Shown: piece after piece, positions 1 through 64,000 of the stretch
Layout: the number at the start of each line of letters is the position of its first letter
How positions within the stretch are numbered: the stretch's first letter is position 1
DNA from: ANME-2 cluster archaeon
GTDB taxonomy: Archaea; Halobacteriota; Methanosarcinia; Methanosarcinales; Methanocomedenaceae
Assembly: GCA_019429385.1 (NCBI GenBank)
Contig: JAHYIS010000002.1
Span: 62,001-126,000, forward strand
Direction: 5' to 3'
DNA length: 64,000 nt
The notes under the pieces: generated by a model
What the model saw: only the letters and a program-made list of their open reading frames with translations
What the model was told of the DNA's origin: nothing
The model's database searches: none
Position numbers and translations under genes: made by a program

Positions 1-2
1 TC

Positions 3-212
3 CATACTCGGTTCAGACGTAACGGTGTCAGGATAGATAACGAAATTGTTGGGAAGCTTGAAGAATATGCTGCCTGGGAACTGATTCCGCGACGGGTATG
101 GGTCACGCCGGGGTTGCCTTTCATGATACCTATAACCCTGGGATTCTTTGTTGCAGTATTTTTCGGGGACCTGATATTTCATCTCACAAAAATCTTAATA
201 ATAGGCGGGTAA
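3..212 (+). CDS. C-terminal end of an archaeal prepilin/preflagellin peptidase (partial)
   Basis: This open frame of 69 codons enters from the left edge and stops at a TAA. It reads RVWVTPGLPFMIPITLGF followed by a hydrophobic helix and a short tail. That ending is typical of archaeal A24-type aspartic peptidases (FlaK/PibD/EppA), membrane enzymes that cut the signal of class III prepilins or archaellins. The catalytic aspartates would lie upstream, outside the window, so the assignment rests on the tail alone. Confidence 0.6.
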   Translation, partial: HTRFRRNGVRIDNEIVGKLEEYAAWELIPRRVWVTPGLPFMIPITLGFFVAVFFGDLIFHLTKILIIGG

Positions 213-249
213 TTATAATGTTTACATTACATGAATATGAGTGATCATT

Positions 250-1074
250 TTGGCTAAAAAGAAAACCATCCCTAAAAGCAGCAATGCTCCATCAGTCCAG
301 CGGAGTGAACGTGCTGCACCGGCATACGAAAAAAATGCACCCACCACCAACACACCCTATATTGTGGTTATCGGTATTTTGCTGGTGATAATAGCTTACC
401 TGTTATCAGGCGGTGGCTCAAATCAGGCTGCACCTGCACCTAACCAACCTGATACCAGTACATTCGACCAGGCTACATTATATGCCGGAGATATACCAGA
501 CCCATACCTGAAACCGGAATTTGCAGGTTTTTTCCCTGATAACATCAGCGGGATGAGACGCGTAAAGCTCCTGATGGACCCGTTAAATGACGAGTCCGGA
601 GGGCGATTTGCATCAAAAGTGGAAGACAGTGCCCATGTGCTGTATCTCAGTGATTCGGTGCAGACCAATTTCGAAGTGGAATATTCAGTGTACAAAATGG
701 AAAGTGCCCAGGCAGCCAGTGAAGTTCTTACCTACTATACTACAGAGTCGGGTTGGAATACTCTGCCAAAGCAGTTCGATGGTGTTACATTCTGGATATG
801 GCAGGGCTTTTTGGAAGGTGCAAAGAGACCGTATGGAATGTACTTTTACTGGGACAGCATCAATGATGGAGCTTTTCTACCAATTGGCAGGCAGGGGACG
901 AGTTTCATAGCACAGGCAAATGCTGACCTGCTTTGTTATCATGGAGAGACCGCGCAGGATGAATATTTCATTATGGTAGATGTCCATGCTCCTTTCGATA
1001 AAGTGAATGCAATTTCTGACCAGATGTATGCAGAAGCTGCAAAGCAGATACGCACACAGGGAAGTCAGGTGTAA
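250..1074 (+). CDS. Membrane-anchored extracytoplasmic protein of unknown function
   Basis: The protein has about 274 residues. A basic N-terminus (AKKKTIPKSS) is followed by one membrane segment (TPYIVVIGILLVIIAYLL, near residues 37-55), a short Pro/Ala/Asn linker and a soluble domain of about 200 residues. This layout suggests a signal anchor with the domain outside the cell. I do not recognise the domain. I prefer the TTG start because TGATCA lies just upstream; a GTG three codons earlier is the alternative. The next gene starts two bases after this stop, so the two are probably co-transcribed. Confidence 0.65.
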   Translation: MAKKKTIPKSSNAPSVQRSERAAPAYEKNAPTTNTPYIVVIGILLVIIAYLLSGGGSNQAAPAPNQPDTSTFDQATLYAGDIPDPYLKPEFAGFFPDNISGMRRVKLLMDPLNDESGGRFASKVEDSAHVLYLSDSVQTNFEVEYSVYKMESAQAASEVLTYYTTESGWNTLPKQFDGVTFWIWQGFLEGAKRPYGMYFYWDSINDGAFLPIGRQGTSFIAQANADLLCYHGETAQDEYFIMVDVHAPFDKVNAISDQMYAEAAKQIRTQGSQV

Positions 1075-1075
1075 T

Positions 1076-1639
1076 ATGGACCTGAACCCGGCCCTGGCCA
1101 CATTCAGTCTTATCGCCCTGGCAGAGATGGGCGATAAGACCCAGTTGATCGCGATTGCGCTGTCGACCAGATATTCCAGGACCCACGTTTTTGCGGGACT
1201 GCTGACTGCATTTATTGTGCTGACCGCACTGGCAGTGGGTGTAGGTGAAGTGGTTGTTACCTTTATCAGTCCCCGTATTATCGGGATTGTGGCAGGGGTG
1301 TTGTTCATAGCGTTCGGGGTAATTGCTCTCCTGATGGACGACGATGACGACGCTGAACTAAACAACTCCAAAACCCATGGCGCATTCATGACCGCTTTTA
1401 GCCTGATAGCGCTTGCCGAGCTGGGTGACAAGACTGAAATTGCCGTTATTGCCCTTTCGGCCCAGTACCATGCGCCGGTGATGGTGTTCCTGGGCGCAGT
1501 GCTGGGACTGGGGTTGGTAAGTGCGCTGGGTGTGGCTATTGGTGGGAAACTTCAGACTATTGTGCCAATGGATAAGCTAAGGATTGGGTCAGGGATACTG
1601 TTTTTGGTGTTTGGGGTGCTGTTCCTCATAGGGATATAA
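1076..1639 (+). CDS. Gdt1/TMEM165-family (UPF0016) cation transporter
   Basis: A 187-residue membrane protein with two homologous halves. Each half carries the signature of the family: EMGDKTQL near residue 17 and ELGDKTEI near residue 119. Members of this family move Mn2+ or Ca2+ against protons across membranes; the paired acidic motifs form the cation site. An acidic loop (DDDDDAEL) joins the halves. The ATG lies two bases after the stop of the upstream gene. Longer upstream starts in this frame would run into that gene and are unlikely. The ion specificity cannot be read from sequence. Confidence 0.9.
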   Translation: MDLNPALATFSLIALAEMGDKTQLIAIALSTRYSRTHVFAGLLTAFIVLTALAVGVGEVVVTFISPRIIGIVAGVLFIAFGVIALLMDDDDDAELNNSKTHGAFMTAFSLIALAELGDKTEIAVIALSAQYHAPVMVFLGAVLGLGLVSALGVAIGGKLQTIVPMDKLRIGSGILFLVFGVLFLIGI

Positions 1640-1695
1640 TCGTAGGTTAATCCGGAATTCAAGGCCCTTCGGTCAGATGGACTAACGCTGCAGCG

Positions 1696-2520
1696 TTACT
1701 GTGGTTTCCTGCCTGCATAGATACCGTACCCGTAATAGTCCATAAAATCCTTTGGAATACCCCTTGCATCTTTAACCATATCATTGATAGCTTTGCGATA
1801 CGCGGGTTTTGTGAGATATACCCACAGCATCCTGTATGCTGCCATAAGTGCCGGGGTCAGGCCGTTCATTTTAATCTCGCTGATAGCCTGTTCCAGTTTT
1901 TTGATCTTTCTGGGCCTGGCAATTGTCTCCTTAAGGCCTGCGTCCTCCAGCAACCGTTCCCAGCCTGCAGCAGTCTCTGGTTTGACCCCGCCGATGGCAC
2001 GTATCCCGTACTCTGCCATTTCCTGTGTAGGCTCCTGTATCCAGGTGACTTCGTTCAGTCCGATGTACCCACCACGTTTCACAACCCTTACATATTCGCT
2101 GAGAGCTTTTGCCTTATCTGCCGGAAAGGAGGTCACTGATTCACTTATGGCTGCATCGAATATAGTATCCTCAAAGGGTAGGTCCTGCACATCTGCCACC
2201 CTGAACTCAATCCTGTCTGCCAGACCTTGCTTGTGTGCTCTCTTGCTGGAGCGGTCCACCATTCCCTTTGAAATGTCTATCCCGATTATCCTGCAGCCAT
2301 ATATTTTCGCTATCTTGCAGGCAGATAAACCGCTGCCGCATCCTACGACCAGCAGGATTTTGTTTTCATCTATGTGGCACAGTTCGACCAGTTCTTTTGT
2401 AGCGTCCAGGCCGCCTGCATGTTTGGTGATGCCTATCTCAGCCTGCACATCAAAGTAAGGATTTTCCAGTTCAATTATGTCTTCTTTCTTCATTTCGCTT
2501 CCGCTACGCCACTGTTTCAT
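1696..2520 (-). CDS. Class I SAM-dependent methyltransferase (UbiE-like fold)
   Basis: The 274-residue protein carries the glycine-rich SAM-binding motif I (LLVVGCGSGLS, near residue 56), an acidic residue at the end of strand 2 (IIGIDIS), and a motif resembling VADVQDLPFED. This is the Methyltransf_11/25 fold used for small molecules, lipids or quinones; the substrate is unknown. A second in-frame ATG at codon 10 (2493) is an alternative start. It is a single-gene unit with no close partner on its strand. Confidence 0.8.
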   Translation of the reverse strand: MKQWRSGSEMKKEDIIELENPYFDVQAEIGITKHAGGLDATKELVELCHIDENKILLVVGCGSGLSACKIAKIYGCRIIGIDISKGMVDRSSKRAHKQGLADRIEFRVADVQDLPFEDTIFDAAISESVTSFPADKAKALSEYVRVVKRGGYIGLNEVTWIQEPTQEMAEYGIRAIGGVKPETAAGWERLLEDAGLKETIARPRKIKKLEQAISEIKMNGLTPALMAAYRMLWVYLTKPAYRKAINDMVKDARGIPKDFMDYYGYGIYAGRKPQ

Positions 2521-2573
2521 ACTACGGTTCTCGTAAAATAATGGTATACTTACAATAAATATATTTTGATTGT

Positions 2574-2723
2574 ATGGAGGAGGAAATAGGTGAGTTCGAT
2601 TGGGAATATTGGGACATTTCGAGGGAGTTTACCGTATATACTATAACATCAGCATCCAGTCAATTACCCGGGCAGCGCTATGCACAAATTATGAGCATCT
2701 CGAGGATGCTCAAAACTATTTAA
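2574..2723 (+). CDS. Possible 49-residue micro-ORF (uncertain)
   Basis: In the spacer between two minus-strand genes an ATG frame of 49 codons runs to TAA. Its start is acidic and aromatic (MEEEIGEFDWEYWDISREF), a composition more protein-like than random. It is preceded by an AT-rich stretch but no clear ribosome site. The last part overlaps a perfect 7-bp inverted repeat (GAGCATC/GATGCTC, 2693-2711). It could be a remnant or chance. Confidence 0.2.
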   Translation: MEEEIGEFDWEYWDISREFTVYTITSASSQLPGQRYAQIMSISRMLKTI

Positions 2724-2784
2724 CCATCCGCTCATCAAGCATCTAGAAAAAATGAAGCCGTGAAAACAAAGGAAGCAGCTAAAA

Positions 2785-3144
2785 TTATTTTTTAATTATC
2801 CTTATCCACCGATACATAAGCCATTCTACCAGTAAGATAGCAACAAATAGTTCTGTCACGGCAAATAATCGCATGGGAAATGTTGCTGAAAAAGTTTCAT
2901 AATAAAATTCGGGGTGTCCCAAACCTAAATATTCAATGAAATTATGGATTGAGATCAATAATCCTACAATAAATATTATCACAACATTCTTCATTACAAA
3001 ATTGTCTGAAAGAAATACACGTGCTCTCAATATTTCAATATTCACACTTTTCAATGATGAGAATAATTTTAGAAAAAGAAATATTCCGAATATTCCAAAA
3101 ATTACTGTGATACCGGAAATAAACGTCGTTGTATTTTCATACAT
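2785..3144 (-). CDS. Small membrane protein of unknown function
   Basis: About 119 residues with three predicted membrane segments: near residues 9-27 (ISGITVIFGIFGIFLFLKLF), 53-70 (VVIIFIVGLLISIHNF) and 91-109 (LFAVTELFVAILLVEWLMY), ending in a basic tail. I chose the ATG preceded by GGTTGATC; a TTG three codons earlier is possible. The family is not recognised. Codon use is more AT-rich than in the neighbouring genes. No operon partner is visible. Confidence 0.55.
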   Translation of the reverse strand: MYENTTTFISGITVIFGIFGIFLFLKLFSSLKSVNIEILRARVFLSDNFVMKNVVIIFIVGLLISIHNFIEYLGLGHPEFYYETFSATFPMRLFAVTELFVAILLVEWLMYRWIRIIKK

Positions 3145-3270
3145 GTTGATCAACCAATGATATATGCATTTTATAAAGGTATTATTTATACATACCTATT
3201 TTTTTTGGATAAACAGTATACACCAGAATAATTGATTCTCAATTGATTTCCTATCAAGTTCATATGGATT

Positions 3271-3290
3271 ATGTAATGTAATGTAATGTG
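3271..3290. repeat. Four tandem copies of a 5-bp unit (ATGTA)
   Basis: ATGTA is repeated three times and followed by ATGTG. It lies in the 317-bp spacer upstream of the rubrerythrin-like gene. The rest of that spacer is AT-rich with no ORF of note. Confidence 0.7.
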
Positions 3291-3412
3291 ATTTCACCAT
3301 ATTGAAATTCAGAAATCGATAAAACGCCCCCTACTGAGCACCTTCTCCCCGCTTTTCGAGCTTTTGCCCGTCCCTTTGAACTAGCCCAATTGCATAACCA
3401 TTATGTCACTGC

Positions 3413-3426
3413 AGAAATATTATAAA
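3413..3426 (+). promoter_or_regulatory. Probable TATA box for the rubrerythrin-like gene
   Basis: An AT-rich box (AATATTATAAAT) lies about 45-55 bases before the ATG at 3471, which would place the transcript start roughly 20 bases upstream of the gene. This is inference from archaeal promoter spacing only. Confidence 0.4.
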
Positions 3427-3470
3427 TCATTGTTACTGAACAGTTATTGAGTTTACAAAGGTAAGAATAC

Positions 3471-3839
3471 ATGAGTCTTGAAGATATTTTAAAAGCAACA
3501 TTCAAAGGTGAGACCACAGAAGTAGGTTGGTATCTGGCAATGTTCAAGATCGCAGAAGAAATAGGACTGGCAGACGTGGCAACCTACCTGCGCCAGATAG
3601 CAATGGATGAGGCGTGGCATGCAGCAGAAGTGGCCAAGATACTGGGCATGGTCAAGGACACAAAGTCGAACCTTATAATGATGCTGGAAGGCGAAACCAT
3701 GGCAGAAGTGGAAAAGACAGAAGCTGCCGAGATTGCCCGCAAGGAAGGGAACAACGAGGCAAGACTGTTCTTTGAACGCGCCTCACAGGACGAGGCCAGG
3801 CACAAAGCCGGTCTCAAGGGCATTGTGGATAGACTTTAA
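3471..3839 (+). CDS. Rubrerythrin-like ferritin-fold diiron protein
   Basis: The 122-residue protein has the two E-x2-H type motifs of a diiron four-helix bundle: GETTEVGWY (13-21), DEAWHAAE (46-53), an EGET glutamate in helix 3 and QDEARHKAGL near the end. It lacks the C-terminal rubredoxin domain of classical rubrerythrin and matches the short 'erythrin' form. Rubrerythrins reduce hydrogen peroxide in anaerobes; the short form would need an external electron donor. It stands alone, convergent with the downstream iron-transport operon. Confidence 0.8.
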   Translation: MSLEDILKATFKGETTEVGWYLAMFKIAEEIGLADVATYLRQIAMDEAWHAAEVAKILGMVKDTKSNLIMMLEGETMAEVEKTEAAEIARKEGNNEARLFFERASQDEARHKAGLKGIVDRL

Positions 3840-3922
3840 CGTTTATCCTCGACTTTTTGCATAACCCTTCTTCAACTCTTTTTATCCATGGTTCAAAAAA
3901 ACACAACATCAATAGTTCTAAA

Positions 3923-3995
3923 AATGATGATTTTGTGAGCGGGTTTGGGGAGTGGGGGTTAATTATAAAAATCGCACCCGCCCACAATCATCATT
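3923..3995. other. Long imperfect inverted repeat between convergent genes
   Basis: The left arm begins AATGATGATTTTGTGAGCGG and continues to 3944. The right arm (3976-3995) is its complement, with one mismatch and a two-base bulge, giving a stem of about 20 bp around a 31-base loop. It sits between the rubrerythrin-like gene and the 3' end of feoB. It could be a bidirectional terminator or a structured RNA. Confidence 0.6.
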
Positions 3996-4090
3996 ATGAT
4001 AATAATCAGTATTACTATATAAATCTATTCCATATTGACTTTGAGGTAGTGTTTCGAACGATATGAATACAGAGTTATTTCTCATGCCTT

Positions 4091-6073
4091 CTACAGCAAA
4101 GCCATACCAAGGTGGTTTGCCAGCCCCCCTACTGCGATGGACAGTACGATCGTAAACCCTGAGATGAGCACCATATCGCGCCATCCCAGTTCTTTGCCTA
4201 TCACTGCTATCGTGGCGGCACAGGGAACATATATTGTGGCCACCAGCGCAAAGACGTATATCTGCAGGGGTGTCATCACTTCAATGAACACCGCCGTACC
4301 GGCCAGCACAGCCAATATCTCCAGTGCCATCTCCTTGCGCAGGATACCGAATATAAATGCCGTGGCAGCGAATGCCGGCAGCCCCATCCATTCAACAAAT
4401 ACCGGTTTTGAGAATTCCTCGAACACAACCAGCAGGCCCAGGGTATCCACCACGCCCAGAATGCTGCTGCCAACTATCAGTATAGGGAATGCCACGTAAA
4501 CAAACCCTTTCATCCTCAGCCATGTCTTTTTCACCATGACCCGGATACCAGGGGTACGCAGGGGCGGCATCTCCATGATAAAGCCCATCTGTTCACCTGG
4601 CAGCCCTTTGCCCAGCATCCACCCGGTCAGCAATATAATGACCAGTTCGATGAGGTAAATGGAAATGGCTGCCCAGAATCCTACAAAAGCACCCACAAGT
4701 CCCATGATAATCACGGTCCGTGCCGAACAGGGTGTCAGAGCTATCATGGCTACTGTGATAACGCGCTCCCTGTGGGTGTTCAGGGTACGGGCAGCCATAA
4801 TGGCAGGTACATTGCACCCGTATCCGAGCAACAAGGGAATGATGGCACGGCCGTGCAATCCTAACCTGTGCATGAACCTGTCAAGCAGGAATGCTGCCCT
4901 GGGCAGGTAACCTGAATCTTCCATCAAAGCCAGGAAGATGTAGAATGTACCAATAAAGGGAATCACAATAGCAAGGCCCGCCTCCACGCCAAGCAGCCCG
5001 AATAGTATCGCTCTGACAGCAAGCGGGTGCAGCCCGCTCAATGCCAGTTCTGCCGGAGTTAAAAGGTACATCTCAAAAATGTCAACGATAAGTACCTCCA
5101 GATACCCGCCAACCCTGAATACGATATAGAACATGAACAGCATTAGAATCACAAATATCGGCAAACCCCAGCGGTTTGACGTCAGCACCCCGTCTAACCG
5201 GTCCATGAAATTCTTCGGTATCATGTGCTTTTCCTGGATGGTATGTTCAATAGTACCAGCTTCACCGTAGCGGTTCTTGACAATGGTATCTTTAATAGAC
5301 AGGCCGCGATTCTCTTCTATAAAAGCCGGTACCGTGGCAGCTTCCATAACCTGGTCGGGAGCTTCGCAAATACCTTCAATAAAATCGCGGTCTCCTTCAA
5401 GGGCCCTGATACAGATACCACGGCTGATGTCAGGCATTTTACCCTGCATATTTTCGATAGCCATTTCCACGTGGTCATCATATTTCACACCACGCCGCTC
5501 ACGCCGTCTATACCTGCCGAAATGCAGGTCTATCGGCAAAGGCCGCACCACTTCGATCGCTCTGTGAAGTGTTGTATCGATACCCTTGCCGCGAATCGCA
5601 ATAGTGGGAATAACGGGCACTCCCAGTTCTTCTTCCAGCGCTTCCACATCGATCCTGATCCCCATCTTTTCGGCTGCATCTACCTGGTTCAGTGCCACTA
5701 CCATGGGAATGTCTATCTCAAGCAATTGTAGTGTCAGGTTGAGATTCCTGGCAAGCCTGGTAGCATCGATAACGTTAATAATCACTGCAGGTCGTTCATG
5801 GCTGAGATACCGCATGGCTGCCCGTTCATCTTCAGTGGACGTGGATAATGAGTAGATTCCTGGCAGGTCCACCACGTTAATGGCCTCCCCTTCATGTTTC
5901 AGGGTGCCCTTTGTTATCTCCACAGTCGTGCCCGGATAGTTGGATACTTCCACACCCACACCGGTAAGCCTGGTGAAGAACGCGCTCTTGCCTACATTGG
6001 GATTACCCACAAGTGCAATGGTTAAAGGGGCATTGGATGAGGAAGTATTCTTTACATCACAGCATGACTTCAA
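4091..6073 (-). CDS. feoB: Ferrous iron transport protein B (FeoB)
   Basis: FeoB is an inner-membrane Fe2+ transporter with a cytosolic G domain. In this 660-residue protein the G motifs are clear: GNPNVGKS (23-30), DLPG and NQVD. After a spacer domain come the gate regions and about eight membrane helices, with a full-length C-terminus. The start is a TTG seven bases after the dtxR stop, preceded by GGTGTGA. The N-terminal CC pair (residues 4-5) is unusual but seen in some FeoBs. No separate feoA gene is present; the FeoA-type domain is on the adjacent regulator. The operon is probably Fe-repressed through the palindrome upstream of dtxR. Confidence 0.95.
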   Translation of the reverse strand: MKSCCDVKNTSSSNAPLTIALVGNPNVGKSAFFTRLTGVGVEVSNYPGTTVEITKGTLKHEGEAINVVDLPGIYSLSTSTEDERAAMRYLSHERPAVIINVIDATRLARNLNLTLQLLEIDIPMVVALNQVDAAEKMGIRIDVEALEEELGVPVIPTIAIRGKGIDTTLHRAIEVVRPLPIDLHFGRYRRRERRGVKYDDHVEMAIENMQGKMPDISRGICIRALEGDRDFIEGICEAPDQVMEAATVPAFIEENRGLSIKDTIVKNRYGEAGTIEHTIQEKHMIPKNFMDRLDGVLTSNRWGLPIFVILMLFMFYIVFRVGGYLEVLIVDIFEMYLLTPAELALSGLHPLAVRAILFGLLGVEAGLAIVIPFIGTFYIFLALMEDSGYLPRAAFLLDRFMHRLGLHGRAIIPLLLGYGCNVPAIMAARTLNTHRERVITVAMIALTPCSARTVIIMGLVGAFVGFWAAISIYLIELVIILLTGWMLGKGLPGEQMGFIMEMPPLRTPGIRVMVKKTWLRMKGFVYVAFPILIVGSSILGVVDTLGLLVVFEEFSKPVFVEWMGLPAFAATAFIFGILRKEMALEILAVLAGTAVFIEVMTPLQIYVFALVATIYVPCAATIAVIGKELGWRDMVLISGFTIVLSIAVGGLANHLGMALL

Positions 6074-6080
6074 TGGTTAT

Positions 6081-6755
6081 TCACACCCGCTGGCTTTGCA
6101 CCATTATCTTTCTGGCTATATCGTTCCCCACTGCTACTTCGGTACCCATGGTCGTGATAGACAGGGTACCTTTTCCCAGTTTCCGCTTTACACGGACCTC
6201 CTGGTCAGGTATCAATCCGATTGCCGACAACCTGTCCTTTATTTCACGGGTCAGGGATATGACCTTGATCGTGCCTTGCTCGCCTTCCTTTAATTCCGAT
6301 AGCGGGGTATAATCACGATATGATGCACCTGGCGGCCCGACAGGACAGCATTCACCCTGACCGATGGGATTTCCGTCGGGACAGATATCAGGATGTCCCA
6401 TAAAGGCACACATCTTCTCAAGCGTGGACTCGGATATAGAATGTTCCATTTCACAGGCTTCCTTATGGGCAATATCCGGCTCTGCACCCAGTACATCCAC
6501 AAGGAAGGTTTCGAGCAATTGATGGCGGCGCTTGATCCTCAGCGCTTCAGTACACCCTTTATCGGTCAGGGTCACACCATAATATGGGGTATATTCAATA
6601 TAACCAGACTCTGAAAGTTTCTGGACCATTTCAGTAACGCTGGGCGCTGAAAGCTTGAGTTCCTCGGCTATCTGGCTGGTGCGGACCGGACCGCTGTTCT
6701 TTTTTGTAATATATAGTATGGTTTCAAGATATTCTTCAATGCGTTCGTTTGACAT
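6081..6755 (-). CDS. DtxR/MntR-family metal-dependent repressor with FeoA (SH3-like) domain
   Basis: The 224-residue regulator has an N-terminal winged helix (residues 1-65; RTSQIAEELKLSAPSVTEMV is the recognition region), a metal-binding dimerisation domain (about 66-140; HKEACEMEHSIS) and a C-terminal FeoA/SH3-like domain (about 150-224). Between them lies a cysteine cluster (CPDGNPIGQGECCP) found in some archaeal members. It is the first gene of an operon with feoB, seven bases apart. The family represses iron or manganese uptake genes when Fe2+/Mn2+ is bound, so autoregulation of dtxR-feoB is likely. Confidence 0.93.
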   Translation of the reverse strand: MSNERIEEYLETILYITKKNSGPVRTSQIAEELKLSAPSVTEMVQKLSESGYIEYTPYYGVTLTDKGCTEALRIKRRHQLLETFLVDVLGAEPDIAHKEACEMEHSISESTLEKMCAFMGHPDICPDGNPIGQGECCPVGPPGASYRDYTPLSELKEGEQGTIKVISLTREIKDRLSAIGLIPDQEVRVKRKLGKGTLSITTMGTEVAVGNDIARKIMVQSQRV

Positions 6756-6781
6756 TCTATTTTCACTTCTCGGGCATTTAT

Positions 6782-6795
6782 TTAGGTTTACCTAA
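6782..6795. promoter_or_regulatory. Operator-like palindrome TTAGGT-TT-ACCTAA
   Basis: Perfect 6-bp arms with a 2-bp spacer lie 27 bases upstream of the dtxR-like start. The TTAGG...CCTAA pattern is the known form of DtxR/IdeR/MntR-type operators. An AT-rich TATA-like stretch (CTATATAG) touches it on the upstream side. Autoregulatory iron-responsive control is inferred. Confidence 0.7.
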
Positions 6796-6823
6796 CTATA
6801 TAGTTTTGGAATAGCAAATCTTA

Positions 6824-6840
6824 AGGGTAATGATTACCCT
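6824..6840. promoter_or_regulatory. Second palindrome AGGGTAA-TGA-TTACCCT
   Basis: Perfect 7-bp arms with a 3-bp spacer in the divergent promoter region between dtxR and the KamA-like gene. A further half-site GGGTAATCG follows at 6849-6857. It differs from the dtxR palindrome, so it may bind another regulator that controls the radical SAM gene. Confidence 0.5.
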
Positions 6841-6951
6841 CGATTCATGGGTAATCGCTCAGCAATAGCCAGCATTTTTTGACACGAAATGATGCATGCA
6901 CGTTACCGTGTCGATGTTGGAATAATAGCTGGAAATGTGCAGGTAATAGAT

Positions 6952-8763
6952 ATGAAGGAACTGATAACGGCGACCAAAGATGAACTCATGAACGTATTAT
7001 GGGAGTCTAATCCACAGATCTACCATATACTCAGGGGAAGTGAGGACCTGCTTGTTACGCGTAATAAATTATCCCGTTATTTGAGTAATGTTGATGCAGC
7101 TCTGTTCAATGTGTATTCGAACCGGTATTTTAAAAATATGAACATCCTGGAAAAAAAGAATGCCAGGGAATGCATTGGGGTTTTAAAGACCATTATAAGG
7201 ACTGAAAATGAAAAACAGGTACGTTTCTCTGCCCTGAAAATGTTGTCCCGGATGGCAAAAGAGGGAAGGGTGAACCGGAATATCAGTAAAGGCTTCATCT
7301 GTGAATGTATCTTCCTGTTCAGGGGTATCAGTGGCAGATCAGGACTTTATACCGCCAATGAAGTGCCTTCGTTCGTACAATTGAAAGGGAAAGAAGCAGC
7401 ACTTGAGCGTATGAAGTTCCTGGATAACTATGCGGGACGGATGGAGCCGTTCTTTGAGAAATACCGCACCGGCCTGGAAACTGACCTGGTATATCGCAGG
7501 TCCATGCTAAAGGAACACATCCTGCGGCATTTCCAGGCAGATGAAGGAGACTGGAGCGATTACCGCTGGCACCTGAAACACATCATTTCAGATATCGCGA
7601 CATTGCAGAGTATCATAAAACTTGACAAATCTGAAATGAAAGGTTTGAAGCTTGCAGATAAGTATCACATCCCGTTCCAGGTCACGCCATATTACCTGTC
7701 CCTGTTCGACTCTGAGAATCTCAAACAGTTCGACCGGTCAATAAGGGCACAGGTACTTCCCAGTGCGAATTACTGTAAAAACTTCTATGAAAGCAAACAA
7801 AAAGGCATCAGCATGGATTTCATGGAAGAGGCATCCACCAGTCCCATTGAAGGTATCACGCGGAGATATCCTAAAATACTTATCCTCAAACCTTATAAAT
7901 CATGTCCCCAGATATGTGTTTACTGCCAGCGCAACTGGGAACTTGAGACCATTGAGGACAGCGAGATAACCAGGGATGTGATCACAAAGTCCATTGATTG
8001 GGTCGCCGACAACCCGCATATCAGCGAGGTACTGGTTACCGGAGGGGACCCGTTAACACTGGACGATTCGTATCTTGACTGGCTGCTGGGTAAAATATTT
8101 GATATCGAGCATATTGAGCGTATCAGGATAGGGACCAGGACTCTGGTCACGCTGCCTTTCCGGTTCACTGACGGGCTTTTGGAAGTGTTCAGTAACTATC
8201 AGCGTCTGGGTGAACAGGAATTATGCCTGGTAACCCATTTCCAGCATCCCACCGAGATCACTCCTGATGTACTGGATGTGGTTTCACATATCAAGAAACG
8301 TGGCATCAGTATCTATAACCAGCAGGTCTTCACCTATTATAACAGCAAGAAGTTCGAAACCTGCCTGCTACGCAAGACCATGAAGAAATCCGGTATCGAC
8401 CCTTACTATACGTTCAACACCAAGGGGAAGGACGAGACCATAGATTACCGGGTCCCCATCTCAAGGATAGAGCAGGAACGCAAAGAGGAGGCCAGGCTTC
8501 TGCCAGGGCTGGAGCGGACCGACGAACCCGTGTTCAATGTACCCAGGCTGGGCAAGTCACACCTGCGGGCGTGGCAGGACCACGAGGTTATAATGATATT
8601 GCCAAATGGCAGGCGTGTTTATCGTTTTTATCCCTGGGAATCCAACCTTGGACTGGTAGAACCCTATAACTATGTGGATGTATCCATCTATGATTACCTG
8701 GAACGGCTGTACTACGATGATGAGGATATTGATGAATATAGTTCCATATGGTATTATTTTTGA
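6952..8763 (+). CDS. Long-form KamA-family (lysine 2,3-aminomutase-like) radical SAM protein
   Basis: The protein has about 603 residues, well above the usual 400-450 of lysine 2,3-aminomutase, because of a helical N-terminal extension of roughly 280 residues. The radical SAM cluster motif is C318-x3-C322-x2-C325 (CPQICVYC), followed by TGGDPL, typical of KamA. The classical PLP lysine motif PGGGGK is absent; K535 in PRLGKSHL may replace it. Known family members shift amino groups in lysine or glutamate; methanogens make N-epsilon-acetyl-beta-lysine with AblA/AblB, but no acetyltransferase gene is adjacent. The substrate is unknown. I chose the ATG after AGGTAATAG; ATGs at 6889/6892 are alternatives. 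Confidence 0.8.
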   Translation: MKELITATKDELMNVLWESNPQIYHILRGSEDLLVTRNKLSRYLSNVDAALFNVYSNRYFKNMNILEKKNARECIGVLKTIIRTENEKQVRFSALKMLSRMAKEGRVNRNISKGFICECIFLFRGISGRSGLYTANEVPSFVQLKGKEAALERMKFLDNYAGRMEPFFEKYRTGLETDLVYRRSMLKEHILRHFQADEGDWSDYRWHLKHIISDIATLQSIIKLDKSEMKGLKLADKYHIPFQVTPYYLSLFDSENLKQFDRSIRAQVLPSANYCKNFYESKQKGISMDFMEEASTSPIEGITRRYPKILILKPYKSCPQICVYCQRNWELETIEDSEITRDVITKSIDWVADNPHISEVLVTGGDPLTLDDSYLDWLLGKIFDIEHIERIRIGTRTLVTLPFRFTDGLLEVFSNYQRLGEQELCLVTHFQHPTEITPDVLDVVSHIKKRGISIYNQQVFTYYNSKKFETCLLRKTMKKSGIDPYYTFNTKGKDETIDYRVPISRIEQERKEEARLLPGLERTDEPVFNVPRLGKSHLRAWQDHEVIMILPNGRRVYRFYPWESNLGLVEPYNYVDVSIYDYLERLYYDDEDIDEYSSIWYYF

Positions 8764-8848
8764 TCTAATTTCCCTCAATGTTTCCAAAGAGAACATGTTC
8801 TAAAAGTTTCATTTGTCCCGCCTGCCTATCCTGCGATCAATGGCTCTC

Positions 8849-10474
8849 TTAGACCATTTCATCTTCACCGAATGCCCGGGAAAATATCCGGTAAAAATCA
8901 AATATCCCAAAATCCATGCCATCACCAGCATCTTCTTTCAGGCTCAATCCTCTTTCAAACGAGAGGATACAGAAGGGACAGTTGGTCAACAGGCCATCCA
9001 CCCCTTCATCCCGTGCAATTTCCATCCTGCGAATGGCCAGTTTATCCGATATATCAGGATATGCAGCACGCACACCTCCCCCTCCCCCGCAGCACAGTCC
9101 TGAGGAGGGTACCTGTACCAGTTCCATGCCCGGGATCTTCCTGATAAGGTCTACATAGATGGATTCATCCAGGCCGCTTGCCCTGATATGGCAGGGATAG
9201 TGATACATGGTTTTCATTGCAATCGTTTTCATATCCTTAAGGTTCAGTATCCCGTCCCTGTCCATCATGGTCATGTACTCCCCGACATCATATATCCTGA
9301 AATCAAAATTAAGCCCGTATTCCAGAGCCAGTGTGGGGTAATCGTGCCTGAATGTGGAATTACAGCCTGAACAGCTTGTGAGGATGTGGGTGACCCCGTT
9401 ATTGGCGTAGGTATTGAATATCTCGAAGTTCTGGGTCACAAAAGGCTTCATGGTCTCCCTCATCCCTACCCTCATGAAAGGACTGCCGCAGCAAACCTGT
9501 TTTTTCGGGATGTGTACTGCCACTCTGTTGTGCCGGAAAATATTGATGATGGCAGCAGCCGTGTCCTGCTGCCTGCGATTAATGATGCAGCCAAAGAACA
9601 GTACCACTTCTGCTACAGGTTCACCCTCGAATTCCCTGATAGAGAGTTCTTTTATCCCGTGGAAATCACGTTCGTGGTCTTTATACATGTCCACAGCAGG
9701 GGTTGTGGTCACCGGAACACTGGCGCCTGTATCCAGTACCGACATGATGAGGCGTTTGTGGGCAGGCAGGGGGCCAAAATCCCCTGATACCGCACTGCAC
9801 CTTAACTGTTCTATCACATCTCTTCGCAGGGATATGTCCTTAGGACAGGCGATCTCACATTCCTGGTCAACCGGACACTTATAGAGCCCGCTATCGACCA
9901 GTTGTTTTATCCGTTCACTGCCCAGGATGTCCCTGGGGTCGAACGCGAACCGGTAGGTCTTTGCAATAGCCGAGGGGCCTGCAAAGGAGCGGTCTACATC
10001 TATTACATTACAATCTGAATAACACGCACCGCAGAAAATACAGTCACTGACCGTGTTCAATTTTTCTGCATCCTTGGACGAGATGGCTGGTATTTCCTCA
10101 GTGGTATGGCCGGTGACCAGCCATGGCTGGACCTTTTCTATGGTCTGGTAAAACGGGTCCATATCAACAGTCAGGTCTTTTATCGTCCTCAGGTGGACAA
10201 GAGGTTCAACCAGCACCCCCCCATCAATAACCACGTCAAGCGCCTGGGTCTTGCATGCCAGCATGGCCCTGTGATTGACCCGAACAGCACATGAGCCACA
10301 GATACCGCTTCTGCAGGAACGCCTGAAGGTCAGGCTTTTGTCCTGTTCGTTCCTGATCTCGATAAGGCAGTCCAGTAGGGTCATACCGCTGGCCACATCA
10401 AGTTCAAAATCCTGGTGATACGGTCTCGCGTCCAGGTCAGGGTTGAACCGGGATATCCTGAATGTGACCCGCAT
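8849..10474 (-). CDS. tfrB: Thiol:fumarate reductase (CoM/CoB) iron-sulfur subunit TfrB
   Basis: TfrB joins a succinate-dehydrogenase-type iron-sulfur half to a heterodisulfide-reductase-type half. In this 541-residue protein an N-terminal [2Fe-2S] ferredoxin domain has C54, C59, C62 and C74; CIFCGACYSDC and CPVDQECEIACP bind further clusters. The C-terminal part carries CCG-domain motifs (CCGSPF, CSGCNSTF, CCGGGGGV) that in HdrB/HdrD handle CoM-S-S-CoB. With TfrA the enzyme couples oxidation of CoM-SH and CoB-SH to reduction of fumarate in the cytoplasm. The ATG follows the tfrA stop with no gap, so translation is coupled. Confidence 0.92.
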   Translation of the reverse strand: MRVTFRISRFNPDLDARPYHQDFELDVASGMTLLDCLIEIRNEQDKSLTFRRSCRSGICGSCAVRVNHRAMLACKTQALDVVIDGGVLVEPLVHLRTIKDLTVDMDPFYQTIEKVQPWLVTGHTTEEIPAISSKDAEKLNTVSDCIFCGACYSDCNVIDVDRSFAGPSAIAKTYRFAFDPRDILGSERIKQLVDSGLYKCPVDQECEIACPKDISLRRDVIEQLRCSAVSGDFGPLPAHKRLIMSVLDTGASVPVTTTPAVDMYKDHERDFHGIKELSIREFEGEPVAEVVLFFGCIINRRQQDTAAAIINIFRHNRVAVHIPKKQVCCGSPFMRVGMRETMKPFVTQNFEIFNTYANNGVTHILTSCSGCNSTFRHDYPTLALEYGLNFDFRIYDVGEYMTMMDRDGILNLKDMKTIAMKTMYHYPCHIRASGLDESIYVDLIRKIPGMELVQVPSSGLCCGGGGGVRAAYPDISDKLAIRRMEIARDEGVDGLLTNCPFCILSFERGLSLKEDAGDGMDFGIFDFYRIFSRAFGEDEMV

Positions 10475-12157
10475 CTAATACACCCTCCTCTGCGGGCTGT
10501 ACCTGGTCATGGTAACCGGTTTATAGTCCAGCACAGGTCCCTGCTCACCTCTGTATGCCAGTGTATGTTTCATCCAGTGCTCATCATCCCGCATTGGGAA
10601 ATCGGTCCGTGAATGCGCTCCCCTGCTTTCTTCCCTTGCGATGGCCCCGGCCACGATGACCTCGGAAAAATCCAATATATTTTTCAGTTCCAGGGCCTCG
10701 ACAAGTTCAGTATTGAAGGTCATGCCCCTGTCCCTGAACCCAATACTGTTGAACCGTTCCTTGAGTGCTATTATTAATTGTCGCATGTGTGTCAGTCCGT
10801 CAATATTCCTGAATATTCCGCACTTCTGGGTCATGTTTGACTGGAGTTGCGCCCTGATGTCGGCTGCATTCTCTTCGCCTTTCCCGTCCATCATGAGGTT
10901 GATATCGTGTTCAACAAGGGGTAGCGCATCAGCAGGTATCGGTTGCAGGGCAGTCCTTTTTACATACTCTGCTGCCTTTATTCCTGCACGCCTGCCAAAA
11001 ACTATGGTCTCAAGCATTGAATTTCCGCCCAGGCGATTTGCTCCGTGCACACTCACGCAGGCACACTCCCCTGCTGCGAACAGGCCGCTGGTGCCCGGTA
11101 CCCTGCCGTCGGCATCGGTAGGTATGCCACCCATGGAATAGTGGGCCGTAGGTTGAATGGGAATAGGGTCTATAATACAGTCTATCCCCGAGAAACTAAG
11201 GGCAATATCATGTATCTGGGAGAGCCGGGACATAATGAGCTCTTTTTTCAGATGCCTCAGGTCAAGGTGGATAGAGCCGTCTATTCCCCGTCCCTCATCT
11301 ATCTCGGTCTGGACAGCCCTGGAAACGACATCCCTGGAGGCAAGTTCCATGTTATGTGGCGCATACCGTTCCATGAACCGCTCTCCATCTTTGTTGATCA
11401 AATACCCCCCTTCCCCCCGTGCCCCTTCTGTTATCAATATCCCGTGCCTGTACAGTCCGGTAGGATGGAATTGAACGAATTCCATGTCCTGCAGGGGTAC
11501 ACCCGCACGATATGCTAGTGCCAGTCCGTCCCCGGTATTGGCATGGGCATTTGAGGTGATCCCATACGCCCGTCCATAACCGCCTGTTGCGAACAATATG
11601 GCCTTTGCCCTGAAAAGCTGGAGGTCTCCCCTGACCATATCATAAGCCACAAGCCCCCTGCATGTATTTTCCCGGATAATAAGCGAGACCACATGCCATT
11701 CAGGATATACTTTCACTTTTTGCTTCATCATCTGCTCGTACAGGGTCTGCAGCAGTATATGGCCTGTCTTGTCGGAAGCATAACATGTCCTGGCATAACT
11801 GTGACCACCGAATTCCCTCTGAGCTATCCGGCCTTCGTCTGTCCTGCTGAATAACGCGCCCATGCGGTCCAGTGTCCTGATATCCCCGGGTGCTTCCCTG
11901 CAGAGTATTTCAATGGCATCCTGGTCACCAAGATAATCACTGCCTTTGATAGTGTCCTGAATATGCGATTCTAGGGAATCCCCCATCTGGAGTGAATTGT
12001 CCAGCACAGATGCTATTCCACCCTGCGCAGCTCCCGAATGGGAACGTAACGGGTGCACCTTGGAAATAACGGCAACATCCACATTTTTTCCTGCTTCGAG
12101 GGCGGCCCGCATCCCGGCAAGTCCGCCTCCTATGATAAGAAGGTCGTGTGTTATCAT
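10475..12157 (-). CDS. tfrA: Thiol:fumarate reductase (CoM/CoB) flavoprotein subunit TfrA
   Basis: This is a 560-residue FAD protein of the succinate dehydrogenase/fumarate reductase A family. It shows the Rossmann motif GGGLAG (10-15), the [10 protein letters not shown] segment in which His40 aligns with the FAD-linked histidine, and the substrate-site motifs [20 protein letters not shown] and ANRLGGNS, plus ESRGAHSR near the C-terminus. It reduces fumarate with electrons passed from CoM-SH/CoB-SH through TfrB. No membrane anchor genes follow, as expected for the soluble Tfr type. The ATG start gives a normal N-terminus. Confidence 0.92.
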
Positions 12158-12257
12158 GCATATAACAATCTAATGGGAGTTATAAATATATTCGTACAGT
12201 AAAAAGGGTCCCTATCAGTAAAAAGATACATCAGCCATCAATACCATCACCATCTCT

Positions 12258-13577
12258 ATGACCACTTCACTTATATCCCCGGGAATTGAGCAGGACACTG
12301 GCGTACTTGTGTATGCAACTTCCACGCCCGGCCTGGGTGGTATCATCAGGCAGGTACCCGAGGATTTCGTGGTGGAAGAGCTGACGAACAGGGAAGAGCA
12401 GGAAACAGGAAAATATCTCATCTGCACTCTTACCAAAAAGAACTGGGATACCCACCATCTGGTAAGGGACATATCAAGGATACTTCGTATCAGCCAGCAA
12501 CGTATCGGTCTGGCTGGCACCAAGGACAAGCAGGCTCTGACCACCCAGAAGATCAGTATATATGATATGGACATCCCTGACCTTGAGCGTGTTCAATTAA
12601 GGGATGTAACGATCATTCCCGTGGGGCGGTCCAATAAACAGGTGAGCCTGGGTGACCTGTGGGGAAATAGGTTCAGGATAACTATCCGAAAGATACCACA
12701 GCCGGTGGATGAAGTAAACACTTTGATGGGGCTCACATCCTCGCAGATACGTGAGCAGGATGGAGTACCCAACTTTTTCGGCATCCAGAGATTTGGTATC
12801 CAGCGTCCGATCACCCATCTTGTGGGTAAAAAGCTGGTCGAAGGTGACATAGAAGGCGCGGCCCTTGATTACATAGCCCGCCCGTGCCCGGGAGAGTCAG
12901 AGGATGCCCGGCAGGTCCGGCAGTATGTACTGGATACCCTTGATTTCAAGAGCGGGCTTGAAAAGTATCCTCTGCGCCTTCGATACGAGCGTGCCATGAT
13001 GAGCCACCTGGTAGAAAAGCCAGGGGACTATGCAGGTGCTTTTATGTCTCTTTCCCCTAACCTGAGGAAAATGTTCGTGCATGCTTACCAGTCTTTCCTG
13101 TTCAATCTTATGATCAGCCGCAGGCTGGAGGGGGGGTTACCCATCAACAAGGCACTGGTTGGGGATATAGTCTGTTTCAAGAATGCTGCAGGGCTTCCTG
13201 ACCCTGCAAGAACACAGATGGTGGCTGAGGATACACTTGATGGTATCAATAACCTGGTGCGAAGGGGCCGGGCATTTGTGACAGTGCCGGTCTACGGATA
13301 TGACACGCCCATGGGGGAAGGATTGCCCGGGAAGATTGAAATGTCAGTTATCGAAGATAAAAAGGTGGATTTCAAAGGGTTCATGATGCCGGGTTTGCCG
13401 GAACTGGCCAGCAGGGGACTGCGCCGCGAGATTATTATTCCGGTTGATCCCACATCCAGGGTGGTGGAGGATACGCTGAATCCCGGATGTACAGCAGTGG
13501 GATTGGAATTTGACCTGCAAAAAGGGGCTTATGCCACAACAGTATTGCGGGAATTCATGAAGGTCAGCCCGGAATAA
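12258..13577 (+). CDS. truD: tRNA pseudouridine(13) synthase TruD
   Basis: The 439-residue protein matches the archaeal TruD family, which makes pseudouridine at position 13 (or 35) of tRNA. Visible motifs are FVVEEL, the catalytic AGTKDKQA with its aspartate, NFFGIQRFG, and a late TRUD-insert region. Length is normal for archaea. It is divergent from tfrA, separated by 100 bp, and has no visible operon partner. Confidence 0.95.
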   Translation: MTTSLISPGIEQDTGVLVYATSTPGLGGIIRQVPEDFVVEELTNREEQETGKYLICTLTKKNWDTHHLVRDISRILRISQQRIGLAGTKDKQALTTQKISIYDMDIPDLERVQLRDVTIIPVGRSNKQVSLGDLWGNRFRITIRKIPQPVDEVNTLMGLTSSQIREQDGVPNFFGIQRFGIQRPITHLVGKKLVEGDIEGAALDYIARPCPGESEDARQVRQYVLDTLDFKSGLEKYPLRLRYERAMMSHLVEKPGDYAGAFMSLSPNLRKMFVHAYQSFLFNLMISRRLEGGLPINKALVGDIVCFKNAAGLPDPARTQMVAEDTLDGINNLVRRGRAFVTVPVYGYDTPMGEGLPGKIEMSVIEDKKVDFKGFMMPGLPELASRGLRREIIIPVDPTSRVVEDTLNPGCTAVGLEFDLQKGAYATTVLREFMKVSPE

Positions 13578-13716
13578 CGTTGAACAGCCGTACCTCAAAA
13601 AAACATTTCAGTTAACACTCTAAAAATAAAGGATGCCTATATAGTAAAAATATATATGGGGGAAAGTCTTTAACTTTATATAGGCTGGTAAGCATGGACG
13701 CAAGTTCATTTATAAT

Positions 13717-13748
13717 CAGAAACTGGTAAATACAGAAACTGATAAATA
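13717..13748. repeat. Tandem 16-bp direct repeat upstream of the KaiC/GTPase module
   Basis: CAGAAACTGGTAAATA is followed directly by CAGAAACTGATAAATA (15 of 16 identical). It lies in the 225-bp spacer between truD and the first KaiC-like gene, just upstream of a very AT-rich run that could hold the TATA box. It may be an operator pair. Confidence 0.65.
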
Positions 13749-13802
13749 CGTTTAAAAAAAATTAAATAAAATATATTATCGTCATCATTGGAGACTACAT
13801 AG

Positions 13803-14504
13803 ATGGAACGTTATTCCCTGGGCATTGATAAACTGGATGAGAACATAAACGGGATAAGAGGTGGTTCGAATATCATGATAATCGGACCGCCCATGAGCGG
13901 TAAGGAAACCATTGTCAACAATATTGTCTACAAGGGATTAAAAACAGGTGACGCTGCGGTAATTGTAACCACACGGGAACCCGGCGAGAATGTTGTTGAT
14001 TGGTTCAATTATAATAATCTGGATATTCCCCTGGACCATCTTGGCATTGTAGATTGTGTGACCAAGACGTTGGGCGTCCCCACATCTGATACGGAAACTA
14101 TCAGGAGGGCATCCAGTCCTGTTGATCTGACCGGTATCGGGGTTAAGATCAGTCAATTCCTCGAAGAATTCTGGATGAAAAAGAACATACGAAAGACCTG
14201 GCTATGTATCAACTCATTATCAACTATTTTGATGTATTCCAATATCCAGACCGTTTTCCGGTTCCTGCATGTTTTCACGGGAAGGGTAAAAGCTTCAGGG
14301 GCTATTGGTATTTATGTAGTGGAAGATGGGATGCATGATAACCAGGCTGTTGCCACTTTAAAACAACTTTTTGATGGTGTTATTGAAATAAGGCAGGAAA
14401 ATGATATTCATTACATCAGGACAACGGGCATGAGCCAGAAACCATCTCCCTGGTACGAGTACTCAATTGAAGGAGCGAAACTTGTTTTAAAGGATGGTGA
14501 GTGA
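13803..14504 (+). CDS. KaiC-like RecA-superfamily ATPase (single domain)
   Basis: The 233-residue protein is a one-domain KaiC/RadA-like P-loop protein. It opens with YSLGIDKLDENINGIRGGS, typical of the family, and has a Walker A (G28-P-P-M-S-G-K34-E-T). The Walker B strand reads WLCINSLS, with Asn137 where KaiC has Asp (hhhDSLS), so hydrolysis may be weak. Such archaeal proteins act as ATP-dependent signalling or assembly factors (FlaH is one). A GGAG site precedes the ATG. It is the first gene of a tight three-gene set; its TGA overlaps the region of the next start. Confidence 0.85.
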   Translation: MERYSLGIDKLDENINGIRGGSNIMIIGPPMSGKETIVNNIVYKGLKTGDAAVIVTTREPGENVVDWFNYNNLDIPLDHLGIVDCVTKTLGVPTSDTETIRRASSPVDLTGIGVKISQFLEEFWMKKNIRKTWLCINSLSTILMYSNIQTVFRFLHVFTGRVKASGAIGIYVVEDGMHDNQAVATLKQLFDGVIEIRQENDIHYIRTTGMSQKPSPWYEYSIEGAKLVLKDGE

Positions 14505-14506
14505 TT

Positions 14507-15679
14507 TTGGCTGAAACGGGTATACCAAAACTGGATGAATACCTGAACGGAGGAATCCCTAAAGGGAAATCGATGATATATTTCAACCATCCTGGTGTTG
14601 AAGGTGATGTGTTTGGCATGCAGACCCTTTACCACAATCTCGCAAAGGGTGGTACCTGTGTGTACGTGACATCCAGTGCAAACCCGGAAACCTTGAAGGA
14701 CCAGTTCAATGATTTAGGGTGGAATATCCGGCAATACGGTGAACGGCTTTTAATAATTGATGGATATTCATCCTTGATTGGTGGACTTTCGAACGAGAAT
14801 TATGTGGTTTCTGACCCGGAAAGTATTGACAGCATGACTGAGATGATAGACCGCGCCATGAGGGATGTGCCGAAAGGTTCGATCATCATGGTCGGTTCTT
14901 TATCGACGATAATGGACCTGTGTGGTGAGGAGGATACCCTTAATGCCGTAAAGATGTGGAACAAGATGGCAATGGTGAAGGAACACGTATTCATTTACAA
15001 TTTCACGGCATGGCCTTATGATGAAAATACCCTGAAACGCATTAAAAATGAGATTTTCAACTGTGTCATAAGCATTGGAGGTATTGCGGAACGTGTCATT
15101 TTCGGGCAGTACTTTGGTGTGCTTAAAGCGGACTGGTCAAAAATTGAAATGAACTCAATGTTGTTCAGGATATTGCGACCGGGGGGTATAAGGATATATA
15201 TACCAAAGATACTGGTAACAGGACCATTTAATGCAGGAAAGTCATCTTTTATCCATTCCCTGTCTACCAGAGCAGTATCGGTGGACCGGCTTGGTACAAC
15301 AATCGCTCTTGACCACGGTCATATCGACTATAAAGGCTTTAGCGCTGATATTTTCGGGACTCCGGGTCAGGAACGTTTCGATCCTATTATTAAAATGATA
15401 AGTGGTGAAGCCATGGGGATTTTCCTGGTAGTGGATTCAACATTACCCAAAGATTTTGTAAGAGCAAAACAAATGCTGGATATTACCAAAGGGTATGGTC
15501 TTCCGTATATTATTGTTGCCAATAAGCAAGACTTGCCGGGTGCCCTGTCTGTGAATGAGATCCGCAATCACTTTAATATACCAGAAGATGTACCTATTGT
15601 TCCAACAGTAGCGACCAGTAAGAAAGGTATATATGAAGCATTTGATATACTGGTGCAAAAAATTACCGGAGGTAACTAA
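14507..15679 (+). CDS. Fusion of a degenerate KaiC-like domain with a Ras/Arf-like small GTPase
   Basis: A protein of about 390 residues with two P-loop domains. Residues 1-225 follow the KaiC fold (GIPKLDEYLNGGIPKGKSM), but the Walker A position reads NHPGVEGD (27-34), lacking GK[ST], and Walker B reads VGSLS (G130 in place of Asp). This half is probably a pseudo-ATPase. Residues 232-390 form an intact small GTPase: G1 GPFNAGKS (239-246), switch threonines GTT, G3 D281-x-x-G in DIFGTPGQERF with the catalytic-type Gln, G4 NKQD (339-342), G5 ATS. The start is TTG after GGTGA; a GTG six bases earlier is possible. It probably works with the Roadblock protein encoded next. Confidence 0.88.
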   Translation: MAETGIPKLDEYLNGGIPKGKSMIYFNHPGVEGDVFGMQTLYHNLAKGGTCVYVTSSANPETLKDQFNDLGWNIRQYGERLLIIDGYSSLIGGLSNENYVVSDPESIDSMTEMIDRAMRDVPKGSIIMVGSLSTIMDLCGEEDTLNAVKMWNKMAMVKEHVFIYNFTAWPYDENTLKRIKNEIFNCVISIGGIAERVIFGQYFGVLKADWSKIEMNSMLFRILRPGGIRIYIPKILVTGPFNAGKSSFIHSLSTRAVSVDRLGTTIALDHGHIDYKGFSADIFGTPGQERFDPIIKMISGEAMGIFLVVDSTLPKDFVRAKQMLDITKGYGLPYIIVANKQDLPGALSVNEIRNHFNIPEDVPIVPTVATSKKGIYEAFDILVQKITGGN

Positions 15680-15680
15680 G

Positions 15681-16046
15681 ATGGAATCGACTATTGATAT
15701 GCTCGAGAAAGTGCTCACTGACCTGAAGAAAGTGGGTGGAGTCGAAGCCAGTGCTGCTGCCAGTCGTGATGGGCTGTTGATGAAAGCAATTATGCCTTCG
15801 GGACAACATGCGGAAACTTTTGCTGCAATGTCAGCCACTATGCTGGGTGCAGCAGAGACTGCCACCACAGAGTTGGGAAAAGGCATTCCTGAGCGGGTCA
15901 TTGTGGAATCGGACCATGGCAAACTGATCGCGACAGGTGCGGGACCCAAAGCCCTGTTGGTACTGTTGACAACGCCTGATGCAGGACTTGGACTGATATT
16001 ACTTGAACTGGACAAGGCTGCACGGAAAGTAAAGGAACTTTTGTAG
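15681..16046 (+). CDS. Roadblock/LC7-domain protein (MglB-like GTPase regulator)
   Basis: The 121-residue protein is a single Roadblock/LC7 domain (GVEASAAASRDGLLMKA, then a central helix and the ESDHGKLIATGAGPKALLVL strands). Proteins of this superfamily bind small GTPases as dimers and act as activators or scaffolds, as MglB does for MglA. The ATG has a strong GGAGGT site that lies inside the end of the GTPase gene, one base after its stop. This placement makes it the likely partner of the fusion GTPase. Upstream in-frame starts lie inside the GTPase gene and are not used. Confidence 0.92.
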   Translation: MESTIDMLEKVLTDLKKVGGVEASAAASRDGLLMKAIMPSGQHAETFAAMSATMLGAAETATTELGKGIPERVIVESDHGKLIATGAGPKALLVLLTTPDAGLGLILLELDKAARKVKELL

Positions 16047-16077
16047 TATTGAATATACTCCTTTTTGAGTGAATTAA

Positions 16078-16353
16078 ATGAATCTAACGACGTATGACCT
16101 GAAACGTGATGCTGTGCATTTGAGCCCTCTATTGAATGTGGGCAAGAACGGCATTACTGATTCTCTTGTGGAAGAACTGCTAAATCAACTTAAGCAGAAT
16201 AAACTTGTGAAAATAAAAATACTTAAATCAGCAGCTGTTGGTAGCACTGACCGCATGGCGTTGGCAGAGGAGCTATCAAGGCGAACCGGTACCCAGCTTG
16301 TGGAAGTACGGGGAAGTAATGCTGTATTGTACCAGAAAAGAGGGCGAAAATAG
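16078..16353 (+). CDS. CRS1/YhbY (CRM) domain RNA-binding protein
   Basis: The 91-residue protein is a single CRM domain: HLSPLLNVGKNGITDSLVEE, then LVKIKIL and LVEVRGSNAVLYQKR. YhbY-type proteins bind ribosomal RNA and pre-50S particles, so a role in ribosome assembly is likely. The location just ahead of ribosomal protein genes fits. It ends with a basic tail. Confidence 0.9.
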   Translation: MNLTTYDLKRDAVHLSPLLNVGKNGITDSLVEELLNQLKQNKLVKIKILKSAAVGSTDRMALAEELSRRTGTQLVEVRGSNAVLYQKRGRK

Positions 16354-16456
16354 TATATATTAGCCGATAGTTTAATCAACCTTACCTTCATATACGAAGC
16401 CCCTTAGAATAATCTAAATACCAATAATCATTGAGTTATCAAATCGGAGAATTATA

Positions 16457-16906
16457 ATGACAACTTTGTACGATGTACCTGCTGATGCATTGATTAAGAA
16501 TGTGGCACAGAAATTGAAAGATGAGAGCATGGTGGAATCACCTGCATGGTCTGCAAAGGTCAAGACCGGTGTTCACAAGGAACTATCACCCGTTGACCCT
16601 GACTGGTTCTATGTAAGGTGCGCGTCTGTCGTGCGCAGGATATATATTGACGGTCCTGTAGGTATTTCCAGGCTCAGAAGCTTCTATGGCGGCAAAAAGC
16701 GCAGAGGAGTAGCAACTGCCACCCATGCAAAAGGTAGCGGGTCTGTCATAAGTGAAGCAGTCCAGCAGCTTGAGAAAGCTGGTCTTGTAAAAACCCTGAA
16801 ACAGGGTAGAGTAATATCTCCTGCAGGCAGGTCCTTGCTTGACAACATAGCACATGAAACGAAAGCAGGATTACTTGACCAATACCCTGGTCTTGAGAAG
16901 TATTAA
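16457..16906 (+). CDS. rps19e: Small-subunit ribosomal protein S19e
   Basis: The 149-residue protein matches archaeal/eukaryotic S19e end to end (YDVPADALI, DPDWFYVRCASVVRRIYI, FYGGKKRRG, GRVISPAGRSLLD). It binds the head of the 30S subunit. A GGAG site precedes the ATG and AT-rich boxes lie upstream. It heads a run of translation genes that continues to aIF6. Confidence 0.97.
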   Translation: MTTLYDVPADALIKNVAQKLKDESMVESPAWSAKVKTGVHKELSPVDPDWFYVRCASVVRRIYIDGPVGISRLRSFYGGKKRRGVATATHAKGSGSVISEAVQQLEKAGLVKTLKQGRVISPAGRSLLDNIAHETKAGLLDQYPGLEKY

Positions 16907-16944
16907 ATTGAATACTTGTATCATTTTTTACCTGAGGATAGGTT

Positions 16945-17298
16945 ATGGGCGCAGACGAACTTGAGGATATAAGGCGTCGAAAAATGGAGCTGTTGCGGCA
17001 GCAACAGCAGCAGGGGCAAATGTCGGATGCCCAGTCCATGGCCCAGCAGGAACAGGCCCGGGCCGAGATGGAATCCAGGAAACAGGCTATAATGCGTTCC
17101 ATCCTTACTTCTGAAGCAAGAGAACGCCTGAATACGCTGCGAATGACCAAACCTGAAATGGTTGAAAGTGTCGAATCACAGCTTATTGGATTAGCCCAGT
17201 CAGGAAGGTTACAGGGTAAACTGGACGACGCTAAACTGAGAAATATCTTGATGCAGATACAGCCGAAAAAACGCGATATGAGCATTACGCGCAAATGA
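16945..17298 (+). CDS. PDCD5-family DNA-binding protein
   Basis: The 117-residue protein has a charged N-terminal helix ([17 protein letters not shown]), a Gln-rich stretch and the three-helix core ([19 protein letters not shown]...IGLAQSG) of PDCD5/MTH1615 proteins. They bind nucleic acid; the archaeal role is unclear, but the gene is classically linked with S19e and L39e. Its stop overlaps the next start by four bases (ATGA). Confidence 0.93.
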
Positions 17299-17900
17299 AA
17301 GTAAGCGTACTTTTCAGCAGTGGAAAGGATAGCTCACTGGCAGCGATTCTGCTTGAACCTTTTTTTCAGGTGGAACTTGTTACCATTAACTTTGGAATTT
17401 CACCAACGTATGAATTTGCAGCACAATCTGCTCGTAAACTTGGGATACCGCATGGCGTACTGGCATTGCCCTCCACGCTTGTCGAGGAGGCAGCATCCAT
17501 GTTGATTGAGGATGGTTCACCCGGACGGGCCATCAATCATCTTCACCAGCAGGCTTTAGAGGCTGTTTGTTCACGGTCCGATGTGCATATAGTGGCCGAT
17601 GGAACGCGCAGGGATGACCGGGTGCCGTTGCTTGCCCTGCCCCAGGTACAAAGTCTTGAAGACAGGCATAACATCATGTACGTGCGTCCTCTTATCGGGT
17701 ACGGGCGGTCTGCTATTGATGCACTGGTCAGGCAACATCTTGAGGTTGTGCAGGCGCAAAGTGATACGGTGGATAAGGCCGACTATGAGGCCGAACTCAG
17801 GGCGTTCATACGAAAACAATATAATGAAGGTGAGAGTATGGTGGAGCGTTCATTCCCCGAACATATACAATCACACGTAATTAATCGAATATACCCTTAA
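17295..17900 (+). CDS. PP-loop (adenine nucleotide alpha-hydrolase) superfamily ATP pyrophosphatase
   Basis: The 201-residue protein begins with an SSGKDSS motif (residues 8-14), the PP-loop of N-type ATP pyrophosphatases that adenylate a substrate, such as tRNA thiolases or diphthine ligase. Other motifs are ADGTRRDDR and a Gly-rich IGYGRS. Members in this ribosomal-gene neighbourhood are conserved in archaea but uncharacterised; RNA modification is plausible. It overlaps the PDCD5-like gene by four bases. Confidence 0.8.
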
Positions 17901-17926
17901 TAGTATCAAGAGATAGGTGTAGTAGA

Positions 17927-18082
17927 ATGAGTCAGAAGACAAAAGGTAAGAAGATACGATTGGCCAAGGCGCACAATCAGAACCAGAGGGTCCCTTCATG
18001 GGCCATAATAAAGACCAATCGGGCCGTTTCGACCCATCCGAAGAGACGGCATTGGAGACGTAGCAGTATGAATTTAGGGTAA
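17927..18082 (+). CDS. rpl39e: Large-subunit ribosomal protein L39e
   Basis: A 51-residue, very basic protein ([19 protein letters not shown], ending in [12 protein letters not shown]) matches L39e, which lines the ribosomal exit tunnel. It is preceded by AGGTGTAG and followed 12 bases later by L31e. Confidence 0.97.
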
Positions 18083-18094
18083 TGGAGCTAAATT

Positions 18095-18364
18095 ATGGTA
18101 CAAATTGGTGAAGAACAGGTATATACGATACCGCTCAGGGATGCTAAGCTTGCACCGCGTTGGGCGCGCAGCAAAAGGGCAGTTAAAGTAGTGTTCAGAT
18201 TTCTCGAGCAACATACTAAAACAGACCGTGAACTTATCAGGGTCGATCCTAAGATAAGTGAAAAGATATGGGAGCGAGGATCAGAAAAACCGCCCCGTAA
18301 GATACGTGTCAAAACGATGAAGTTTGAAGATGGCATCTTGGAAGCCGAACTTGCAGCTGAATGA
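18095..18364 (+). CDS. rpl31e: Large-subunit ribosomal protein L31e
   Basis: The 89-residue protein matches L31e (QVYTIPLRDAKLAPRWARSK, RAVKVVFRFLEQH, PRKIRVK). It sits near the exit-tunnel opening of the 50S subunit. It is co-directional with L39e and aIF6 with short spacers, a classic archaeal cluster. Confidence 0.97.
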   Translation: MVQIGEEQVYTIPLRDAKLAPRWARSKRAVKVVFRFLEQHTKTDRELIRVDPKISEKIWERGSEKPPRKIRVKTMKFEDGILEAELAAE

Positions 18365-18410
18365 TTATTCAGGTTTACTTCGGCTCATCTACCTTTTTTA
18401 GAGATGGATA

Positions 18411-19070
18411 ATGGAACACAGGACTAACCTGCAGGGAGTGTCAGTACTTGGAGTATTTGCCAGGAGTACTGAGGAATTTGTGCTGGTTCCCGGTGAAGCT
18501 GGTGATGAGTTCATACAGACCACCGAGAATGCTCTTAGTGTTACCGCTATCCCCACATCTGTCGACGGTAGTAGTGTTATAGGTTCCTTATCCTGCGGTA
18601 ACAGCACGGGATTCCTTGTTTCAGAGCGGATCAATGACTCAGAGCTGACCCGGATAAGAAAATACGTACCTGCTCAAAGACTTAAGGGTATTTACACGGC
18701 AGCAGGTAATAATATATTGTTGAATGATTCAGCTGCGCTGGTAAATCCCAATCTGTCCGATAAGATGGTAGAGAAGATCGGTACATTCCTGGGTGTAGAT
18801 GTTTACAGGGGCACTGTAGGGGGACTTAAGACAGTAGGGATGGCGGGTTGCGTTACGAATAAAGGTATTTTGGTCCACCCGAGGTCCAGCAAGTTTGAAC
18901 TGGACCGCCTGAGTGAAATATTCGAACTGCCTGTGGACATAGGCACGGTCAACCTGGGCTCACCGCTTGTGGGTTCTGGTCTGCTTGCTAATTCAAAGGG
19001 ATTTGTGGTGGGCACGGAGACTACCGGGCATGAGATGGGCCGGATAGTGGATGCCCTGGGATACGTTTGA
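18411..19070 (+). CDS. eif6: Translation initiation factor aIF6
   Basis: The 219-residue protein has the five-fold pseudo-repeat of IF6 (NLQGVSVLGVFARST, IGSLSCGNSTGFLV, NNILLNDSAALVNP, GTVNLGSPLVGSGLL, GFVVGTETTGHEMGRI). It binds the 50S subunit and stops premature joining with 30S. In many archaea rpl18ae (LX), pfdA and ftsY follow; here a convergent HAD gene comes instead. Confidence 0.96.
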   Translation: MEHRTNLQGVSVLGVFARSTEEFVLVPGEAGDEFIQTTENALSVTAIPTSVDGSSVIGSLSCGNSTGFLVSERINDSELTRIRKYVPAQRLKGIYTAAGNNILLNDSAALVNPNLSDKMVEKIGTFLGVDVYRGTVGGLKTVGMAGCVTNKGILVHPRSSKFELDRLSEIFELPVDIGTVNLGSPLVGSGLLANSKGFVVGTETTGHEMGRIVDALGYV

Positions 19071-19095
19071 ATTATTGGGATCAGGTAGATCACGA

Positions 19096-19158
19096 CAATT
19101 ACGGGAATTATTGCAATGAGAGGAATTATTGCCATACCGGAAATTAGTCGAATTACTT
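19096..19158. repeat. Degenerate 9-bp-phased tandem repeat
   Basis: Seven consecutive 9-mers share an (N)AATTA core: CAATTACGG, GAATTATTG, CAATGAGAG, GAATTATTG, CCATACCGG, AAATTAGTC, GAATTACTT. GAATTATTG also occurs at 19069. The array fills the spacer between the convergent aIF6 and HAD genes and reaches the HAD stop codon. Confidence 0.5.
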
Positions 19159-19965
19159 TTCCTTTATTTCCTCAATTATTTTTAAGATCTGTTTGATGTC
19201 CGTGATGATAATATCAGCTTCACAGGATAATCTTTCATGGCATACCCCTATCTGCTGGATGGACACCACGCCTTTATCTGCTTCACGCAGCGCCAGGATA
19301 TCATTAATACCATCTCCTACCATGACTACCTTATTGTAGTGTTTTTTCAGGTGCCTGATAACCCACTCTTTTTTCAGGGGTGTAGCAACATCATACACTC
19401 TCTCTATGGGTATGTCCATCACCCGTGCAAGTACCTCCAGATTGCGCATGCTGTCCCCTGAAGCTATGAACGTATCTACACCCCACTTTTTTAATGTTTT
19501 CAGGGCAACAGGGGTGTTGGTGAAAGGCCTCCCGCCCGTACAGACGGTATATACAATGGTGTTGGACTGAATTTCCACGATGATCCCTACGCCCAGGTAG
19601 AATATATCAGGACATTTGTTCCTTATTATTGTTATCACTTCATGCAGGTCCTGCATAGTGGTCCTGGTGTCAAGTTCAAATGTTTTTCGTACCTGGTCCA
19701 GGGTGATCGGACTGCTTGAGCAGCTCAGGTCGATCTCGATGTTATTTTCCTGAATAAAGTCGTATATCCTGGTATAGTGATTGCAGTTCATGATCCTGTC
19801 AGGGTTGGTATGGAGTATGACCAGTCCACAGTGGGAGTGACGTCCAACCAGGTCAGTTGTAATGATATCGTCAAGGTATTCACCAGTGATGGTGTTCTTT
19901 GCCACTCTGTACATGTGTAAGAGTGTACCGGCACTGTCGAACACAACTGCTATTCCTGATTGCAT
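19153..19965 (-). CDS. HAD-superfamily hydrolase related to P-type ATPase catalytic domains
   Basis: The 270-residue soluble protein has HAD motif I as VVFDSAGTLL (the second Asp of DxD is replaced by Ser), motif II IASGDS, a conserved Lys and motif III VVMVGDGINDILALREAD, close to the GDGIND motif of P-type ATPases. No membrane segments are present. Several methanogens encode such soluble proteins with unknown phosphatase or regulatory roles. It is convergent with aIF6. Confidence 0.8.
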   Translation of the reverse strand: MQSGIAVVFDSAGTLLHMYRVAKNTITGEYLDDIITTDLVGRHSHCGLVILHTNPDRIMNCNHYTRIYDFIQENNIEIDLSCSSSPITLDQVRKTFELDTRTTMQDLHEVITIIRNKCPDIFYLGVGIIVEIQSNTIVYTVCTGGRPFTNTPVALKTLKKWGVDTFIASGDSMRNLEVLARVMDIPIERVYDVATPLKKEWVIRHLKKHYNKVVMVGDGINDILALREADKGVVSIQQIGVCHERLSCEADIIITDIKQILKIIEEIKEK

Positions 19966-20240
19966 GGTTATTATTATAGCAGCACACCGTTATTAATTCT
20001 TTTATTGCGAATGGTGAGGATAAACGTAACACTGAAAGGTTATAATAGATACTTGCTAAAAAGGATGTTAAGGATAGTTAATGGATAGGACATGATTTTT
20101 GTTAGGGTAGTTTATAACTATCTCGGGAGTATGCAAGTATCCAATAATATCATATATATCCATGATATATAAATTAACTGGTTTTTTCAAGGGTGAATGT
20201 TCGCAATAGAAAATGAGGTGGTATGTTTGAAAAAAATCAA

Positions 20241-20318
20241 TGGCGGGCGCAGAGGGATTTGAACCCTCGATCTTCAGCTTAGGAGGCTGCTGCCATATCC
20301 AGGCTTGGCCATGCGCCC
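20241..20318 (-). tRNA. tRNA-Arg (anticodon CCT)
   Basis: The complement folds as a cloverleaf: acceptor GGGCGCA/TGCGCCC, D stem GCCA/TGGC, anticodon stem CAGC/GCTG around loop CTCCTAA, T stem GAGGG/CCCTC around TTCAAAT, discriminator G and an encoded CCA. The CCT anticodon reads AGG. A TATA-like TTTATAA lies on the complementary strand about 30 bases upstream. Confidence 0.95.
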
Positions 20319-20499
20319 TCATTGGAGGAGACACGTCTTAACTGGTTATAAATGATATAAAGATTTTCCTAACCAACTGAAATTGAATTTCGTTTACTGG
20401 AACGAGATGGTCTTGGATTAGCCGATATGTTTATTATTATTAAATGTGTTTAAGGCGCAGTTACATATAATCACTATTACATTACAGAGGATTGAATAA

Positions 20500-20880
20500 A
20501 TGAGATATCAGGGAAAATCAAGACGAAAATATACAGGTGGGCGACTCGTACGGTCTAAGGGCAAAAGGAAGCTGGAATTGGGTCGAGAGGCCGCAGAACC
20601 TCACCTGGCCGCGACCAGGCGTAAGAATGTTGACACTCTTGGCGGTAACAGGAAGGTACGCCTCTTAAGATGCAATATTGCCAATGTCACTGACCCTTCA
20701 AGTAACACTACCAAACAGGTTTCAATTGAAACCGTGACCGGAAATACAGCAAATCTGTATTACATAAGAAGGAATATCCTGACCAAAGGTTCAATCATCA
20801 GGACCGAGATGGGGAATGCCAGGGTTACAAGCAGGCCCGGCCAGGATGGTGTGGTGAACGCTGTACTTGTCAAAGAGTAA
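20500..20880 (+). CDS. rps8e: Small-subunit ribosomal protein S8e
   Basis: The 126-residue protein matches S8e ([68 protein letters not shown]). It is a monocistronic unit preceded by AGAGGAT and followed by a long T-rich run that probably ends transcription. Confidence 0.97.
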
Positions 20881-21009
20881 GTTACAGCTATATCCACACC
20901 CATTGTTTTCTTTTTTTTAATGTTCCTGCAATTTTACCAAAATATTTATGTACTTTTGGTGGTACCCTTTTACTATTGTGCGGCCTTACATATGATATTA
21001 TTATAATGA

Positions 21010-21489
21010 ATGAGGGTGGCTGTCCTGGAATTAGAGGATATCGACAGAATATTGAAAAAAGACCCAAAAGAAGCTGTTAAAGAGTTACTTGACCAGGTGG
21101 AGGATTACTATGGCGAGGTTCCTTATATACTTCAGTTCATGAAGGATATGCCAGATGTTCTGATACCCAAGGTAATGTATGACAATTCTATTATGCGTGA
21201 GATTAAACGTCTTGACAGAAAGACCATAGAATTGATATCAATCGGTGTGTCAGCAGCTCTTCGCTGTACCCATTGCCTGGATATGCACCTGCGGGTTGCA
21301 GAAAGAATGGATATACCCAGGGACGAAATATTTGATGCTATACTTATCGCGGGCACCCTTTCCAACGCGTCAGTTCTTGCTTATGGTACAAGGGCAATGG
21401 ATGCGGAAAAGGTTGATAAGGGATATCAGACCCGGGATAAAGAAAGCCATACCTGTGATGTTTGTAACATTACAGGTGAAATTGATTGA
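21010..21489 (+). CDS. AhpD/carboxymuconolactone decarboxylase-family protein
   Basis: The 159-residue protein carries the CMD-domain redox motif CTHCLDMHL (CxxC followed by His), typical of AhpD-like disulfide reductases. An N-terminal helical part precedes it, and the C-terminus has a second cysteine pair (HTCDVC). These proteins often reduce peroxides or act as thiol relays in anaerobes. It is convergent with mmp10, ten bases apart, and is monocistronic. Confidence 0.85.
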   Translation: MRVAVLELEDIDRILKKDPKEAVKELLDQVEDYYGEVPYILQFMKDMPDVLIPKVMYDNSIMREIKRLDRKTIELISIGVSAALRCTHCLDMHLRVAERMDIPRDEIFDAILIAGTLSNASVLAYGTRAMDAEKVDKGYQTRDKESHTCDVCNITGEID

Positions 21490-21498
21490 CAACATTGT

Positions 21499-22740
21499 TT
21501 AGTTTTTTCCTGCTGGCAAAGTACCGAGCATATTGATCATATCGATCAGTTCGGTCAATCCCTCGATCTCCCTATGAATGACCTCATCCCTGGTCATGGA
21601 TATGCTCATCTCCCCGTCAACGGTAAGTTTATCCGGACCCCTTCGTATCAGTCTGTCCCCTCCGTCCCGGTTCAGTACATCTTTTATTTCTGAATCATGG
21701 ACGAATGCGCGCCCCGGGAAAATAACAGTACTTTTTATCTCTGAGAGGTCAAGCTTTTCTATATCCTCGATAGTTATCAGGCACCCTATATCCTTTTCCA
21801 CTCCAATCACGTTTACCGGGGCATCGAAGTTCTTGAAAATTCTATCAAGAAATGGTGCTGATACCCTGCTTGTAAGAATGGTGGCCTCCATTTTTATTTG
21901 AGGGAGCATTGACAGGGCTTTTGAGTCGTTGACAATGGCAAAAGGTGCACCTGTTTCCGGGTCCCACAGAGGCGTGCCGGTCACCCTGAATGAATAATCC
22001 CTGTTAATTTCATCCACTATGGCTGCGAACTCGTTCACGGTATGGGATTCTACGCCAGGGATGATAGGTGCATTATTGAGTATGAGTCCCTGGTCGGTGG
22101 TGTTGGCAAACCGCATAAGTATGAGTCCTTTTGCACCCATGGCTTCCAGGTCGTCACAGGTTTTCCTTAACACATTACCGTCGTTAACACCAGGTATCAA
22201 TACAGAGGCTGCATAGACCTCTGAATTGCTGCAAAACGTTTCCAGATTTGAGAGGGATGCTTCAGGATGCTTGTCGTGCATATATTCTCCACGCAGCAGC
22301 GGGTCAGTGGCAAATACGGTAAATGATACTTCTGTGACGCCGTTGTCAAGGTAATATTCTGCTTCATCGCCTTTGGTGAAGCCTTTGCCGCTGGTGTAAC
22401 CCAGGTGAATGGGGGATTCAAGCTGGGTCAAGGTTGCAGTCAATAATTCAAGGTCAGGGTAACAGCTTACATCACCACCACCGCTTATGGTAATACGTTC
22501 AATCGCTTCATGGTTGAGGTGAAGTGTTTGATTAAGTTCCTGAACTACCATCTGGACAGGTTTGAAACCCGGATATAGTTCTTTTACACTTTTTGTGCAG
22601 TAATGGCATCCTTTCTGTATAGGCAGGCAGTGTTTACATCCGAAAGGTGGCACGTCCCTGACGGCTTTGAAATAGCAATATCTGCAAAATCCCATGCAAT
22701 CAAGTCCGGGCCTACCTCCAATATCAGCAAGCAGTTCCAT
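21499..22740 (-). CDS. mmp10: MCR arginine C5-methyltransferase, methanogenesis marker 10 (radical SAM, B12-dependent)
   Basis: The 413-residue protein matches Mmp10, which methylates the active-site arginine of McrA with SAM and cobalamin. The N-terminus holds a dense cysteine array: [10 protein letters not shown] (radical SAM cluster, residues 15-24), then FGCKHC, KGCHYC. A glycine-rich SAM site (ISGGGDVSC) follows, and the C-terminal domain is full length. It is transcribed divergently from mcrBDCGA across a 391-bp region, so the maturase and its substrate may share control. Confidence 0.93.
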
Positions 22741-22915
22741 ATTTATCGTCTCAAAGTAACGGTTTTTTTATTACTCAACACCTTATAGTATTTAGTCTTC
22801 TTTGACGGTATGTTACCCCTACATATAGTTTTCTGTGGAATTTTTTTCCGCGTTTTTCTAAAACTATGTAAATATGTAAATGACATTATATTTTTTATTT
22901 TATCACGATTAATCC

Positions 22916-23131
22916 GTAACCTTTAAGTAGGTTTGTAGAATACGAAGGTAGTACGGAAAATTGCAATGGTTGTGTGATACAATGCTAGGTCAAAAGGTGA
23001 TATTTTGAAAGGTTTGGGCTCTTCCTCTACTATTTTTATGAGTCCTGTTCAAAATATATCTATGACTTATCCTTCATTATATCAATTACAATCGAGCGGT
23101 TTTCTGAAAATGTATAGGAGGATAAATAAAC
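22916..23131 (+). promoter_or_regulatory. mcr promoter and long 5' leader
   Basis: A BRE/TATA-like element (AACCTTTAAGTAGG) begins the stretch; by archaeal spacing the transcript would start near 22948 and leave a leader of about 185 bases. The leader contains a TTG-started ORF with its own AGGTGAT site, and ends with a strong AGGAGGAT site (23116-23123) eight bases before the GTG of mcrB. The upstream half (22741-22915) is AT-rich with T-tracts and presumably holds the divergent mmp10 promoter. Confidence 0.5.
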
Positions 23132-23139
23132 GTGTCTGA
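23005..23139 (+). CDS. Candidate 44-codon leader ORF overlapping the mcrB start
   Basis: Starting at TTG three bases after AGGTGAT, a frame begins MKGLGSSSTIFMSPV and runs without stop to TGA at 23137-23139. The stop lies inside the first codons of mcrB, so ribosomes on this ORF would cross the mcrB ribosome site. Expression is not known; the spacing from AGGTGAT is short. It could be chance, or a leader peptide coupling or attenuating mcr translation. Confidence 0.35.
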   Translation: MKGLGSSSTIFMSPVQNISMTYPSLYQLQSSGFLKMYRRINKRV

Positions 23140-24436
23140 CAAAATAGACCTATATAGCGACAGAGGAGCTAAACTCAAGAGCGGCGTTGCTCTTGCAGAT
23201 ATAAGCCCCCTCAGAAACAAAGCTATTAAGAAAATCATCCACGACACAAAGCGAACAGCAGCCGTGGATCTGGCCGGAATCGAAAAGGCACTGGCTACTG
23301 GTAAATATGGCGGCAAAGGCCGACAGGTTTCCGGTAGGACAATGAAGCTCGACGTGGTCAAGAACGCAGATAGCATTGTAAAGAGAGTTGCCGAATTAGT
23401 GCAAGTCGATAAAGGTGACGATACTAATGTGAAGTCCCTCAATGGCGGCAAGCAGATGCTTGTACAGGTACCCTCTTCCAGAATAGAAGCAGGTGCCGAG
23501 TATGTGTCATCACTGACATGTGCATCAATGGCAACACTTCAGGCAATGATTGAGACCTTCAATCTGAACATGTTCAATGTTCCTGAGACCAAGGCAGCAA
23601 TCATGGGACAGTATCCACAGACCATGGATTTGGCTGGCGGTAATGTTAAGTCAATTCTGGAAATCCCACAGAAAGATGAGGGTCTGGGCCACTCATTGAG
23701 AAACATCATGGCAAACCACCTGGCAGCCGTGACAAAGAAGAACGCCATGAACACAGCAGCTCTCTCTGGTATCTATGAGCAGGCCGGTGTGTTCGAGATG
23801 GGTAATGCTCTTGGAATGTTCGAGAGAAATCAGCTGCTCGGTCTGGCATACCAGAACCTGAATGCTAACAACCTCGTCTATAGTACAACCAAGGCAAACG
23901 GCGCAACCGGTACCATCGGTACAGTCGTGCACTCCATCGTTGAGCGCGGTATTGCAGATGGTGTAATTGCAGCCGATAAGAAATTCAGTTCAGGATATAC
24001 CTGCTACAAGGCAAACGATGTATCCTTGTGGAACGCATATTGCGCAGCCGGAACTCTTGCAGCAAACCTGGTCAACTGCGGTGCAGGAAGATCACCACAG
24101 CACACATCATCAACTCTGTTGTACTTCAACGATTTGATTGAGAAAGAGACAGGCCTGCCAGGATGCGACTGGGGTAAGGTACAGGGTACTGCAGTAGGAT
24201 TCTCCTTCTTCAGCCACTCTATCTATGGCGGCGGCGGTCCTGGTGTGTTCAACGGTAACCACGTAGTTACCAGGCACTCCAGAGGCTTCGCTATCCCATG
24301 CGTAGCAGCATCAGTATCACTCGATGCCGGTGTCCAGATGTTCACACCTGAGATGACATCCGGTCTTGTCGGAGAAGTGTTCGGATCTGTAGCAGAATTC
24401 AGAGAGCCAATTAAGGCTGTCGCAGGAGCGCTATAA
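23132..24436 (+). CDS. mcrB: Methyl-coenzyme M reductase subunit beta
   Basis: The 434-residue beta subunit of MCR, the enzyme that forms or activates methane with coenzymes M and B and nickel F430. It matches the family throughout (MSDKIDLYSDRGAKLKSGV, CGAGRSPQHTSSTLLYFNDL, FFSHSIYGGGGPGVFNGNH); the SIYGGGGPG segment lines the coenzyme B channel. The start is GTG with a strong AGGAGG site. It heads the operon mcrBDCGA. Confidence 0.98.
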   Translation: MSDKIDLYSDRGAKLKSGVALADISPLRNKAIKKIIHDTKRTAAVDLAGIEKALATGKYGGKGRQVSGRTMKLDVVKNADSIVKRVAELVQVDKGDDTNVKSLNGGKQMLVQVPSSRIEAGAEYVSSLTCASMATLQAMIETFNLNMFNVPETKAAIMGQYPQTMDLAGGNVKSILEIPQKDEGLGHSLRNIMANHLAAVTKKNAMNTAALSGIYEQAGVFEMGNALGMFERNQLLGLAYQNLNANNLVYSTTKANGATGTIGTVVHSIVERGIADGVIAADKKFSSGYTCYKANDVSLWNAYCAAGTLAANLVNCGAGRSPQHTSSTLLYFNDLIEKETGLPGCDWGKVQGTAVGFSFFSHSIYGGGGPGVFNGNHVVTRHSRGFAIPCVAASVSLDAGVQMFTPEMTSGLVGEVFGSVAEFREPIKAVAGAL

Positions 24437-24453
24437 GAGCATAGAGGATTTAA

Positions 24454-24981
24454 ATGGTTGATACAAATTCCGTTTCAGGTAAGAAAAAGCCAATTCAGGT
24501 TGAGATATTCCCTCAGCGTGTATTGATGCCCGATACAGCCGAACAGTTGCTCAATGTAATTGATAAGGTTCCGGGTGTTATTCGGATGGTGATACAGGGC
24601 CCCAGTCTCCCTAACAGGGTAATGTGTGGTCCCGGAGCAGGTACTCCGGTAAATCATCCGGACCGGCGATTGATCAATGTTTCAGGTCATGCATTTGAAC
24701 TGAACATCAGATTGGGCCGGGTACAGGTAGAAATTGAGGACCGAAGCGTCAAAGAGAAACTGCGACAGGTAGTAGCAGAAGTATTGCCGTTCCCCTTCGA
24801 ATACAGGGAAGGTTTCTTTATACGCACGAAGGCTACGCTGACGGATTATGCCAAGTACGGATTCAGGAGCAGGATTGATGAATCCATTAATCTTGATGAC
24901 GAACGCCTGCTTGGATTGACAGATCCAAAAGCAAAGAACAAGGATCGCATTTGCATGGTAGGAACAACTGAAGAGAGGTAG
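24454..24981 (+). CDS. mcrD: Methyl-coenzyme M reductase operon protein D
   Basis: The 175-residue protein (IQVEIFPQRVLMPDTAEQLL, VIQGPSLPNRVMCGPGAGTP) matches McrD. It is not a subunit of the mature enzyme; it associates with MCR or its F430-free form and is thought to help assembly. It lies 17 bases after mcrB and three bases before mcrC. Confidence 0.96.
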   Translation: MVDTNSVSGKKKPIQVEIFPQRVLMPDTAEQLLNVIDKVPGVIRMVIQGPSLPNRVMCGPGAGTPVNHPDRRLINVSGHAFELNIRLGRVQVEIEDRSVKEKLRQVVAEVLPFPFEYREGFFIRTKATLTDYAKYGFRSRIDESINLDDERLLGLTDPKAKNKDRICMVGTTEER

Positions 24982-24984
24982 ACC

Positions 24985-25602
24985 ATGTTCGGACGAGATA
25001 CACAGTGTGTGGATTGCAGAGAAAGCATGGGCCTGGGAAGAGGCGGCGGACTTGCCCAAAGAGGCACGCTGTCAGAGACCGGCAGGCCTGATGTGATTGC
25101 AATCGCCATGTCTCCAGGACGTCGTCATATTACCAAACCCGTATGTGAAATTACATACGGCCTCAGAAGGGAAGGAATTCAGGTAAGTGTACTGGTACTT
25201 AATGCCGGTGCCGGTGTCCCTGAAGATCTGACAGGAAAATCTGCTATGGGATATGGACCAAAATTCGGTCTGACCCCGGTGGAACTGGAACAGATCAAGA
25301 GACATAAACTCCTGGTCCTGCATCTGGGAAATGTTGATTCGCATGTAATTAGCAAGACCTTGGCAGTCCTTAAATTCGTAGATATTCCAACCGTAATAGC
25401 TTGCCAGAATCCCATCGATTTTGAGCTATTTGCCGAAGCAGGAATTAAGACACGACTGGTCAAACCAAGACCTGAAAATATTCAGACCGAGGGAACAGTC
25501 ATGGAAATCGTAAGCGGAATCACAAGAGGCGAAACCTGTTCACGGGAGAACCTCAATAAAATTGTGAAATACGTTAAAACCATTAATCCACTAAATAATT
25601 AA
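24985..25602 (+). CDS. mcrC: Methyl-coenzyme M reductase operon protein C
   Basis: The 205-residue protein matches McrC (DTQCVDCRESMGLGRGGGLA, CEITYGLRREGI, GPKFGLTPVELEQI). McrC is part of the ATP-dependent activation machinery that reduces F430 nickel to Ni(I). A CxxC pair is present at the N-terminus. The ATG follows mcrD by three bases after an AGAGAGGTAG site. Confidence 0.97.
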   Translation: MFGRDTQCVDCRESMGLGRGGGLAQRGTLSETGRPDVIAIAMSPGRRHITKPVCEITYGLRREGIQVSVLVLNAGAGVPEDLTGKSAMGYGPKFGLTPVELEQIKRHKLLVLHLGNVDSHVISKTLAVLKFVDIPTVIACQNPIDFELFAEAGIKTRLVKPRPENIQTEGTVMEIVSGITRGETCSRENLNKIVKYVKTINPLNN

Positions 25603-25616
25603 GGAGATGAGATATT

Positions 25617-26363
25617 ATGGCATATAAACCACAATATTATCCTGGCAACACATCAGTTGCTCAGAACAGGCGCAAGCACATGTCCAACAACGTCGAGAAA
25701 CTCAGAGAAGTCTCTGATGAAGACGTTACAGCAATGCTGGGACACAGGGCACCTGGTACAGACTACCCAAGCACACATCCGCCACTGGCCGAGATGGGTG
25801 AGCCCGATTGCCCCGTAAGGGAGATCGTAACACCTACACCCGGTACCGCAGCAGGCGACCGTGTACGATATGTACAGTGGGCAGATTCCATGTATAATGC
25901 ACCATCCACACCATACTGGAGGTCATATCATGCAGCAATCAACCACAGGGGAGTAGATCCCGGTACACTGTCCGGTAGACAGGTCGTAGAGGCCCGTGAG
26001 AGAGATATGGAACTGATCGCCAAAGAGCAGATCGAGACTGAGATGACCTGTCCAGGTCTGGCCGGTCTGAGAGGATGTACCGTGCACGGTCACTCCTGCA
26101 GGTTGCAGGAAGATGGTGTCATGTTCGACATGCTCGACAGGCGCCGATTGGAAAGCGGCTCAATCATTCAGGACAAGGACCAGGTCGGTGTACCAATTGA
26201 CCGCAAGGTCAACATGGGCAAGCCAATGTCATCTGCCGAAGCAGCCAAGAGGACCACCTTCTATAGAGTTGGTAATGTGGCATTCAGAGACGACAAGGAA
26301 GTTGTTGAATGGACACAGAGAATTTGGGAACTTAGGTCCATATATGGGTACCAGCCCAAATAA
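25617..26363 (+). CDS. mcrG: Methyl-coenzyme M reductase subunit gamma
   Basis: The 248-residue gamma subunit matches the family over its length ([54 protein letters not shown]). It contributes to the F430 pocket and the substrate channel in the (alpha-beta-gamma)2 enzyme. A strong AAGGAGATGA site precedes it, fitting high expression. Codon use in mcrB, mcrG and mcrA is more biased (CTG, ATC, GGT) than in surrounding genes. Confidence 0.98.
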
Positions 26364-26377
26364 TTGAGGTGAATAGA

Positions 26378-28099
26378 ATGGCAAATTTCAAAAATTTAGC
26401 AACAGCCAAGAAGGAATTCGTTAAAGCAATGGAAACCAAATACTCCAAAGAATGGGGTTCCAACAAGCAGTCTGATGACATTCAGTCAACCACTGCAAAG
26501 TACCTGAGACTTGGCTATCAGCAGAACCCAAGAAAGGTCGAGATGGCAAAGATCGGTGCAGAGATCACCAAGAAGAGAGGTCTCCAGGCATATGATCCTA
26601 TGCTCCACCTGGCCGGTATACCACTGGGTCAGAGACAGTTGACCCCATATACCCTCAGCGGAACTGATATCGTATGCGACGGCGACGATCTCCACTACGT
26701 CAACAATGCTGCCATGCAGCAGGAATGGGACGACATCAGGAGAACCTGCGTTGTAGGTCTGGACCTGGCTCACGAGACTCTGGAAAAGAGACTCGGCAAA
26801 GAAGTCACACCTGAGACCATCAACTACTATCTGGAAGTACTGAACCATGCAATGCCTGGTGCAGCTATTGTCCAGGAACACATGGTAGAGACTCATCCAG
26901 CAATGGTAGATGACTGCTATGTAAAGGTCTTCACTGGCGACGATTCCCTGAAGGACGAGCTGGATTCCCAGTTCGTAATCGACATCGATAAGATGTTCAA
27001 CAAAGAGCATGCAGCCCAGATAAAGGCTTCAATAGGCAAGTCTTCATTCCAGGCAGTGCATATCCCAACAGTGGTCTCAAGGACTGCTGATGGTGGTCAG
27101 ACATCCAGATGGATGGCAATGCAGGTCGGTATGTCATTCATCAGTGCATATCACATGTGCGCTGGTGAGGCAGCAGTCGCTGATCTGGCATTCACAGCCA
27201 AGCACGCTGGTCTCGTAGAAATGTCCGAAATGCTTCCCGCAAGGCGAGCAAGAGGACCTAACGAGCCTGGTGGTCTGTCCTTCGGTCACATGGCCGATAT
27301 CGTCCAGACCTCAAGGAAGTTCAGAGATGACCCATGTAAGATCGCTCTGGAAACCTGCGCTGCAGCTTCCATGCTGTACGATCAGATCTGGCTCGGCGGT
27401 TACATGTCCGGTGGTGTCGGCTTCACAATGTATGCCACAGCCGCATACACCAACAACATCGTTGATGACGACCTGTATGCATCCACCGAATATGCATGGG
27501 ATAAATACAAAGGTGGCGTCGGCAAGACCGTTGCACCAAGCGTTGATGTCATAAGGGACATCGGTACCTGGGGCACACTGTATGGTCTTGAACTGTACGA
27601 GAATTACCCGACCGCTCTGGAAGATCACTTCGGTGGTTCACAGAGAGCTACTGTGGTCTCAGTTGCCTCCGCAGCTGCAACCTCAATTGCAACAGGTAAC
27701 TCCAATGCCGGTCTGTCAGCCTGGTATCTGTCCATGTACCTCCACAAAGAGGCACACGGTCGACTCGGCTTCTTCGGATATGACCTGCAGGATCAGTGCG
27801 GTGCAACAAACGTGTTCTCCTATCAGTCCGATGAAGGTCTGCTTGGTGAACTCAGAGGAGCAAACTACCCCAACTACGCCATGAACGTCGGTCACCAGGG
27901 CGGTTATACAACCGTTATCACCGGTGCCTACACTGGTAGGGGAGATGCCTTCGCAGTCAACCCACTGGTCAAGACCTGCTTCGCCGATGACCTCATGAAC
28001 TTCGACTTCCTCGAAGTAAGAGAGTGCTTCGGTAAGGGCGCACTGAGAGAATTCGACAGGTGCGCTGGTGAGCGAGCCTTCGTTATTCCAGCAAAATAA
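26378..28099 (+). CDS. mcrA: Methyl-coenzyme M reductase subunit alpha
   Basis: The 573-residue catalytic subunit binds F430 and coenzymes M and B. All classic modification sites are visible: His276 (N-methyl-His position), Arg290 in LPARRARGP (5-methyl-Arg, the Mmp10 site), Gln422 in GGSQRATV (2-methyl-Gln site), Gly467 in GFFGYDLQD (thioglycine), Asp472 (didehydro-Asp) and Cys474 (S-methyl-Cys). Which are modified cannot be seen. The sequence is of the Methanosarcina-like type and lacks ANME-1-type divergence. I use ATG after GAGGTGAAT; an in-frame GTG nine bases earlier would put the site inside the gene. Confidence 0.98.
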
Positions 28100-28115
28100 A
28101 TCGAAACAATTTAAC

Positions 28116-28155
28116 GTAGGTGTGGTTTCCACACCTACAACTTTTCATTTTTAGC
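28116..28155 (+). terminator. Strong hairpin terminator of the mcr operon
   Basis: A perfect 10-bp stem (GTAGGTGTGG/CCACACCTAC) with a 3-base loop is followed by T-rich sequence (CTTTTCATTTTT). It lies 17 bases after the mcrA stop. Confidence 0.85.
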
Positions 28156-28309
28156 ACCACACGTTGAGTGGATAACTTTTTCTGTTTTTAGTCAGCCCCA
28201 TCAGTAAACAAGAAAATCCTCCCTACGGTCGGATTAACTTGAGTACACAATATTATACTTTATGTACTAATCAAAAACTATTCAAGTATCAGGGACATTA
28301 TTACCTTTC

Positions 28310-28870
28310 ATGAGCAGTGAGATTGTTATTGGTATCTCCGGTGCGTCAGGGGTCATATATGGCATAAGACTGCTGGAAGTGCTGAAAAGTATGGACGATT
28401 ACGTTGTCCATCTGGTGATTTCCGAACCAGGCAAACAGGTTATCGGGATCGAGACTGAATATCCTGTGTCCGATGTAGAAGCACTGGCCGACCATGTGTG
28501 GGGCGAGCGTGAATTCAAGGCTCCAATTGCCAGCGGTTCACACAGGACCAATGGGATGGTTATAGTGCCATGCAGCATGAAGACCCTTTCAGGTATTGCC
28601 AGTGGTTTTTCAGATACACTTATGGGACGCGCGGCAGATATCTGCCTGAAAGAGGACCGACGGTTGATACTTGTCCCCAGGGAGACTCCACTGAGCCTGA
28701 TAGACCTTGAGAATATGGTAAGGGTGAGACGGGCCGGTGCCGCGGTGCTGCCTGCATGTCCAGGACTGTATCCCAGGCCGCAGACTGTGGCTGAGATGGT
28801 TGATTTTGTCGTGGGCAGGGTACTCGACCTGCTGGGTATAGAGCACGAACTGTATCGCAGGTGGGAGTAG
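28310..28870 (+). CDS. ubiX: UbiX-family flavin prenyltransferase
   Basis: The 186-residue protein matches UbiX (VIGISGASGVIYGIRLLEVL, VPCSMKTLSGIASGFSD, RRLILVPRETPLS). UbiX links dimethylallyl phosphate to FMN to make prenylated FMN, the cofactor of UbiD-type decarboxylases. No ubiD gene is in the window. It starts at ATG downstream of AT-rich promoter-like sequence. Confidence 0.94.
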   Translation: MSSEIVIGISGASGVIYGIRLLEVLKSMDDYVVHLVISEPGKQVIGIETEYPVSDVEALADHVWGEREFKAPIASGSHRTNGMVIVPCSMKTLSGIASGFSDTLMGRAADICLKEDRRLILVPRETPLSLIDLENMVRVRRAGAAVLPACPGLYPRPQTVAEMVDFVVGRVLDLLGIEHELYRRWE

Positions 28871-28906
28871 GAATGTGGATATGGTGGTCTGTCAATGGTA
28901 GGTTCC

Positions 28907-29986
28907 ATGAATGCGAATAAATCGGTCTATCCAGGTTTACTGGTAATATTCATTGTAGCAATAAGCACGGTATTTTCAACAGGCTGCATCGATGATGGGA
29001 GTTTATCAACTTTTAGCGGTGATCCTGTAGTTAAAAGAGTCCAGCCTTACACAAGCCAGATCGTATTCAATGATATATCCTTAAGAAAACAGGCTGCCAC
29101 TATTGTAAAAGACTGCCCGTCCGGAGATAAGGAATGCCAGGTAGCTAAAATATATCGATATGTGGTTGAAAATTATTCCTATTACAGTGACCCCAGAAAT
29201 GCAGAATTTATCCAATCTCCCTATGATACAATAGATGTACAGGGTGGTGATTGTGAAGACCTGACAATACTGCTTATGTCGCTACTGGAGAACCTGGGAA
29301 TTAAAACATATTTTGTAATTACCGAGGACCATGCATATTGCCTGGTGTATGATGTTGATATTGAAAATATAATGCAGTATATTGAAGAGCCCATCCTGCG
29401 CCAGGTTTCACAGGACATGGGTCAAAACGGGAATATGGATGTGGTGTTGGAAGGCGGCAAGCTCTATATTGTTGAGCAAAAAAAGCAGACATTTACCCTC
29501 AAACCCGGATATTTATTTTATTATGGAGGGAACGGGTCCGGATTTTCATCACCTGTTAAGTATATGGATATAAAATATAATCTCTCGTCGTCTCAACCTT
29601 TGACAACCTATGTCGTCCCTTCAAGAGCAGATTATGAACTAATGTCCAGGGACCGCTCATTCAACTATTTTCCATCATGTACGAATCAAAATGTTGTATG
29701 GATAAGGGATGCCTGCCCCAGCCTTTCAACTCATGGGGGCCTGGTGATAAAGAATGATAACAAAAACGATGCAATAATTGATATGGATCTGAAATTCTAT
29801 TTCTATTATTCTCCCGTTGAACTATTCAGGGATCAGCAGATATCGTTTTATGAGATCGATGGTAAGAAAAGCATCGTTCTTGATGCTACTGCCGGTAAAT
29901 ACGGTTATCCCGGATACGATGCAAATCTTGAAGGAGAAAAAATTGCTTTGGACCCATTAACAAAGGAATATATTTATCTTATTTGA
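28907..29986 (+). CDS. Secreted lipoprotein-like protein with transglutaminase-like (cysteine peptidase) domain
   Basis: About 359 residues. An N-terminal hydrophobic signal ends in a lipobox-like FSTGC. The domain at about residues 60-170 has the core of transglutaminase-like folds: GGDCEDLTILLMSLLENLGI with the catalytic-type Cys and EDHAYC with the His. The C-terminal 180 residues are not recognised. Such proteins act on the cell surface as peptidases or cross-linkers. The second ATG (MNANKS) is preferred; a start four codons earlier is possible. Confidence 0.7.
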   Translation: MNANKSVYPGLLVIFIVAISTVFSTGCIDDGSLSTFSGDPVVKRVQPYTSQIVFNDISLRKQAATIVKDCPSGDKECQVAKIYRYVVENYSYYSDPRNAEFIQSPYDTIDVQGGDCEDLTILLMSLLENLGIKTYFVITEDHAYCLVYDVDIENIMQYIEEPILRQVSQDMGQNGNMDVVLEGGKLYIVEQKKQTFTLKPGYLFYYGGNGSGFSSPVKYMDIKYNLSSSQPLTTYVVPSRADYELMSRDRSFNYFPSCTNQNVVWIRDACPSLSTHGGLVIKNDNKNDAIIDMDLKFYFYYSPVELFRDQQISFYEIDGKKSIVLDATAGKYGYPGYDANLEGEKIALDPLTKEYIYLI

Positions 29987-30076
29987 AACGACAGGTTAAC
30001 CTCAATACCAAAAGATTTTTTAATAAACGATGAAAAATTACCGGCAATTACTATCATGTATCATGTGGTCAGTTCT

Positions 30077-30835
30077 ATGAAATTCAAAACAGTGTGTATT
30101 CTTACCGTTATGGTTATCCTGTTATCTCCAAACGCCACACTTGCTGATATTGGTCCAAAGCCGTCTATGGAATTTAATCTGGTATATGAGATATCGGGAC
30201 CTGTTACGCTTATTGATGGCCAGCAGCTGGAATGCGAAGATGACAGGTACCTGCAATCGCATCCGATTGAGCAGCCGGGTCCACAGGGTTTTTACTGTGT
30301 GCAGGACTCATGCAGCTCGATGGCATACAGTTATGCACCATACCAGAAACTGGTACTTAATTTCTCTGACCGGACCCGGGAGAGCAATGTATTCAAAGCC
30401 AGGTCATTTAATGCAAGGTTTGATGTGAGAGTAACTGACACGGGATTGGTTGTAAAGGAAAGAACCGTCCCGGCATTAGAAAGGATGCTATTTTTCCTGG
30501 TGGCACTGGTCCTTACCCTGACCATTGAAGTTCTGGCTGCGTTGATATTCCTCTTGGCAGTAAAACGTCCAAAGAGTGTGTTGAAATCTGTAGTGAAGGC
30601 AAATCTTATCTCATTACCCGTGGTCTGGTTCATTTTTCCGGTAATGAAGGTGTTCTTCCTGGTGGTAGTTCTGTCTGAGATATTTGCCGTGGTCTTTGAA
30701 GGATATTTCATCCATTCAATGGACAAAACAATATTGTCTCTGAAGCAGTCACTTATATTGAGCATGATAATGAACGCAGCCAGTTTCGTATTAGGCGGTT
30801 TTATCATTTTTGTATTCGGTATGTGGTATTCATGA
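30077..30835 (+). CDS. Membrane protein with signal peptide and extracytoplasmic domain, unknown function
   Basis: About 252 residues. A signal-like N-terminus (FKTVCILTVMVILLS...TLADIG) leads to a 110-residue external part with several cysteines (LECEDD, FYCVQDSCSSM), then three or four membrane segments (FFLVALVLTLTIEVLAALIFL; NLISLPVVWFIFPVMKVFFLVVVL; MIMNAASFVLGGFIIFVFG). The family is not recognised. The stop overlaps the next gene by four bases (ATGA), so the two are coupled. An ATG seven codons upstream (30056) is possible. Confidence 0.65.
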   Translation: MKFKTVCILTVMVILLSPNATLADIGPKPSMEFNLVYEISGPVTLIDGQQLECEDDRYLQSHPIEQPGPQGFYCVQDSCSSMAYSYAPYQKLVLNFSDRTRESNVFKARSFNARFDVRVTDTGLVVKERTVPALERMLFFLVALVLTLTIEVLAALIFLLAVKRPKSVLKSVVKANLISLPVVWFIFPVMKVFFLVVVLSEIFAVVFEGYFIHSMDKTILSLKQSLILSMIMNAASFVLGGFIIFVFGMWYS

Positions 30836-31470
30836 AGTTAACTTATTTCGGACATTCGGCATTCCTCATCGAAGACCTGCTCATTGACCCGTTCTTAACA
30901 GGAAACCCGAAGTGCACTACAGAACCAAAAGATGTTGAATGCAGCATCATCTGCCTGACCCATGACCATAGCGACCATCTGGGTGATGCTTTCGAGATCG
31001 CAAAGAACAATAATGCTACCATTGTAGCTATTCACGAAATCGCAAAGGCAGCTGGCTCACAGGGTTTTGAATCAATAGGCATGAACATAGGCGGTTGGGT
31101 CTCTGCAGGGAAGTGGCGCATCAAGATGGTAGAGGCAAAGCATTCTGCAAACATGGGTCATCCTGCAGGTTTTATCCTGAACCACAGGAAGTATAACCGG
31201 ACCATATACCATGCAGGCGATACCGGGCTGTTTGGTGATATGAAACTGATAGGGGCTGAAGGTATCGATATTGCCCTGCTGCCTATCGGGGACCGATACA
31301 CGATGGGCATAAGAGATGCACTCAGTGCGGTTGAATTGATAAGGCCCGGACTTGTTATACCTATACATTACGGGACGTTTCCCGCTATCTCCGTGAATCC
31401 GGAAGATTTCAGGAAGGATTGTCCGGTCGAAGTCACGATACTCAAACCGGGTGATGAAATAGAGTTTTAA
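30832..31470 (+). CDS. Metallo-beta-lactamase-fold hydrolase of the UPF0173/UlaG-like group
   Basis: About 212 residues. MKLTYFGHSAFLIE opens the domain; LTHDHSDHLGD is the zinc motif HxHxDH, followed by conserved histidines (AKHSANMG) and the aspartate of YHAGDTGLFGDM, and PIHYGTFP near the end. The group contains lactonase-like hydrolases and many uncharacterised archaeal proteins. It is coupled to the preceding membrane-protein gene by an ATGA overlap. Confidence 0.9.
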   Translation: MKLTYFGHSAFLIEDLLIDPFLTGNPKCTTEPKDVECSIICLTHDHSDHLGDAFEIAKNNNATIVAIHEIAKAAGSQGFESIGMNIGGWVSAGKWRIKMVEAKHSANMGHPAGFILNHRKYNRTIYHAGDTGLFGDMKLIGAEGIDIALLPIGDRYTMGIRDALSAVELIRPGLVIPIHYGTFPAISVNPEDFRKDCPVEVTILKPGDEIEF

Positions 31471-31496
31471 TTTTCCAGGCAAAAAAAAAGAAAAAA

Positions 31497-31569
31497 CGCC
31501 CGGACCGGGATTCGAACCCGGGTCGAAGACTCGACAGGCCTTCATGATAGTCCCCTACACTATCCGGAC
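31497..31569 (-). tRNA. tRNA-Asp (anticodon GTC)
   Basis: The complement folds with acceptor GTCCGGA/TCCGGGC, a short D stem GTG/TAT region, anticodon stem AAGGC/GTCTT around loop CTGTCGA, T stem CCGGG/CCCGG around TTCGAAT and discriminator G. CCA is not encoded; a T-run follows the 3' end and would end transcription. Confidence 0.93.
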
Positions 31570-31579
31570 GCAGTGAAAT

Positions 31580-31595
31580 CCGTGTATCTACACGG
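31580..31595. repeat. Palindrome CCGTGTA-TC-TACACGG upstream of tRNA-Asp
   Basis: Perfect 7-bp arms with a 2-bp centre lie 10 bases beyond the tRNA 5' end. No obvious TATA box is present, so this may mark a regulatory or processing element. Confidence 0.5.
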
Positions 31596-31775
31596 GGTTT
31601 AGGGTACTTCTGAATGCGATTCATTGCATTTAAGCCTTACGTTGGACACCGGGTATCTTTCAGTTCATGAATTTCCTGGAACCACCACAGGAAAAACCCA
31701 AACACATATATCTTGATAAAATACACTCAATTCTTGCCGGTGCTTAACAGTACGGAATCTGGAGGGTGGGAATGT

Positions 31776-32408
31776 ATGAGAGAAACTATACTAAGAATAA
31801 CAATGCCGGATAACTGGGTGAAGGATGTCAGCAAGAATTATTCTGCCAATATCAAGTTCATTGAATGTATGCCTTTTGGTGAATCCGGTGGCAGGAGCCT
31901 TATTGAGATAGAGGGCGACGAGAATATTATCCATTCCATTACAGCCGATATAAAGGCCCATCCGGATGTCAATAAAGTAGATATCTCTGCATATAAAGAT
32001 GGTGGTGTTTATGGCTCAGTGGTGACTAACAAGTGCTCAGCATGCAGGGCACTGGCAAATTCGGATTGTTTCTTGATATCAGCCCAGTGTCTGGGGGATG
32101 GCAGAGTTGAGTGGAGATTGATAACAGGCGGAGAAGGTTCCCTGAAACATTTGATTGATTGCCTATACGAACGCGGATGTGAAGTGGAACTTAAAAATTC
32201 CAGTATTTTGACAAAAAAGAATGTTCTTACCACGCGGCAGGAAGAAATTGTACGCATAGCACTTACAAAAGGTTATTATGATTATCCCAAAAAGACGACC
32301 ATCAAAGAACTTGCAGAATTGTTCAATACATCCCCATCCACCATAGGTAAGATTGTCCAGAGGGGGGAAAAGAAAATTATTAAGGAACATTTTCTAAACA
32401 GGATATGA
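31776..32408 (+). CDS. HTH_10-type (bacterio-opsin activator-like) transcriptional regulator
   Basis: About 210 residues. The C-terminal 55 residues form the HTH_10 domain (LTTRQEEIVRIALTKGYYDY, then IKELAELFNTSPSTIGKIVQ). The N-terminal 140 residues form an ACT-like sensory region with cysteines (NKCSACRALANSDC) that could bind metal or sense redox state. The ATG follows GGAGGGTGGG. Archaeal regulators of this type control local or global genes; the target is unknown. Confidence 0.85.
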   Translation: MRETILRITMPDNWVKDVSKNYSANIKFIECMPFGESGGRSLIEIEGDENIIHSITADIKAHPDVNKVDISAYKDGGVYGSVVTNKCSACRALANSDCFLISAQCLGDGRVEWRLITGGEGSLKHLIDCLYERGCEVELKNSSILTKKNVLTTRQEEIVRIALTKGYYDYPKKTTIKELAELFNTSPSTIGKIVQRGEKKIIKEHFLNRI

Positions 32409-32692
32409 ACATTCTATGTCTGCAGAGTGACCTGGTAAGGGATTGAAAGAATTATTGGACTATACATGAAAGATTGAATTGAGAAAATGATTTTGAAGAG
32501 TTTAAACCATTCATCAATGCTGATAGAACTTGATTTTATGACTTTAACGTAAAACACCAGCAAGGTTTCGGTATTATAGGTATTTATTTGATAACGTATG
32601 ATATACCCCCTGAGCAGATTAAGGAATACTATCCGTTCCCGGCCGTCTACCTGTGCGGCTGATTAACAGAACGAATGACTGGGTGCAATATA

Positions 32693-33433
32693 ATGAACAC
32701 TTTACCATGGATCATCGCAGCTACACTGTTTGTCAGTTTGATATCACTGATAGGGATTGTTACATTTTCGATCAGTGACAGGTCATTGAAGAAGGTCCTT
32801 CTGGTGCTGGTGGGATTTTCGGCAGGCACTCTGATGGGTGGAGCTTTTTTACACCTGCTGCCAGAAGCATTGACAACGTCACCTGCTAAAACCACGTTCA
32901 ACACATTAATACTTGGATTTATACTGTTCTTCCTGCTTGAAAAGATTGTATGGAGACACTGCCATAAGGATCATTGCGAAATACATTCCTTTGCTTACCT
33001 GAACCTGTTCGGGGATGCTACCCATAATCTCATTGACGGATTCATCCTGGCAGCGGCATTTCTTACCAACATCCCGTTAGGTATTGCTACTACGCTGGCA
33101 GTGGCTGCCCATGAAATTCCCCAGGAGATCGGGGATTTCGGGGTACTGGTATATGGCGGTTTTGGGAAAAAAAAAGCGCTCGCCTTGAACCTTGTGACTG
33201 CGCTGACCGCGCTGTTGGGAGGAGTGATGGGGTATTATTTGTCATCATACATAGGTGGCACGATGAATATTCTCCTGCCATTTGCAGCCGGGGGGTTTTT
33301 ATACATTGCAGCAGTGGACCTTTTACCTGAACTGCATAAAGAGACTGATAAGTGGAAAACCATCTTCTCATTCTTTTCGTTCATTGCCGGTATAGGACTT
33401 ATGTGGTTCTTGAGATTTTTATCAGAAAGCTGA
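32693..33433 (+). CDS. ZIP-family metal (Zn2+/Fe2+) transporter
   Basis: About 246 residues and eight membrane segments. The signature helices are HNLIDGFILAAAF (TM4) and HEIPQEIGDFGVL (TM5), whose histidines and acids bind the metal. A His-rich cytosolic loop (WRHCHKDHCEIHSF) lies before TM4. ZIP proteins bring divalent metals into the cytoplasm. The start ATG has GGTG upstream; an ATG six codons earlier is possible. Repeats just downstream may belong to its control region or to the next unit. Confidence 0.93.
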   Translation: MNTLPWIIAATLFVSLISLIGIVTFSISDRSLKKVLLVLVGFSAGTLMGGAFLHLLPEALTTSPAKTTFNTLILGFILFFLLEKIVWRHCHKDHCEIHSFAYLNLFGDATHNLIDGFILAAAFLTNIPLGIATTLAVAAHEIPQEIGDFGVLVYGGFGKKKALALNLVTALTALLGGVMGYYLSSYIGGTMNILLPFAAGGFLYIAAVDLLPELHKETDKWKTIFSFFSFIAGIGLMWFLRFLSES

Positions 33434-33475
33434 AAAACGAGCTATGCAACTATTATTTGTATTCGTATTATATTG

Positions 33476-33531
33476 GTACGTTGGAATGTTGCAGGTTCGT
33501 ACATTGGAAAGTGGTACCTTAGTACGTTGGA
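33476..33531. repeat. Three copies of GTACRTTGGA at exact 23-bp spacing
   Basis: Copies begin at 33476, 33499 and 33522 (GTACGTTGGA, GTACATTGGA, GTACGTTGGA). They lie in a 606-bp stretch without a recognisable gene between the ZIP gene and the MazG-like gene. Phased spacing suggests a protein-binding site array. Confidence 0.6.
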
Positions 33532-33670
33532 TTTACATTGCATACGTGGTTTCTTTATTACCGTTAACAATCACCCGGATATATGCGGGACAAACACTTT
33601 AGGCTATTAATGAATTATAGTTTTATGGAATAATTTGTATCGAAATGGGGCCACAACAATGCCACATGTT

Positions 33671-33843
33671 ATATACAAATATCCTGACGAGTCCAATCGA
33701 TAAACCATGGCGGGTAGGAACGGGGGAGTTATGACCACCCTTCATCGCGTCCGGGAGAACCATTCATTTAGGTGATAATGGCACCATTTTTCTCCTTGAC
33801 ATTTCATTTGCCGTTCCCTCCCCCTGTCCATTATTTTGTATAT
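33671..33843. other. Short intergenic element bounded by inverted ATATACAAA(A)TA motifs, with a GC-rich core
   Basis: ATATACAAATA at 33671 is mirrored by TATTTTGTATAT at 33832-33843. Between them is a G-rich core (GGCGGGTAGGAACGGGGGAG, 33709-33728) and a small hairpin GGTG-ATAATGG-CACC followed by TTTTT (33771-33791). Each outer motif could be a TATA box pointing inward. It could encode a small RNA on the plus strand or be a remnant of a small mobile element. No ORF is convincing. Confidence 0.3.
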
Positions 33844-34039
33844 GGAGGGTCATCCTTCAATGCAATGCAGGTAATCTAACATTTTATTATCTTGAGTAAA
33901 ATAAATTTCAAATAACTATGACCCCAGGCTCTCTAAAGCAAGTTCCACAACCGAACCTGCAACATGACAAAAAACGCCTGCTCACCAGGTTTTGCTCTGC
34001 AGTAAAAATAACAATACATATCTCTATACGACTACACAG

Positions 34040-34381
34040 ATGAGACCAATGGCCGACCTGACCATCCCGGAATCCCAAAAACTCGTAGACCAATGGATAA
34101 GCCAGTTCGAAGCCGGATACTGGCCACCCCTATCCATGCTCGCAGCCATGATGGAAGAAGTAGGGGAACTTGCCAAAGAGATAAACTCGCTCGAATGCCA
34201 CAAACCCAAAAAAACAGATGATGGCGACATAAACATTGTAATGGAACTCGGAGACATCCTGTTCGCGCTCATTTGCCTGGCAAATTATTATGATATCGGG
34301 CTGGAGGATGCCCTGAGAAAAGTAATGGCCAAGTATGATATGCGGGATAGGGAACGCTGGGAACGAATTATTGAACGCTGA
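34040..34381 (+). CDS. MazG-like nucleotide pyrophosphohydrolase
   Basis: About 113 residues. The all-alpha NTP-PPase motifs are EEVGELAKEIN and, 25 residues on, ELGDILFALICLANYYDI, matching ExxE and ExxD. Members hydrolyse dNTPs or NTPs to monophosphates for house-cleaning. The start is probably MRPMADLTIPE; the frame continues upstream without a better site. It is followed 54 bases later by a DUF445 gene on the same strand. Confidence 0.88.
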   Translation: MRPMADLTIPESQKLVDQWISQFEAGYWPPLSMLAAMMEEVGELAKEINSLECHKPKKTDDGDINIVMELGDILFALICLANYYDIGLEDALRKVMAKYDMRDRERWERIIER

Positions 34382-34435
34382 GTACATGGAAGAAACGCCA
34401 AGCTTAAAGTAGTCAACGGATTAATATTTGAACTG

Positions 34436-35026
34436 ATGGATTACAGTTTATTCATATTCCCCATTGTCGGCGGCCTTATAGGGTATACCACCAATTACAT
34501 AGCCGTCAAGATGCTCTTCCGCCCCCACAAACCCATAGGTATAGGACCACTCAAGATCCAGGGAGTGCTGCCAAAACGCCGCAATGATATCGCGACCAGT
34601 ATCGCTGCCACAGTGGAAGAAGAACTGATATCAATAAAAGACCTGACCGTGATATTAAAGAACCTCGACCTCGGCACGGAGATAGATGAAATGGTCGATG
34701 ATTTCTTCAGGTCTTCAGATTATGACGGCAAAAGCGAGATACTCTCGAAAATAAACGTAACTATCAATTCCTACATGCGGTCAAAGGTGAAAAAGTCACT
34801 CAACAGGAACAAGGACGAACTCATCACAGAATTTATCCGCAGGATAGAAGGTGAACTGGACTTCAAGGGCATAATCGAGACTAAAATAGAAGGTTATGAC
34901 CTGAACCAGCTGGAAAATATCGTTATGAGGGTATCATCAAATGAACTTCGCTACATCACTATTATCGGTGGCGTCCTCGGTTTTATGGTAGGGCTGGTAC
35001 AGATGGTTATATTTCTGGCAATGTAA
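34436..35026 (+). CDS. DUF445-family membrane protein
   Basis: The 196-residue protein starts with GGLIGYTTNYIAVKMLFRPH, the mark of DUF445 (YheB-like) proteins, and ends with a second membrane helix (YITIIGGVLGFMVGLVQMVIFL). The middle is helical and soluble. The function of the family is unknown. It is shorter than typical bacterial members but complete. Confidence 0.85.
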   Translation: MDYSLFIFPIVGGLIGYTTNYIAVKMLFRPHKPIGIGPLKIQGVLPKRRNDIATSIAATVEEELISIKDLTVILKNLDLGTEIDEMVDDFFRSSDYDGKSEILSKINVTINSYMRSKVKKSLNRNKDELITEFIRRIEGELDFKGIIETKIEGYDLNQLENIVMRVSSNELRYITIIGGVLGFMVGLVQMVIFLAM

Positions 35027-35061
35027 AGGGGAAAACCCCCCTTACTTAAGACTTCCAGGTT

Positions 35062-35283
35062 TTATTCTCCCTCGTCCTCACCGCGCTCTTTTGTGATCTT
35101 TAAGGAAAATTGTTTGAGGATCATGTTTTCTTCGGGGGTTGGGTCCTCAGTTTTATTAATAGCCCTTAATCGCTCCTCTTCTATACCTGTGCCTTTGCTG
35201 ATATCTTCATATGTGAACCTGAATTTATGCATCAGTTCTTTCATGTATCGTTTGAATTTAATTCGTGATCTGGATAATGCCAT
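35062..35283 (-). CDS. Small basic/acidic protein with possible helix-turn-helix
   Basis: The 73-residue protein has a basic start (ALSRSRIKFKRYMKEL) and a segment resembling a Cro-type HTH (YEDISKGTGIEEERLRAINK, 25-44), then an acidic tail. A strong AGGAGGACA site precedes the ATG on the complement. It is a short single gene convergent with DUF445; I cannot name a family. Confidence 0.6.
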   Translation of the reverse strand: MALSRSRIKFKRYMKELMHKFRFTYEDISKGTGIEEERLRAINKTEDPTPEENMILKQFSLKITKERGEDEGE

Positions 35284-35379
35284 GTTTGTCCTCCTGATAT
35301 GCTGTGAATATTCAATCCACTATGTACGTTTCACGTAAATAATTAATCTATCGATACAAAATACATCAATGCATCACGA

Positions 35380-36228
35380 CTACAAGGTGCGGGCCCCTAT
35401 AAATCCGATGCGGCTGTGCCCTACGTTCCCGAATTCCTGCAATGCCTCCCCCTTACCCGGGGCAAACACAGTATCCCCCAGCATGGCCATGCTGGCCATC
35501 CCGCCCTGCGCCTCAACAGCTTCCACTGCATCAAGGGCACGGCTACTGATAAGCCCGGTCTCGACAGCAAACTGCCTGGACAATGACATGAAATGTTCAA
35601 GTCCCGGTCGTTCTCGCAACGACTTTAATGCCTTCACTCCCATCTCATTCACGCGCTTCATGGTCTCTTCCTCACCCAGTATTGATGCAGTGGATATCTC
35701 ACCCAGGCACACCCAGGAAATTTCGCAGGGTTTGACAGATATTTGTCGCGTAACCCCCACCCCGGGCGCTCCGGGTGCAGTCCGCATCACCAGTCCTCCC
35801 GTACACTGTCCTGCCACATCCCCCATCCCTGTCCTGTTCAACACTTCAGCACAATGGGCCACAGCAGCAATTTTCCGTTCGCCCGTCCTGGCGTCATACA
35901 CCTGTGCGCAGGCAAAGCCGGCAGCCAGTGCCGCAGCTCCGCTCACCCCGAACCCGAAACCCGGCCGTACATCAGACGTAAGGTCGAGGGAAAAAGGCGG
36001 TCTGTCTGTTCCCAGAAGTTCATTTAATACATATTCGACTGTAGGAAAATCCGTATGCTCGCCGTTGAATGTGATGGCAGGTACAGCAGAATGTGTATCA
36101 ATTTTTGCCCTGACCCCTGCTTCAAGGCACAGCCCGCATCCGAGCGAACCTGCCTTAAGCGGGTCGGTATTGGGTATTACCGAAAAAAAACCAGTTATAT
36201 GGGCCGGGGCAAAAGCACCCGCTATCAT
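35380..36228 (-). CDS. Pantoate kinase (archaeal CoA pathway, GHMP family)
   Basis: The 282-residue protein matches archaeal pantoate kinase (AFAPAHITGFFSV, PGFGFGVSGAAALAAGFA, NRTGMGDVAGQCTGG). It phosphorylates pantoate before phosphopantothenate synthetase acts, an archaeal replacement for bacterial PanC/CoaA. GFGFGVSGA is the GHMP ATP loop. It overlaps coaBC by four bases and so shares its operon. Confidence 0.93.
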   Translation of the reverse strand: MIAGAFAPAHITGFFSVIPNTDPLKAGSLGCGLCLEAGVRAKIDTHSAVPAITFNGEHTDFPTVEYVLNELLGTDRPPFSLDLTSDVRPGFGFGVSGAAALAAGFACAQVYDARTGERKIAAVAHCAEVLNRTGMGDVAGQCTGGLVMRTAPGAPGVGVTRQISVKPCEISWVCLGEISTASILGEEETMKRVNEMGVKALKSLRERPGLEHFMSLSRQFAVETGLISSRALDAVEAVEAQGGMASMAMLGDTVFAPGKGEALQEFGNVGHSRIGFIGARTL

Positions 36229-37451
36229 CCTGAAACCTCAAGATACCTGTCCAGTATGGAACTGGCAATACCCTGTTTGTTCCCGGTCACAGGGCCCATT
36301 ACCATTCCACTGGCCTCCATCAGATATACCGTATTATCCTCGGTCCCCATCCCGCGTATGCCCACATCATTGGCAACCACCAACATAAGACCGTACCTGT
36401 CCATCAGGTCCCCGGCACTGGCAAGCAGTTCGTCCCTGCTCACATTTGTCTCAGCTTTGAATCCGATTATGTCCAGACCAGGATATTTATCCCGCACTGC
36501 TTGCAGCATTTTCCCGGTGAAACGGAGGTTCAGGGTAATCCCATCCTGCCCCGACTTTATCTTTTCATTCCTGGGTTCAACCGTATAATCAGACACAGCT
36601 GCAGAACTGATGAGCAGGTCACATCCGTTCTCGATCTCATCAAGCACGCAGCGTGTCATATCCTTTGCAGATTCGGCCATCACTTCTTTAATGCCGATGC
36701 CAGACAGTCGCGATGGAATGGATTGTACCAGTGTCACATCCGCTCCCCTGCGGTATGCTTCCAGTGCCAGTGCAATACCGGTCCGCCCTGACGAGCGGTT
36801 GGTCAGTATCCTGACCGGGTCAATGCGTTCTGCAGTCCCGCCGCCGGTTATGACCACTTTTTTGCCTTTCAGACTGCCGCCGCCCAGCATGCGCTCAACC
36901 TCAAGCACAATAGTCTCGTTGGAGGCTATCTTTGCAGTCTTTTCAGCCAAAACCGGGTCCAATATGTGTACTCCCATATGTTTTAGTTTTCCGAAATTCT
37001 CCAGCACACCCGGGTGGTTGTACATGGAACCGTGCATAGCAGGTACTATCATCACAGGTACACGGCATCCCAGTGCCGTTGTCACGAAAGTGGTGGGAGG
37101 CGTGTCATCGATTCCTGTTGCCATCTTCCCAATAGTATTGGCAGTACAGGGGGCCACCAGCAGCAGGTCGGCAATGCCGTCCTCACCGCAATATTCCACA
37201 TGCTCAACTGCTCCTGTTATTCTGGTAATGACGGGCTGGCCTGTGGCATAATGCAGGGCGTCGGGGTGGATAATACCCTGCGCGGCTTCACTCATCACTG
37301 CCCTCACGCTGGCACCATGGCGGACCAGTTCCCGGGCCAGTTCAACCGTACGCACCGCTGCGATACTGCCCGTTACTGCCAGAACGATGGTCCTGTCCCT
37401 GAGCGAGTCCGATGTGGTGCCGGTCAGCAGGAATGTGGGATGATTGTTCAT
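36225..37451 (-). CDS. coaBC: Bifunctional phosphopantothenoylcysteine decarboxylase / phosphopantothenate-cysteine ligase
   Basis: About 408 residues. The N-terminal flavoprotein half has VLAVTGSIAAVRTVELAREL, the decarboxylase PAMHGSMY region and APCTANTIGKMA; the ligase half has VVITGGGTAERIDPVR, SSGRTGIALA and the catalytic ISSAAVSDY region. It makes 4'-phosphopantetheine from phosphopantothenate and cysteine. The ATG (MNNHPTFLL) fits archaeal CoaBC starts; a GTG 16 codons upstream overlaps the previous stop and is an alternative. Confidence 0.93.
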   Translation of the reverse strand: MNNHPTFLLTGTTSDSLRDRTIVLAVTGSIAAVRTVELARELVRHGASVRAVMSEAAQGIIHPDALHYATGQPVITRITGAVEHVEYCGEDGIADLLLVAPCTANTIGKMATGIDDTPPTTFVTTALGCRVPVMIVPAMHGSMYNHPGVLENFGKLKHMGVHILDPVLAEKTAKIASNETIVLEVERMLGGGSLKGKKVVITGGGTAERIDPVRILTNRSSGRTGIALALEAYRRGADVTLVQSIPSRLSGIGIKEVMAESAKDMTRCVLDEIENGCDLLISSAAVSDYTVEPRNEKIKSGQDGITLNLRFTGKMLQAVRDKYPGLDIIGFKAETNVSRDELLASAGDLMDRYGLMLVVANDVGIRGMGTEDNTVYLMEASGMVMGPVTGNKQGIASSILDRYLEVSG

Positions 37452-37495
37452 AATTGTACTCTGTTTGCCTGATAGATAGTTCAATGTTTTCCTGT

Positions 37496-38023
37496 TCACT
37501 GCTCGTCATCATCTGATATATCGCTCTTTTCGATTTCTTTGCATATCAGGAATCCTCTTGCACGCTCGGTATATTTGTATTCATTCACCTTGTTCCAGAA
37601 CTTCCGGGAATGGTCGGGGTGTTCCAGGTGTGTGATCTCGTGCATTATCACGTAATCCAGCACCCATTTGGGCATTTGGGCCAGCTCGTGGGAAATACGT
37701 ACGCTGCCCCGTGCTGGAGTACAGCTTCCGCGGCGGGTATTCTGGTTAGTGACATAGTTGATGGAATGGATTACAAGTTTGCCGTTAAAATATTTCTTAT
37801 TGAACTCATCTGCGCGCCTTTCCAGGTAATTGTCGTTATTGAGCGCCTTACGGGTGCGTTTGTTCTCAATCTTTGTTTTCATCTTCCTGATGAGCTCTGA
37901 CTCTTCCTTTTCATTTAATCCGGCAGGCATATAGACGACCAATCTGTTGCCGTCCACTTTCGCCTGGACTGTTTTTTTCCTGCGCTTACTTCTGATAACC
38001 TGGACTGCCAATTCATCATTCAT
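37496..38023 (-). CDS. YgjP-like (DUF45) zinc metallopeptidase
   Basis: About 175 residues, with the metallopeptidase motif HEITHLEHPDHSRKFW near the C-terminus (HExxH plus a downstream H), NTRRGSC before it and a basic N-terminus (VQVIRSKRRKKTVQAKV). The family is often linked with type I restriction loci in bacteria, but it occurs alone here, upstream of coaBC. The function in archaea is unknown. The ATG at MNDELAV matches family starts better than the longer frame. Confidence 0.85.
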   Translation of the reverse strand: MNDELAVQVIRSKRRKKTVQAKVDGNRLVVYMPAGLNEKEESELIRKMKTKIENKRTRKALNNDNYLERRADEFNKKYFNGKLVIHSINYVTNQNTRRGSCTPARGSVRISHELAQMPKWVLDYVIMHEITHLEHPDHSRKFWNKVNEYKYTERARGFLICKEIEKSDISDDDEQ

Positions 38024-38105
38024 TTTGCTCAAACCTGATTTAACCGAATAATTTCGATGAGTATATGTAGCCATCAGTAAAATCTGTTACCACGAGGGAT
38101 TTTTT

Positions 38106-39002
38106 ATGAAATTGAATGGAGTAGAGATAGAAGACACATATGCAGAAGCATTTCCCATAAAGATTGCCAGGGTACTGATCACCGGAGTTACAAAGCGGTG
38201 GGCTCTTGTGGCAGCTACAGAAGCAACCGGATTCGGAACATCGGTAATAGCATGTCCGGCAGAAGCAGGTATCGAAAAAATCGTAGGTGGAGATAAAACC
38301 CCAGATGGCCGGCCAGGTGCATACATCCAGATATGTACTTTCGGGTTCAAGAGCCTTGCTGAACAATTGCTGAACAGGTTGGGACAGTGCGTGCTGACCG
38401 CACCTACCGCTCACATGTACAACGGACTGCCAGATGCTGAAAAGCAGTTAGATGTAGGGTTCAAGCTCAAGTTCTTTGGTGACGGTATGGAATCAGAGTT
38501 AGAAGTAGGTGGCCGCAAAGCTTATCGTATTCCAATGATGGAAGGCGATTTTATCGCTGAGCACAGCATCGGTGCAGTGGATGGTATTGCGGGGGGTAAT
38601 TTCTTTATCCTGGCCGAGAACCAGATGGCAGCACTGGCTGCAGCCGAGGCTGCTGTTGATACAATTGCCGAGGTTGAAGGCGTCATAACCCCCTTCCCTG
38701 GTGGTATAGTTGCCAGCGGTTCAAAGGTCGGGGCCAATAAATACTCATTCCTGAAAGCTACCAGTAATGAGAAGTTCTCACCAAGCATTAAGGATAAAGT
38801 AGAAGGCAGCAATGTACCTGCCGATGTGAACGGTATCTATGAGATCGTTATCAACGGACTGGATGAAAAGGTCATCTCAGAAGCAATGCAGGCAGGTATC
38901 AAAGCCGCAGTTATGATACCAGGTGTCAAGAAGATATCAGCAGGCAATTTCGGTGGAAGCCTGGGTCCGTACAAGTTCCATCTGCATGAGATTTTAAAAT
39001 GA
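38106..39002 (+). CDS. ftr: Formylmethanofuran:tetrahydromethanopterin N-formyltransferase
   Basis: The 298-residue protein matches Ftr throughout (MKLNGVEIEDTYAEAFPIKI, GGDKTPDGRPGAYIQI, MMEGDFIAEHSIGAVDGIAGG, PFPGGIVASGSKVGANKYSF). It moves the formyl group between methanofuran and H4MPT in the cytoplasm, step two of CO2-reducing methanogenesis or, in reverse, of methane oxidation. It is a single-gene unit ending in a clear terminator. Confidence 0.97.
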   Translation: MKLNGVEIEDTYAEAFPIKIARVLITGVTKRWALVAATEATGFGTSVIACPAEAGIEKIVGGDKTPDGRPGAYIQICTFGFKSLAEQLLNRLGQCVLTAPTAHMYNGLPDAEKQLDVGFKLKFFGDGMESELEVGGRKAYRIPMMEGDFIAEHSIGAVDGIAGGNFFILAENQMAALAAAEAAVDTIAEVEGVITPFPGGIVASGSKVGANKYSFLKATSNEKFSPSIKDKVEGSNVPADVNGIYEIVINGLDEKVISEAMQAGIKAAVMIPGVKKISAGNFGGSLGPYKFHLHEILK

Positions 39003-39024
39003 GACAATCGGTCTCATTTTTTTT
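39000..39024 (+). terminator. Intrinsic-type terminator of ftr
   Basis: The hairpin TGAGAC-AATCG-GTCTCA begins on the ftr stop codon itself and is followed by eight T residues. Confidence 0.8.
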
Positions 39025-39027
39025 ACC

Positions 39028-39678
39028 TTATACCATTATTGGCTGCGCAGGAATCGGAATATTTTCTACATAGCAGGTACTCTCAAGGTCCCGCCTGACC
39101 ACCAGTCCTTTGAACGTGAAATAAAGTTCTCCACTGTGGTTCTCTTTTAACAACCCGTGTATTAACAGGTTATCAAGAATATCCTGGCTGCATTCGAGAT
39201 TCTCTAATAGCTGTCTCTTATCCACGAGCTTTTTTGGTGTGATATACAGAAGGATATCGGCATAGGTGGTATTTGCAATATTGTCTGCGATCATCCGGTC
39301 ATTTCCCGAGGCGAGCACTTCATCATAGCCTGCAGACATAGTTATTGGTTCATGATCTTCAAACCTGTTTCCCATAAAATTCCGTACAACCGAAGTGTCA
39401 ATGGAATTATAAAAAGCCTCATCAGCTACATATTTGGGTGATGGTTCAGGTTCCGGTTCTTTTGCTGTTATAAGCTCGTCGGCACGTCCCTCACTGCCCA
39501 TCCGGCCCGGTACTATGAACGTTCCAAACGGCGATTCTGAAAAAAGATTATTAATCCCATGCAACTGACCACCGAATGCCGGTAATGTTATGACATTTGA
39601 TTTGTCAGAAAAATGAATTTCTCCATTATCGTGGTCAATAAAAACTATAATTCCCTGAATATCTTTTCGCTCTATCAT
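39028..39678 (-). CDS. Protein of unknown function with possible winged-helix C-terminus
   Basis: The 216-residue protein begins with a beta-rich part (IQGIIVFIDHDNGEIHFSDK), a Pro/Glu linker (EPEPEPSPK) and a C-terminal region resembling a winged helix (TPKKLVDKRQLLENLECSQDILDNLLIHGLL, then a wing-like YFTFKGLVVRRD). I cannot name a family. It ends four bases after the ftr terminator on the opposite strand and starts at ATG near an AGGGGATGA site. A regulatory role is a guess. Confidence 0.55.
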   Translation of the reverse strand: MIERKDIQGIIVFIDHDNGEIHFSDKSNVITLPAFGGQLHGINNLFSESPFGTFIVPGRMGSEGRADELITAKEPEPEPSPKYVADEAFYNSIDTSVVRNFMGNRFEDHEPITMSAGYDEVLASGNDRMIADNIANTTYADILLYITPKKLVDKRQLLENLECSQDILDNLLIHGLLKENHSGELYFTFKGLVVRRDLESTCYVENIPIPAQPIMV

Positions 39679-39768
39679 CTATTTCATCCCCTCAGATGAA
39701 AATTAATACTTTTATAAAAGTAAAGAAAAGTCAATATATTTAAGTATATCTATTTTTATAGATTTATA

Positions 39769-40977
39769 TCATGAAAACACAGCGTTACGCACAGACTCCG
39801 CAGTAGCTTCCACTTCAATAGGACTTTCACATATTTTCAGGACTTCTTCAGGGTCTTTGAGCAGATGTCCTGTGGTAATGCAAACCACGGTCTCACCAGG
39901 TTCAATGATACCCATATCGAACAGTTTCCTGAAACCTGCTACCGAAGATGCACTTGCCGGTTCCACGCCGATACCCTCTACCCGGGCCAGGCTTTTCTGG
40001 GCCGCCATGATCTCTTCATCCGATACCGACTCTGCAAGTCCGCCAGATTGGTATATGGCCCGCAGTGCCTTTATTGCATTGACCGGGTCACCTATCCTGA
40101 TGGCAGTGGCCACGGTTTCAGGATTTGAAACAGGCACGATATTGTTCAATCTCTGCTTGAACGCATTCACAATCGGACACGCTCCTTCAGCCTGGATACC
40201 GGTCATCTTTGGTATTTTATCTGTCAGTCCCAGTTCATAGAATTCCTTGAATCCCTTGTAGATGGCTGTGATATTTCCGGCATTGCCAACCGGCAACACG
40301 ACCCTGTCAGGTACTTCCCAACCCATCTGGTCAACTATCTCAAAAGCAATGGTCTTTTGCCCCTCAAGCCGGTAAGGATTTATTGAGTTTAGCAAATAGA
40401 ACCCTTCGTGGTCGCACAGGTCCCTTACCAGTTTCAGGGCATCGTCAAAGTTACCTTTAATGCTCAGCACTTTGGCACCGTGCATCATGGCCTGGGCCAC
40501 CTTGCCCATGGCAACCTTCCCGGCTGGCAGCAATACCACTACAGGAATGCCTGCTTTGGCACCATATATGGCCAGTGAGGCAGAGGTGTTGCCGGTTGAT
40601 GCACACGCCACCGTCTTCATTCCCAGCTCCAGGGCCCTGGATACCCCCACGGTCATACCACGGTCCTTGAAACTACCTGTCGGGTTCAACCCTTCGTGCT
40701 TAACATAAAATGCCCCGGTTCCAAATAATTCGCCCAGGCGGTCACACCTGTACAGTGGTGTACCGCCTTCATTCGTGGTCACGGGCTCCCGCTCAACAGG
40801 CAGGAGTGCTTTGTATTTCCACAACGAAACAGGTATACCTTCAAAATCTTTCCTGCTGATGGACTGGCCGGACCAGTCATAGATTATCTCAAGCAGACCG
40901 CTGCATTGAGGACAGGTATATACGACCTCTTCGGGAGGGTATTGGGCTCCACACTGGATACATTTCTGGGTGTACAT
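39769..40977 (-). CDS. thrC: Threonine synthase
   Basis: The 402-residue PLP enzyme converts O-phosphohomoserine to threonine. An N-terminal zinc-ribbon (CIQCGAQ...CPQCSG) typical of the archaeal form precedes the catalytic domain, where GSFKDRGMT carries the PLP lysine; CASTGNTSAS and PVGNAGNI bind phosphate. Length is normal. No other threonine genes are adjacent. Confidence 0.95.
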   Translation of the reverse strand: MYTQKCIQCGAQYPPEEVVYTCPQCSGLLEIIYDWSGQSISRKDFEGIPVSLWKYKALLPVEREPVTTNEGGTPLYRCDRLGELFGTGAFYVKHEGLNPTGSFKDRGMTVGVSRALELGMKTVACASTGNTSASLAIYGAKAGIPVVVLLPAGKVAMGKVAQAMMHGAKVLSIKGNFDDALKLVRDLCDHEGFYLLNSINPYRLEGQKTIAFEIVDQMGWEVPDRVVLPVGNAGNITAIYKGFKEFYELGLTDKIPKMTGIQAEGACPIVNAFKQRLNNIVPVSNPETVATAIRIGDPVNAIKALRAIYQSGGLAESVSDEEIMAAQKSLARVEGIGVEPASASSVAGFRKLFDMGIIEPGETVVCITTGHLLKDPEEVLKICESPIEVEATAESVRNAVFS

Positions 40978-41075
40978 CTGGGCTCTCCGGTTTAATGAAA
41001 TTGATGATTGGTTGTTTATATGAATACCTATTCGAATAGATGATATCTCAATAGATTGGAATTACTTAACTTTAT

Positions 41076-41666
41076 TCAATCGGTGGTTTCTGCAGCTTTC
41101 CTTCCCAGCCTGAATGCCGCCAAGTTCACATCCACTGTCTTCGGTGGAACAAGGCTGCGAATACTGTCTTCGAGACTATGCACATCAAGGGGCAGGAAAC
41201 CCGAAACTGCCCCTATCATGACCACATTGGCGGTCAGGGGATGTCCTGCCTGGGTGGCAAGAGCATCGGCATCCACTGCAACCAGCCGTTTGCACCGACC
41301 CCCCAATTCCTTCATCATATCATCAACAGCAGGATAATCTGCACTACCTGAAAGTACGGTAATAGGCAGCACAGGGTTCGTGTTCACCACGGCCACACCA
41401 TCAGGCGACAGGTAATCCACGGCCCTTAACGTTTCAGCCGGTTCAAGGGCCAGCACTGCATCGGCCCTCCCCCGGGGTATCAATGAGCCATACCTGCAGT
41501 CCAGTCTTACATGATTCTCCACCGAACCACCGCGCTGGGCCATGCCATGAGTTTCCGCTGACATGACCGGCAAACCTGCATGTACGGCCGCCTTGCCCAC
41601 AATATCAGAGGCCAGTATGGCACCCTGTCCGCCCACGCCTACAATGATGAGGTCGAACCCGGTCAT
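41076..41666 (-). CDS. iorB: Indolepyruvate:ferredoxin oxidoreductase subunit beta
   Basis: About 196 residues, the gamma/beta-type pyruvate:ferredoxin oxidoreductase domain (IIVGVGGQGAILASDIVG, SAETHGMAQRGGSVENHVRL). With IorA it oxidises aryl pyruvates such as indolepyruvate to aryl-acetyl-CoA, reducing ferredoxin. The ATG overlaps the iorA stop by four bases, so the upstream in-frame starts inside iorA are not used. Confidence 0.93.
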   Translation of the reverse strand: MTGFDLIIVGVGGQGAILASDIVGKAAVHAGLPVMSAETHGMAQRGGSVENHVRLDCRYGSLIPRGRADAVLALEPAETLRAVDYLSPDGVAVVNTNPVLPITVLSGSADYPAVDDMMKELGGRCKRLVAVDADALATQAGHPLTANVVMIGAVSGFLPLDVHSLEDSIRSLVPPKTVDVNLAAFRLGRKAAETTD

Positions 41667-43480
41667 GTCTCCACCTCGCCAATGGCATTGAACGGACAGA
41701 CCTGCGCACATACCCCGCATCCCACGCACAGGTTGCCAATCCTTGAATGACCTTTTTCACCTTTAACATCAGGCTGGTCGAATTCAATGGCAGGACAGCC
41801 GAACCTGATACATGCTTTACAGCCTCGACACTCATCCCTGTCCACATAGAAAGGTGCAAGCCTGACCCCCCTCCGGCGGGCAGTAATGATGCATTCCTGT
41901 TTTGAGATGACCACTGAGGTTCCTTTATGCTCTTTTGCCTGTTTGAATATATCAATGCTTGTTGGGATGTCAAACGGATCAGTGGTCAGGACCAGTTCCA
42001 CACCGCATGCGCGTGCCATACCTTCCAGTGACACCATATACGTGGCATCGCCCAGTACGGTCAGGCCGGTACCTGGATTAGGCTGGTGTCCGGTCATGGC
42101 AGTGGTCCTGTTATCCAGTATGGTGACGGTAATATCCGCGCCATTATAAACCGCATTCAGCAACCCCGGGATCCCGGTGTGTAAAAATGTGGAGTCACCG
42201 ATAGAACAGCAGATGGGTTTCGTCTCGCCCGCATGGTAGATCCCGGCGCTGACAGTTATGCTTGCACCCATGCACAGACAGGTATCCATCGTCCCCATCT
42301 GGACACCCAGGGTATAACACCCGATATCACCGGGGAAGATAGCATCCTTACCAAAGGCTTTTTTCATGGCATAGTACGAGCCCCTGTGGGGGCAGCCCGG
42401 GCACATTACCGGAGGGCGGCCAGGGAGTTCAATACCAGTTCCCTGAGCTTGATAAGCGATGTAGTCCATGCCAGACACCTTTGCAATAACAGGTTCAACG
42501 ATCCCCGGGTTCAGTTCGCCGTATCTTGGTATGACATCTTTCCCGTGTATCTCAACGTCCATGCCGCCCGTAATTACCCTGACAAGCTCTTCAACCACTG
42601 GTTCGAGTTCCTCGATAACCAGTATCGTATCCACTGAACCTGCCAGTTCGCTGATAAGCCCTGCTGGTGCCGGGTATGCGCCTATCTTAAGGCAGGATGC
42701 TTTGACACCGAGCCTGTCAATGGCTTCCTTCACATATACCGATGCAACACCCGATGCAATAATGCCTAAGCGTGCACTTTCCACCATGTCAAGCCGGTTC
42801 CATTGCGAGTTTTCAAGGGCTGCTGCCATCTCATCCTGCTTATCTATCAGGACCCTGTGGCGCACCCTCGCATGGACCGGAAGCATTACCCAGCGCAGGG
42901 GAATCTTTTCAAATCCGATATCATGTTTCGCTGGTGTCGAGGTCTGCAGCCTGATACCTGACTTGCCATGACATATCCTGGTGGTGGGCCGGAAGACCAC
43001 AGGAGTTTCGAACATTTCAGAGAATTCAAATGCGAAGGCTATCATGTCGTAGGCTTCCTGGGGCGTGGCAGGATCCAGGCATGGTACCTGTGCAAATGCG
43101 GCATACCTGCGCGTGTCCTGCTCGTTCTGGGATGAGTGGCAGCCAGGGTCATCGGCGGATATCACGACCATACCACCTTTGACGCCCGTATACGCAAGGG
43201 TCATGAACGGGTCAGATGCCACATTGAGGCCAACATGTTTCATAGTAACCACGCTGCGCGCACCGGTCCACGATGCACCGATGGCAACTTCCATGGCGAC
43301 CTTTTCGTTTACAGACCATTCAACATGACCTTTTGGTTTCATACCTGCCAGGTATTCGATTATCTCGGATGACGGGGTTCCCGGGTAGCCGGCAACGACA
43401 TCGGTGTTGCATTCATGTATGGCCAGCGCGATGGCATTATTGCCTAACAGGTAGCGAATATCTTGTTCTGACAATTGCAT
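41663..43480 (-). CDS. iorA: Indolepyruvate:ferredoxin oxidoreductase subunit alpha
   Basis: About 605 residues. The N-terminal half has GYPGTPSSEII of the pyrimidine-binding domain, then a TPP domain with MCPGCPHRGSYYAM, GDIGCYTLG and GDSTFLHTG. The C-terminus holds two [4Fe-4S] ferredoxin motifs (CRGCKACIRFGC, CVGCGVCAQVCP). It transfers electrons from aromatic 2-oxo acids to ferredoxin. The ATG (MQLSEQD) fits the family; the upstream TTG extension reads MCIRDRR, a motif that raises an artefact question (see findings). Confidence 0.94.
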   Translation of the reverse strand: MQLSEQDIRYLLGNNAIALAIHECNTDVVAGYPGTPSSEIIEYLAGMKPKGHVEWSVNEKVAMEVAIGASWTGARSVVTMKHVGLNVASDPFMTLAYTGVKGGMVVISADDPGCHSSQNEQDTRRYAAFAQVPCLDPATPQEAYDMIAFAFEFSEMFETPVVFRPTTRICHGKSGIRLQTSTPAKHDIGFEKIPLRWVMLPVHARVRHRVLIDKQDEMAAALENSQWNRLDMVESARLGIIASGVASVYVKEAIDRLGVKASCLKIGAYPAPAGLISELAGSVDTILVIEELEPVVEELVRVITGGMDVEIHGKDVIPRYGELNPGIVEPVIAKVSGMDYIAYQAQGTGIELPGRPPVMCPGCPHRGSYYAMKKAFGKDAIFPGDIGCYTLGVQMGTMDTCLCMGASITVSAGIYHAGETKPICCSIGDSTFLHTGIPGLLNAVYNGADITVTILDNRTTAMTGHQPNPGTGLTVLGDATYMVSLEGMARACGVELVLTTDPFDIPTSIDIFKQAKEHKGTSVVISKQECIITARRRGVRLAPFYVDRDECRGCKACIRFGCPAIEFDQPDVKGEKGHSRIGNLCVGCGVCAQVCPFNAIGEVET

Positions 43481-43484
43481 TCTC

Positions 43485-43503
43485 CGGTCTCTTATACACA
43501 ATT
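43485..43503. other. Sequence resembling the Tn5 mosaic end (16 of 19)
   Basis: CGGTCTCTTATACACAATT matches the Tn5/Nextera mosaic end CTGTCTCTTATACACATCT at 16 of 19 bases, with 14 in a row (GTCTCTTATACACA). It lies immediately upstream of the iorA ATG. It may be chance or a library/assembly artefact. Confidence 0.4.
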
Positions 43504-43529
43504 ATACCCGAATACGTTCATGTTCTCAT

Positions 43530-44081
43530 TCACTTGCCTTCTTTAATGGTATTCAACCTTGAACTGACCTTTTCCAGAGCAATTCCTATACCTGGCAGGC
43601 CATCAGGAAGCCAAAAATCATAATCATAATACATATTGAACAGGTTACTGTACAGTGCCTCTGCAGAATCAAGCGTAACCGCACCGTCGGCTGCATCTTC
43701 CACCATTATCTCAAGTTGTTCCACCAGTCGTGATAGGTTGGACGTGATGTTCGATGCTACAATTTCCCAGTCGATAGACCGGCACCCTTCAAATTCAATG
43801 ATATCCATTATCTCACTTAATTCGGCAGGTACCATGCCAAAGGCTGCAGGTCCGGCAATAAAGAACAGTTCACCTTTGGGACCATTACATACGGCAGTCC
43901 TGGGTATTGTTTCGAGCCAGTGTGATCTCAAGGCTGATTTTAACAGGTCTTGCAGGTCATCGGGTACTGGCATATCTTCATCCCGCATATATGCCAGTTC
44001 CTGTACCACTTCGATAATCTCACCATCAGATGCAACTCCCATGACCTCTACTATCCCGCAGAGTTCTTCAACACAAAGCAT
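43530..44081 (-). CDS. Hypothetical protein, acidic, unknown family
   Basis: A 183-residue acidic soluble protein (start MLCVEELCGIVEVMGVASDG) with a central PRTAVCNGPKGELFFIAGPAAFG segment and a helical C-terminus ending near YDYDFWLPDGLPGIGIAL. No signal, membrane segment or known motif is evident. It lies directly upstream of iorA on the same strand, so it could share the transcript if the joint between them is real. Confidence 0.6.
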   Translation of the reverse strand: MLCVEELCGIVEVMGVASDGEIIEVVQELAYMRDEDMPVPDDLQDLLKSALRSHWLETIPRTAVCNGPKGELFFIAGPAAFGMVPAELSEIMDIIEFEGCRSIDWEIVASNITSNLSRLVEQLEIMVEDAADGAVTLDSAEALYSNLFNMYYDYDFWLPDGLPGIGIALEKVSSRLNTIKEGK

Positions 44082-44175
44082 GATTTGTCATAGGCTTATA
44101 ATGTAAAATAAAGGTTGCTTTTATGTTACACAGTGAAGGATAAACAGTATTAGTTTGAGGGAATTCCATTTTTGA

Positions 44176-44188
44176 CAATCTATATAAA
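44176..44188 (+). promoter_or_regulatory. TATA box for the micro-ORF/thioredoxin unit
   Basis: CAATCTATATAAA lies with its centre about 30 bases upstream of the ATG at 44214. That is the spacing of an archaeal leaderless transcript, where transcription starts within a few bases of the start codon. Confidence 0.55.
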
Positions 44189-44213
44189 CGTTGGATACGT
44201 GACTAATGTTACG

Positions 44214-44330
44214 ATGCAAGATAATAAAAAAACACCACTAAAAGGAAGATATAAACGCTTGAAAGAGAAATGTTTGACTTGCCTGATATGTTATCCTGAA
44301 TTAAAGGGGATGGTGAAAAATAATGAGTAA
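44214..44330 (+). CDS. Candidate 38-residue CxxCxxC microprotein upstream of thioredoxin
   Basis: The frame begins MQDNKKTPLKGRYKRLKEK and contains C20-x2-C23-x2-C26 (CLTCLIC), then YPELKGMVKNNE and stop. The stop lies eight bases inside the thioredoxin gene in another frame, so the two are translationally overlapped. The upstream TATA box fits leaderless translation from this ATG. A basic stretch plus three regularly spaced cysteines suggests a metal, cluster or thiol partner. It is below the length that gene callers report, and expression is unproven. Confidence 0.45.
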   Translation: MQDNKKTPLKGRYKRLKEKCLTCLICYPELKGMVKNNE

Positions 44331-44595
44331 AGTGGTCTTAATGGACTTTGCAGCAGGCTGGTGCGGACCCTGTAAAATGCAGGACCCTATTATTGAGGAA
44401 CTGGAAGAAAAGTTCAAGGGACAGGTAGAGTTTAAAAAGATCGATGTGGATACCAATATGGATATTTCCAGCAAATACGGAGTACATGCTGTACCAACTC
44501 TTGTTCTGGAAAAGGATGGGAAGGTATTCAAGAAATACGTGGGTGTTACCAGGGCGACCGTGCTGGAAGCAGACCTGAAAGCGGCACTGGAATAA
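44323..44595 (+). CDS. Thioredoxin/glutaredoxin-like disulfide reductase
   Basis: The 90-residue protein is a compact thioredoxin fold: VLMDFAAGWCGPCKMQDPII with the WCGPC active site (12-16), the KIDVDTN strand and the cis-proline motif VHAVPTLVL. It would reduce disulfides in the cytoplasm. It is shorter than Escherichia coli thioredoxin (about 108), as in many methanogens. A GGTGA site precedes the ATG. It overlaps a cysteine-rich micro-ORF. Confidence 0.93.
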   Translation: MSKVVLMDFAAGWCGPCKMQDPIIEELEEKFKGQVEFKKIDVDTNMDISSKYGVHAVPTLVLEKDGKVFKKYVGVTRATVLEADLKAALE

Positions 44596-44634
44596 ATATC
44601 TGATTTTTTTACATTTTAATAATGAGCAGGTCTG

Positions 44635-45615
44635 ATGGTTCACTCAACAATACATGACCTCGGTCTTGAAGTTGTACGGCTGACCACTATCCGCAACACC
44701 AATCGCCCTCATCTGGCACTTTCTTTTGATGACCACGTTTTTGCTGTAGACACCACCCGGACTTTTAGGAACGACCCTATCCAGCCCGATGCATACCTTA
44801 TCACCCATGCCCATGCAGACCACCATGGCAGGTCTGCCATGATGTCAACAAAGTCCGTCTGTTCGAAAGAGACCGCCCGGGCACTGGAGATACGGTTTGG
44901 CAGGCAATATAAGGGAAGGACGTTTTGTATAGGCGATACCATTGACATCAATGGGATTGAAGTGTCAACTCACCACTCTCACCATACCATCGGTTCATGT
45001 GCATTCTCCTGGGAGAATGACAGCGGGACAAGAATACTGGTAACCGGGGATATGAAAGATGATTCAGACCTGCCTGAGTGTGATTTTTTAGTAACTGAAG
45101 CCAATTACGGCGACCCGGCAGACACTTCATGCTATTTCGAGGACGATATTGCAGGACTGGAACAGGTTATCGGGGATAATGTCGCCCTTGGTGCTTATGC
45201 TTTTGGCAAGGCCCAGCGGGCTGTAAGCATTGCGCGTAATGCAGGGTGGCATGACGAAATATCAATGGACAGCATGGGGTACAACCTGACAAAGAGCCTT
45301 ATGACCGATTGCGGTCCACTGAATGAAATACGGGAATACAACGGAGGGCACGAGGGTATGGTAATTGTAGCGCCCTGGGACCTGGGGAAACTTCCGGGCA
45401 GCATGAAAAAATACGTGCTCACAGGCAGGCGGGACTACTATTACCCGGCCATACATATCAGTGACCACATGGACGTGACCGGCCTAGTAAATATGGTTCT
45501 GACACTCCAACCTGAAGCCACCCTTATTTACCATCCTGACGGTTATAGGCCACAGCGGCTGGCAGCACATCTTAGCAAGGTGGGATATCCGGCAGTTGCA
45601 CTCAGTGAGATATAG
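44635..45615 (+). CDS. Metallo-beta-lactamase-fold protein, Artemis/exonuclease-like
   Basis: The 326-residue protein has ITHAHADHHGRS (HxHxDH zinc motif), a second histidine strand (THHSHHTIGSCAF), the aspartate of ILVTGDMKDD and, near the end, KYVLTGRRDYYYPAIHISDH and LIYHPDGYRP. The layout is like the beta-CASP/Snm1 exonuclease-type proteins, though the beta-CASP insert is short. DNA or RNA processing is likely. It lies nine bases before rmuC, on the same strand. Confidence 0.82.
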   Translation: MVHSTIHDLGLEVVRLTTIRNTNRPHLALSFDDHVFAVDTTRTFRNDPIQPDAYLITHAHADHHGRSAMMSTKSVCSKETARALEIRFGRQYKGRTFCIGDTIDINGIEVSTHHSHHTIGSCAFSWENDSGTRILVTGDMKDDSDLPECDFLVTEANYGDPADTSCYFEDDIAGLEQVIGDNVALGAYAFGKAQRAVSIARNAGWHDEISMDSMGYNLTKSLMTDCGPLNEIREYNGGHEGMVIVAPWDLGKLPGSMKKYVLTGRRDYYYPAIHISDHMDVTGLVNMVLTLQPEATLIYHPDGYRPQRLAAHLSKVGYPAVALSEI

Positions 45616-45624
45616 GAGTTTGTT

Positions 45625-46506
45625 ATGATGTTGACAGATACCCTGCTGGGAACTATTATCGTCCTGTTGTTCATACTCATTTTGCTCGTGCTGAAACAGG
45701 GCAAGGTCGAGCCGAGAGATGTTGAATCTGCAGTATCGAACACCTGGGTAAGGCTCGGTCTTGACAAGCGACTGGGCGAATTGACCACCTATGCAGGTGA
45801 TATCAGGGATAATTACCGGTCACTTGAGCAGATGCTCCGTGTCCCGACCCAGAGAGGTGCCCTGGGTGAGATGGCACTGGAGACCATTCTTACAGACCAG
45901 CTTCCTCCTGGCATGTTCGGTATCAGGACAAAAGTGTTCGATGGCAGGGTGCCAGATGCATACATCAGGTCAACAGTGGGTATTATCTGCATAGATTCCA
46001 AGTTCCCGCTTGAGAATTACATCGGCTTTATGGAAAATGTTGACCCTAAAGTGCAGGACGGTTTTAAACGCCAGTTCCTGAGGGATGTACAGGGCCATCT
46101 GGATAAGATAGCGCAGGATTATGTGCGTCCTGATATGGGTTCGGCAGAGTTTGCTTTTGCTTACATCCATTCGGAAGGTGTGTACTGGTTCCTGGTCAAT
46201 GAGGGTTTTGAAATGCTCAGGGATTTCACAAAAAAAGGAGTGCAGATCGTGTCGCCGCTGACCCTGTCCCACAAGATAGAACTGATAAAAGCAGGAGTGC
46301 ATGCCCGTAAACTATCAGAGGATGCCCAGCAGGTGCAGGCAGCACTGGCAGTGCTGTCCAGGCGTTTTATTGAAATAGATGATAAATGGAGAGTGTTCCA
46401 CCAGACCCACCTGAGGAACCTGGGTAACAAGGCCGGAGAGATCGATTCGGCATACAATGAACTGAGGAGCGATTTTGACAGGATCGGCAGGTTATCAGAT
46501 GAATGA
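45625..46506 (+). CDS. rmuC: RmuC-family nuclease-like protein
   Basis: The 293-residue protein has an N-terminal membrane helix (TLLGTIIVLLFILILLVLK), a short coiled part and the RmuC core: QRGALGEMALETIL, VPDAYIRS and, 9 residues on, CIDSKFPLENY, matching a PD-(D/E)xK nuclease pattern. RmuC limits inverted-repeat rearrangement in bacteria, probably by cutting DNA; it is uncommon in archaea. It is shorter than E. coli RmuC (about 475) because the long coiled coil is reduced. Operon with the upstream MBL gene. Confidence 0.88.
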   Translation: MMLTDTLLGTIIVLLFILILLVLKQGKVEPRDVESAVSNTWVRLGLDKRLGELTTYAGDIRDNYRSLEQMLRVPTQRGALGEMALETILTDQLPPGMFGIRTKVFDGRVPDAYIRSTVGIICIDSKFPLENYIGFMENVDPKVQDGFKRQFLRDVQGHLDKIAQDYVRPDMGSAEFAFAYIHSEGVYWFLVNEGFEMLRDFTKKGVQIVSPLTLSHKIELIKAGVHARKLSEDAQQVQAALAVLSRRFIEIDDKWRVFHQTHLRNLGNKAGEIDSAYNELRSDFDRIGRLSDE

Positions 46507-46602
46507 AATCGATACTAATGTAACAATTATATAAGTTGTATAACTATATTTATATGTAGGCAAATAAAACGACACAAAACAGTATCCGTTTAGGGGCACA
46601 AT

Positions 46603-47535
46603 ATGAGCAGGCCATCGAAAAGATATACTTTTTCATTGATAATTCTTATAATAGTAATTACTTTATCATCAGCTGGCTGTTTTGGACTGGAACCTGCAAA
46701 AAATATATCCATTGATGAAGTTGAATCCACAAATGGGGCACAACCAGAGATACAGCCTATGAGAATAGCAGTTTCTGCAATGGTATCCCCAAAAGAAACG
46801 ATGATATATTATAATGAATTGCTGGATTATGTATCGGAAAGGACTGGCTATCCTGTAGAACTTGTGCAGCGGGAAACCTATATGGAAGTAAATGATCTGG
46901 TTGAAAACCAGTATATAGATGCTGGGTTTGTATGTACGGGTGCATATGTCGAAGGTCATGATAAGTTCGGGATGGAACTGCTGGTGGCACCTTTAGTTAA
47001 TGGTGAGCCATATTATTATTCATACATTATAGTATCACAAGATAGCAAAGCCGAAACTCTTGAAGACATCAGGGGTAAAAAATTCGCCTTTACCGACCCA
47101 TTATCAAATACGGGAAAACTTGCACCCACATACATGCTGGCACTGATGGGTGAGACACCTGACTCGTTCTTTTCCCGTTATATTTACACCCAAAGTCATG
47201 ATAGGTCCATTGAAGCCGTAGCAAAGAATCTCGTATATGGTGCAGCAGTGGACAGCTTGATATGGGATTATTCAAATGAAACAAACCCTGAATTCACCTC
47301 AAAGACGAAAATTATTAGAAGATCAGATCCATACGGCATACCACCTGTGGTTGTTCACCCGGATACTGACCCTGAATTAAAGAATGAACTTAAAAATATA
47401 TTCCTGACCATGCACAAAGACCCCAAAGGTGCAGAGATCCTGGAACATATTAACATTGACCGGTTTGTCGAGATTGAAGATAGTGAATACGATTCTGTAC
47501 GAAATATGAGCTTTGAAACACGAATATTACCATGA
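46603..47535 (+). CDS. PhnD-like phosphate/phosphonate-type substrate-binding lipoprotein
   Basis: The 310-residue protein has a signal with lipobox (LSSAGC), then the two-lobed PBP fold: MRIAVSAMVSPKETMIYYNELLDYV, the FVCTGAYV loop, KFAFTDPLSNTGKLAP and VVVHPDTDPELKNEL, all as in PhnD/PtxB proteins. No ABC permease or ATPase gene is adjacent; instead the stop overlaps the kinase gene by four bases (ATGA). It therefore may serve as the ligand sensor of that kinase rather than as part of an importer. Confidence 0.88.
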   Translation: MSRPSKRYTFSLIILIIVITLSSAGCFGLEPAKNISIDEVESTNGAQPEIQPMRIAVSAMVSPKETMIYYNELLDYVSERTGYPVELVQRETYMEVNDLVENQYIDAGFVCTGAYVEGHDKFGMELLVAPLVNGEPYYYSYIIVSQDSKAETLEDIRGKKFAFTDPLSNTGKLAPTYMLALMGETPDSFFSRYIYTQSHDRSIEAVAKNLVYGAAVDSLIWDYSNETNPEFTSKTKIIRRSDPYGIPPVVVHPDTDPELKNELKNIFLTMHKDPKGAEILEHINIDRFVEIEDSEYDSVRNMSFETRILP

Positions 47536-49355
47536 AACCAGGAAATAATTTTCTTGACTTCCTTATAAAGCCACTATCAGGATTCAGTATAAGGGTCAAG
47601 TTGATCTTATCAGTGACAGCTATTCTATTACTCCTGGGTATTATTTCAAATGTTTTTGTTTATCAGTTTCAAACAGGAATGATGGCATCTGAACTGCAGG
47701 ATGAAGGTATTTCAATTACCCGTTATCTGGCAGAGAATAGTGTTAACCCGATACTTACCGATGATGTGATAGAACTGCAGCATCTCATAGAAAATATCAA
47801 AATTGCCGAATCTGATGTCGCTTATGTGTTCATTCTGAATGGAAATGGTGAGATTATCGTGCATACGTTCGAAGGAGGATTCCCGTCTGCTTTGCTGGAT
47901 GTAAATCCTGTCAATGGAACATCATCCACCAGGCACATTAAGATCGAAGGTGAGAATATATTTGACATAGCATTTCCTGTCCTGGAAGGAAGGATTGGAG
48001 AGGTACATGTGGGGATGTCGCAAACACATATCGATGAAATAGTATCTCGTTCAATACTTGTATCAGCGGGATTCATTTTCATTTCAATGCTCATAGGTGC
48101 TGTACTGGCATACGGTGCAGGAACATACATATCCCGTCCCATAGTTTCACTAAAGAAAGGTGCAGTGGAGCTTGGAAAAGGTAATCTTGGTTATAAGGTC
48201 GATGTAGATTCCAAGGATGAGATAGGGGATCTGGCTGTAACATTCAACACAATGGCAGAAAAACTGGAAACATTAATCCATGAAAAGGAAGTTGCACACC
48301 AGAAAATACTTGAAACAAGTAGATATCTCGACACCATTATTTCTGGCAGCCACGACGGCATCTCGGTTATGGATTCTTATGGTCGGTTCGAGTTTGGAAA
48401 CAAAGCTTTTTTCGAGATAGGGGGTTATGAAGAAAAAGACCTTATCGGATTGAATTTCATAACAATCATACCTCCTGACCTTCATGATTTCATGCTTGAG
48501 CGCTGGGAAGAGGTTCAAAAAGGTATGGGGAAGCCATATGAAACACAAATCATCTCAAAGGATGGGACTCTGAGGGACCTGATGGTCAGTCATAAAGATA
48601 TTGAGGTAGAAGGAGCAAAAAAATATGTCGTGGTCGTCAAAGACGTTACCGATATCAAGAAACTGGATGAAATGAAAAGCGACATTATCTCCAACATTTC
48701 CCATGAGCTCCGTACACCTATGACTATCATGAGAGGTTTCGCAGAACTGGCGATGGATGAAAAAGACCCGGTAAAAAGAAACGAATACCTTAGAAAGTCC
48801 ATCAAAGCTATTGACAGGCAGAACCAGATGATACAGGACCTGCTGGAAATAGCTGTTAGTGAAAGGAGCACTATCAAACTCAACTATGAGATTGTTAACC
48901 TTAAAGACATAATAGATATATCAGTGAAAAATGTTGAACCAAAGGCCAGTTTTCAGGAAATAACGATTTTAAATATGATTGAAAATGATATCTCTGTAAT
49001 TGCAGACTCACAACAACTGGCTTATGCACTCACCAAACTTCTCGATAATGCAGTCAAGTTCAATAAAAGGGGTGGTAAAGTAGAAATACGGTCAAAACAG
49101 GGCGGTGAGCATATCGAGATATCTGTTCAGGACACAGGCATTGGAATTGCAGAGATTGACCGTAACAAGATATTTGATAAATTTTACCAGGCAGACTCCA
49201 CAACTACCAGGAATTACGGGGGAAGTGGTGTTGGGCTTACCATAACCAGGCATATCATTGAAGCACATGGCGGTACCATCAGGGTTGAGAGTGAACGGGG
49301 AACAGGAACTACATTTTTCATAACCCTGCCTGTTGAAAAAACAATTACCTTTTAA
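47532..49355 (+). CDS. Membrane sensor histidine kinase (external sensor, HAMP, PAS, HisKA, HATPase)
   Basis: The 607-residue kinase has TM1 near 22-44, an external domain (about 45-172), TM2 near 175-197, HAMP to about 250, a short coiled stretch, a PAS domain (about 262-375), HisKA with H391 in SNISHELRTP, and HATPase with LLDNAVKFNK, VQDTGIGIAE, FDKFYQAD and GGSGVGLTI. All boxes needed for activity are present. No response regulator is adjacent. Coupling to the PhnD-like gene suggests that the bound ligand is sensed outside the cell. Confidence 0.93.
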   Translation: MKPGNNFLDFLIKPLSGFSIRVKLILSVTAILLLLGIISNVFVYQFQTGMMASELQDEGISITRYLAENSVNPILTDDVIELQHLIENIKIAESDVAYVFILNGNGEIIVHTFEGGFPSALLDVNPVNGTSSTRHIKIEGENIFDIAFPVLEGRIGEVHVGMSQTHIDEIVSRSILVSAGFIFISMLIGAVLAYGAGTYISRPIVSLKKGAVELGKGNLGYKVDVDSKDEIGDLAVTFNTMAEKLETLIHEKEVAHQKILETSRYLDTIISGSHDGISVMDSYGRFEFGNKAFFEIGGYEEKDLIGLNFITIIPPDLHDFMLERWEEVQKGMGKPYETQIISKDGTLRDLMVSHKDIEVEGAKKYVVVVKDVTDIKKLDEMKSDIISNISHELRTPMTIMRGFAELAMDEKDPVKRNEYLRKSIKAIDRQNQMIQDLLEIAVSERSTIKLNYEIVNLKDIIDISVKNVEPKASFQEITILNMIENDISVIADSQQLAYALTKLLDNAVKFNKRGGKVEIRSKQGGEHIEISVQDTGIGIAEIDRNKIFDKFYQADSTTTRNYGGSGVGLTITRHIIEAHGGTIRVESERGTGTTFFITLPVEKTITF

Positions 49356-49445
49356 AGGGGGACTGCAATGAATGCTTTCGAAGCTCTTAAGTGAAATAAT
49401 TCCCTATAAGGGTCAATTTGAAAACAGCAACTGAAGTGAAATGGT

Positions 49446-50462
49446 ATGAGCAAGAAAGTAGCAGTAATAAAAGGAGATGGTGTCGGACCGGAACTGGTCG
49501 ACGCCATGACCGCAGTGGTACAGGCTGCCGGAACGAATGTTGAATTAATACCCTGTGAGGCGGGAGCCACCTGGTGGGAAGCACATGGCGGAAATTCACT
49601 TATCCCCCAGGAAACCTGGGACCTGCTTGAAAAGACCGATGCATGTTTTAAAGGACCGACCACCACACCTGGCGGAGCGGGTTCACCCAGGAGTGTGGCT
49701 GTATCCATCAGGCAGAAATTCAACCTTTATGCCAATGTCAGGCCGACCAGGACTTTCCCGAACACGGCAAAGCCACTGGGTGATGTGGATTTCGTGTGTG
49801 TCAGGGAAGGTACCGAAGGATTGTATATCGGTGAAGAAGTAAAACTTACCGATGATGTTTATATTGCCATCCGCAAGATAACCCGTACCCAGAGCAGCAA
49901 AATTGCACGATATGCCTTTGAGGAAGCAAAGCGCAGAGGCTGGAAGACCGTTGTGCCCATCCACAAGAGCAATATACTCAAACTGACCTGCGGCACGTTC
50001 CTTGAAGAAGTGGAAAAGGTCCACAGGGATTATCCAGGGATAGAAGTGTGGGAATATCATATCGATAATATAGCCCAGCAATTGATAAAGAATCCACAGA
50101 TATTCAACGAATCGATATTACTGTCCACGAATCTTTTCATGGATGTCATCAGCGAGGAATGCAGTGCGCTGGTCGGCAGTATCGGGTTGATATACTCTGC
50201 CAATATCGGCGACAATTATGCCATGTTCGAACCTGCTCACGGTTCAGCGCCTAAATACGCGGGTCTGGATAAGGTCAATCCGGTAGCTACCATACTGGCA
50301 GGGGCATGGATGCTGGATTATCTTGGCGAGAGAGAGCAGTCAAAGGCCATGTTCGATGCCACTGAAGCGGTCATCTCGGAAGGCAAGCATGTAACCTATG
50401 ATATGGGCGGAAGCGCAAAGTTGAGCGAAATGACAGATGCCATCATTGCCCGGTTGAAATGA
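49446..50462 (+). CDS. Isocitrate/isopropylmalate-type dehydrogenase (probable isocitrate dehydrogenase)
   Basis: The 338-residue beta-decarboxylating dehydrogenase has AVIKGDGVGPELV, the substrate arginines in RQKFNLYANVRPTRTF, REGTEGLYIGEE, the lysine in KSNILKLTCG and the ending EPAHGSAPKYAG. Length and NVRPTRTF suit NAD-type isocitrate, homoisocitrate or isopropylmalate enzymes; precise substrate is not decidable from motifs alone. Convergence with a citrate/homocitrate-synthase gene favours isocitrate dehydrogenase for 2-oxoglutarate formation. Confidence 0.85.
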   Translation: MSKKVAVIKGDGVGPELVDAMTAVVQAAGTNVELIPCEAGATWWEAHGGNSLIPQETWDLLEKTDACFKGPTTTPGGAGSPRSVAVSIRQKFNLYANVRPTRTFPNTAKPLGDVDFVCVREGTEGLYIGEEVKLTDDVYIAIRKITRTQSSKIARYAFEEAKRRGWKTVVPIHKSNILKLTCGTFLEEVEKVHRDYPGIEVWEYHIDNIAQQLIKNPQIFNESILLSTNLFMDVISEECSALVGSIGLIYSANIGDNYAMFEPAHGSAPKYAGLDKVNPVATILAGAWMLDYLGEREQSKAMFDATEAVISEGKHVTYDMGGSAKLSEMTDAIIARLK

Positions 50463-50486
50463 TCAATTTTAGAAAAACAAGAACGT

Positions 50487-50506
50487 CCGGCGGTTTAGTC
50501 CGCCGG
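50487..50506. terminator. Bidirectional hairpin between convergent genes
   Basis: CCGGCGG-TTTAGT-CCGCCGG, a perfect 7-bp GC-rich stem, lies 24 bases after the dehydrogenase stop and 21 bases beyond the end of the convergent synthase gene. Confidence 0.75.
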
Positions 50507-50527
50507 CATAATTATTTTGACTTGATT

Positions 50528-51811
50528 TCAGCTTTTATCTGTCTTTTCATGAGTCCCGGATTCGACAAGGGGTTCCAGCATAAAGTATTTCTCAACGTAT
50601 CCCTTTAATTCCTCATCAGATATTGACGATATCCTCAGTTCATTGTCGTAGAGCCGTTGAATATCTGCCTGTATGGACTTAAGACGCGGGTCACGCTTCA
50701 GTATCTTGGCTTTGACACCCATCAATTCGTTCAGGGTCTCCTGGACCTTATGCCTGAGCACTTCCAGTCCCGAGGAATTGCCGACCAACAGCAGCCGCTT
50801 CCCCCCCACCCTTTCGGGCAAATAGGCTTCATAGGTGAAGGGGTTCTTGATGACACCGGCTGTGTGGATACCGCTCTCATGGGCAAATATATTCCTACCA
50901 ACAACAGCTTTGTTCCTTGGCACCCTGATACCGATCTCCCTCTCCATGAACCTGGCGAACTCAGTGACCATTTCGAGATCATACTTTTCAAATCCTTCTA
51001 TCCTCTGCATAAGGAATAACATTATCTTTTCCAGTTCTGCATTGCCGGCGCGCTCGCCTATGCCCAGGAATGTCAGACTTGTCCAGTTGGCACCATACCA
51101 GTATCCTGCCAGCGAGTTTGCCACAGCCAGGCCAAAATCATCATGGATATGGGTCTCGATGTTCCTGACCCCCATTTCATCTTTCAGGTATTTGACCATC
51201 ATCGGAATGCCATAGGGTTCATCTACTCCGTCAAAGGGCACTCCCATTCCCAGGGTATCACACAATCTGATGATACAGTCCGGGTCAATTTCGACGATCT
51301 TCTGGATGAGGGGATATACAAATCCATAGTTATCGGCACGGGTCATGTCCTCGATATGTGCGCGAGTACGCAAACCATGGTCCACAGCATATTGCATCGC
51401 ATCAAGATACTTTTCCTGAGCTGCTTCCCTTGATGGCAGCCTCATTTTATCAAAAATATGGGAATCGGATACTGACATGAGTATGCCTGTTTCCCCGATG
51501 CCATCCATTTCCAGCACAACGTCAATGTCGGCTGGATTTGCCCTTGCCCACCCTGTAACTTCAGGGAATTCATAACCTCTGTCCAGCATTTCCCTGACTG
51601 CTTCCTTATCCCGCCTGTTAAAAACGAATGTTTCCAGTTTCTCTATTCCCATCTGGTGGAGGTATTCGTAGATCTGTAGTTTCTGGCTCTTGGACATCAC
51701 AATACCCGGCATCTGTGAGCCGTCACGGATTGTGCTGTCGCTTATAAATACTTCCTGACCTTTTGGTAATTTAATCTTAGGAAGGTCATCATAGTCTTTG
51801 TATACTTTCAT
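50528..51811 (-). CDS. Re-citrate synthase / homocitrate synthase-family enzyme (HMGL-like)
   Basis: The 427-residue protein is of the isopropylmalate/homocitrate synthase family: ISDSTIRDGSQMPGIVM (metal site D and catalytic R), ETHIHDDFGLAVANSLAG with the HxH metal ligands, FLGIGERAGNAELEK, and FAHESGIHTAGV of the regulatory-like second part. Length (about 390-430) fits Re-citrate synthase or AksA/NifV. The neighbouring dehydrogenase suggests Re-citrate synthase, which feeds the oxidative route to 2-oxoglutarate in many methanogens and ANME. Homocitrate synthase for coenzyme B synthesis is the main alternative. Confidence 0.75.
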   Translation of the reverse strand: MKVYKDYDDLPKIKLPKGQEVFISDSTIRDGSQMPGIVMSKSQKLQIYEYLHQMGIEKLETFVFNRRDKEAVREMLDRGYEFPEVTGWARANPADIDVVLEMDGIGETGILMSVSDSHIFDKMRLPSREAAQEKYLDAMQYAVDHGLRTRAHIEDMTRADNYGFVYPLIQKIVEIDPDCIIRLCDTLGMGVPFDGVDEPYGIPMMVKYLKDEMGVRNIETHIHDDFGLAVANSLAGYWYGANWTSLTFLGIGERAGNAELEKIMLFLMQRIEGFEKYDLEMVTEFARFMEREIGIRVPRNKAVVGRNIFAHESGIHTAGVIKNPFTYEAYLPERVGGKRLLLVGNSSGLEVLRHKVQETLNELMGVKAKILKRDPRLKSIQADIQRLYDNELRISSISDEELKGYVEKYFMLEPLVESGTHEKTDKS

Positions 51812-52000
51812 CGAGACCTTACATGGAAGTGTAAGGATAAAATGGTTGTTATTTTTTATTTTTGAGTGGATGGTGTGTCCTGTGAAAGAGTACCAGAGTT
51901 AATAATTATGGGGTAAATTAAATATTTTACAGATAATTATAAGAAGATTATATATACAAATATAATATATCTTTAATAGTGAAAAACAGGAGGTTTTCTC

Positions 52001-52434
52001 TTGAATGAAGAAATGAATGAAAAAGCAGGTTTTTTTCAACGATTGATAGCATATTTGATCGATAGTGTATTACTCAGTATTGCAATAGGATAATCGTTGT
52101 AATTGGTATGATTGGAAGTTTTGCAATGATAAACAATCAAACGGTAGTAATTGTACTTATGCTTCTGATGTGGGTACTTATTGTAATTGTGTACTTTGGC
52201 TATTTCATCTATTTCTATGGCACATCGGGACAGACATTGGGCAAGAAAATGTTAGGTATCAAAGTTGTATCTACCGATGGTACGCCGTTAACATATAAGA
52301 AAGGATTATTGAGAGTTATTGGTTATATCATTGCTTCGATCCCAATATATATCGGCTATATCTGGATGCTGTTCGATGAAAATAAACAGAACTGGGAAGA
52401 CAAAATAGCAAATACCTATGTGGTTAAGGTATAA
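52001..52434 (+). pseudogene. RDD-family membrane protein gene split by a frameshift
   Basis: A TTG with AGGAGG seven bases upstream starts a frame that reads NEKAGFFQRLIAYLIDSVLL, the N-terminal RDD motif (Arg...Asp), then stops at TAA (52091-52093). The next frame picks up at once from 52090 (IIVVIGMIG...) and continues through the rest of an RDD domain (TLGKKMLGIKVVS; KGLLRVIGYI; WEDKIANTYVV). A one-base loss near 52085-52090 explains both halves. It may be a true pseudogene, a sequencing error or a programmed shift. RDD proteins have been linked to ion exchange. Confidence 0.75.
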
Positions 52435-52487
52435 TTGATAGAAAGTTAATAATTAAGAAAAGCAGTTCTTAATGTATGACAGCTAAA

Positions 52488-52547
52488 TTGGCAGCAGGAT
52501 GCTTTTCACAAGTGATCCTTGCTGTCAATTCTCTCTTTTTTTAAAAA
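52488..52547 (+). terminator. Hairpin and T-run after the RDD gene
   Basis: TTGGCAGCAGGAT pairs with ATCCTTGCTGTCAA (13 bp, one bulge) around a 14-base loop, and is followed by CTCTCTTTTTTT. Confidence 0.75.
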
Positions 52548-52574
52548 AAAAGTATCCCTGGAACAGACCAGGGA
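52547..52574 (-). terminator. Hairpin and T-run after the DUF4013 gene (complement)
   Basis: On the complement TCCCTGG-TCTGTT-CCAGGGA is followed by TACTTTTTTTTT. It lies 18 bases past the DUF4013 stop and abuts the opposing terminator. Confidence 0.8.
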
Positions 52575-52592
52575 ATTTCGAACATTTCCTTT

Positions 52593-53234
52593 TCAGGTAC
52601 CTGATGCTGCGTAAACTTTCCCGAACATGTTTGCAGCTACGAGAGCTACATAAAAGTGCGCAAAGATCATTACCACCCAGCCTATGAAAGGAACAAAGGC
52701 AATGATACTTACAATGAACATCAATGCATATATGACAATTAATGCAATTATGTATTCTCCAATAACGGACCTTATCCTCGAAAACAGTTCCCCGATCCTG
52801 AATGCAGCGCTTATTGAATCTTCTTTGGCGTACATTGATAATGCCATCGGTAACAGCAGACATACAATAAACATCAGGAACACACTTATCAGCGAACCTC
52901 CAATAATAGCACCTATACTGGCAGCGGTGACGTCACCTGATGTGATTAACGAAAGCACGCCTCCACCTATTGAAAGGAACATTACAGCCAGAGGTATGAG
53001 CATATAAATAATTACCACAATGACCACAATCAATCCTTTGACAAACAGATTTCCCCAATCATCCCATTCAGGCAGGACAGATTTCCCATCAATGCCTCCT
53101 CGTACCGTTTTGATAGAATATCCAAATGCAATGAAATTTACGATAGGAATCAGCATTATCAGACCGCCGATCACTATTTTCTTGAGCCATTCATTGTCAT
53201 TGGCAGGAAACTTGACTGTTTCAACTATATCCAT
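52593..53234 (-). CDS. DUF4013-family polytopic membrane protein
   Basis: The 213-residue protein has about five membrane segments (WLKKIVIGGLIMLIPIVNFI; GLIVVIVVIIYMLIPLAVMF; SLISVFLMFIVCLLLPMALS; EYIIALIVIYALMFIVSII) and the GYSIKTVRGG and LPEWDDW motifs of DUF4013. The start has a strong AGGAGGTAAT site on the complement. The function is unknown; the family is common in methanogens. Confidence 0.88.
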   Translation of the reverse strand: MDIVETVKFPANDNEWLKKIVIGGLIMLIPIVNFIAFGYSIKTVRGGIDGKSVLPEWDDWGNLFVKGLIVVIVVIIYMLIPLAVMFLSIGGGVLSLITSGDVTAASIGAIIGGSLISVFLMFIVCLLLPMALSMYAKEDSISAAFRIGELFSRIRSVIGEYIIALIVIYALMFIVSIIAFVPFIGWVVMIFAHFYVALVAANMFGKVYAASGT

Positions 53235-53439
53235 ACAATATTACCTCCTTAAAAAGAAAAACAACATCCACTCTCTTAACCTGTGCAATCGCTTAACATT
53301 GCATTAAAATTTTATCTCCTGTCATGAGATTTATAGTTATCGCATGCTTAACAGCTCCATTGTGTAAAATCATTTAATACACATGAAATCACTCATAATA
53401 TCTCAAATCATGTAGATGGGCTTATCAGGGATGAAATAT

Positions 53440-54204
53440 ATGAAACGCAGCAATACTAAAAAAATTCTCTATGTAGCTACCGTTCTTGTAATACTTGCAG
53501 CCATTGGTATCATTTTCTTCAATGCACCCGTACCTATAAACCCGGGTGAGCGGGGCACTTATACTGATTCCCAGGGTCAGGTGCAGTATATATCCACCGA
53601 TGCCCAGTGGACAAATTATGTATTCAGTTTCCATATTGCCTATTTCCATATCGCTATTGCACTAACAGCATACCTGGCATTCCTGCTGGTATTTATTTTC
53701 AGCATACTCTATCTAATAAAAGGCAAGCAGGAATGGGACATTAAAGCTGCTGCGTCGGCTGAGGTAGGAGTCCTGTTCGGAGGACTTACCCTGATAACCG
53801 GTTCCATCTGGGGGGGAGGTGCCTGGGGACATTACTGGCCACCCGGAGATGTGAGGCTTAATACATCACTGGTTCTCTTCTTCATTTACCTCGCCTACCT
53901 GATGATCCGGCAAGCTGTGGACTCTCCAGAGAAGCAAGCGCGTCTGTGTGCTGTATTCGGGGTGATAGGTTTCATCAGTGTCCCTATCAGTTTCATGAGC
54001 ATCCGTATCTGGTCATCGGCCACAACCCACCCAACAGTTCTGGGCCCGGGCGGAGGCGGTATGACCGGCAGTGCAGTTATTGTTCCTATGGTGGTCAATG
54101 TGGTTGCATTTGTGCTGCTGTGTATCTCATTGATAATTTATAAAGTTGATAATGTAAATCTGCGCGAAGAACTGATGGCTGCAAAAGATAAAAAGGGTGT
54201 TTAG
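53440..54204 (+). CDS. CcmC-like haem-handling membrane protein (cytochrome c maturation)
   Basis: About 254 residues and six membrane segments. The Trp-rich haem motif appears as GSIWGGGAWGHYWPPGDVRL, with flanking histidines in FSFHIAYFHIA and TTHPTVLGP. CcmC presents haem on the outer side for attachment to CcmE and then c-type cytochromes. No other ccm genes and no CXXCH cytochrome lie in the window. ATGs at 53416 and 53431 are alternative starts; the chosen one follows AGGGATGA. Confidence 0.85.
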   Translation: MKRSNTKKILYVATVLVILAAIGIIFFNAPVPINPGERGTYTDSQGQVQYISTDAQWTNYVFSFHIAYFHIAIALTAYLAFLLVFIFSILYLIKGKQEWDIKAAASAEVGVLFGGLTLITGSIWGGGAWGHYWPPGDVRLNTSLVLFFIYLAYLMIRQAVDSPEKQARLCAVFGVIGFISVPISFMSIRIWSSATTHPTVLGPGGGGMTGSAVIVPMVVNVVAFVLLCISLIIYKVDNVNLREELMAAKDKKGV

Positions 54205-54255
54205 CAAAAGTTCACCCTCCGGAGATAGAGACCTGGTGAGCCCGTTGCAGCGTGT

Positions 54256-54786
54256 TTATACTTCCTTGACTACCTTTCCCTGTTCATGAGGTACTATCTT
54301 CAGTTTCCCGCCCGGAAATTCCCGTGTCAGGGATTCAATACCTCTTGCAGTGTTCACGCGGTCAAGGAACACTGCCAGGGCTGCTATCTCTGAATGGGGC
54401 TGGCTACCGACAGCCACGTTCCAGTCCGCAGCCTGGTATATGTCAGGGGGCACCTTTTCCGCACCTACCACTACCATCAAAGAGCTTTCCTTTGAAATCT
54501 CATCAATAACATCAGGCAGGTTCTGCCCGTACATGGTCAGGTGAACAACGCGGCCTCCCTCGTCTTTCCAGGTGCGCACCTCCTGTTTCCATGAATCCAC
54601 GGTTCTGGCAAAGAAGCTGCCGCCCCAGCGACCTGCAACTTCGTTGAGGCTGTTGATCACTCCTTTATCGTTCGATGCCAGCAGCATTCCACTGGCCCCC
54701 AGTGCCCGTGCGGTAAGTCCTACATGGGTGGTGACACGCTGGTCTCTTTCGGGACGGTGGCCGAGGCGCAGTATAACAGTGTTCAT
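54256..54786 (-). CDS. trm56: tRNA (cytidine(56)-2'-O)-methyltransferase aTrm56
   Basis: About 176 residues, the SPOUT-class enzyme that methylates C56 of archaeal tRNA. Motifs: VILRLGHRPERDQRVTTHVG at the start, MYGQNLPDVI, VVGAEKVPPDIYQ and VGSQPHSEIAALAVFLD (SPOUT knot). The start ATG fits the family N-terminus; one six codons upstream is possible. It follows the beta-CASP gene closely, in one unit. Confidence 0.94.
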   Translation of the reverse strand: MNTVILRLGHRPERDQRVTTHVGLTARALGASGMLLASNDKGVINSLNEVAGRWGGSFFARTVDSWKQEVRTWKDEGGRVVHLTMYGQNLPDVIDEISKESSLMVVVGAEKVPPDIYQAADWNVAVGSQPHSEIAALAVFLDRVNTARGIESLTREFPGGKLKIVPHEQGKVVKEV

Positions 54787-54806
54787 ATCAATAGGATCCG
54801 GCATAA

Positions 54807-56042
54807 TTACATATATATCTGGTCACCGTTATCGGGTGCAATTGCTTTGACTTCCATGTTCTCATTGATCCATGCTGCGAACTCGGATGTCCGGTCACCG
54901 TGCATGCATATTATGACCTGGCATCCTCTATCAACCTGGTCCTGTACCATTTCCTTCAATCCGGAATCGCTGCTGTGTGCCGAGAAATCATATAATTCCA
55001 GTTTAGCAATAAGGGGTATTATCTTTCCTTTATCTTCATAATGCCCCCGTTCAAGTGCCATACGTCCATTGGTCCCTTCAACCTGGTATCCTGTCAGCAT
55101 GACCTTTGACCTGGGGTCGCTGTGTAATTGTTTCAGGTAATACAGTGCCGGACCACCGTTCAACATGCCTGCGGTCGTTACGATGACGCCGGGCTCGTCC
55201 AGTACATTTCTTCTTACCCTGCTATCCACAGGATTTGCGAACTTGAAGGCCTTATCAAGCCTTGCAGGGTCTTTCAGGTAATCAGGATGTTTTTTGAATA
55301 TTTTATACACGTCCTTTCCCATGCCGTCAACCCATGACCGTATGCCGTATTTCTCCAGTATCATGAGCACTTCCTGGGTTCGTCCGATGGCAAATGCGGG
55401 TATTATTGCCCAACCGCCATTGTCAACGGTCGCTTTGATAGAGTCTGCAAACGCTGCCTCAAGTTTTGGCCTGGGGCTGTGTTCAATGCCGTAATAGGTA
55501 CTCTCGACAATCGCGATGTCGGCAACGGGCAATTTCTCTGCCGGTGCAAGCAGGTTGGTGTCACGGTTGTCCACATCTCCTGTATAGAGCAGACTGCCGG
55601 TCTTATTTTCAAGGTATATTGATGACGAGCCCGGGATATGTCCTGCATCATACAGGGTGGCTTCATATCCCGAGGCATCAAAGGGGGTGCCGTAGTCCAC
55701 CGTGCTGGTATGCAATTCAAAGTCCCTGATATCTTCTATGATAAATGGCAGAACATGTCCCTCTGCATTAGCTATCTTCATGGTGTCTTTTGCCAGGAGC
55801 GCTGTCAGGTCCTTTGTTACAGGGGTCATGAACACGCCGGGCTTCATGTCCATCAGGTTAGGCACCACACCGCAGTGGTCCAGGTGACCGTGGGACACAA
55901 TGATCGAGTCGGGTTGCACGCCGCCTATCGGATACTGGGGCGGGTCTGAGGGTTTCATGCCATAGTCAAGCAGGATATTATCGTCCACTACCACAGCCGA
56001 GCGGCCGACCTCTCCGGCTCCTCCAAGAAATCGCAGGTTAAT
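54807..56042 (-). CDS. Archaeal beta-CASP metallo-beta-lactamase nuclease (aCPSF2-like), apparent ATT start
   Basis: A 411-residue MBL/beta-CASP nuclease without KH domains. Motifs: VSHGHLDHCG (HxHxDH), DAGHIPGSS, YTGDVD, the beta-CASP FAIGRTQE and DFSAHSSDSGL, and MHGDRTSEFA. Family members are RNA endo- or 5' exonucleases. The usual N-terminus FLGGAxEVGRSA is fully encoded (NLRFLGGAGEVGRSA) but has no ATG, GTG or TTG between it and an in-frame TGA; an ATT stands at the expected position, 4 bases after GAGGCGAT. A GTG inside (55994) would delete strand 1. It is co-transcribed with trm56. Confidence 0.88.
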   Translation of the reverse strand: MNLRFLGGAGEVGRSAVVVDDNILLDYGMKPSDPPQYPIGGVQPDSIIVSHGHLDHCGVVPNLMDMKPGVFMTPVTKDLTALLAKDTMKIANAEGHVLPFIIEDIRDFELHTSTVDYGTPFDASGYEATLYDAGHIPGSSSIYLENKTGSLLYTGDVDNRDTNLLAPAEKLPVADIAIVESTYYGIEHSPRPKLEAAFADSIKATVDNGGWAIIPAFAIGRTQEVLMILEKYGIRSWVDGMGKDVYKIFKKHPDYLKDPARLDKAFKFANPVDSRVRRNVLDEPGVIVTTAGMLNGGPALYYLKQLHSDPRSKVMLTGYQVEGTNGRMALERGHYEDKGKIIPLIAKLELYDFSAHSSDSGLKEMVQDQVDRGCQVIICMHGDRTSEFAAWINENMEVKAIAPDNGDQIYM

Positions 56043-56217
56043 GTATATCGCCTCTCAAAATTTTCAGGTTTAAATATAGGTTAAAGGATACTTAACGGTT
56101 GTCGACGGTTGTGGAACTGTAGTAGTCTCATGCAACGATGTTGATATGAGTGAAAATGGCACGGTGAGCAGGTTGAAAGTGTTCTCATTCATTATGTTTG
56201 CTGGAACTATCTCATTT

Positions 56218-56259
56218 CCCCCTCAATGAACCCTTCAACGCTCTTAATATTTGAGGGGG
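56218..56259. repeat. 9-bp inverted repeat CCCCCTCAA ... TTGAGGGGG
   Basis: Perfect arms around a 24-base loop, overlapping the end of the remnant ORF. It may be a leftover terminator. The rest of 56043-56243 shows no gene. Confidence 0.5.
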
Positions 56260-56396
56260 GTCAGGTGGTAGAGTTTGTAGACGAGCTGGTCTATTTGGTT
56301 TTCAAGGGGTTTTATACGGGCTTGTTTTTGTGGGATTTCGATATGATCTAAGTCTTTCATGAGTGATGCAAATTTTCCTGATAATTCGCCCCATCT
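56244..56396 (-). pseudogene. Remnant of the C-terminus of a type II/IIG DNA methylase-restriction protein
   Basis: On the complement an open frame of about 50 codons reads WGELSGKFASLMKDLDHIEI ... ENQIDQLVYKLYHLTPLKY and stops. The segment QIDQLVYKLYxLT is the typical end of large type IIG/Eco57I-like methylase-nucleases. No upstream part remains (in-frame TGA at 56397), so this is a decayed fragment. Confidence 0.5.
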
Positions 56397-56485
56397 TCAT
56401 GAGTTAAAATTGTTAAATCAGAAGTCATGGTAAATTGATATTCGAACATTGTCCATTCATTTTCAAAATTGTTATATTATTCGGA

Positions 56486-56665
56486 TTATTTCTTCCTGTA
56501 AACATTTAATCCGATTTTGATATCTTCCTTATCGGAAATTGACTGATTGCCCTCACTCGAAGCAATTATAATAGTTTTGCCAGAGGATGATGGCCCGAAT
56601 TCTTTTGTCAAGTCCACTTTTATTGTTAAAATATTCCCGTCCTGTGTCATTTCAACGTTCTTCAT
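56486..56665 (-). CDS. Conserved 59-residue protein of unknown function
   Basis: The frame reads MKNVEMTQDGNILTIKVDL, then KEFGPSSSGKTIIIASSEGN and ends KIGLNVYRKK. I recall a small family of this length in archaea and bacteria with the same FGPSxSGKTIIIAS and IGLNVYRK motifs, but its role is unknown. It is too short for normal gene-length cut-offs. It stands alone in a 1.1-kb gene-poor stretch. Confidence 0.75.
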   Translation of the reverse strand: MKNVEMTQDGNILTIKVDLTKEFGPSSSGKTIIIASSEGNQSISDKEDIKIGLNVYRKK

Positions 56666-56820
56666 AATGTAATAACCATCCTTTTATATTTCGTGTGTTT
56701 TTGCATGAACTTTGTTAAAATTGTATTTAACCCTTCTCAATCTATAAAGCTGCAAATCTTTTTGGGAGTAAGGTTTACTTTATAGTTTCATTCGGCGTGT
56801 TTTATTCATACATCCTTGTA

Positions 56821-56850
56821 CTTTGCGTCCTTCGCGCTCTTTGCGGTGCC
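56821..56850. repeat. Three 9-bp units of CTTTGCGNT type
   Basis: CTTTGCGTC, CTTCGCGCT and CTTTGCGGT lie in tandem. Similar CTTTGCGTCCTTCGCG strings are dispersed in many prokaryotic intergenic regions; the reason is unclear to me. The rest of 56666-57143 is AT-rich and holds no recognisable gene. Confidence 0.5.
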
Positions 56851-57143
56851 CAGTTTTATCTTTTCATAGCAAAAACCGTGTCGGGTTGGTTTGTAATGCC
56901 AGCATCAAATGTTCTTATGCCCTCTATGTATCTTTTCCATTTCAGGGTAATTCATCTTATTTTAATGCAGGGGAATACATTATGTGCATTAAGGAAAAGT
57001 TATACTGAAGAATAACTTGATTCTCTGATATATCCAATAAAAATCCAATTGTCACCACCAGAAAATATTTATGTCAGTAATACTTTAGTAGTCTAAATAC
57101 AACCCACAGTAATATTTGCCCCTTATTCAGGAGATATGATCAG

Positions 57144-57953
57144 ATGATAGGCGGATTTAATGAAGAACAAATAAGGCGGTACTCCCGCCATATCATACTT
57201 GCCGAAGTTGGCGGTAAAGGACAGAGAAAACTGCTGGACTCAAAAGTGCTGTGTATCGGCGCAGGAGGGCTTGGTGCCCCCATTATCCAGTACCTGGCTG
57301 CAGCCGGAGTAGGCACGCTCGGTCTTGTGGATGATGACGTGGTAGACCTGAGCAATCTGCAGCGCCAGGTCATACACGGCGGGAACGTAAATAAGTCCAA
57401 AGTACTCTCGGCTGCCGAGTTCGTGGAACGGCTGAACCCTGACGTGAAGGTCATACCCTACGAGACCAGAATAAATGCCAGTAATGTCATGGATATTATC
57501 AAGGACTACGATATTGTAGTCGACGGTTCAGACAATTTTGCCACACGGTATATGGTGAACGATGCCTGCGTGCTGACCAACACGCCACTGTCCCACGGCA
57601 GTATCTTCAGGTTCGAGGGGCAGGTCACGACCATTGTACCGGGAAAAGGACCCTGCTACCGCTGCCTGTTCGAACATGCGCCTCCTCCGGGCATGGTGCC
57701 GTCCTGCCAGGAAGCAGGTGTGCTGGGTGTGCTGCCCGGTATCATTGGTGTCATCCAGGCTACGGAAGTTGTGAAATACCTGCTCGGTATCGGCGAGCTG
57801 CTCGTGGGCAGGATGATATATTACGATGCACTCAACATGACCTTTGATGAGATCAAGATTCGAAAGAACCCCCAGTGCCCGGTCTGCGGTGACGAGCCGA
57901 AAATAGACAGTATACAGGAAGAACTGTACGGGGAATCGTGCAGGATATGGTGA
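57144..57953 (+). CDS. E1-like ThiF/MoeB/HesA-family adenylyltransferase
   Basis: The 269-residue protein has ADP-binding GAGGLGAP (39-46), VDDDVVDLSNLQRQ, VDGSDNFATRYMVND and the two zinc CxxC pairs (CYRC; CPVC). PSCQEAGVLGVLPG is in the usual place of the family. It adenylates the C-terminal glycine of a ubiquitin-like sulfur carrier (MoaD, ThiS or SAMP). No such carrier lies next to it, but a TusA-like gene does, 17 bases downstream. Confidence 0.93.
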   Translation: MIGGFNEEQIRRYSRHIILAEVGGKGQRKLLDSKVLCIGAGGLGAPIIQYLAAAGVGTLGLVDDDVVDLSNLQRQVIHGGNVNKSKVLSAAEFVERLNPDVKVIPYETRINASNVMDIIKDYDIVVDGSDNFATRYMVNDACVLTNTPLSHGSIFRFEGQVTTIVPGKGPCYRCLFEHAPPPGMVPSCQEAGVLGVLPGIIGVIQATEVVKYLLGIGELLVGRMIYYDALNMTFDEIKIRKNPQCPVCGDEPKIDSIQEELYGESCRIW

Positions 57954-57970
57954 AAACGGAGTGATAGAAT

Positions 57971-58198
57971 ATGGCAACAGCGAAACTTGACCTGAAGGGC
58001 GAAGAGTGCCCCTTCACCTTTGTAAAGACAAAACTGAAACTTGAAGAACTGGAATCGGGCGACACACTTGTTGCAACCTATGACCATGAGCCTGCTATCG
58101 GGAACGTGCCCCGTAGTTTAAAGGCCGAGGGTCATAAGATCATCAGTATCGAGGAGATTGGAACCGGAGTTTGGGATATTACGATAGAGAAGGCGTGA
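57971..58198 (+). CDS. TusA-like sulfur-carrier protein
   Basis: The 75-residue protein has the TusA/YedF fold with LDLKGEECPFTFVKTK; the cysteine before Pro (Cys14) is the persulfide carrier. Family function is sulfur relay to tRNA thiolation, molybdopterin or sulfur oxidation. The FTF after CP replaces the usual MP. It is co-directional with the MoeB-like gene, likely one operon. Confidence 0.92.
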   Translation: MATAKLDLKGEECPFTFVKTKLKLEELESGDTLVATYDHEPAIGNVPRSLKAEGHKIISIEEIGTGVWDITIEKA

Positions 58199-58225
58199 AA
58201 GGCTATATGGTTTTTTTCATGCCTT

Positions 58226-58648
58226 TCAACCCTTTATTTTTTCCAGTAAAGTCCGGACCTTGTTTAATATCACTTTTTTGTATATTTCAGGTTGTGTTAT
58301 GTTGAACAGGGAAATACCGTCAACATACCAGGCTACTTCATTGACCAGCTTTTTATCTTGAAGTTCATCTATCAGGAACTTCAGTTTACTGACATCATCC
58401 ATAGCCTGTCTCCAATCTCCGCCGCTGTTGATATCATAGTCTTCTCCTTTGGAGAAAAGGTCCCATTTTTTCAGGGCGAAGGCGTACGTTTGAAGCCACT
58501 GCACATCGTCCCTGGATACATTTCCAAATCCAGGTGTCCCTTTGTATGCCGTTTTCTGCAGCTTCCTTGCAAGCGATGCAATTTCAGCAAAGGTCAGTGT
58601 GTTATTGTCAACCTTTTCAAGGAGTTCATTGATTTCAATTACACTCAT
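58226..58648 (-). CDS. Hypothetical helical protein
   Basis: A 140-residue, mainly helical soluble protein (MSVIEINELLEKVDNNTLTF, then KWDLFSKGEDYDIN and DVSKLKFLIDELQDKK). No family recognised, no signal and no membrane helix. It is convergent with tusA and shares no operon with the PAS gene upstream. Confidence 0.55.
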   Translation of the reverse strand: MSVIEINELLEKVDNNTLTFAEIASLARKLQKTAYKGTPGFGNVSRDDVQWLQTYAFALKKWDLFSKGEDYDINSGGDWRQAMDDVSKLKFLIDELQDKKLVNEVAWYVDGISLFNITQPEIYKKVILNKVRTLLEKIKG

Positions 58649-58745
58649 TCATAATGAGATTGTACTGTTATCGCACAAATATCTTTTGAAAGGCCTCCCT
58701 GAACTGAACAACAGGTATTCGGTAAGGATAATGACGCTTTGTTAC

Positions 58746-59246
58746 TTACATTCCGAATACACGTTTCTTCTCGGCCTGATCATTGTTACCATCTCCTATG
58801 GCAGACAAAATCGATTCAAGTTTGTTTTTTTCGTCATCTATCTGCCTCATGCCCACTTTCAGTGATTCTTCAGCTTGTTTGCGCTCAGTAATGTTCTCGA
58901 TCTGTAAGATAAAATAGAGCGGTGTATTATTTGTATCCCTGACCAGAGAAACAGAGAGATTGATCCAGATGATCTCATCATCTTTCCGGAGGTAGCGTTT
59001 TTCCATGTTGTACGTACGGATGGTACCCTGGAGCATCTGTCGCACATATTCAAGATCAGCTTTAAGGTCATCTTTATGCGTAATGGTCTTGATATCTAAT
59101 GCAAGCAGTTCCTGTTCAGTATACCCGATCATCTCACATAATGACGAGTTGGCCCTGAGCCATTTTCCATCAGTACCCACTAAAGCCATTCCGATGGCAC
59201 ATTGCTCAAACGCCAGTTGAAACGAGATTTCACACTCCCCCACCAT
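58746..59246 (-). CDS. Stand-alone PAS/PAC-domain protein, possibly truncated sensor
   Basis: The 166-residue protein is one PAS domain with PAC (FEQCAIGMALVGTDGKWLRA, EMIGYTEQELLALDIKTIT, KRYLRKDDEIIWINLSVSLV, ENITERKQAEESL). After a coil (DDEKNKLESILSAIGDG) it stops at once, where larger sensor kinases enter a further PAS or kinase domain. It may be the surviving N-terminus of a kinase or a real single-PAS signalling protein. Confidence 0.75.
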   Translation of the reverse strand: MVGECEISFQLAFEQCAIGMALVGTDGKWLRANSSLCEMIGYTEQELLALDIKTITHKDDLKADLEYVRQMLQGTIRTYNMEKRYLRKDDEIIWINLSVSLVRDTNNTPLYFILQIENITERKQAEESLKVGMRQIDDEKNKLESILSAIGDGNNDQAEKKRVFGM

Positions 59247-59347
59247 TTTTTTAGACTTTGCCTATGTTATTTAGGCTGACTCCATGTAATTAATACATTT
59301 ATTACTCAACAATATATATTGTGGTTTGAAAAACATGCAATGTTACA

Positions 59348-60388
59348 TCACTCTCCCATATCCGGCATTACCTTGACGAGCCCGTGCAGCACCACTGCTA
59401 TCCCGACATACCACACATAATCCATGATACCCACACCCGACCCGGCGGCCAGCAACGCCACCAGGTTCAATGGCGGCACAGGTAGCAATCCTGAAAGTAG
59501 TACCAGTACCACGAACACGACCGAGAACACCAGATGTACAGCCGAACGCTGCTTGAAATAGAGGGACAACAGCGACCCTGCCTGCACCAGTATCAGGGTT
59601 ACCAGTGCCAGGAACAGTAGTATCTCTACAGGATGATATACAGGTATCCGGTTCAATTCCAGCAACATTATCCACACGGCCGCCTGCATCGGTGCTATCA
59701 ACACCATAACCAGCATTTTGCCGTATATCACGTCAGAGAACTTCAGAGGACTGGCCTTGAGCATGTCCAGCGTGCCCAGTTCATATTCTTCAGTTATCAT
59801 ATCTATTATCATACCACCAGAGAGGAATGCGGGCAACAGGATGAGCAGGGGCACCAGTACCGTATATTTGAACTCAAAGAATTTGGATACATCCTTAATA
59901 TCACCAGGCAGATCTACCTCCAGCACACTCACACCCCTGTCCCTGCGCAGCTTCTCCTGAAACAGCTCCAGTGCTTTTTTTATCTGCACACTCACCAGGG
60001 TACTCTTGAAATTGCCGGATGGCAGGAACACGTCAAGTCGAACAGGTCTTACAGGGTCATCAGGTGCATCAAGGATATTTATCACCCCGTCCACGCTGCC
60101 CTCCTGTAGTGCTTTCTGGGCATCCCATAAAGTGCCATATCGTTTTACTCTTATGTGGTCCCTCATCAGGTCAACAAGGTCATCTGAAGTTTCACTACCT
60201 CCACCCACTACACCTACCTTCAGGAATTCTGACACGTGGGGACTGATGGCCTCAGGTGAGAACATGACAGCAAAACCCACAGACATGAATGCAGAAAATG
60301 AGGCCACGAACAACTGTATCAACACTGCGATCACCAGTGTCTTCTCAGTAAGCAGCATACGTCCTTCCCGCTTTGCTACCACACCCAT
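59348..60388 (-). CDS. ABC-2-type transporter permease
   Basis: About 346 residues. The layout is that of ABC-2 permeases: an N-terminal TM (TLVIAVLIQLFVASFSAFM), a 160-residue extracytoplasmic part and five or more TM segments in the second half (YTVLVPLLILLPAFLSGGMIIDMITEEYE is the typical core). ITEEYELGTLDMLKASPLKFSD is a marker of the group. The start ATG follows GGTAGAGGC; an upstream GTG is possible. It lies just after the larger permease gene; no ATPase gene is in the window. Confidence 0.85.
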   Translation of the reverse strand: MGVVAKREGRMLLTEKTLVIAVLIQLFVASFSAFMSVGFAVMFSPEAISPHVSEFLKVGVVGGGSETSDDLVDLMRDHIRVKRYGTLWDAQKALQEGSVDGVINILDAPDDPVRPVRLDVFLPSGNFKSTLVSVQIKKALELFQEKLRRDRGVSVLEVDLPGDIKDVSKFFEFKYTVLVPLLILLPAFLSGGMIIDMITEEYELGTLDMLKASPLKFSDVIYGKMLVMVLIAPMQAAVWIMLLELNRIPVYHPVEILLFLALVTLILVQAGSLLSLYFKQRSAVHLVFSVVFVVLVLLSGLLPVPPLNLVALLAAGSGVGIMDYVWYVGIAVVLHGLVKVMPDMGE

Positions 60389-60392
60389 GCCT

Positions 60393-62129
60393 CTACCCAA
60401 GCAGACCACCCTGCCACAGAATAATGAGGTTCATGGTAAAATGAACCAGTGAGGCCGCTGCCACTGCCCATTGAGGGGATATGCCATATGCGATGCCCTT
60501 TGATGAGACCACAGCACCAATAACATGGATGAACAGGGGGACAACCAGCAGGTAACCCGTACCCACGAACAGCAATTCACCCAGGCCTCCTTCCACAACC
60601 GATGACATGGCCAGGAGCAGCAATCCCTTCTCACCCAGGAAATATCCCATCCCTGACAGCATACCCAGTAATACAGGATACCTGCACCCTTTTTTAAGCA
60701 GCACCAGCGGTGCCAGGACCTTTGCCCATTCCTCCACCATCACCGAAACTGCCATGCTTATCCCGATAACAAGCATGGGTGACACAGTCATCATATTGAA
60801 AAAGATCACCAGCAGGAACAGCTGGCCCAGGAACACGAAAGGCACCACCAGCATGCCAATGACCAGGACCCCCACATGCCAGCGGCCAAGGTAATATAAC
60901 AACCGCCCCACCGAATCCAGGACCTTCTCAAAAGCATCCACTTTTACCAGCAGTCCCTCCTCATTCATGAGCAAAGTGCAAAACAGGTACGTCAGCAACG
61001 AAGCAAACAGCAGGGGCAAGGAAGCAAAGGCCAGGTTCTCCAGAGTCACCGTATCTCCTTCCAGCAGGTTGACCACGACGGTCAGGGGTGAAATGGTGCT
61101 GTATTCATGGATATTGACAAAAGCCGCAGGTATGAACAAAAAACTTCCCAGCACCACTGAAAAGAACACCAGCATCATAGTAAGTTCCCTGAAATTACGG
61201 GCAAGGATACTTGATAAAAAGGCAGTGGAAAGGAATATCAGTATCACCGGTATCATAACCAGCACTACAAGGGCATCTCCACCCAGTACAAGTGCGGAAA
61301 CCATGCTGAATACCAGCAGGACGGTAAAATACGGCAGTGTTTTCCCTGCCACTATCTCATATCCCCTGATGGGAGATACCAGAAGCATGACGCCTTTGCG
61401 GCTGATACGCTCATCCATGATGCTGGAGGAATATAACTGGGAGACGAAGAACATGGGTGCCACGAACAGGAAAGACACCAGTACCGATGTCAGGGGGAAT
61501 GGCGGAGTTATGTCACCTGGCGGGGTACCTGATATGTTTTCAGGCGGCACGGCAGTGGGCAGGGGTGTGGGGGTCTGGAACGGGGATTCATTATCCATTG
61601 TAGGTGACAGAGTAGGAGTGGAAGCGGGTGTGGTGGATGTGGATGTAGTGGATGCGGTGGATGTGGATGTTACCCCTGCGTTTTCACTGGTTATGGTGAG
61701 TGACGTATCAAGATACGTGACATCCACCCACACCGGGAATGCCGAATAGTATCCAGGGTCGTTCTCAGGGTACTGGGCTTCGAGCATATCATTACGATAC
61801 TGTTTCACGGTCTCGTCAAGTGCTGAGAGCGCTGCCATTGACCGCTGGGTGCGATTACCCTGAATTCTGGAACTCGAAATCGTAAGGTCGGCCTGTTCAC
61901 TGTTCACCAGCCGAAACCTGGCATCTGAGGAAAGTACGATATCCAGCGGCGGTCCATCTGCATTGATAATATAGAGGTTTTTTGTCATGGAAAACGTGGA
62001 AACGTCTATAGTGGGTGCAGCCATCATCATGATCAGTGTTGACAGTACCATGAAGAAGAAAACCCGCCGGTCCATGACCGACCTGGACTTGACAAGTTCC
62101 AGACGTGCCATTGAGAGTATCTTTTTCAT
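60393..62129 (-). CDS. ABC-2-type permease fused to an intramembrane-protease-like domain
   Basis: About 578 residues. The N-terminal half is an ABC-2 permease (TM1 near 25; long external loop; SSSIMDERISRKGVMLLVSP and AFLSSILARNFRELTMMLVFFS). The external loop includes a Thr/Ser/Pro run (STSTASTTSTSTTPASTPT), probably a glycosylated linker. The C-terminal 200 residues are a polytopic domain with EEWAKVL, HVIGAVVSSK and SLVHFTMNLI, resembling PrsW/CPBP-type glutamate-histidine protease motifs. The start is the ATG (MKKILSM) near a plausible N-terminus; an upstream frame to 62192 exists. Confidence 0.75.
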   Translation of the reverse strand: MKKILSMARLELVKSRSVMDRRVFFFMVLSTLIMMMAAPTIDVSTFSMTKNLYIINADGPPLDIVLSSDARFRLVNSEQADLTISSSRIQGNRTQRSMAALSALDETVKQYRNDMLEAQYPENDPGYYSAFPVWVDVTYLDTSLTITSENAGVTSTSTASTTSTSTTPASTPTLSPTMDNESPFQTPTPLPTAVPPENISGTPPGDITPPFPLTSVLVSFLFVAPMFFVSQLYSSSIMDERISRKGVMLLVSPIRGYEIVAGKTLPYFTVLLVFSMVSALVLGGDALVVLVMIPVILIFLSTAFLSSILARNFRELTMMLVFFSVVLGSFLFIPAAFVNIHEYSTISPLTVVVNLLEGDTVTLENLAFASLPLLFASLLTYLFCTLLMNEEGLLVKVDAFEKVLDSVGRLLYYLGRWHVGVLVIGMLVVPFVFLGQLFLLVIFFNMMTVSPMLVIGISMAVSVMVEEWAKVLAPLVLLKKGCRYPVLLGMLSGMGYFLGEKGLLLLAMSSVVEGGLGELLFVGTGYLLVVPLFIHVIGAVVSSKGIAYGISPQWAVAAASLVHFTMNLIILWQGGLLG

Positions 62130-62267
62130 ACAATTACTAATGATATGACACATCATAATCTTTTTTACGTATTTCCGGTACACATTCTTCAAAGGGGGAT
62201 GACTTTTGATACCGGTTGATGAAATACTAATGGACTGAGAACCTTACAACATAAAAATAGACTGCCC

Positions 62268-64000
62268 TCAGCGGTGTTCCAGTACATCTTCTCCATACGA
62301 CCGTAGCAGTTCTGCCACGCTCCATGCCTGGGATATGCATCCTCCGGGCTCATGGGGATGGTCACCGTCAAATATCTCGGAGATGGTCCCGATACCGGCA
62401 TCATGTAAATGGGCAGCAAAAGGTTCGAACAATGTTTTAGCACGGGACCGGGCTCCGGCCGAACGTCCGTTCACTTTGCAATATGCAGTCACGAAAGGCC
62501 CCATCAGCCATGGCCAGACCGTACCCTGGTGGTATGCACTGTCCCTTGAATACCTGTCACCCATGTAGTGTCCCTTGTATGCGGGGTCACTTTTTGAAAG
62601 CGTGCGCAATCCCAGTGGAGTGAGCAGTTCTTTCTCCACCACAGCGACTATCTTCTGTTCCCGGTCGGGAGGCAATACTGAAAATGGCAGCGACACAGCA
62701 ATTATCTGGTTGGGCCGCATAGAGGCATCCCCCCTCCCTTCCCCATCTATAACATCATACAGACATCCGGCAGTTTCGTTCCAGAATTGTGCATAGTTTA
62801 TTCTGGTGCGCCTGGACATCCTCGAATATTCCCGCGGGTCGTCCCCCAACCCGGGTGCCAGTTCCTCCATTATCTTCAGCGCATTGTACCACAGCGCATT
62901 TATCTCACACGCTTTCCCTGCCCTTGGTGTGAACATCCTGCCCCCTGCCATTGCATCCATCCAGGTAAGCTGTCCCTCTGACAGTATCAGACCGTCATCA
63001 TCCATGTGGATACCGAACCGGGTGCCGAACCGGTAGCCATCAATAATATCACACATCGTGCTCCACAGTCCGGCTACGAATTCTATGTCACCTGTATATC
63101 TCAGGTACTGGTAAACCGCATTGAAGAACCACAGGGATGCATCCACGGTATTATAATCGACACCGTCACCGGCATCAGGGAACCTGTTCGGCACAAGTCC
63201 GTCCCTGACGTGATGCGCAAAGGTCATGAGTATCTGCCTTGCCTCATCGAACCGCCGTGTAACAAGGGTCAGCCCCGGCAGCGATATCAGCGCATCCCTC
63301 CCCCAATCCGAGAACCAGTGATACCCTGCAATAACAGTTGAAGCATCAGTTGAGCTTCGGTGTACTATGAACTGGTCCGAAGCACCTACCAGGTTAGATG
63401 CGAATTCATCTGTCAGACCGGACCGGTCTCTCATTCCCCTCAATCGTTCTATCTCGCGATCGCGCAATTCCCATGTTTCAGATACATTCTGAAATCGGGT
63501 GGATGCCATGATACTGAATACGCTGTCTCCCGTTCCAACTGGCACCAGGAAAAAGCCGGGATTGTAATTGTCCTCCACGTAAGGTTGTCCCCTGTATCGC
63601 TCCATGTCGTATTCGAAATTGAAGTGCCACCTGCCATCCTCAAAGAACCGTCCTGCATCGCATTGAAGGAACAGAGGCGGCAATTCCCCGGGATAGGCAC
63701 CTGATGCCCTGACCACGACCCCCGAATCAAGGAGCTCCCCGGTAAAGTCGAAATCATAGTTTTTCGTGGTGGAATGGATAGTGCGTGCATTCACCAGGGG
63801 GACTATCCGCATGTTCACAGGTTCACCGGGATTTGAAATGTGGTAATTGGCAACCGTAGTATTGTACCCGTGGGGCATGAACACCTCTTTTGTGATCACC
63901 AGTCCTGCAACTGCAAAGGTGGTTCTGGGGAACGGTTGTATCCGGAATTCCCTTATATACCCAAACCCTTCTGGATGAACTGCTCCCTGATAGCGATGGG
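62268..64000 (-). CDS. Glycogen-debranching enzyme, amylo-alpha-1,6-glucosidase (5' end outside window)
   Basis: At least 576 residues, open past the right edge; the visible upstream part reads GAVHPEGFGYIREFRIQPFP, as in archaeal debranching enzymes. The C-terminal (alpha/alpha)6 barrel has YHWFSDWGRDALISLPGL, with a catalytic-type Asp, then NRFPDAGDGVDYNTVDASLW and a Gly-rich RYSRDSAYHQGTVWPWLMG near the end. It cuts alpha-1,6 branches in glycogen. The start is not in the window; the gene ends 139 bases before the ABC-2 permease start on the same strand. Confidence 0.93.
   Translation of the reverse strand, partial: HRYQGAVHPEGFGYIREFRIQPFPRTTFAVAGLVITKEVFMPHGYNTTVANYHISNPGEPVNMRIVPLVNARTIHSTTKNYDFDFTGELLDSGVVVRASGAYPGELPPLFLQCDAGRFFEDGRWHFNFEYDMERYRGQPYVEDNYNPGFFLVPVGTGDSVFSIMASTRFQNVSETWELRDREIERLRGMRDRSGLTDEFASNLVGASDQFIVHRSSTDASTVIAGYHWFSDWGRDALISLPGLTLVTRRFDEARQILMTFAHHVRDGLVPNRFPDAGDGVDYNTVDASLWFFNAVYQYLRYTGDIEFVAGLWSTMCDIIDGYRFGTRFGIHMDDDGLILSEGQLTWMDAMAGGRMFTPRAGKACEINALWYNALKIMEELAPGLGDDPREYSRMSRRTRINYAQFWNETAGCLYDVIDGEGRGDASMRPNQIIAVSLPFSVLPPDREQKIVAVVEKELLTPLGLRTLSKSDPAYKGHYMGDRYSRDSAYHQGTVWPWLMGPFVTAYCKVNGRSAGARSRAKTLFEPFAAHLHDAGIGTISEIFDGDHPHEPGGCISQAWSVAELLRSYGEDVLEHR

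Follow-up and report, generated by a model that had tools for sequence, protein, structure and literature searches.

The window (the whole 64,000-nucleotide stretch of DNA that was analysed) contains three consecutive genes encoding a KaiC-like protein, a fusion of a KaiC-like domain with a small GTPase, and a Roadblock/LC7 protein (Table 1). Only 2 bases separate the KaiC-like gene from the fusion and 1 base separates the fusion from the Roadblock gene; if the fusion starts at the alternative in-frame GTG at 14501 rather than at the TTG at 14507, it overlaps the upstream stop by 4 bases. Coordinates and Pfam domains thus bear out the three-gene set, its order and its spacing of one or two bases as described in the earlier note on this DNA. 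By Pfam, the window operon comprises KaiC, fusion, Roadblock, YhbY and S19e genes.

Table 1. Genes and domains of the module in the window.
Feature	Position	Strand	Evidence
KaiC-like protein (DUF7504 type), 233 aa	13803-14504	+	Pfam DUF7504 E=1.9e-27, KaiC E=1.1e-9
KaiC+GTPase fusion, 390 aa	14507-15679	+	Pfam KaiC E=6.5e-21, residues 3-232; Arf E=1.6e-13 and Ras E=3e-11, residues 234-386
N-terminal iKaiC domain of fusion, residues 1-228	14507-15190	+	Pfam KaiC 6.5e-21; Foldseek
C-terminal MglA-family G domain of fusion, residues 229-390	15191-15679	+	Pfam, motifs, tree, AF2 model
Roadblock/LC7 protein, MglB-like, 121 aa	15681-16046	+	Pfam Robl_LC7 E=5.2e-15
CRM/YhbY-type protein	16078-16353	+	CRS1_YhbY 5.8e-21; conserved downstream neighbour, putative module member

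The same fusion and gene order recur in other Methanosarcinales and ANME genomes, so the module that the earlier note reported extends beyond one assembly. We found the fusion in 73 of the 238 genomes of the class and, by a profile search of the phylum, in 63 of 394 genomes, and a scan of contigs from 84,980 species returned 86 relatives, including ANME-2 cluster, Methanoperedens and a Methanosarcinaceae archaeon. Full-length fusions are also present in Methanocella (M. paludicola and MRE50), in an Archaeoglobi-like family without mcrA, whose one-contig genome is presumably Archaeoglobus veneficus, and in several alkane-oxidiser-like lineages whose mcrA is divergent; Methanomicrobiales-type genomes carry a fusion with a diverged KaiC half. 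The idea of an ANME-only marker was rejected, as the module is also found in Methanocella, Archaeoglobi-like and Methanomicrobiales-type genomes. Where ANME-type loci have room for the neighbouring genes, the window arrangement (type A: KaiC, fusion, Roadblock) has KaiC upstream at 57/57 loci and Roadblock downstream at 60/60. A second arrangement (type B: Roadblock, fusion, KaiC) holds at 19/19 loci with room; the genome of the window itself carries one such copy, on contig 1, behind PAS/STAS sensors. Because all three proteins are conserved in the same order in dozens of species, the arrangement in the window is not due to chance. Methanosarcinaceae methanogens (G081, G149, G121 and others) have neither the fusion nor a Roadblock above threshold; both are present in methane- and alkane-oxidising relatives within the class. 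At the Methanomicrobiales-type loci (L140-L145), a diphthine-synthase-like gene follows the KaiC and diverged fusion pair in 6/6 cases.

The GTPase half of the window fusion carries a full set of G motifs (G1 GPFNAGKSS, G2 GTTIALD, G3 FGTPGQERF and G4 NKQD), and these are nearly invariant among the aligned fusion proteins (GPxxAGKS/T, Thr-Thr, FGTPGQ and NKxD, respectively). The Thr-Thr of switch I/G2, in which Thr replaces the arginine finger of group 1, is present in 102/102 aligned fusion proteins. At G3, GTPGQ stands in place of DxxGQ and is invariant in group A save for one Q to H replacement (one row being incomplete) and fixed in type B; in the Methanomicrobiales-type versions (n=6), GTPG is fixed and Q is variable in 2/6. 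GTPGQ together with the threonine is the signature of MglA groups 2-5, which are coupled to Roadblock proteins (Wuichet and Sogaard-Andersen, PMC4316618). An intact Ras/Arf-type GTPase had been proposed for this domain; the intactness stands, and the Ras/Arf assignment gives way to MglA. Members of groups 2-5 are single-domain proteins of 150-240 aa (PMC4316618), and the fusion has two domains and 390 aa; going by the sequence of its G domain, it is a member of the MglA family, though not by its architecture. In a quick G-domain tree, 41/41 fusion sequences formed one clade with moderate support (SH-aLRT 85), outside which fell 14 stand-alone archaeal MglA proteins and the bacterial CvnD and Thermus types. 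The fusion clade was set apart from ARF1/HRAS with an SH-aLRT of 96 in this quick search, which had very long outgroup branches and no Rup in the tree; the Myxococcus MglA, HRAS and ARF1 sequences sit on long branches. An AlphaFold (AF2) model of the fusion reached a mean pLDDT of 90.7 and a pTM of 0.83. Because the G domain belongs to the MglA family (GTPGQ, Thr-Thr), a Roadblock partner is expected.

The KaiC parts, on the other hand, are degenerate. At the Walker A position of the fused domain we read HPGVEGDVFG, in which the lysine is lost, and the 102 fusion proteins in the alignment share this loss and keep the G motifs (their Walker A was scored by alignment column, a regular expression having given false matches on the GGIPKGKS turn). 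The separate window KaiC keeps the lysine but has Glu in place of the Mg2+-binding Thr/Ser (GPPMSGKE), and Asn replaces Asp in its Walker-B region (WLCINSLST); its group-A orthologues have Lys in 69/69, E/D as the next residue in 63/69 and a Walker B Asn in 57/69. Neither window KaiC therefore has the Walker A (GxxxxGK[TS]) and Walker B Asp of an active KaiC ATPase, and the suggestion that KaiC-like proteins act as signalling ATPases finds no support at this locus. Since neither KaiC unit has an ordinary Walker A, only the G domain of the window module is clearly intact as an NTPase. Type B partner KaiCs have a canonical GPPKTGKS and a Walker B Asp (lysine in 17/19), and the separate KaiC of the Methanomicrobiales-type loci (L140-L145) has lost the Walker lysine as well. 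The separate KaiC and the fusion of the window each have one KaiC domain rather than the double CI-CII arrangement of the circadian clock, and neither KaiA nor KaiB was recognised among the module neighbours examined. The best solved match of the fusion model in Foldseek was PH0284 (2dr3, TM-score 0.81-0.85 by target), among archaeal KaiC-like structures; as KaiC folds rank first, Foldseek on both models is uninformative about GTPase-Roadblock contact.

KaiC could alternatively be a clock-like or general signalling hub, with the GTPase as one of many interchangeable output domains, an explanation that overlaps with the switch model developed below. The iKaiC hub model is reportedly that of Makarova, Galperin and Koonin. 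The window's genome does hold many KaiC paralogues, and archaeal iKaiC (inactivated KaiC) fusions to receiver (REC), DUF835 and MEDS domains are documented as lineage-specific outputs (PMC5847659). However, it is the GTPase that has retained its catalytic motifs and KaiC that has lost them, the fusions form a single clade across several lineages, and the Roadblock is a constant member; the GTPase therefore looks like the core of the module, not an add-on, and we consider an interchangeable output domain unlikely.

The window Roadblock matches an archaeal Roadblock structure (7f8m, 4.1e-18) and carries an Asp-Gly pair (SRDGLL), a pair reported in MglB proteins coupled to MglA groups 2-5 (PMC4316618); with this pair and its Roadblock/LC7 fold, it has the features of an MglB-type Roadblock. 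RDGLL is at least 90% conserved in type A, and EGLL in type B. In alignment A4, the one used, the Roadblock follows the fusion in the same frame once a single stop codon is read through. Roadblock genes occur in 73/73 fusion-bearing genomes of the class and in 5/165 without the fusion, related genomes not being independent, and the single Roadblock gene of the one-contig Archaeoglobus-like genome is located in the module. The Methanomicrobiales-type versions have no adjoining Roadblock, and Roadblocks are found elsewhere in those genomes. In the one-contig genome of Methanocella paludicola, one frame of 546 codons encodes iKaiC, G domain and Roadblock in series, and this triple fusion is strong evidence that GTPase and Roadblock work together. 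The earlier proposal of a GTPase-Roadblock switch is thus strengthened by the MglA motifs, by a Roadblock adjoining the fusion at 79/79 ANME-type loci with room, by the 73/73 co-occurrence and by the triple fusion. The 2.4 Mb genome of the window has nine Roadblock genes, one of which, on contig 5, contains an in-frame TAA. On its contig 15 (L009), a Roadblock gene (1480-1845) is followed, with 8 bases between, by a gene for a longer KaiC-like protein (1854-3266).

An MglA-family GTPase with a Roadblock could also serve motility or polarity, as MglA-MglB does in Myxococcus, by determining where on the cell pili, archaella or surface structures bearing cytochromes are located, and Roadblock arCOG02603 and KaiC ATPases have been reported close to the type IV pili loci of archaea (PMC4858521). 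However, no pilus or archaellum gene was recognised among the recurrent neighbours identified by profile, and Methanocella paludicola carries the module but has neither flagella genes nor observed motility (PMC3146512). The link to motility, polarity or surface assembly that the earlier note had raised finds no support, with no such gene recognised among the characterised recurrent neighbours (YhbY/S19e/PDCD5, V4R, PAS-STAS and tetrapyrrole genes, most neighbours being unannotated), and we regard such a role as quite improbable.

Beyond the Roadblock, a YhbY (CRM) gene follows at nearly all ANME-2 (2a/b, 2c, 2d) and ANME-3-like window-type loci with room, frequently with a 4-base overlap, and S19e-PDCD5 follow in the window-type loci of ANME-2a/b and 2d. 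A role in ribosome biogenesis or translation, to which this linkage of the window-type module might point, is most improbable, because the linkage is absent from the second copy in the same genome, from Archaeoglobi-like, Methanocella and Methanomicrobiales-type loci and from the JdFR-19, CSMAG_2992 and CSMAG_2293 loci, and Methanosarcinaceae without the module still have S19e-PDCD5. Insertion of the module into a universal ribosomal operon was likewise rejected: in methanogens that lack it, S19e-PDCD5 are retained and preceded by adenylosuccinate synthase, and the sequence read there gave no match to YhbY.

Sensor genes adjoin the module in several relatives. In the Archaeoglobi-like family, a V4R gene lies directly after the Roadblock in 10/10 genomes examined, usually with a 4-base overlap; ANME-2c type B operons have V4R upstream, and one alkane-oxidiser-like genome (f33 lineage) has three V4R genes beside the module. 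Because the genomes counted hold only 2-6 V4R genes each, three separate linkages are unlikely to have arisen by chance. The module-linked V4R proteins match phenol-sensor and MJ1460 structures, and V4R is homologous to the TRAPP subunit Bet3/TRAPPC3 (PMC2253512). Type B loci of ANME-2a/b have PAS and PAS-STAS proteins upstream, with a STAS part that matches stressosome RsbR structures (E=9.5e-8). No V4R gene lies beside either module copy of the window genome. On contig 13 of that genome (L013), a V4R-Roadblock pair (833-1471 and 1477-1845, 5 bases apart) has no GTPase match in the 3.3 kb read. Between V4R and Roadblock at the ANME-2c type B loci L108, L112, L117, L118 and L120-L124 there are two conserved Cys-containing families, c14 and c25 (about 150-170 aa), and a DUF3795-like protein without a clear family match; c14 and c25 were rejected as further V4R domains at hhalign probabilities of about 2% and 1%.

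Tetrapyrrole genes form another group of neighbours. Precorrin-2 dehydrogenase and AhbA/AhbB adjoin the module in Archaeoglobi-like genomes. In genome G008 the adjoining genes are those for AhbD (heme b synthase) and AhbA, which follow the Roadblock after 24 bases, and AhbD and AhbA genes also lie near two ANME-2a type B loci, including that of the window's own genome. Nearly all of these matches exceed curated cut-offs; in one Archaeoglobi-like fusion, the AhbA half, at 137 and 130 bits, falls short of its cut-off of 140 and the AhbB half passes. The linkage is patchy in ANME-2a, where two type B loci are positive and others with long flanks are negative. Radical-SAM genes 5 kb upstream in ANME-3-like loci fell below the AhbD cut-off and were rejected as a heme linkage. 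A linkage to multiheme cytochromes was also rejected, since an ORF with at least three CxxCH motifs was found at two loci only. The window copy has no sensor or heme gene beside it, its neighbours being YhbY, S19e and PDCD5.

We think it probable that the three genes encode a GTPase switch complex that is built on a KaiC-fold platform, regulated by the Roadblock and fed by a ligand or by redox state. The MglA-family G domain, the only part with the full set of catalytic motifs, would act as the timer, and the Roadblock, which is probably homodimeric like MglB and the Roadblocks of Asgard archaea, would bind the G domain and set its nucleotide state. The fused iKaiC and the separate degenerate KaiC would together form a platform, possibly a ring, that gathers several G domains and may still bind ATP via the separate KaiC; in type B, ATP state could feed in, because the partner KaiC keeps a canonical Walker A. 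Input, with the signal presumably running from a ligand through a sensor to the switch, would most likely come from the small-molecule or redox sensors encoded alongside in relatives (V4R and the RsbR-related PAS-STAS proteins). Given the linkage of siroheme/heme genes in three lineages, tetrapyrrole or redox state is the best lead for the output. Against the proposed switch, the sensor and heme neighbours vary between lineages and are missing beside the window copy, and the Methanomicrobiales-type fusions stand without an adjoining Roadblock.

Most of what is known about archaeal small GTPases and their Roadblock partners comes from sequences, and it is difficult to assign partners to them. 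The module offers cognate pairs that are directly testable, with GTPase, regulator and probable sensors encoded together, and fused in one cultivated species; it is present in the cultivable genus Methanocella and probably in Archaeoglobi. For the Asgard isolate MK-D1, GTPase genes are generally not in operons with Roadblock or TRAPPC3 genes (PMC10933270). Within the class, the module marks methane- and alkane-oxidising archaea as against their methanogenic relatives, which makes it a candidate for a signalling system in organisms that play a central part in the removal of methane. The module is, in addition, a case of an inactivated KaiC used with a conserved GTPase. Our literature search, outside which the Makarova 2017 mBio KaiC-hub paper fell, returned no account of a KaiC-GTPase fusion or of GTPase-Roadblock-V4R operons.

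Among known systems, the MglA-MglB pairs of Myxococcus and Thermus share with the module an MglA-family G domain with a GTPGQ-type G3 and a Roadblock encoded alongside, and regulation of one GTPase by a Roadblock dimer would be expected here as well. In contrast to these pairs, the archaeal G domain forms the C-terminal half of a fusion with KaiC, is accompanied by a further KaiC-like protein and has Thr-Thr, as in groups 2-5, rather than the arginine finger of group 1. The stand-alone archaeal MglA proteins (group 4, Wuichet and Sogaard-Andersen 2014) have identical G motifs, come from the same phylum and are the nearest stand-alone archaeal relatives found; however, they are 160-200 aa long and without KaiC, and at the 15 loci examined no Roadblock match lay within about 2.4 kb. 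The Streptomyces conservons CvnABCD and the Thermus plasmid DUF4388-GTPase-Roadblock-protoglobin operons (MglA groups 2 and 5) likewise combine an MglA-type GTPase, a Roadblock and sensor genes in one operon, but the archaeal loci examined have KaiC-fold partners instead of a histidine kinase or DUF742, and neither CvnA nor CvnC is among the members of the window operon or the characterised recurrent neighbours of the module elsewhere. At the Thermus plasmid loci L205 and L209, protoglobin genes (a heme-based sensor fold) lie beside the MglA-type GTPase and Roadblock, an echo of the archaeal heme linkage.

As in the archaeal iKaiC proteins, a KaiC fold with a lost Walker A serves as a non-catalytic unit joined to a signalling domain, but the partner here is an intact GTPase rather than the published REC, DUF835 or MEDS (PMC5847659). 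TRAPP and Ragulator/Rag of eukaryotes and their Asgard relatives resemble the Archaeoglobi-like, ANME-2c type B and f33 operons in combining a Ras-superfamily GTPase, a Roadblock and V4R. They differ from them in that the archaeal GTPase is of the MglA type, not Rab or Rag, and stands with a KaiC platform; no longin subunit was found, and V4R is missing from the window copy, neither module copy of the window genome having the set of V4R with Roadblock and GTPase. We put forward only tentatively, as a possibility we rather doubt, that in non-Asgard archaea a translation-coupled GTPase, a Roadblock and a TRAPPC3-fold V4R sensor on a pseudo-KaiC platform might constitute a ligand-gated GTPase exchange complex with parts like those of eukaryotic TRAPP. 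If true, this would provide a tractable prokaryotic model for the origin of such complexes.
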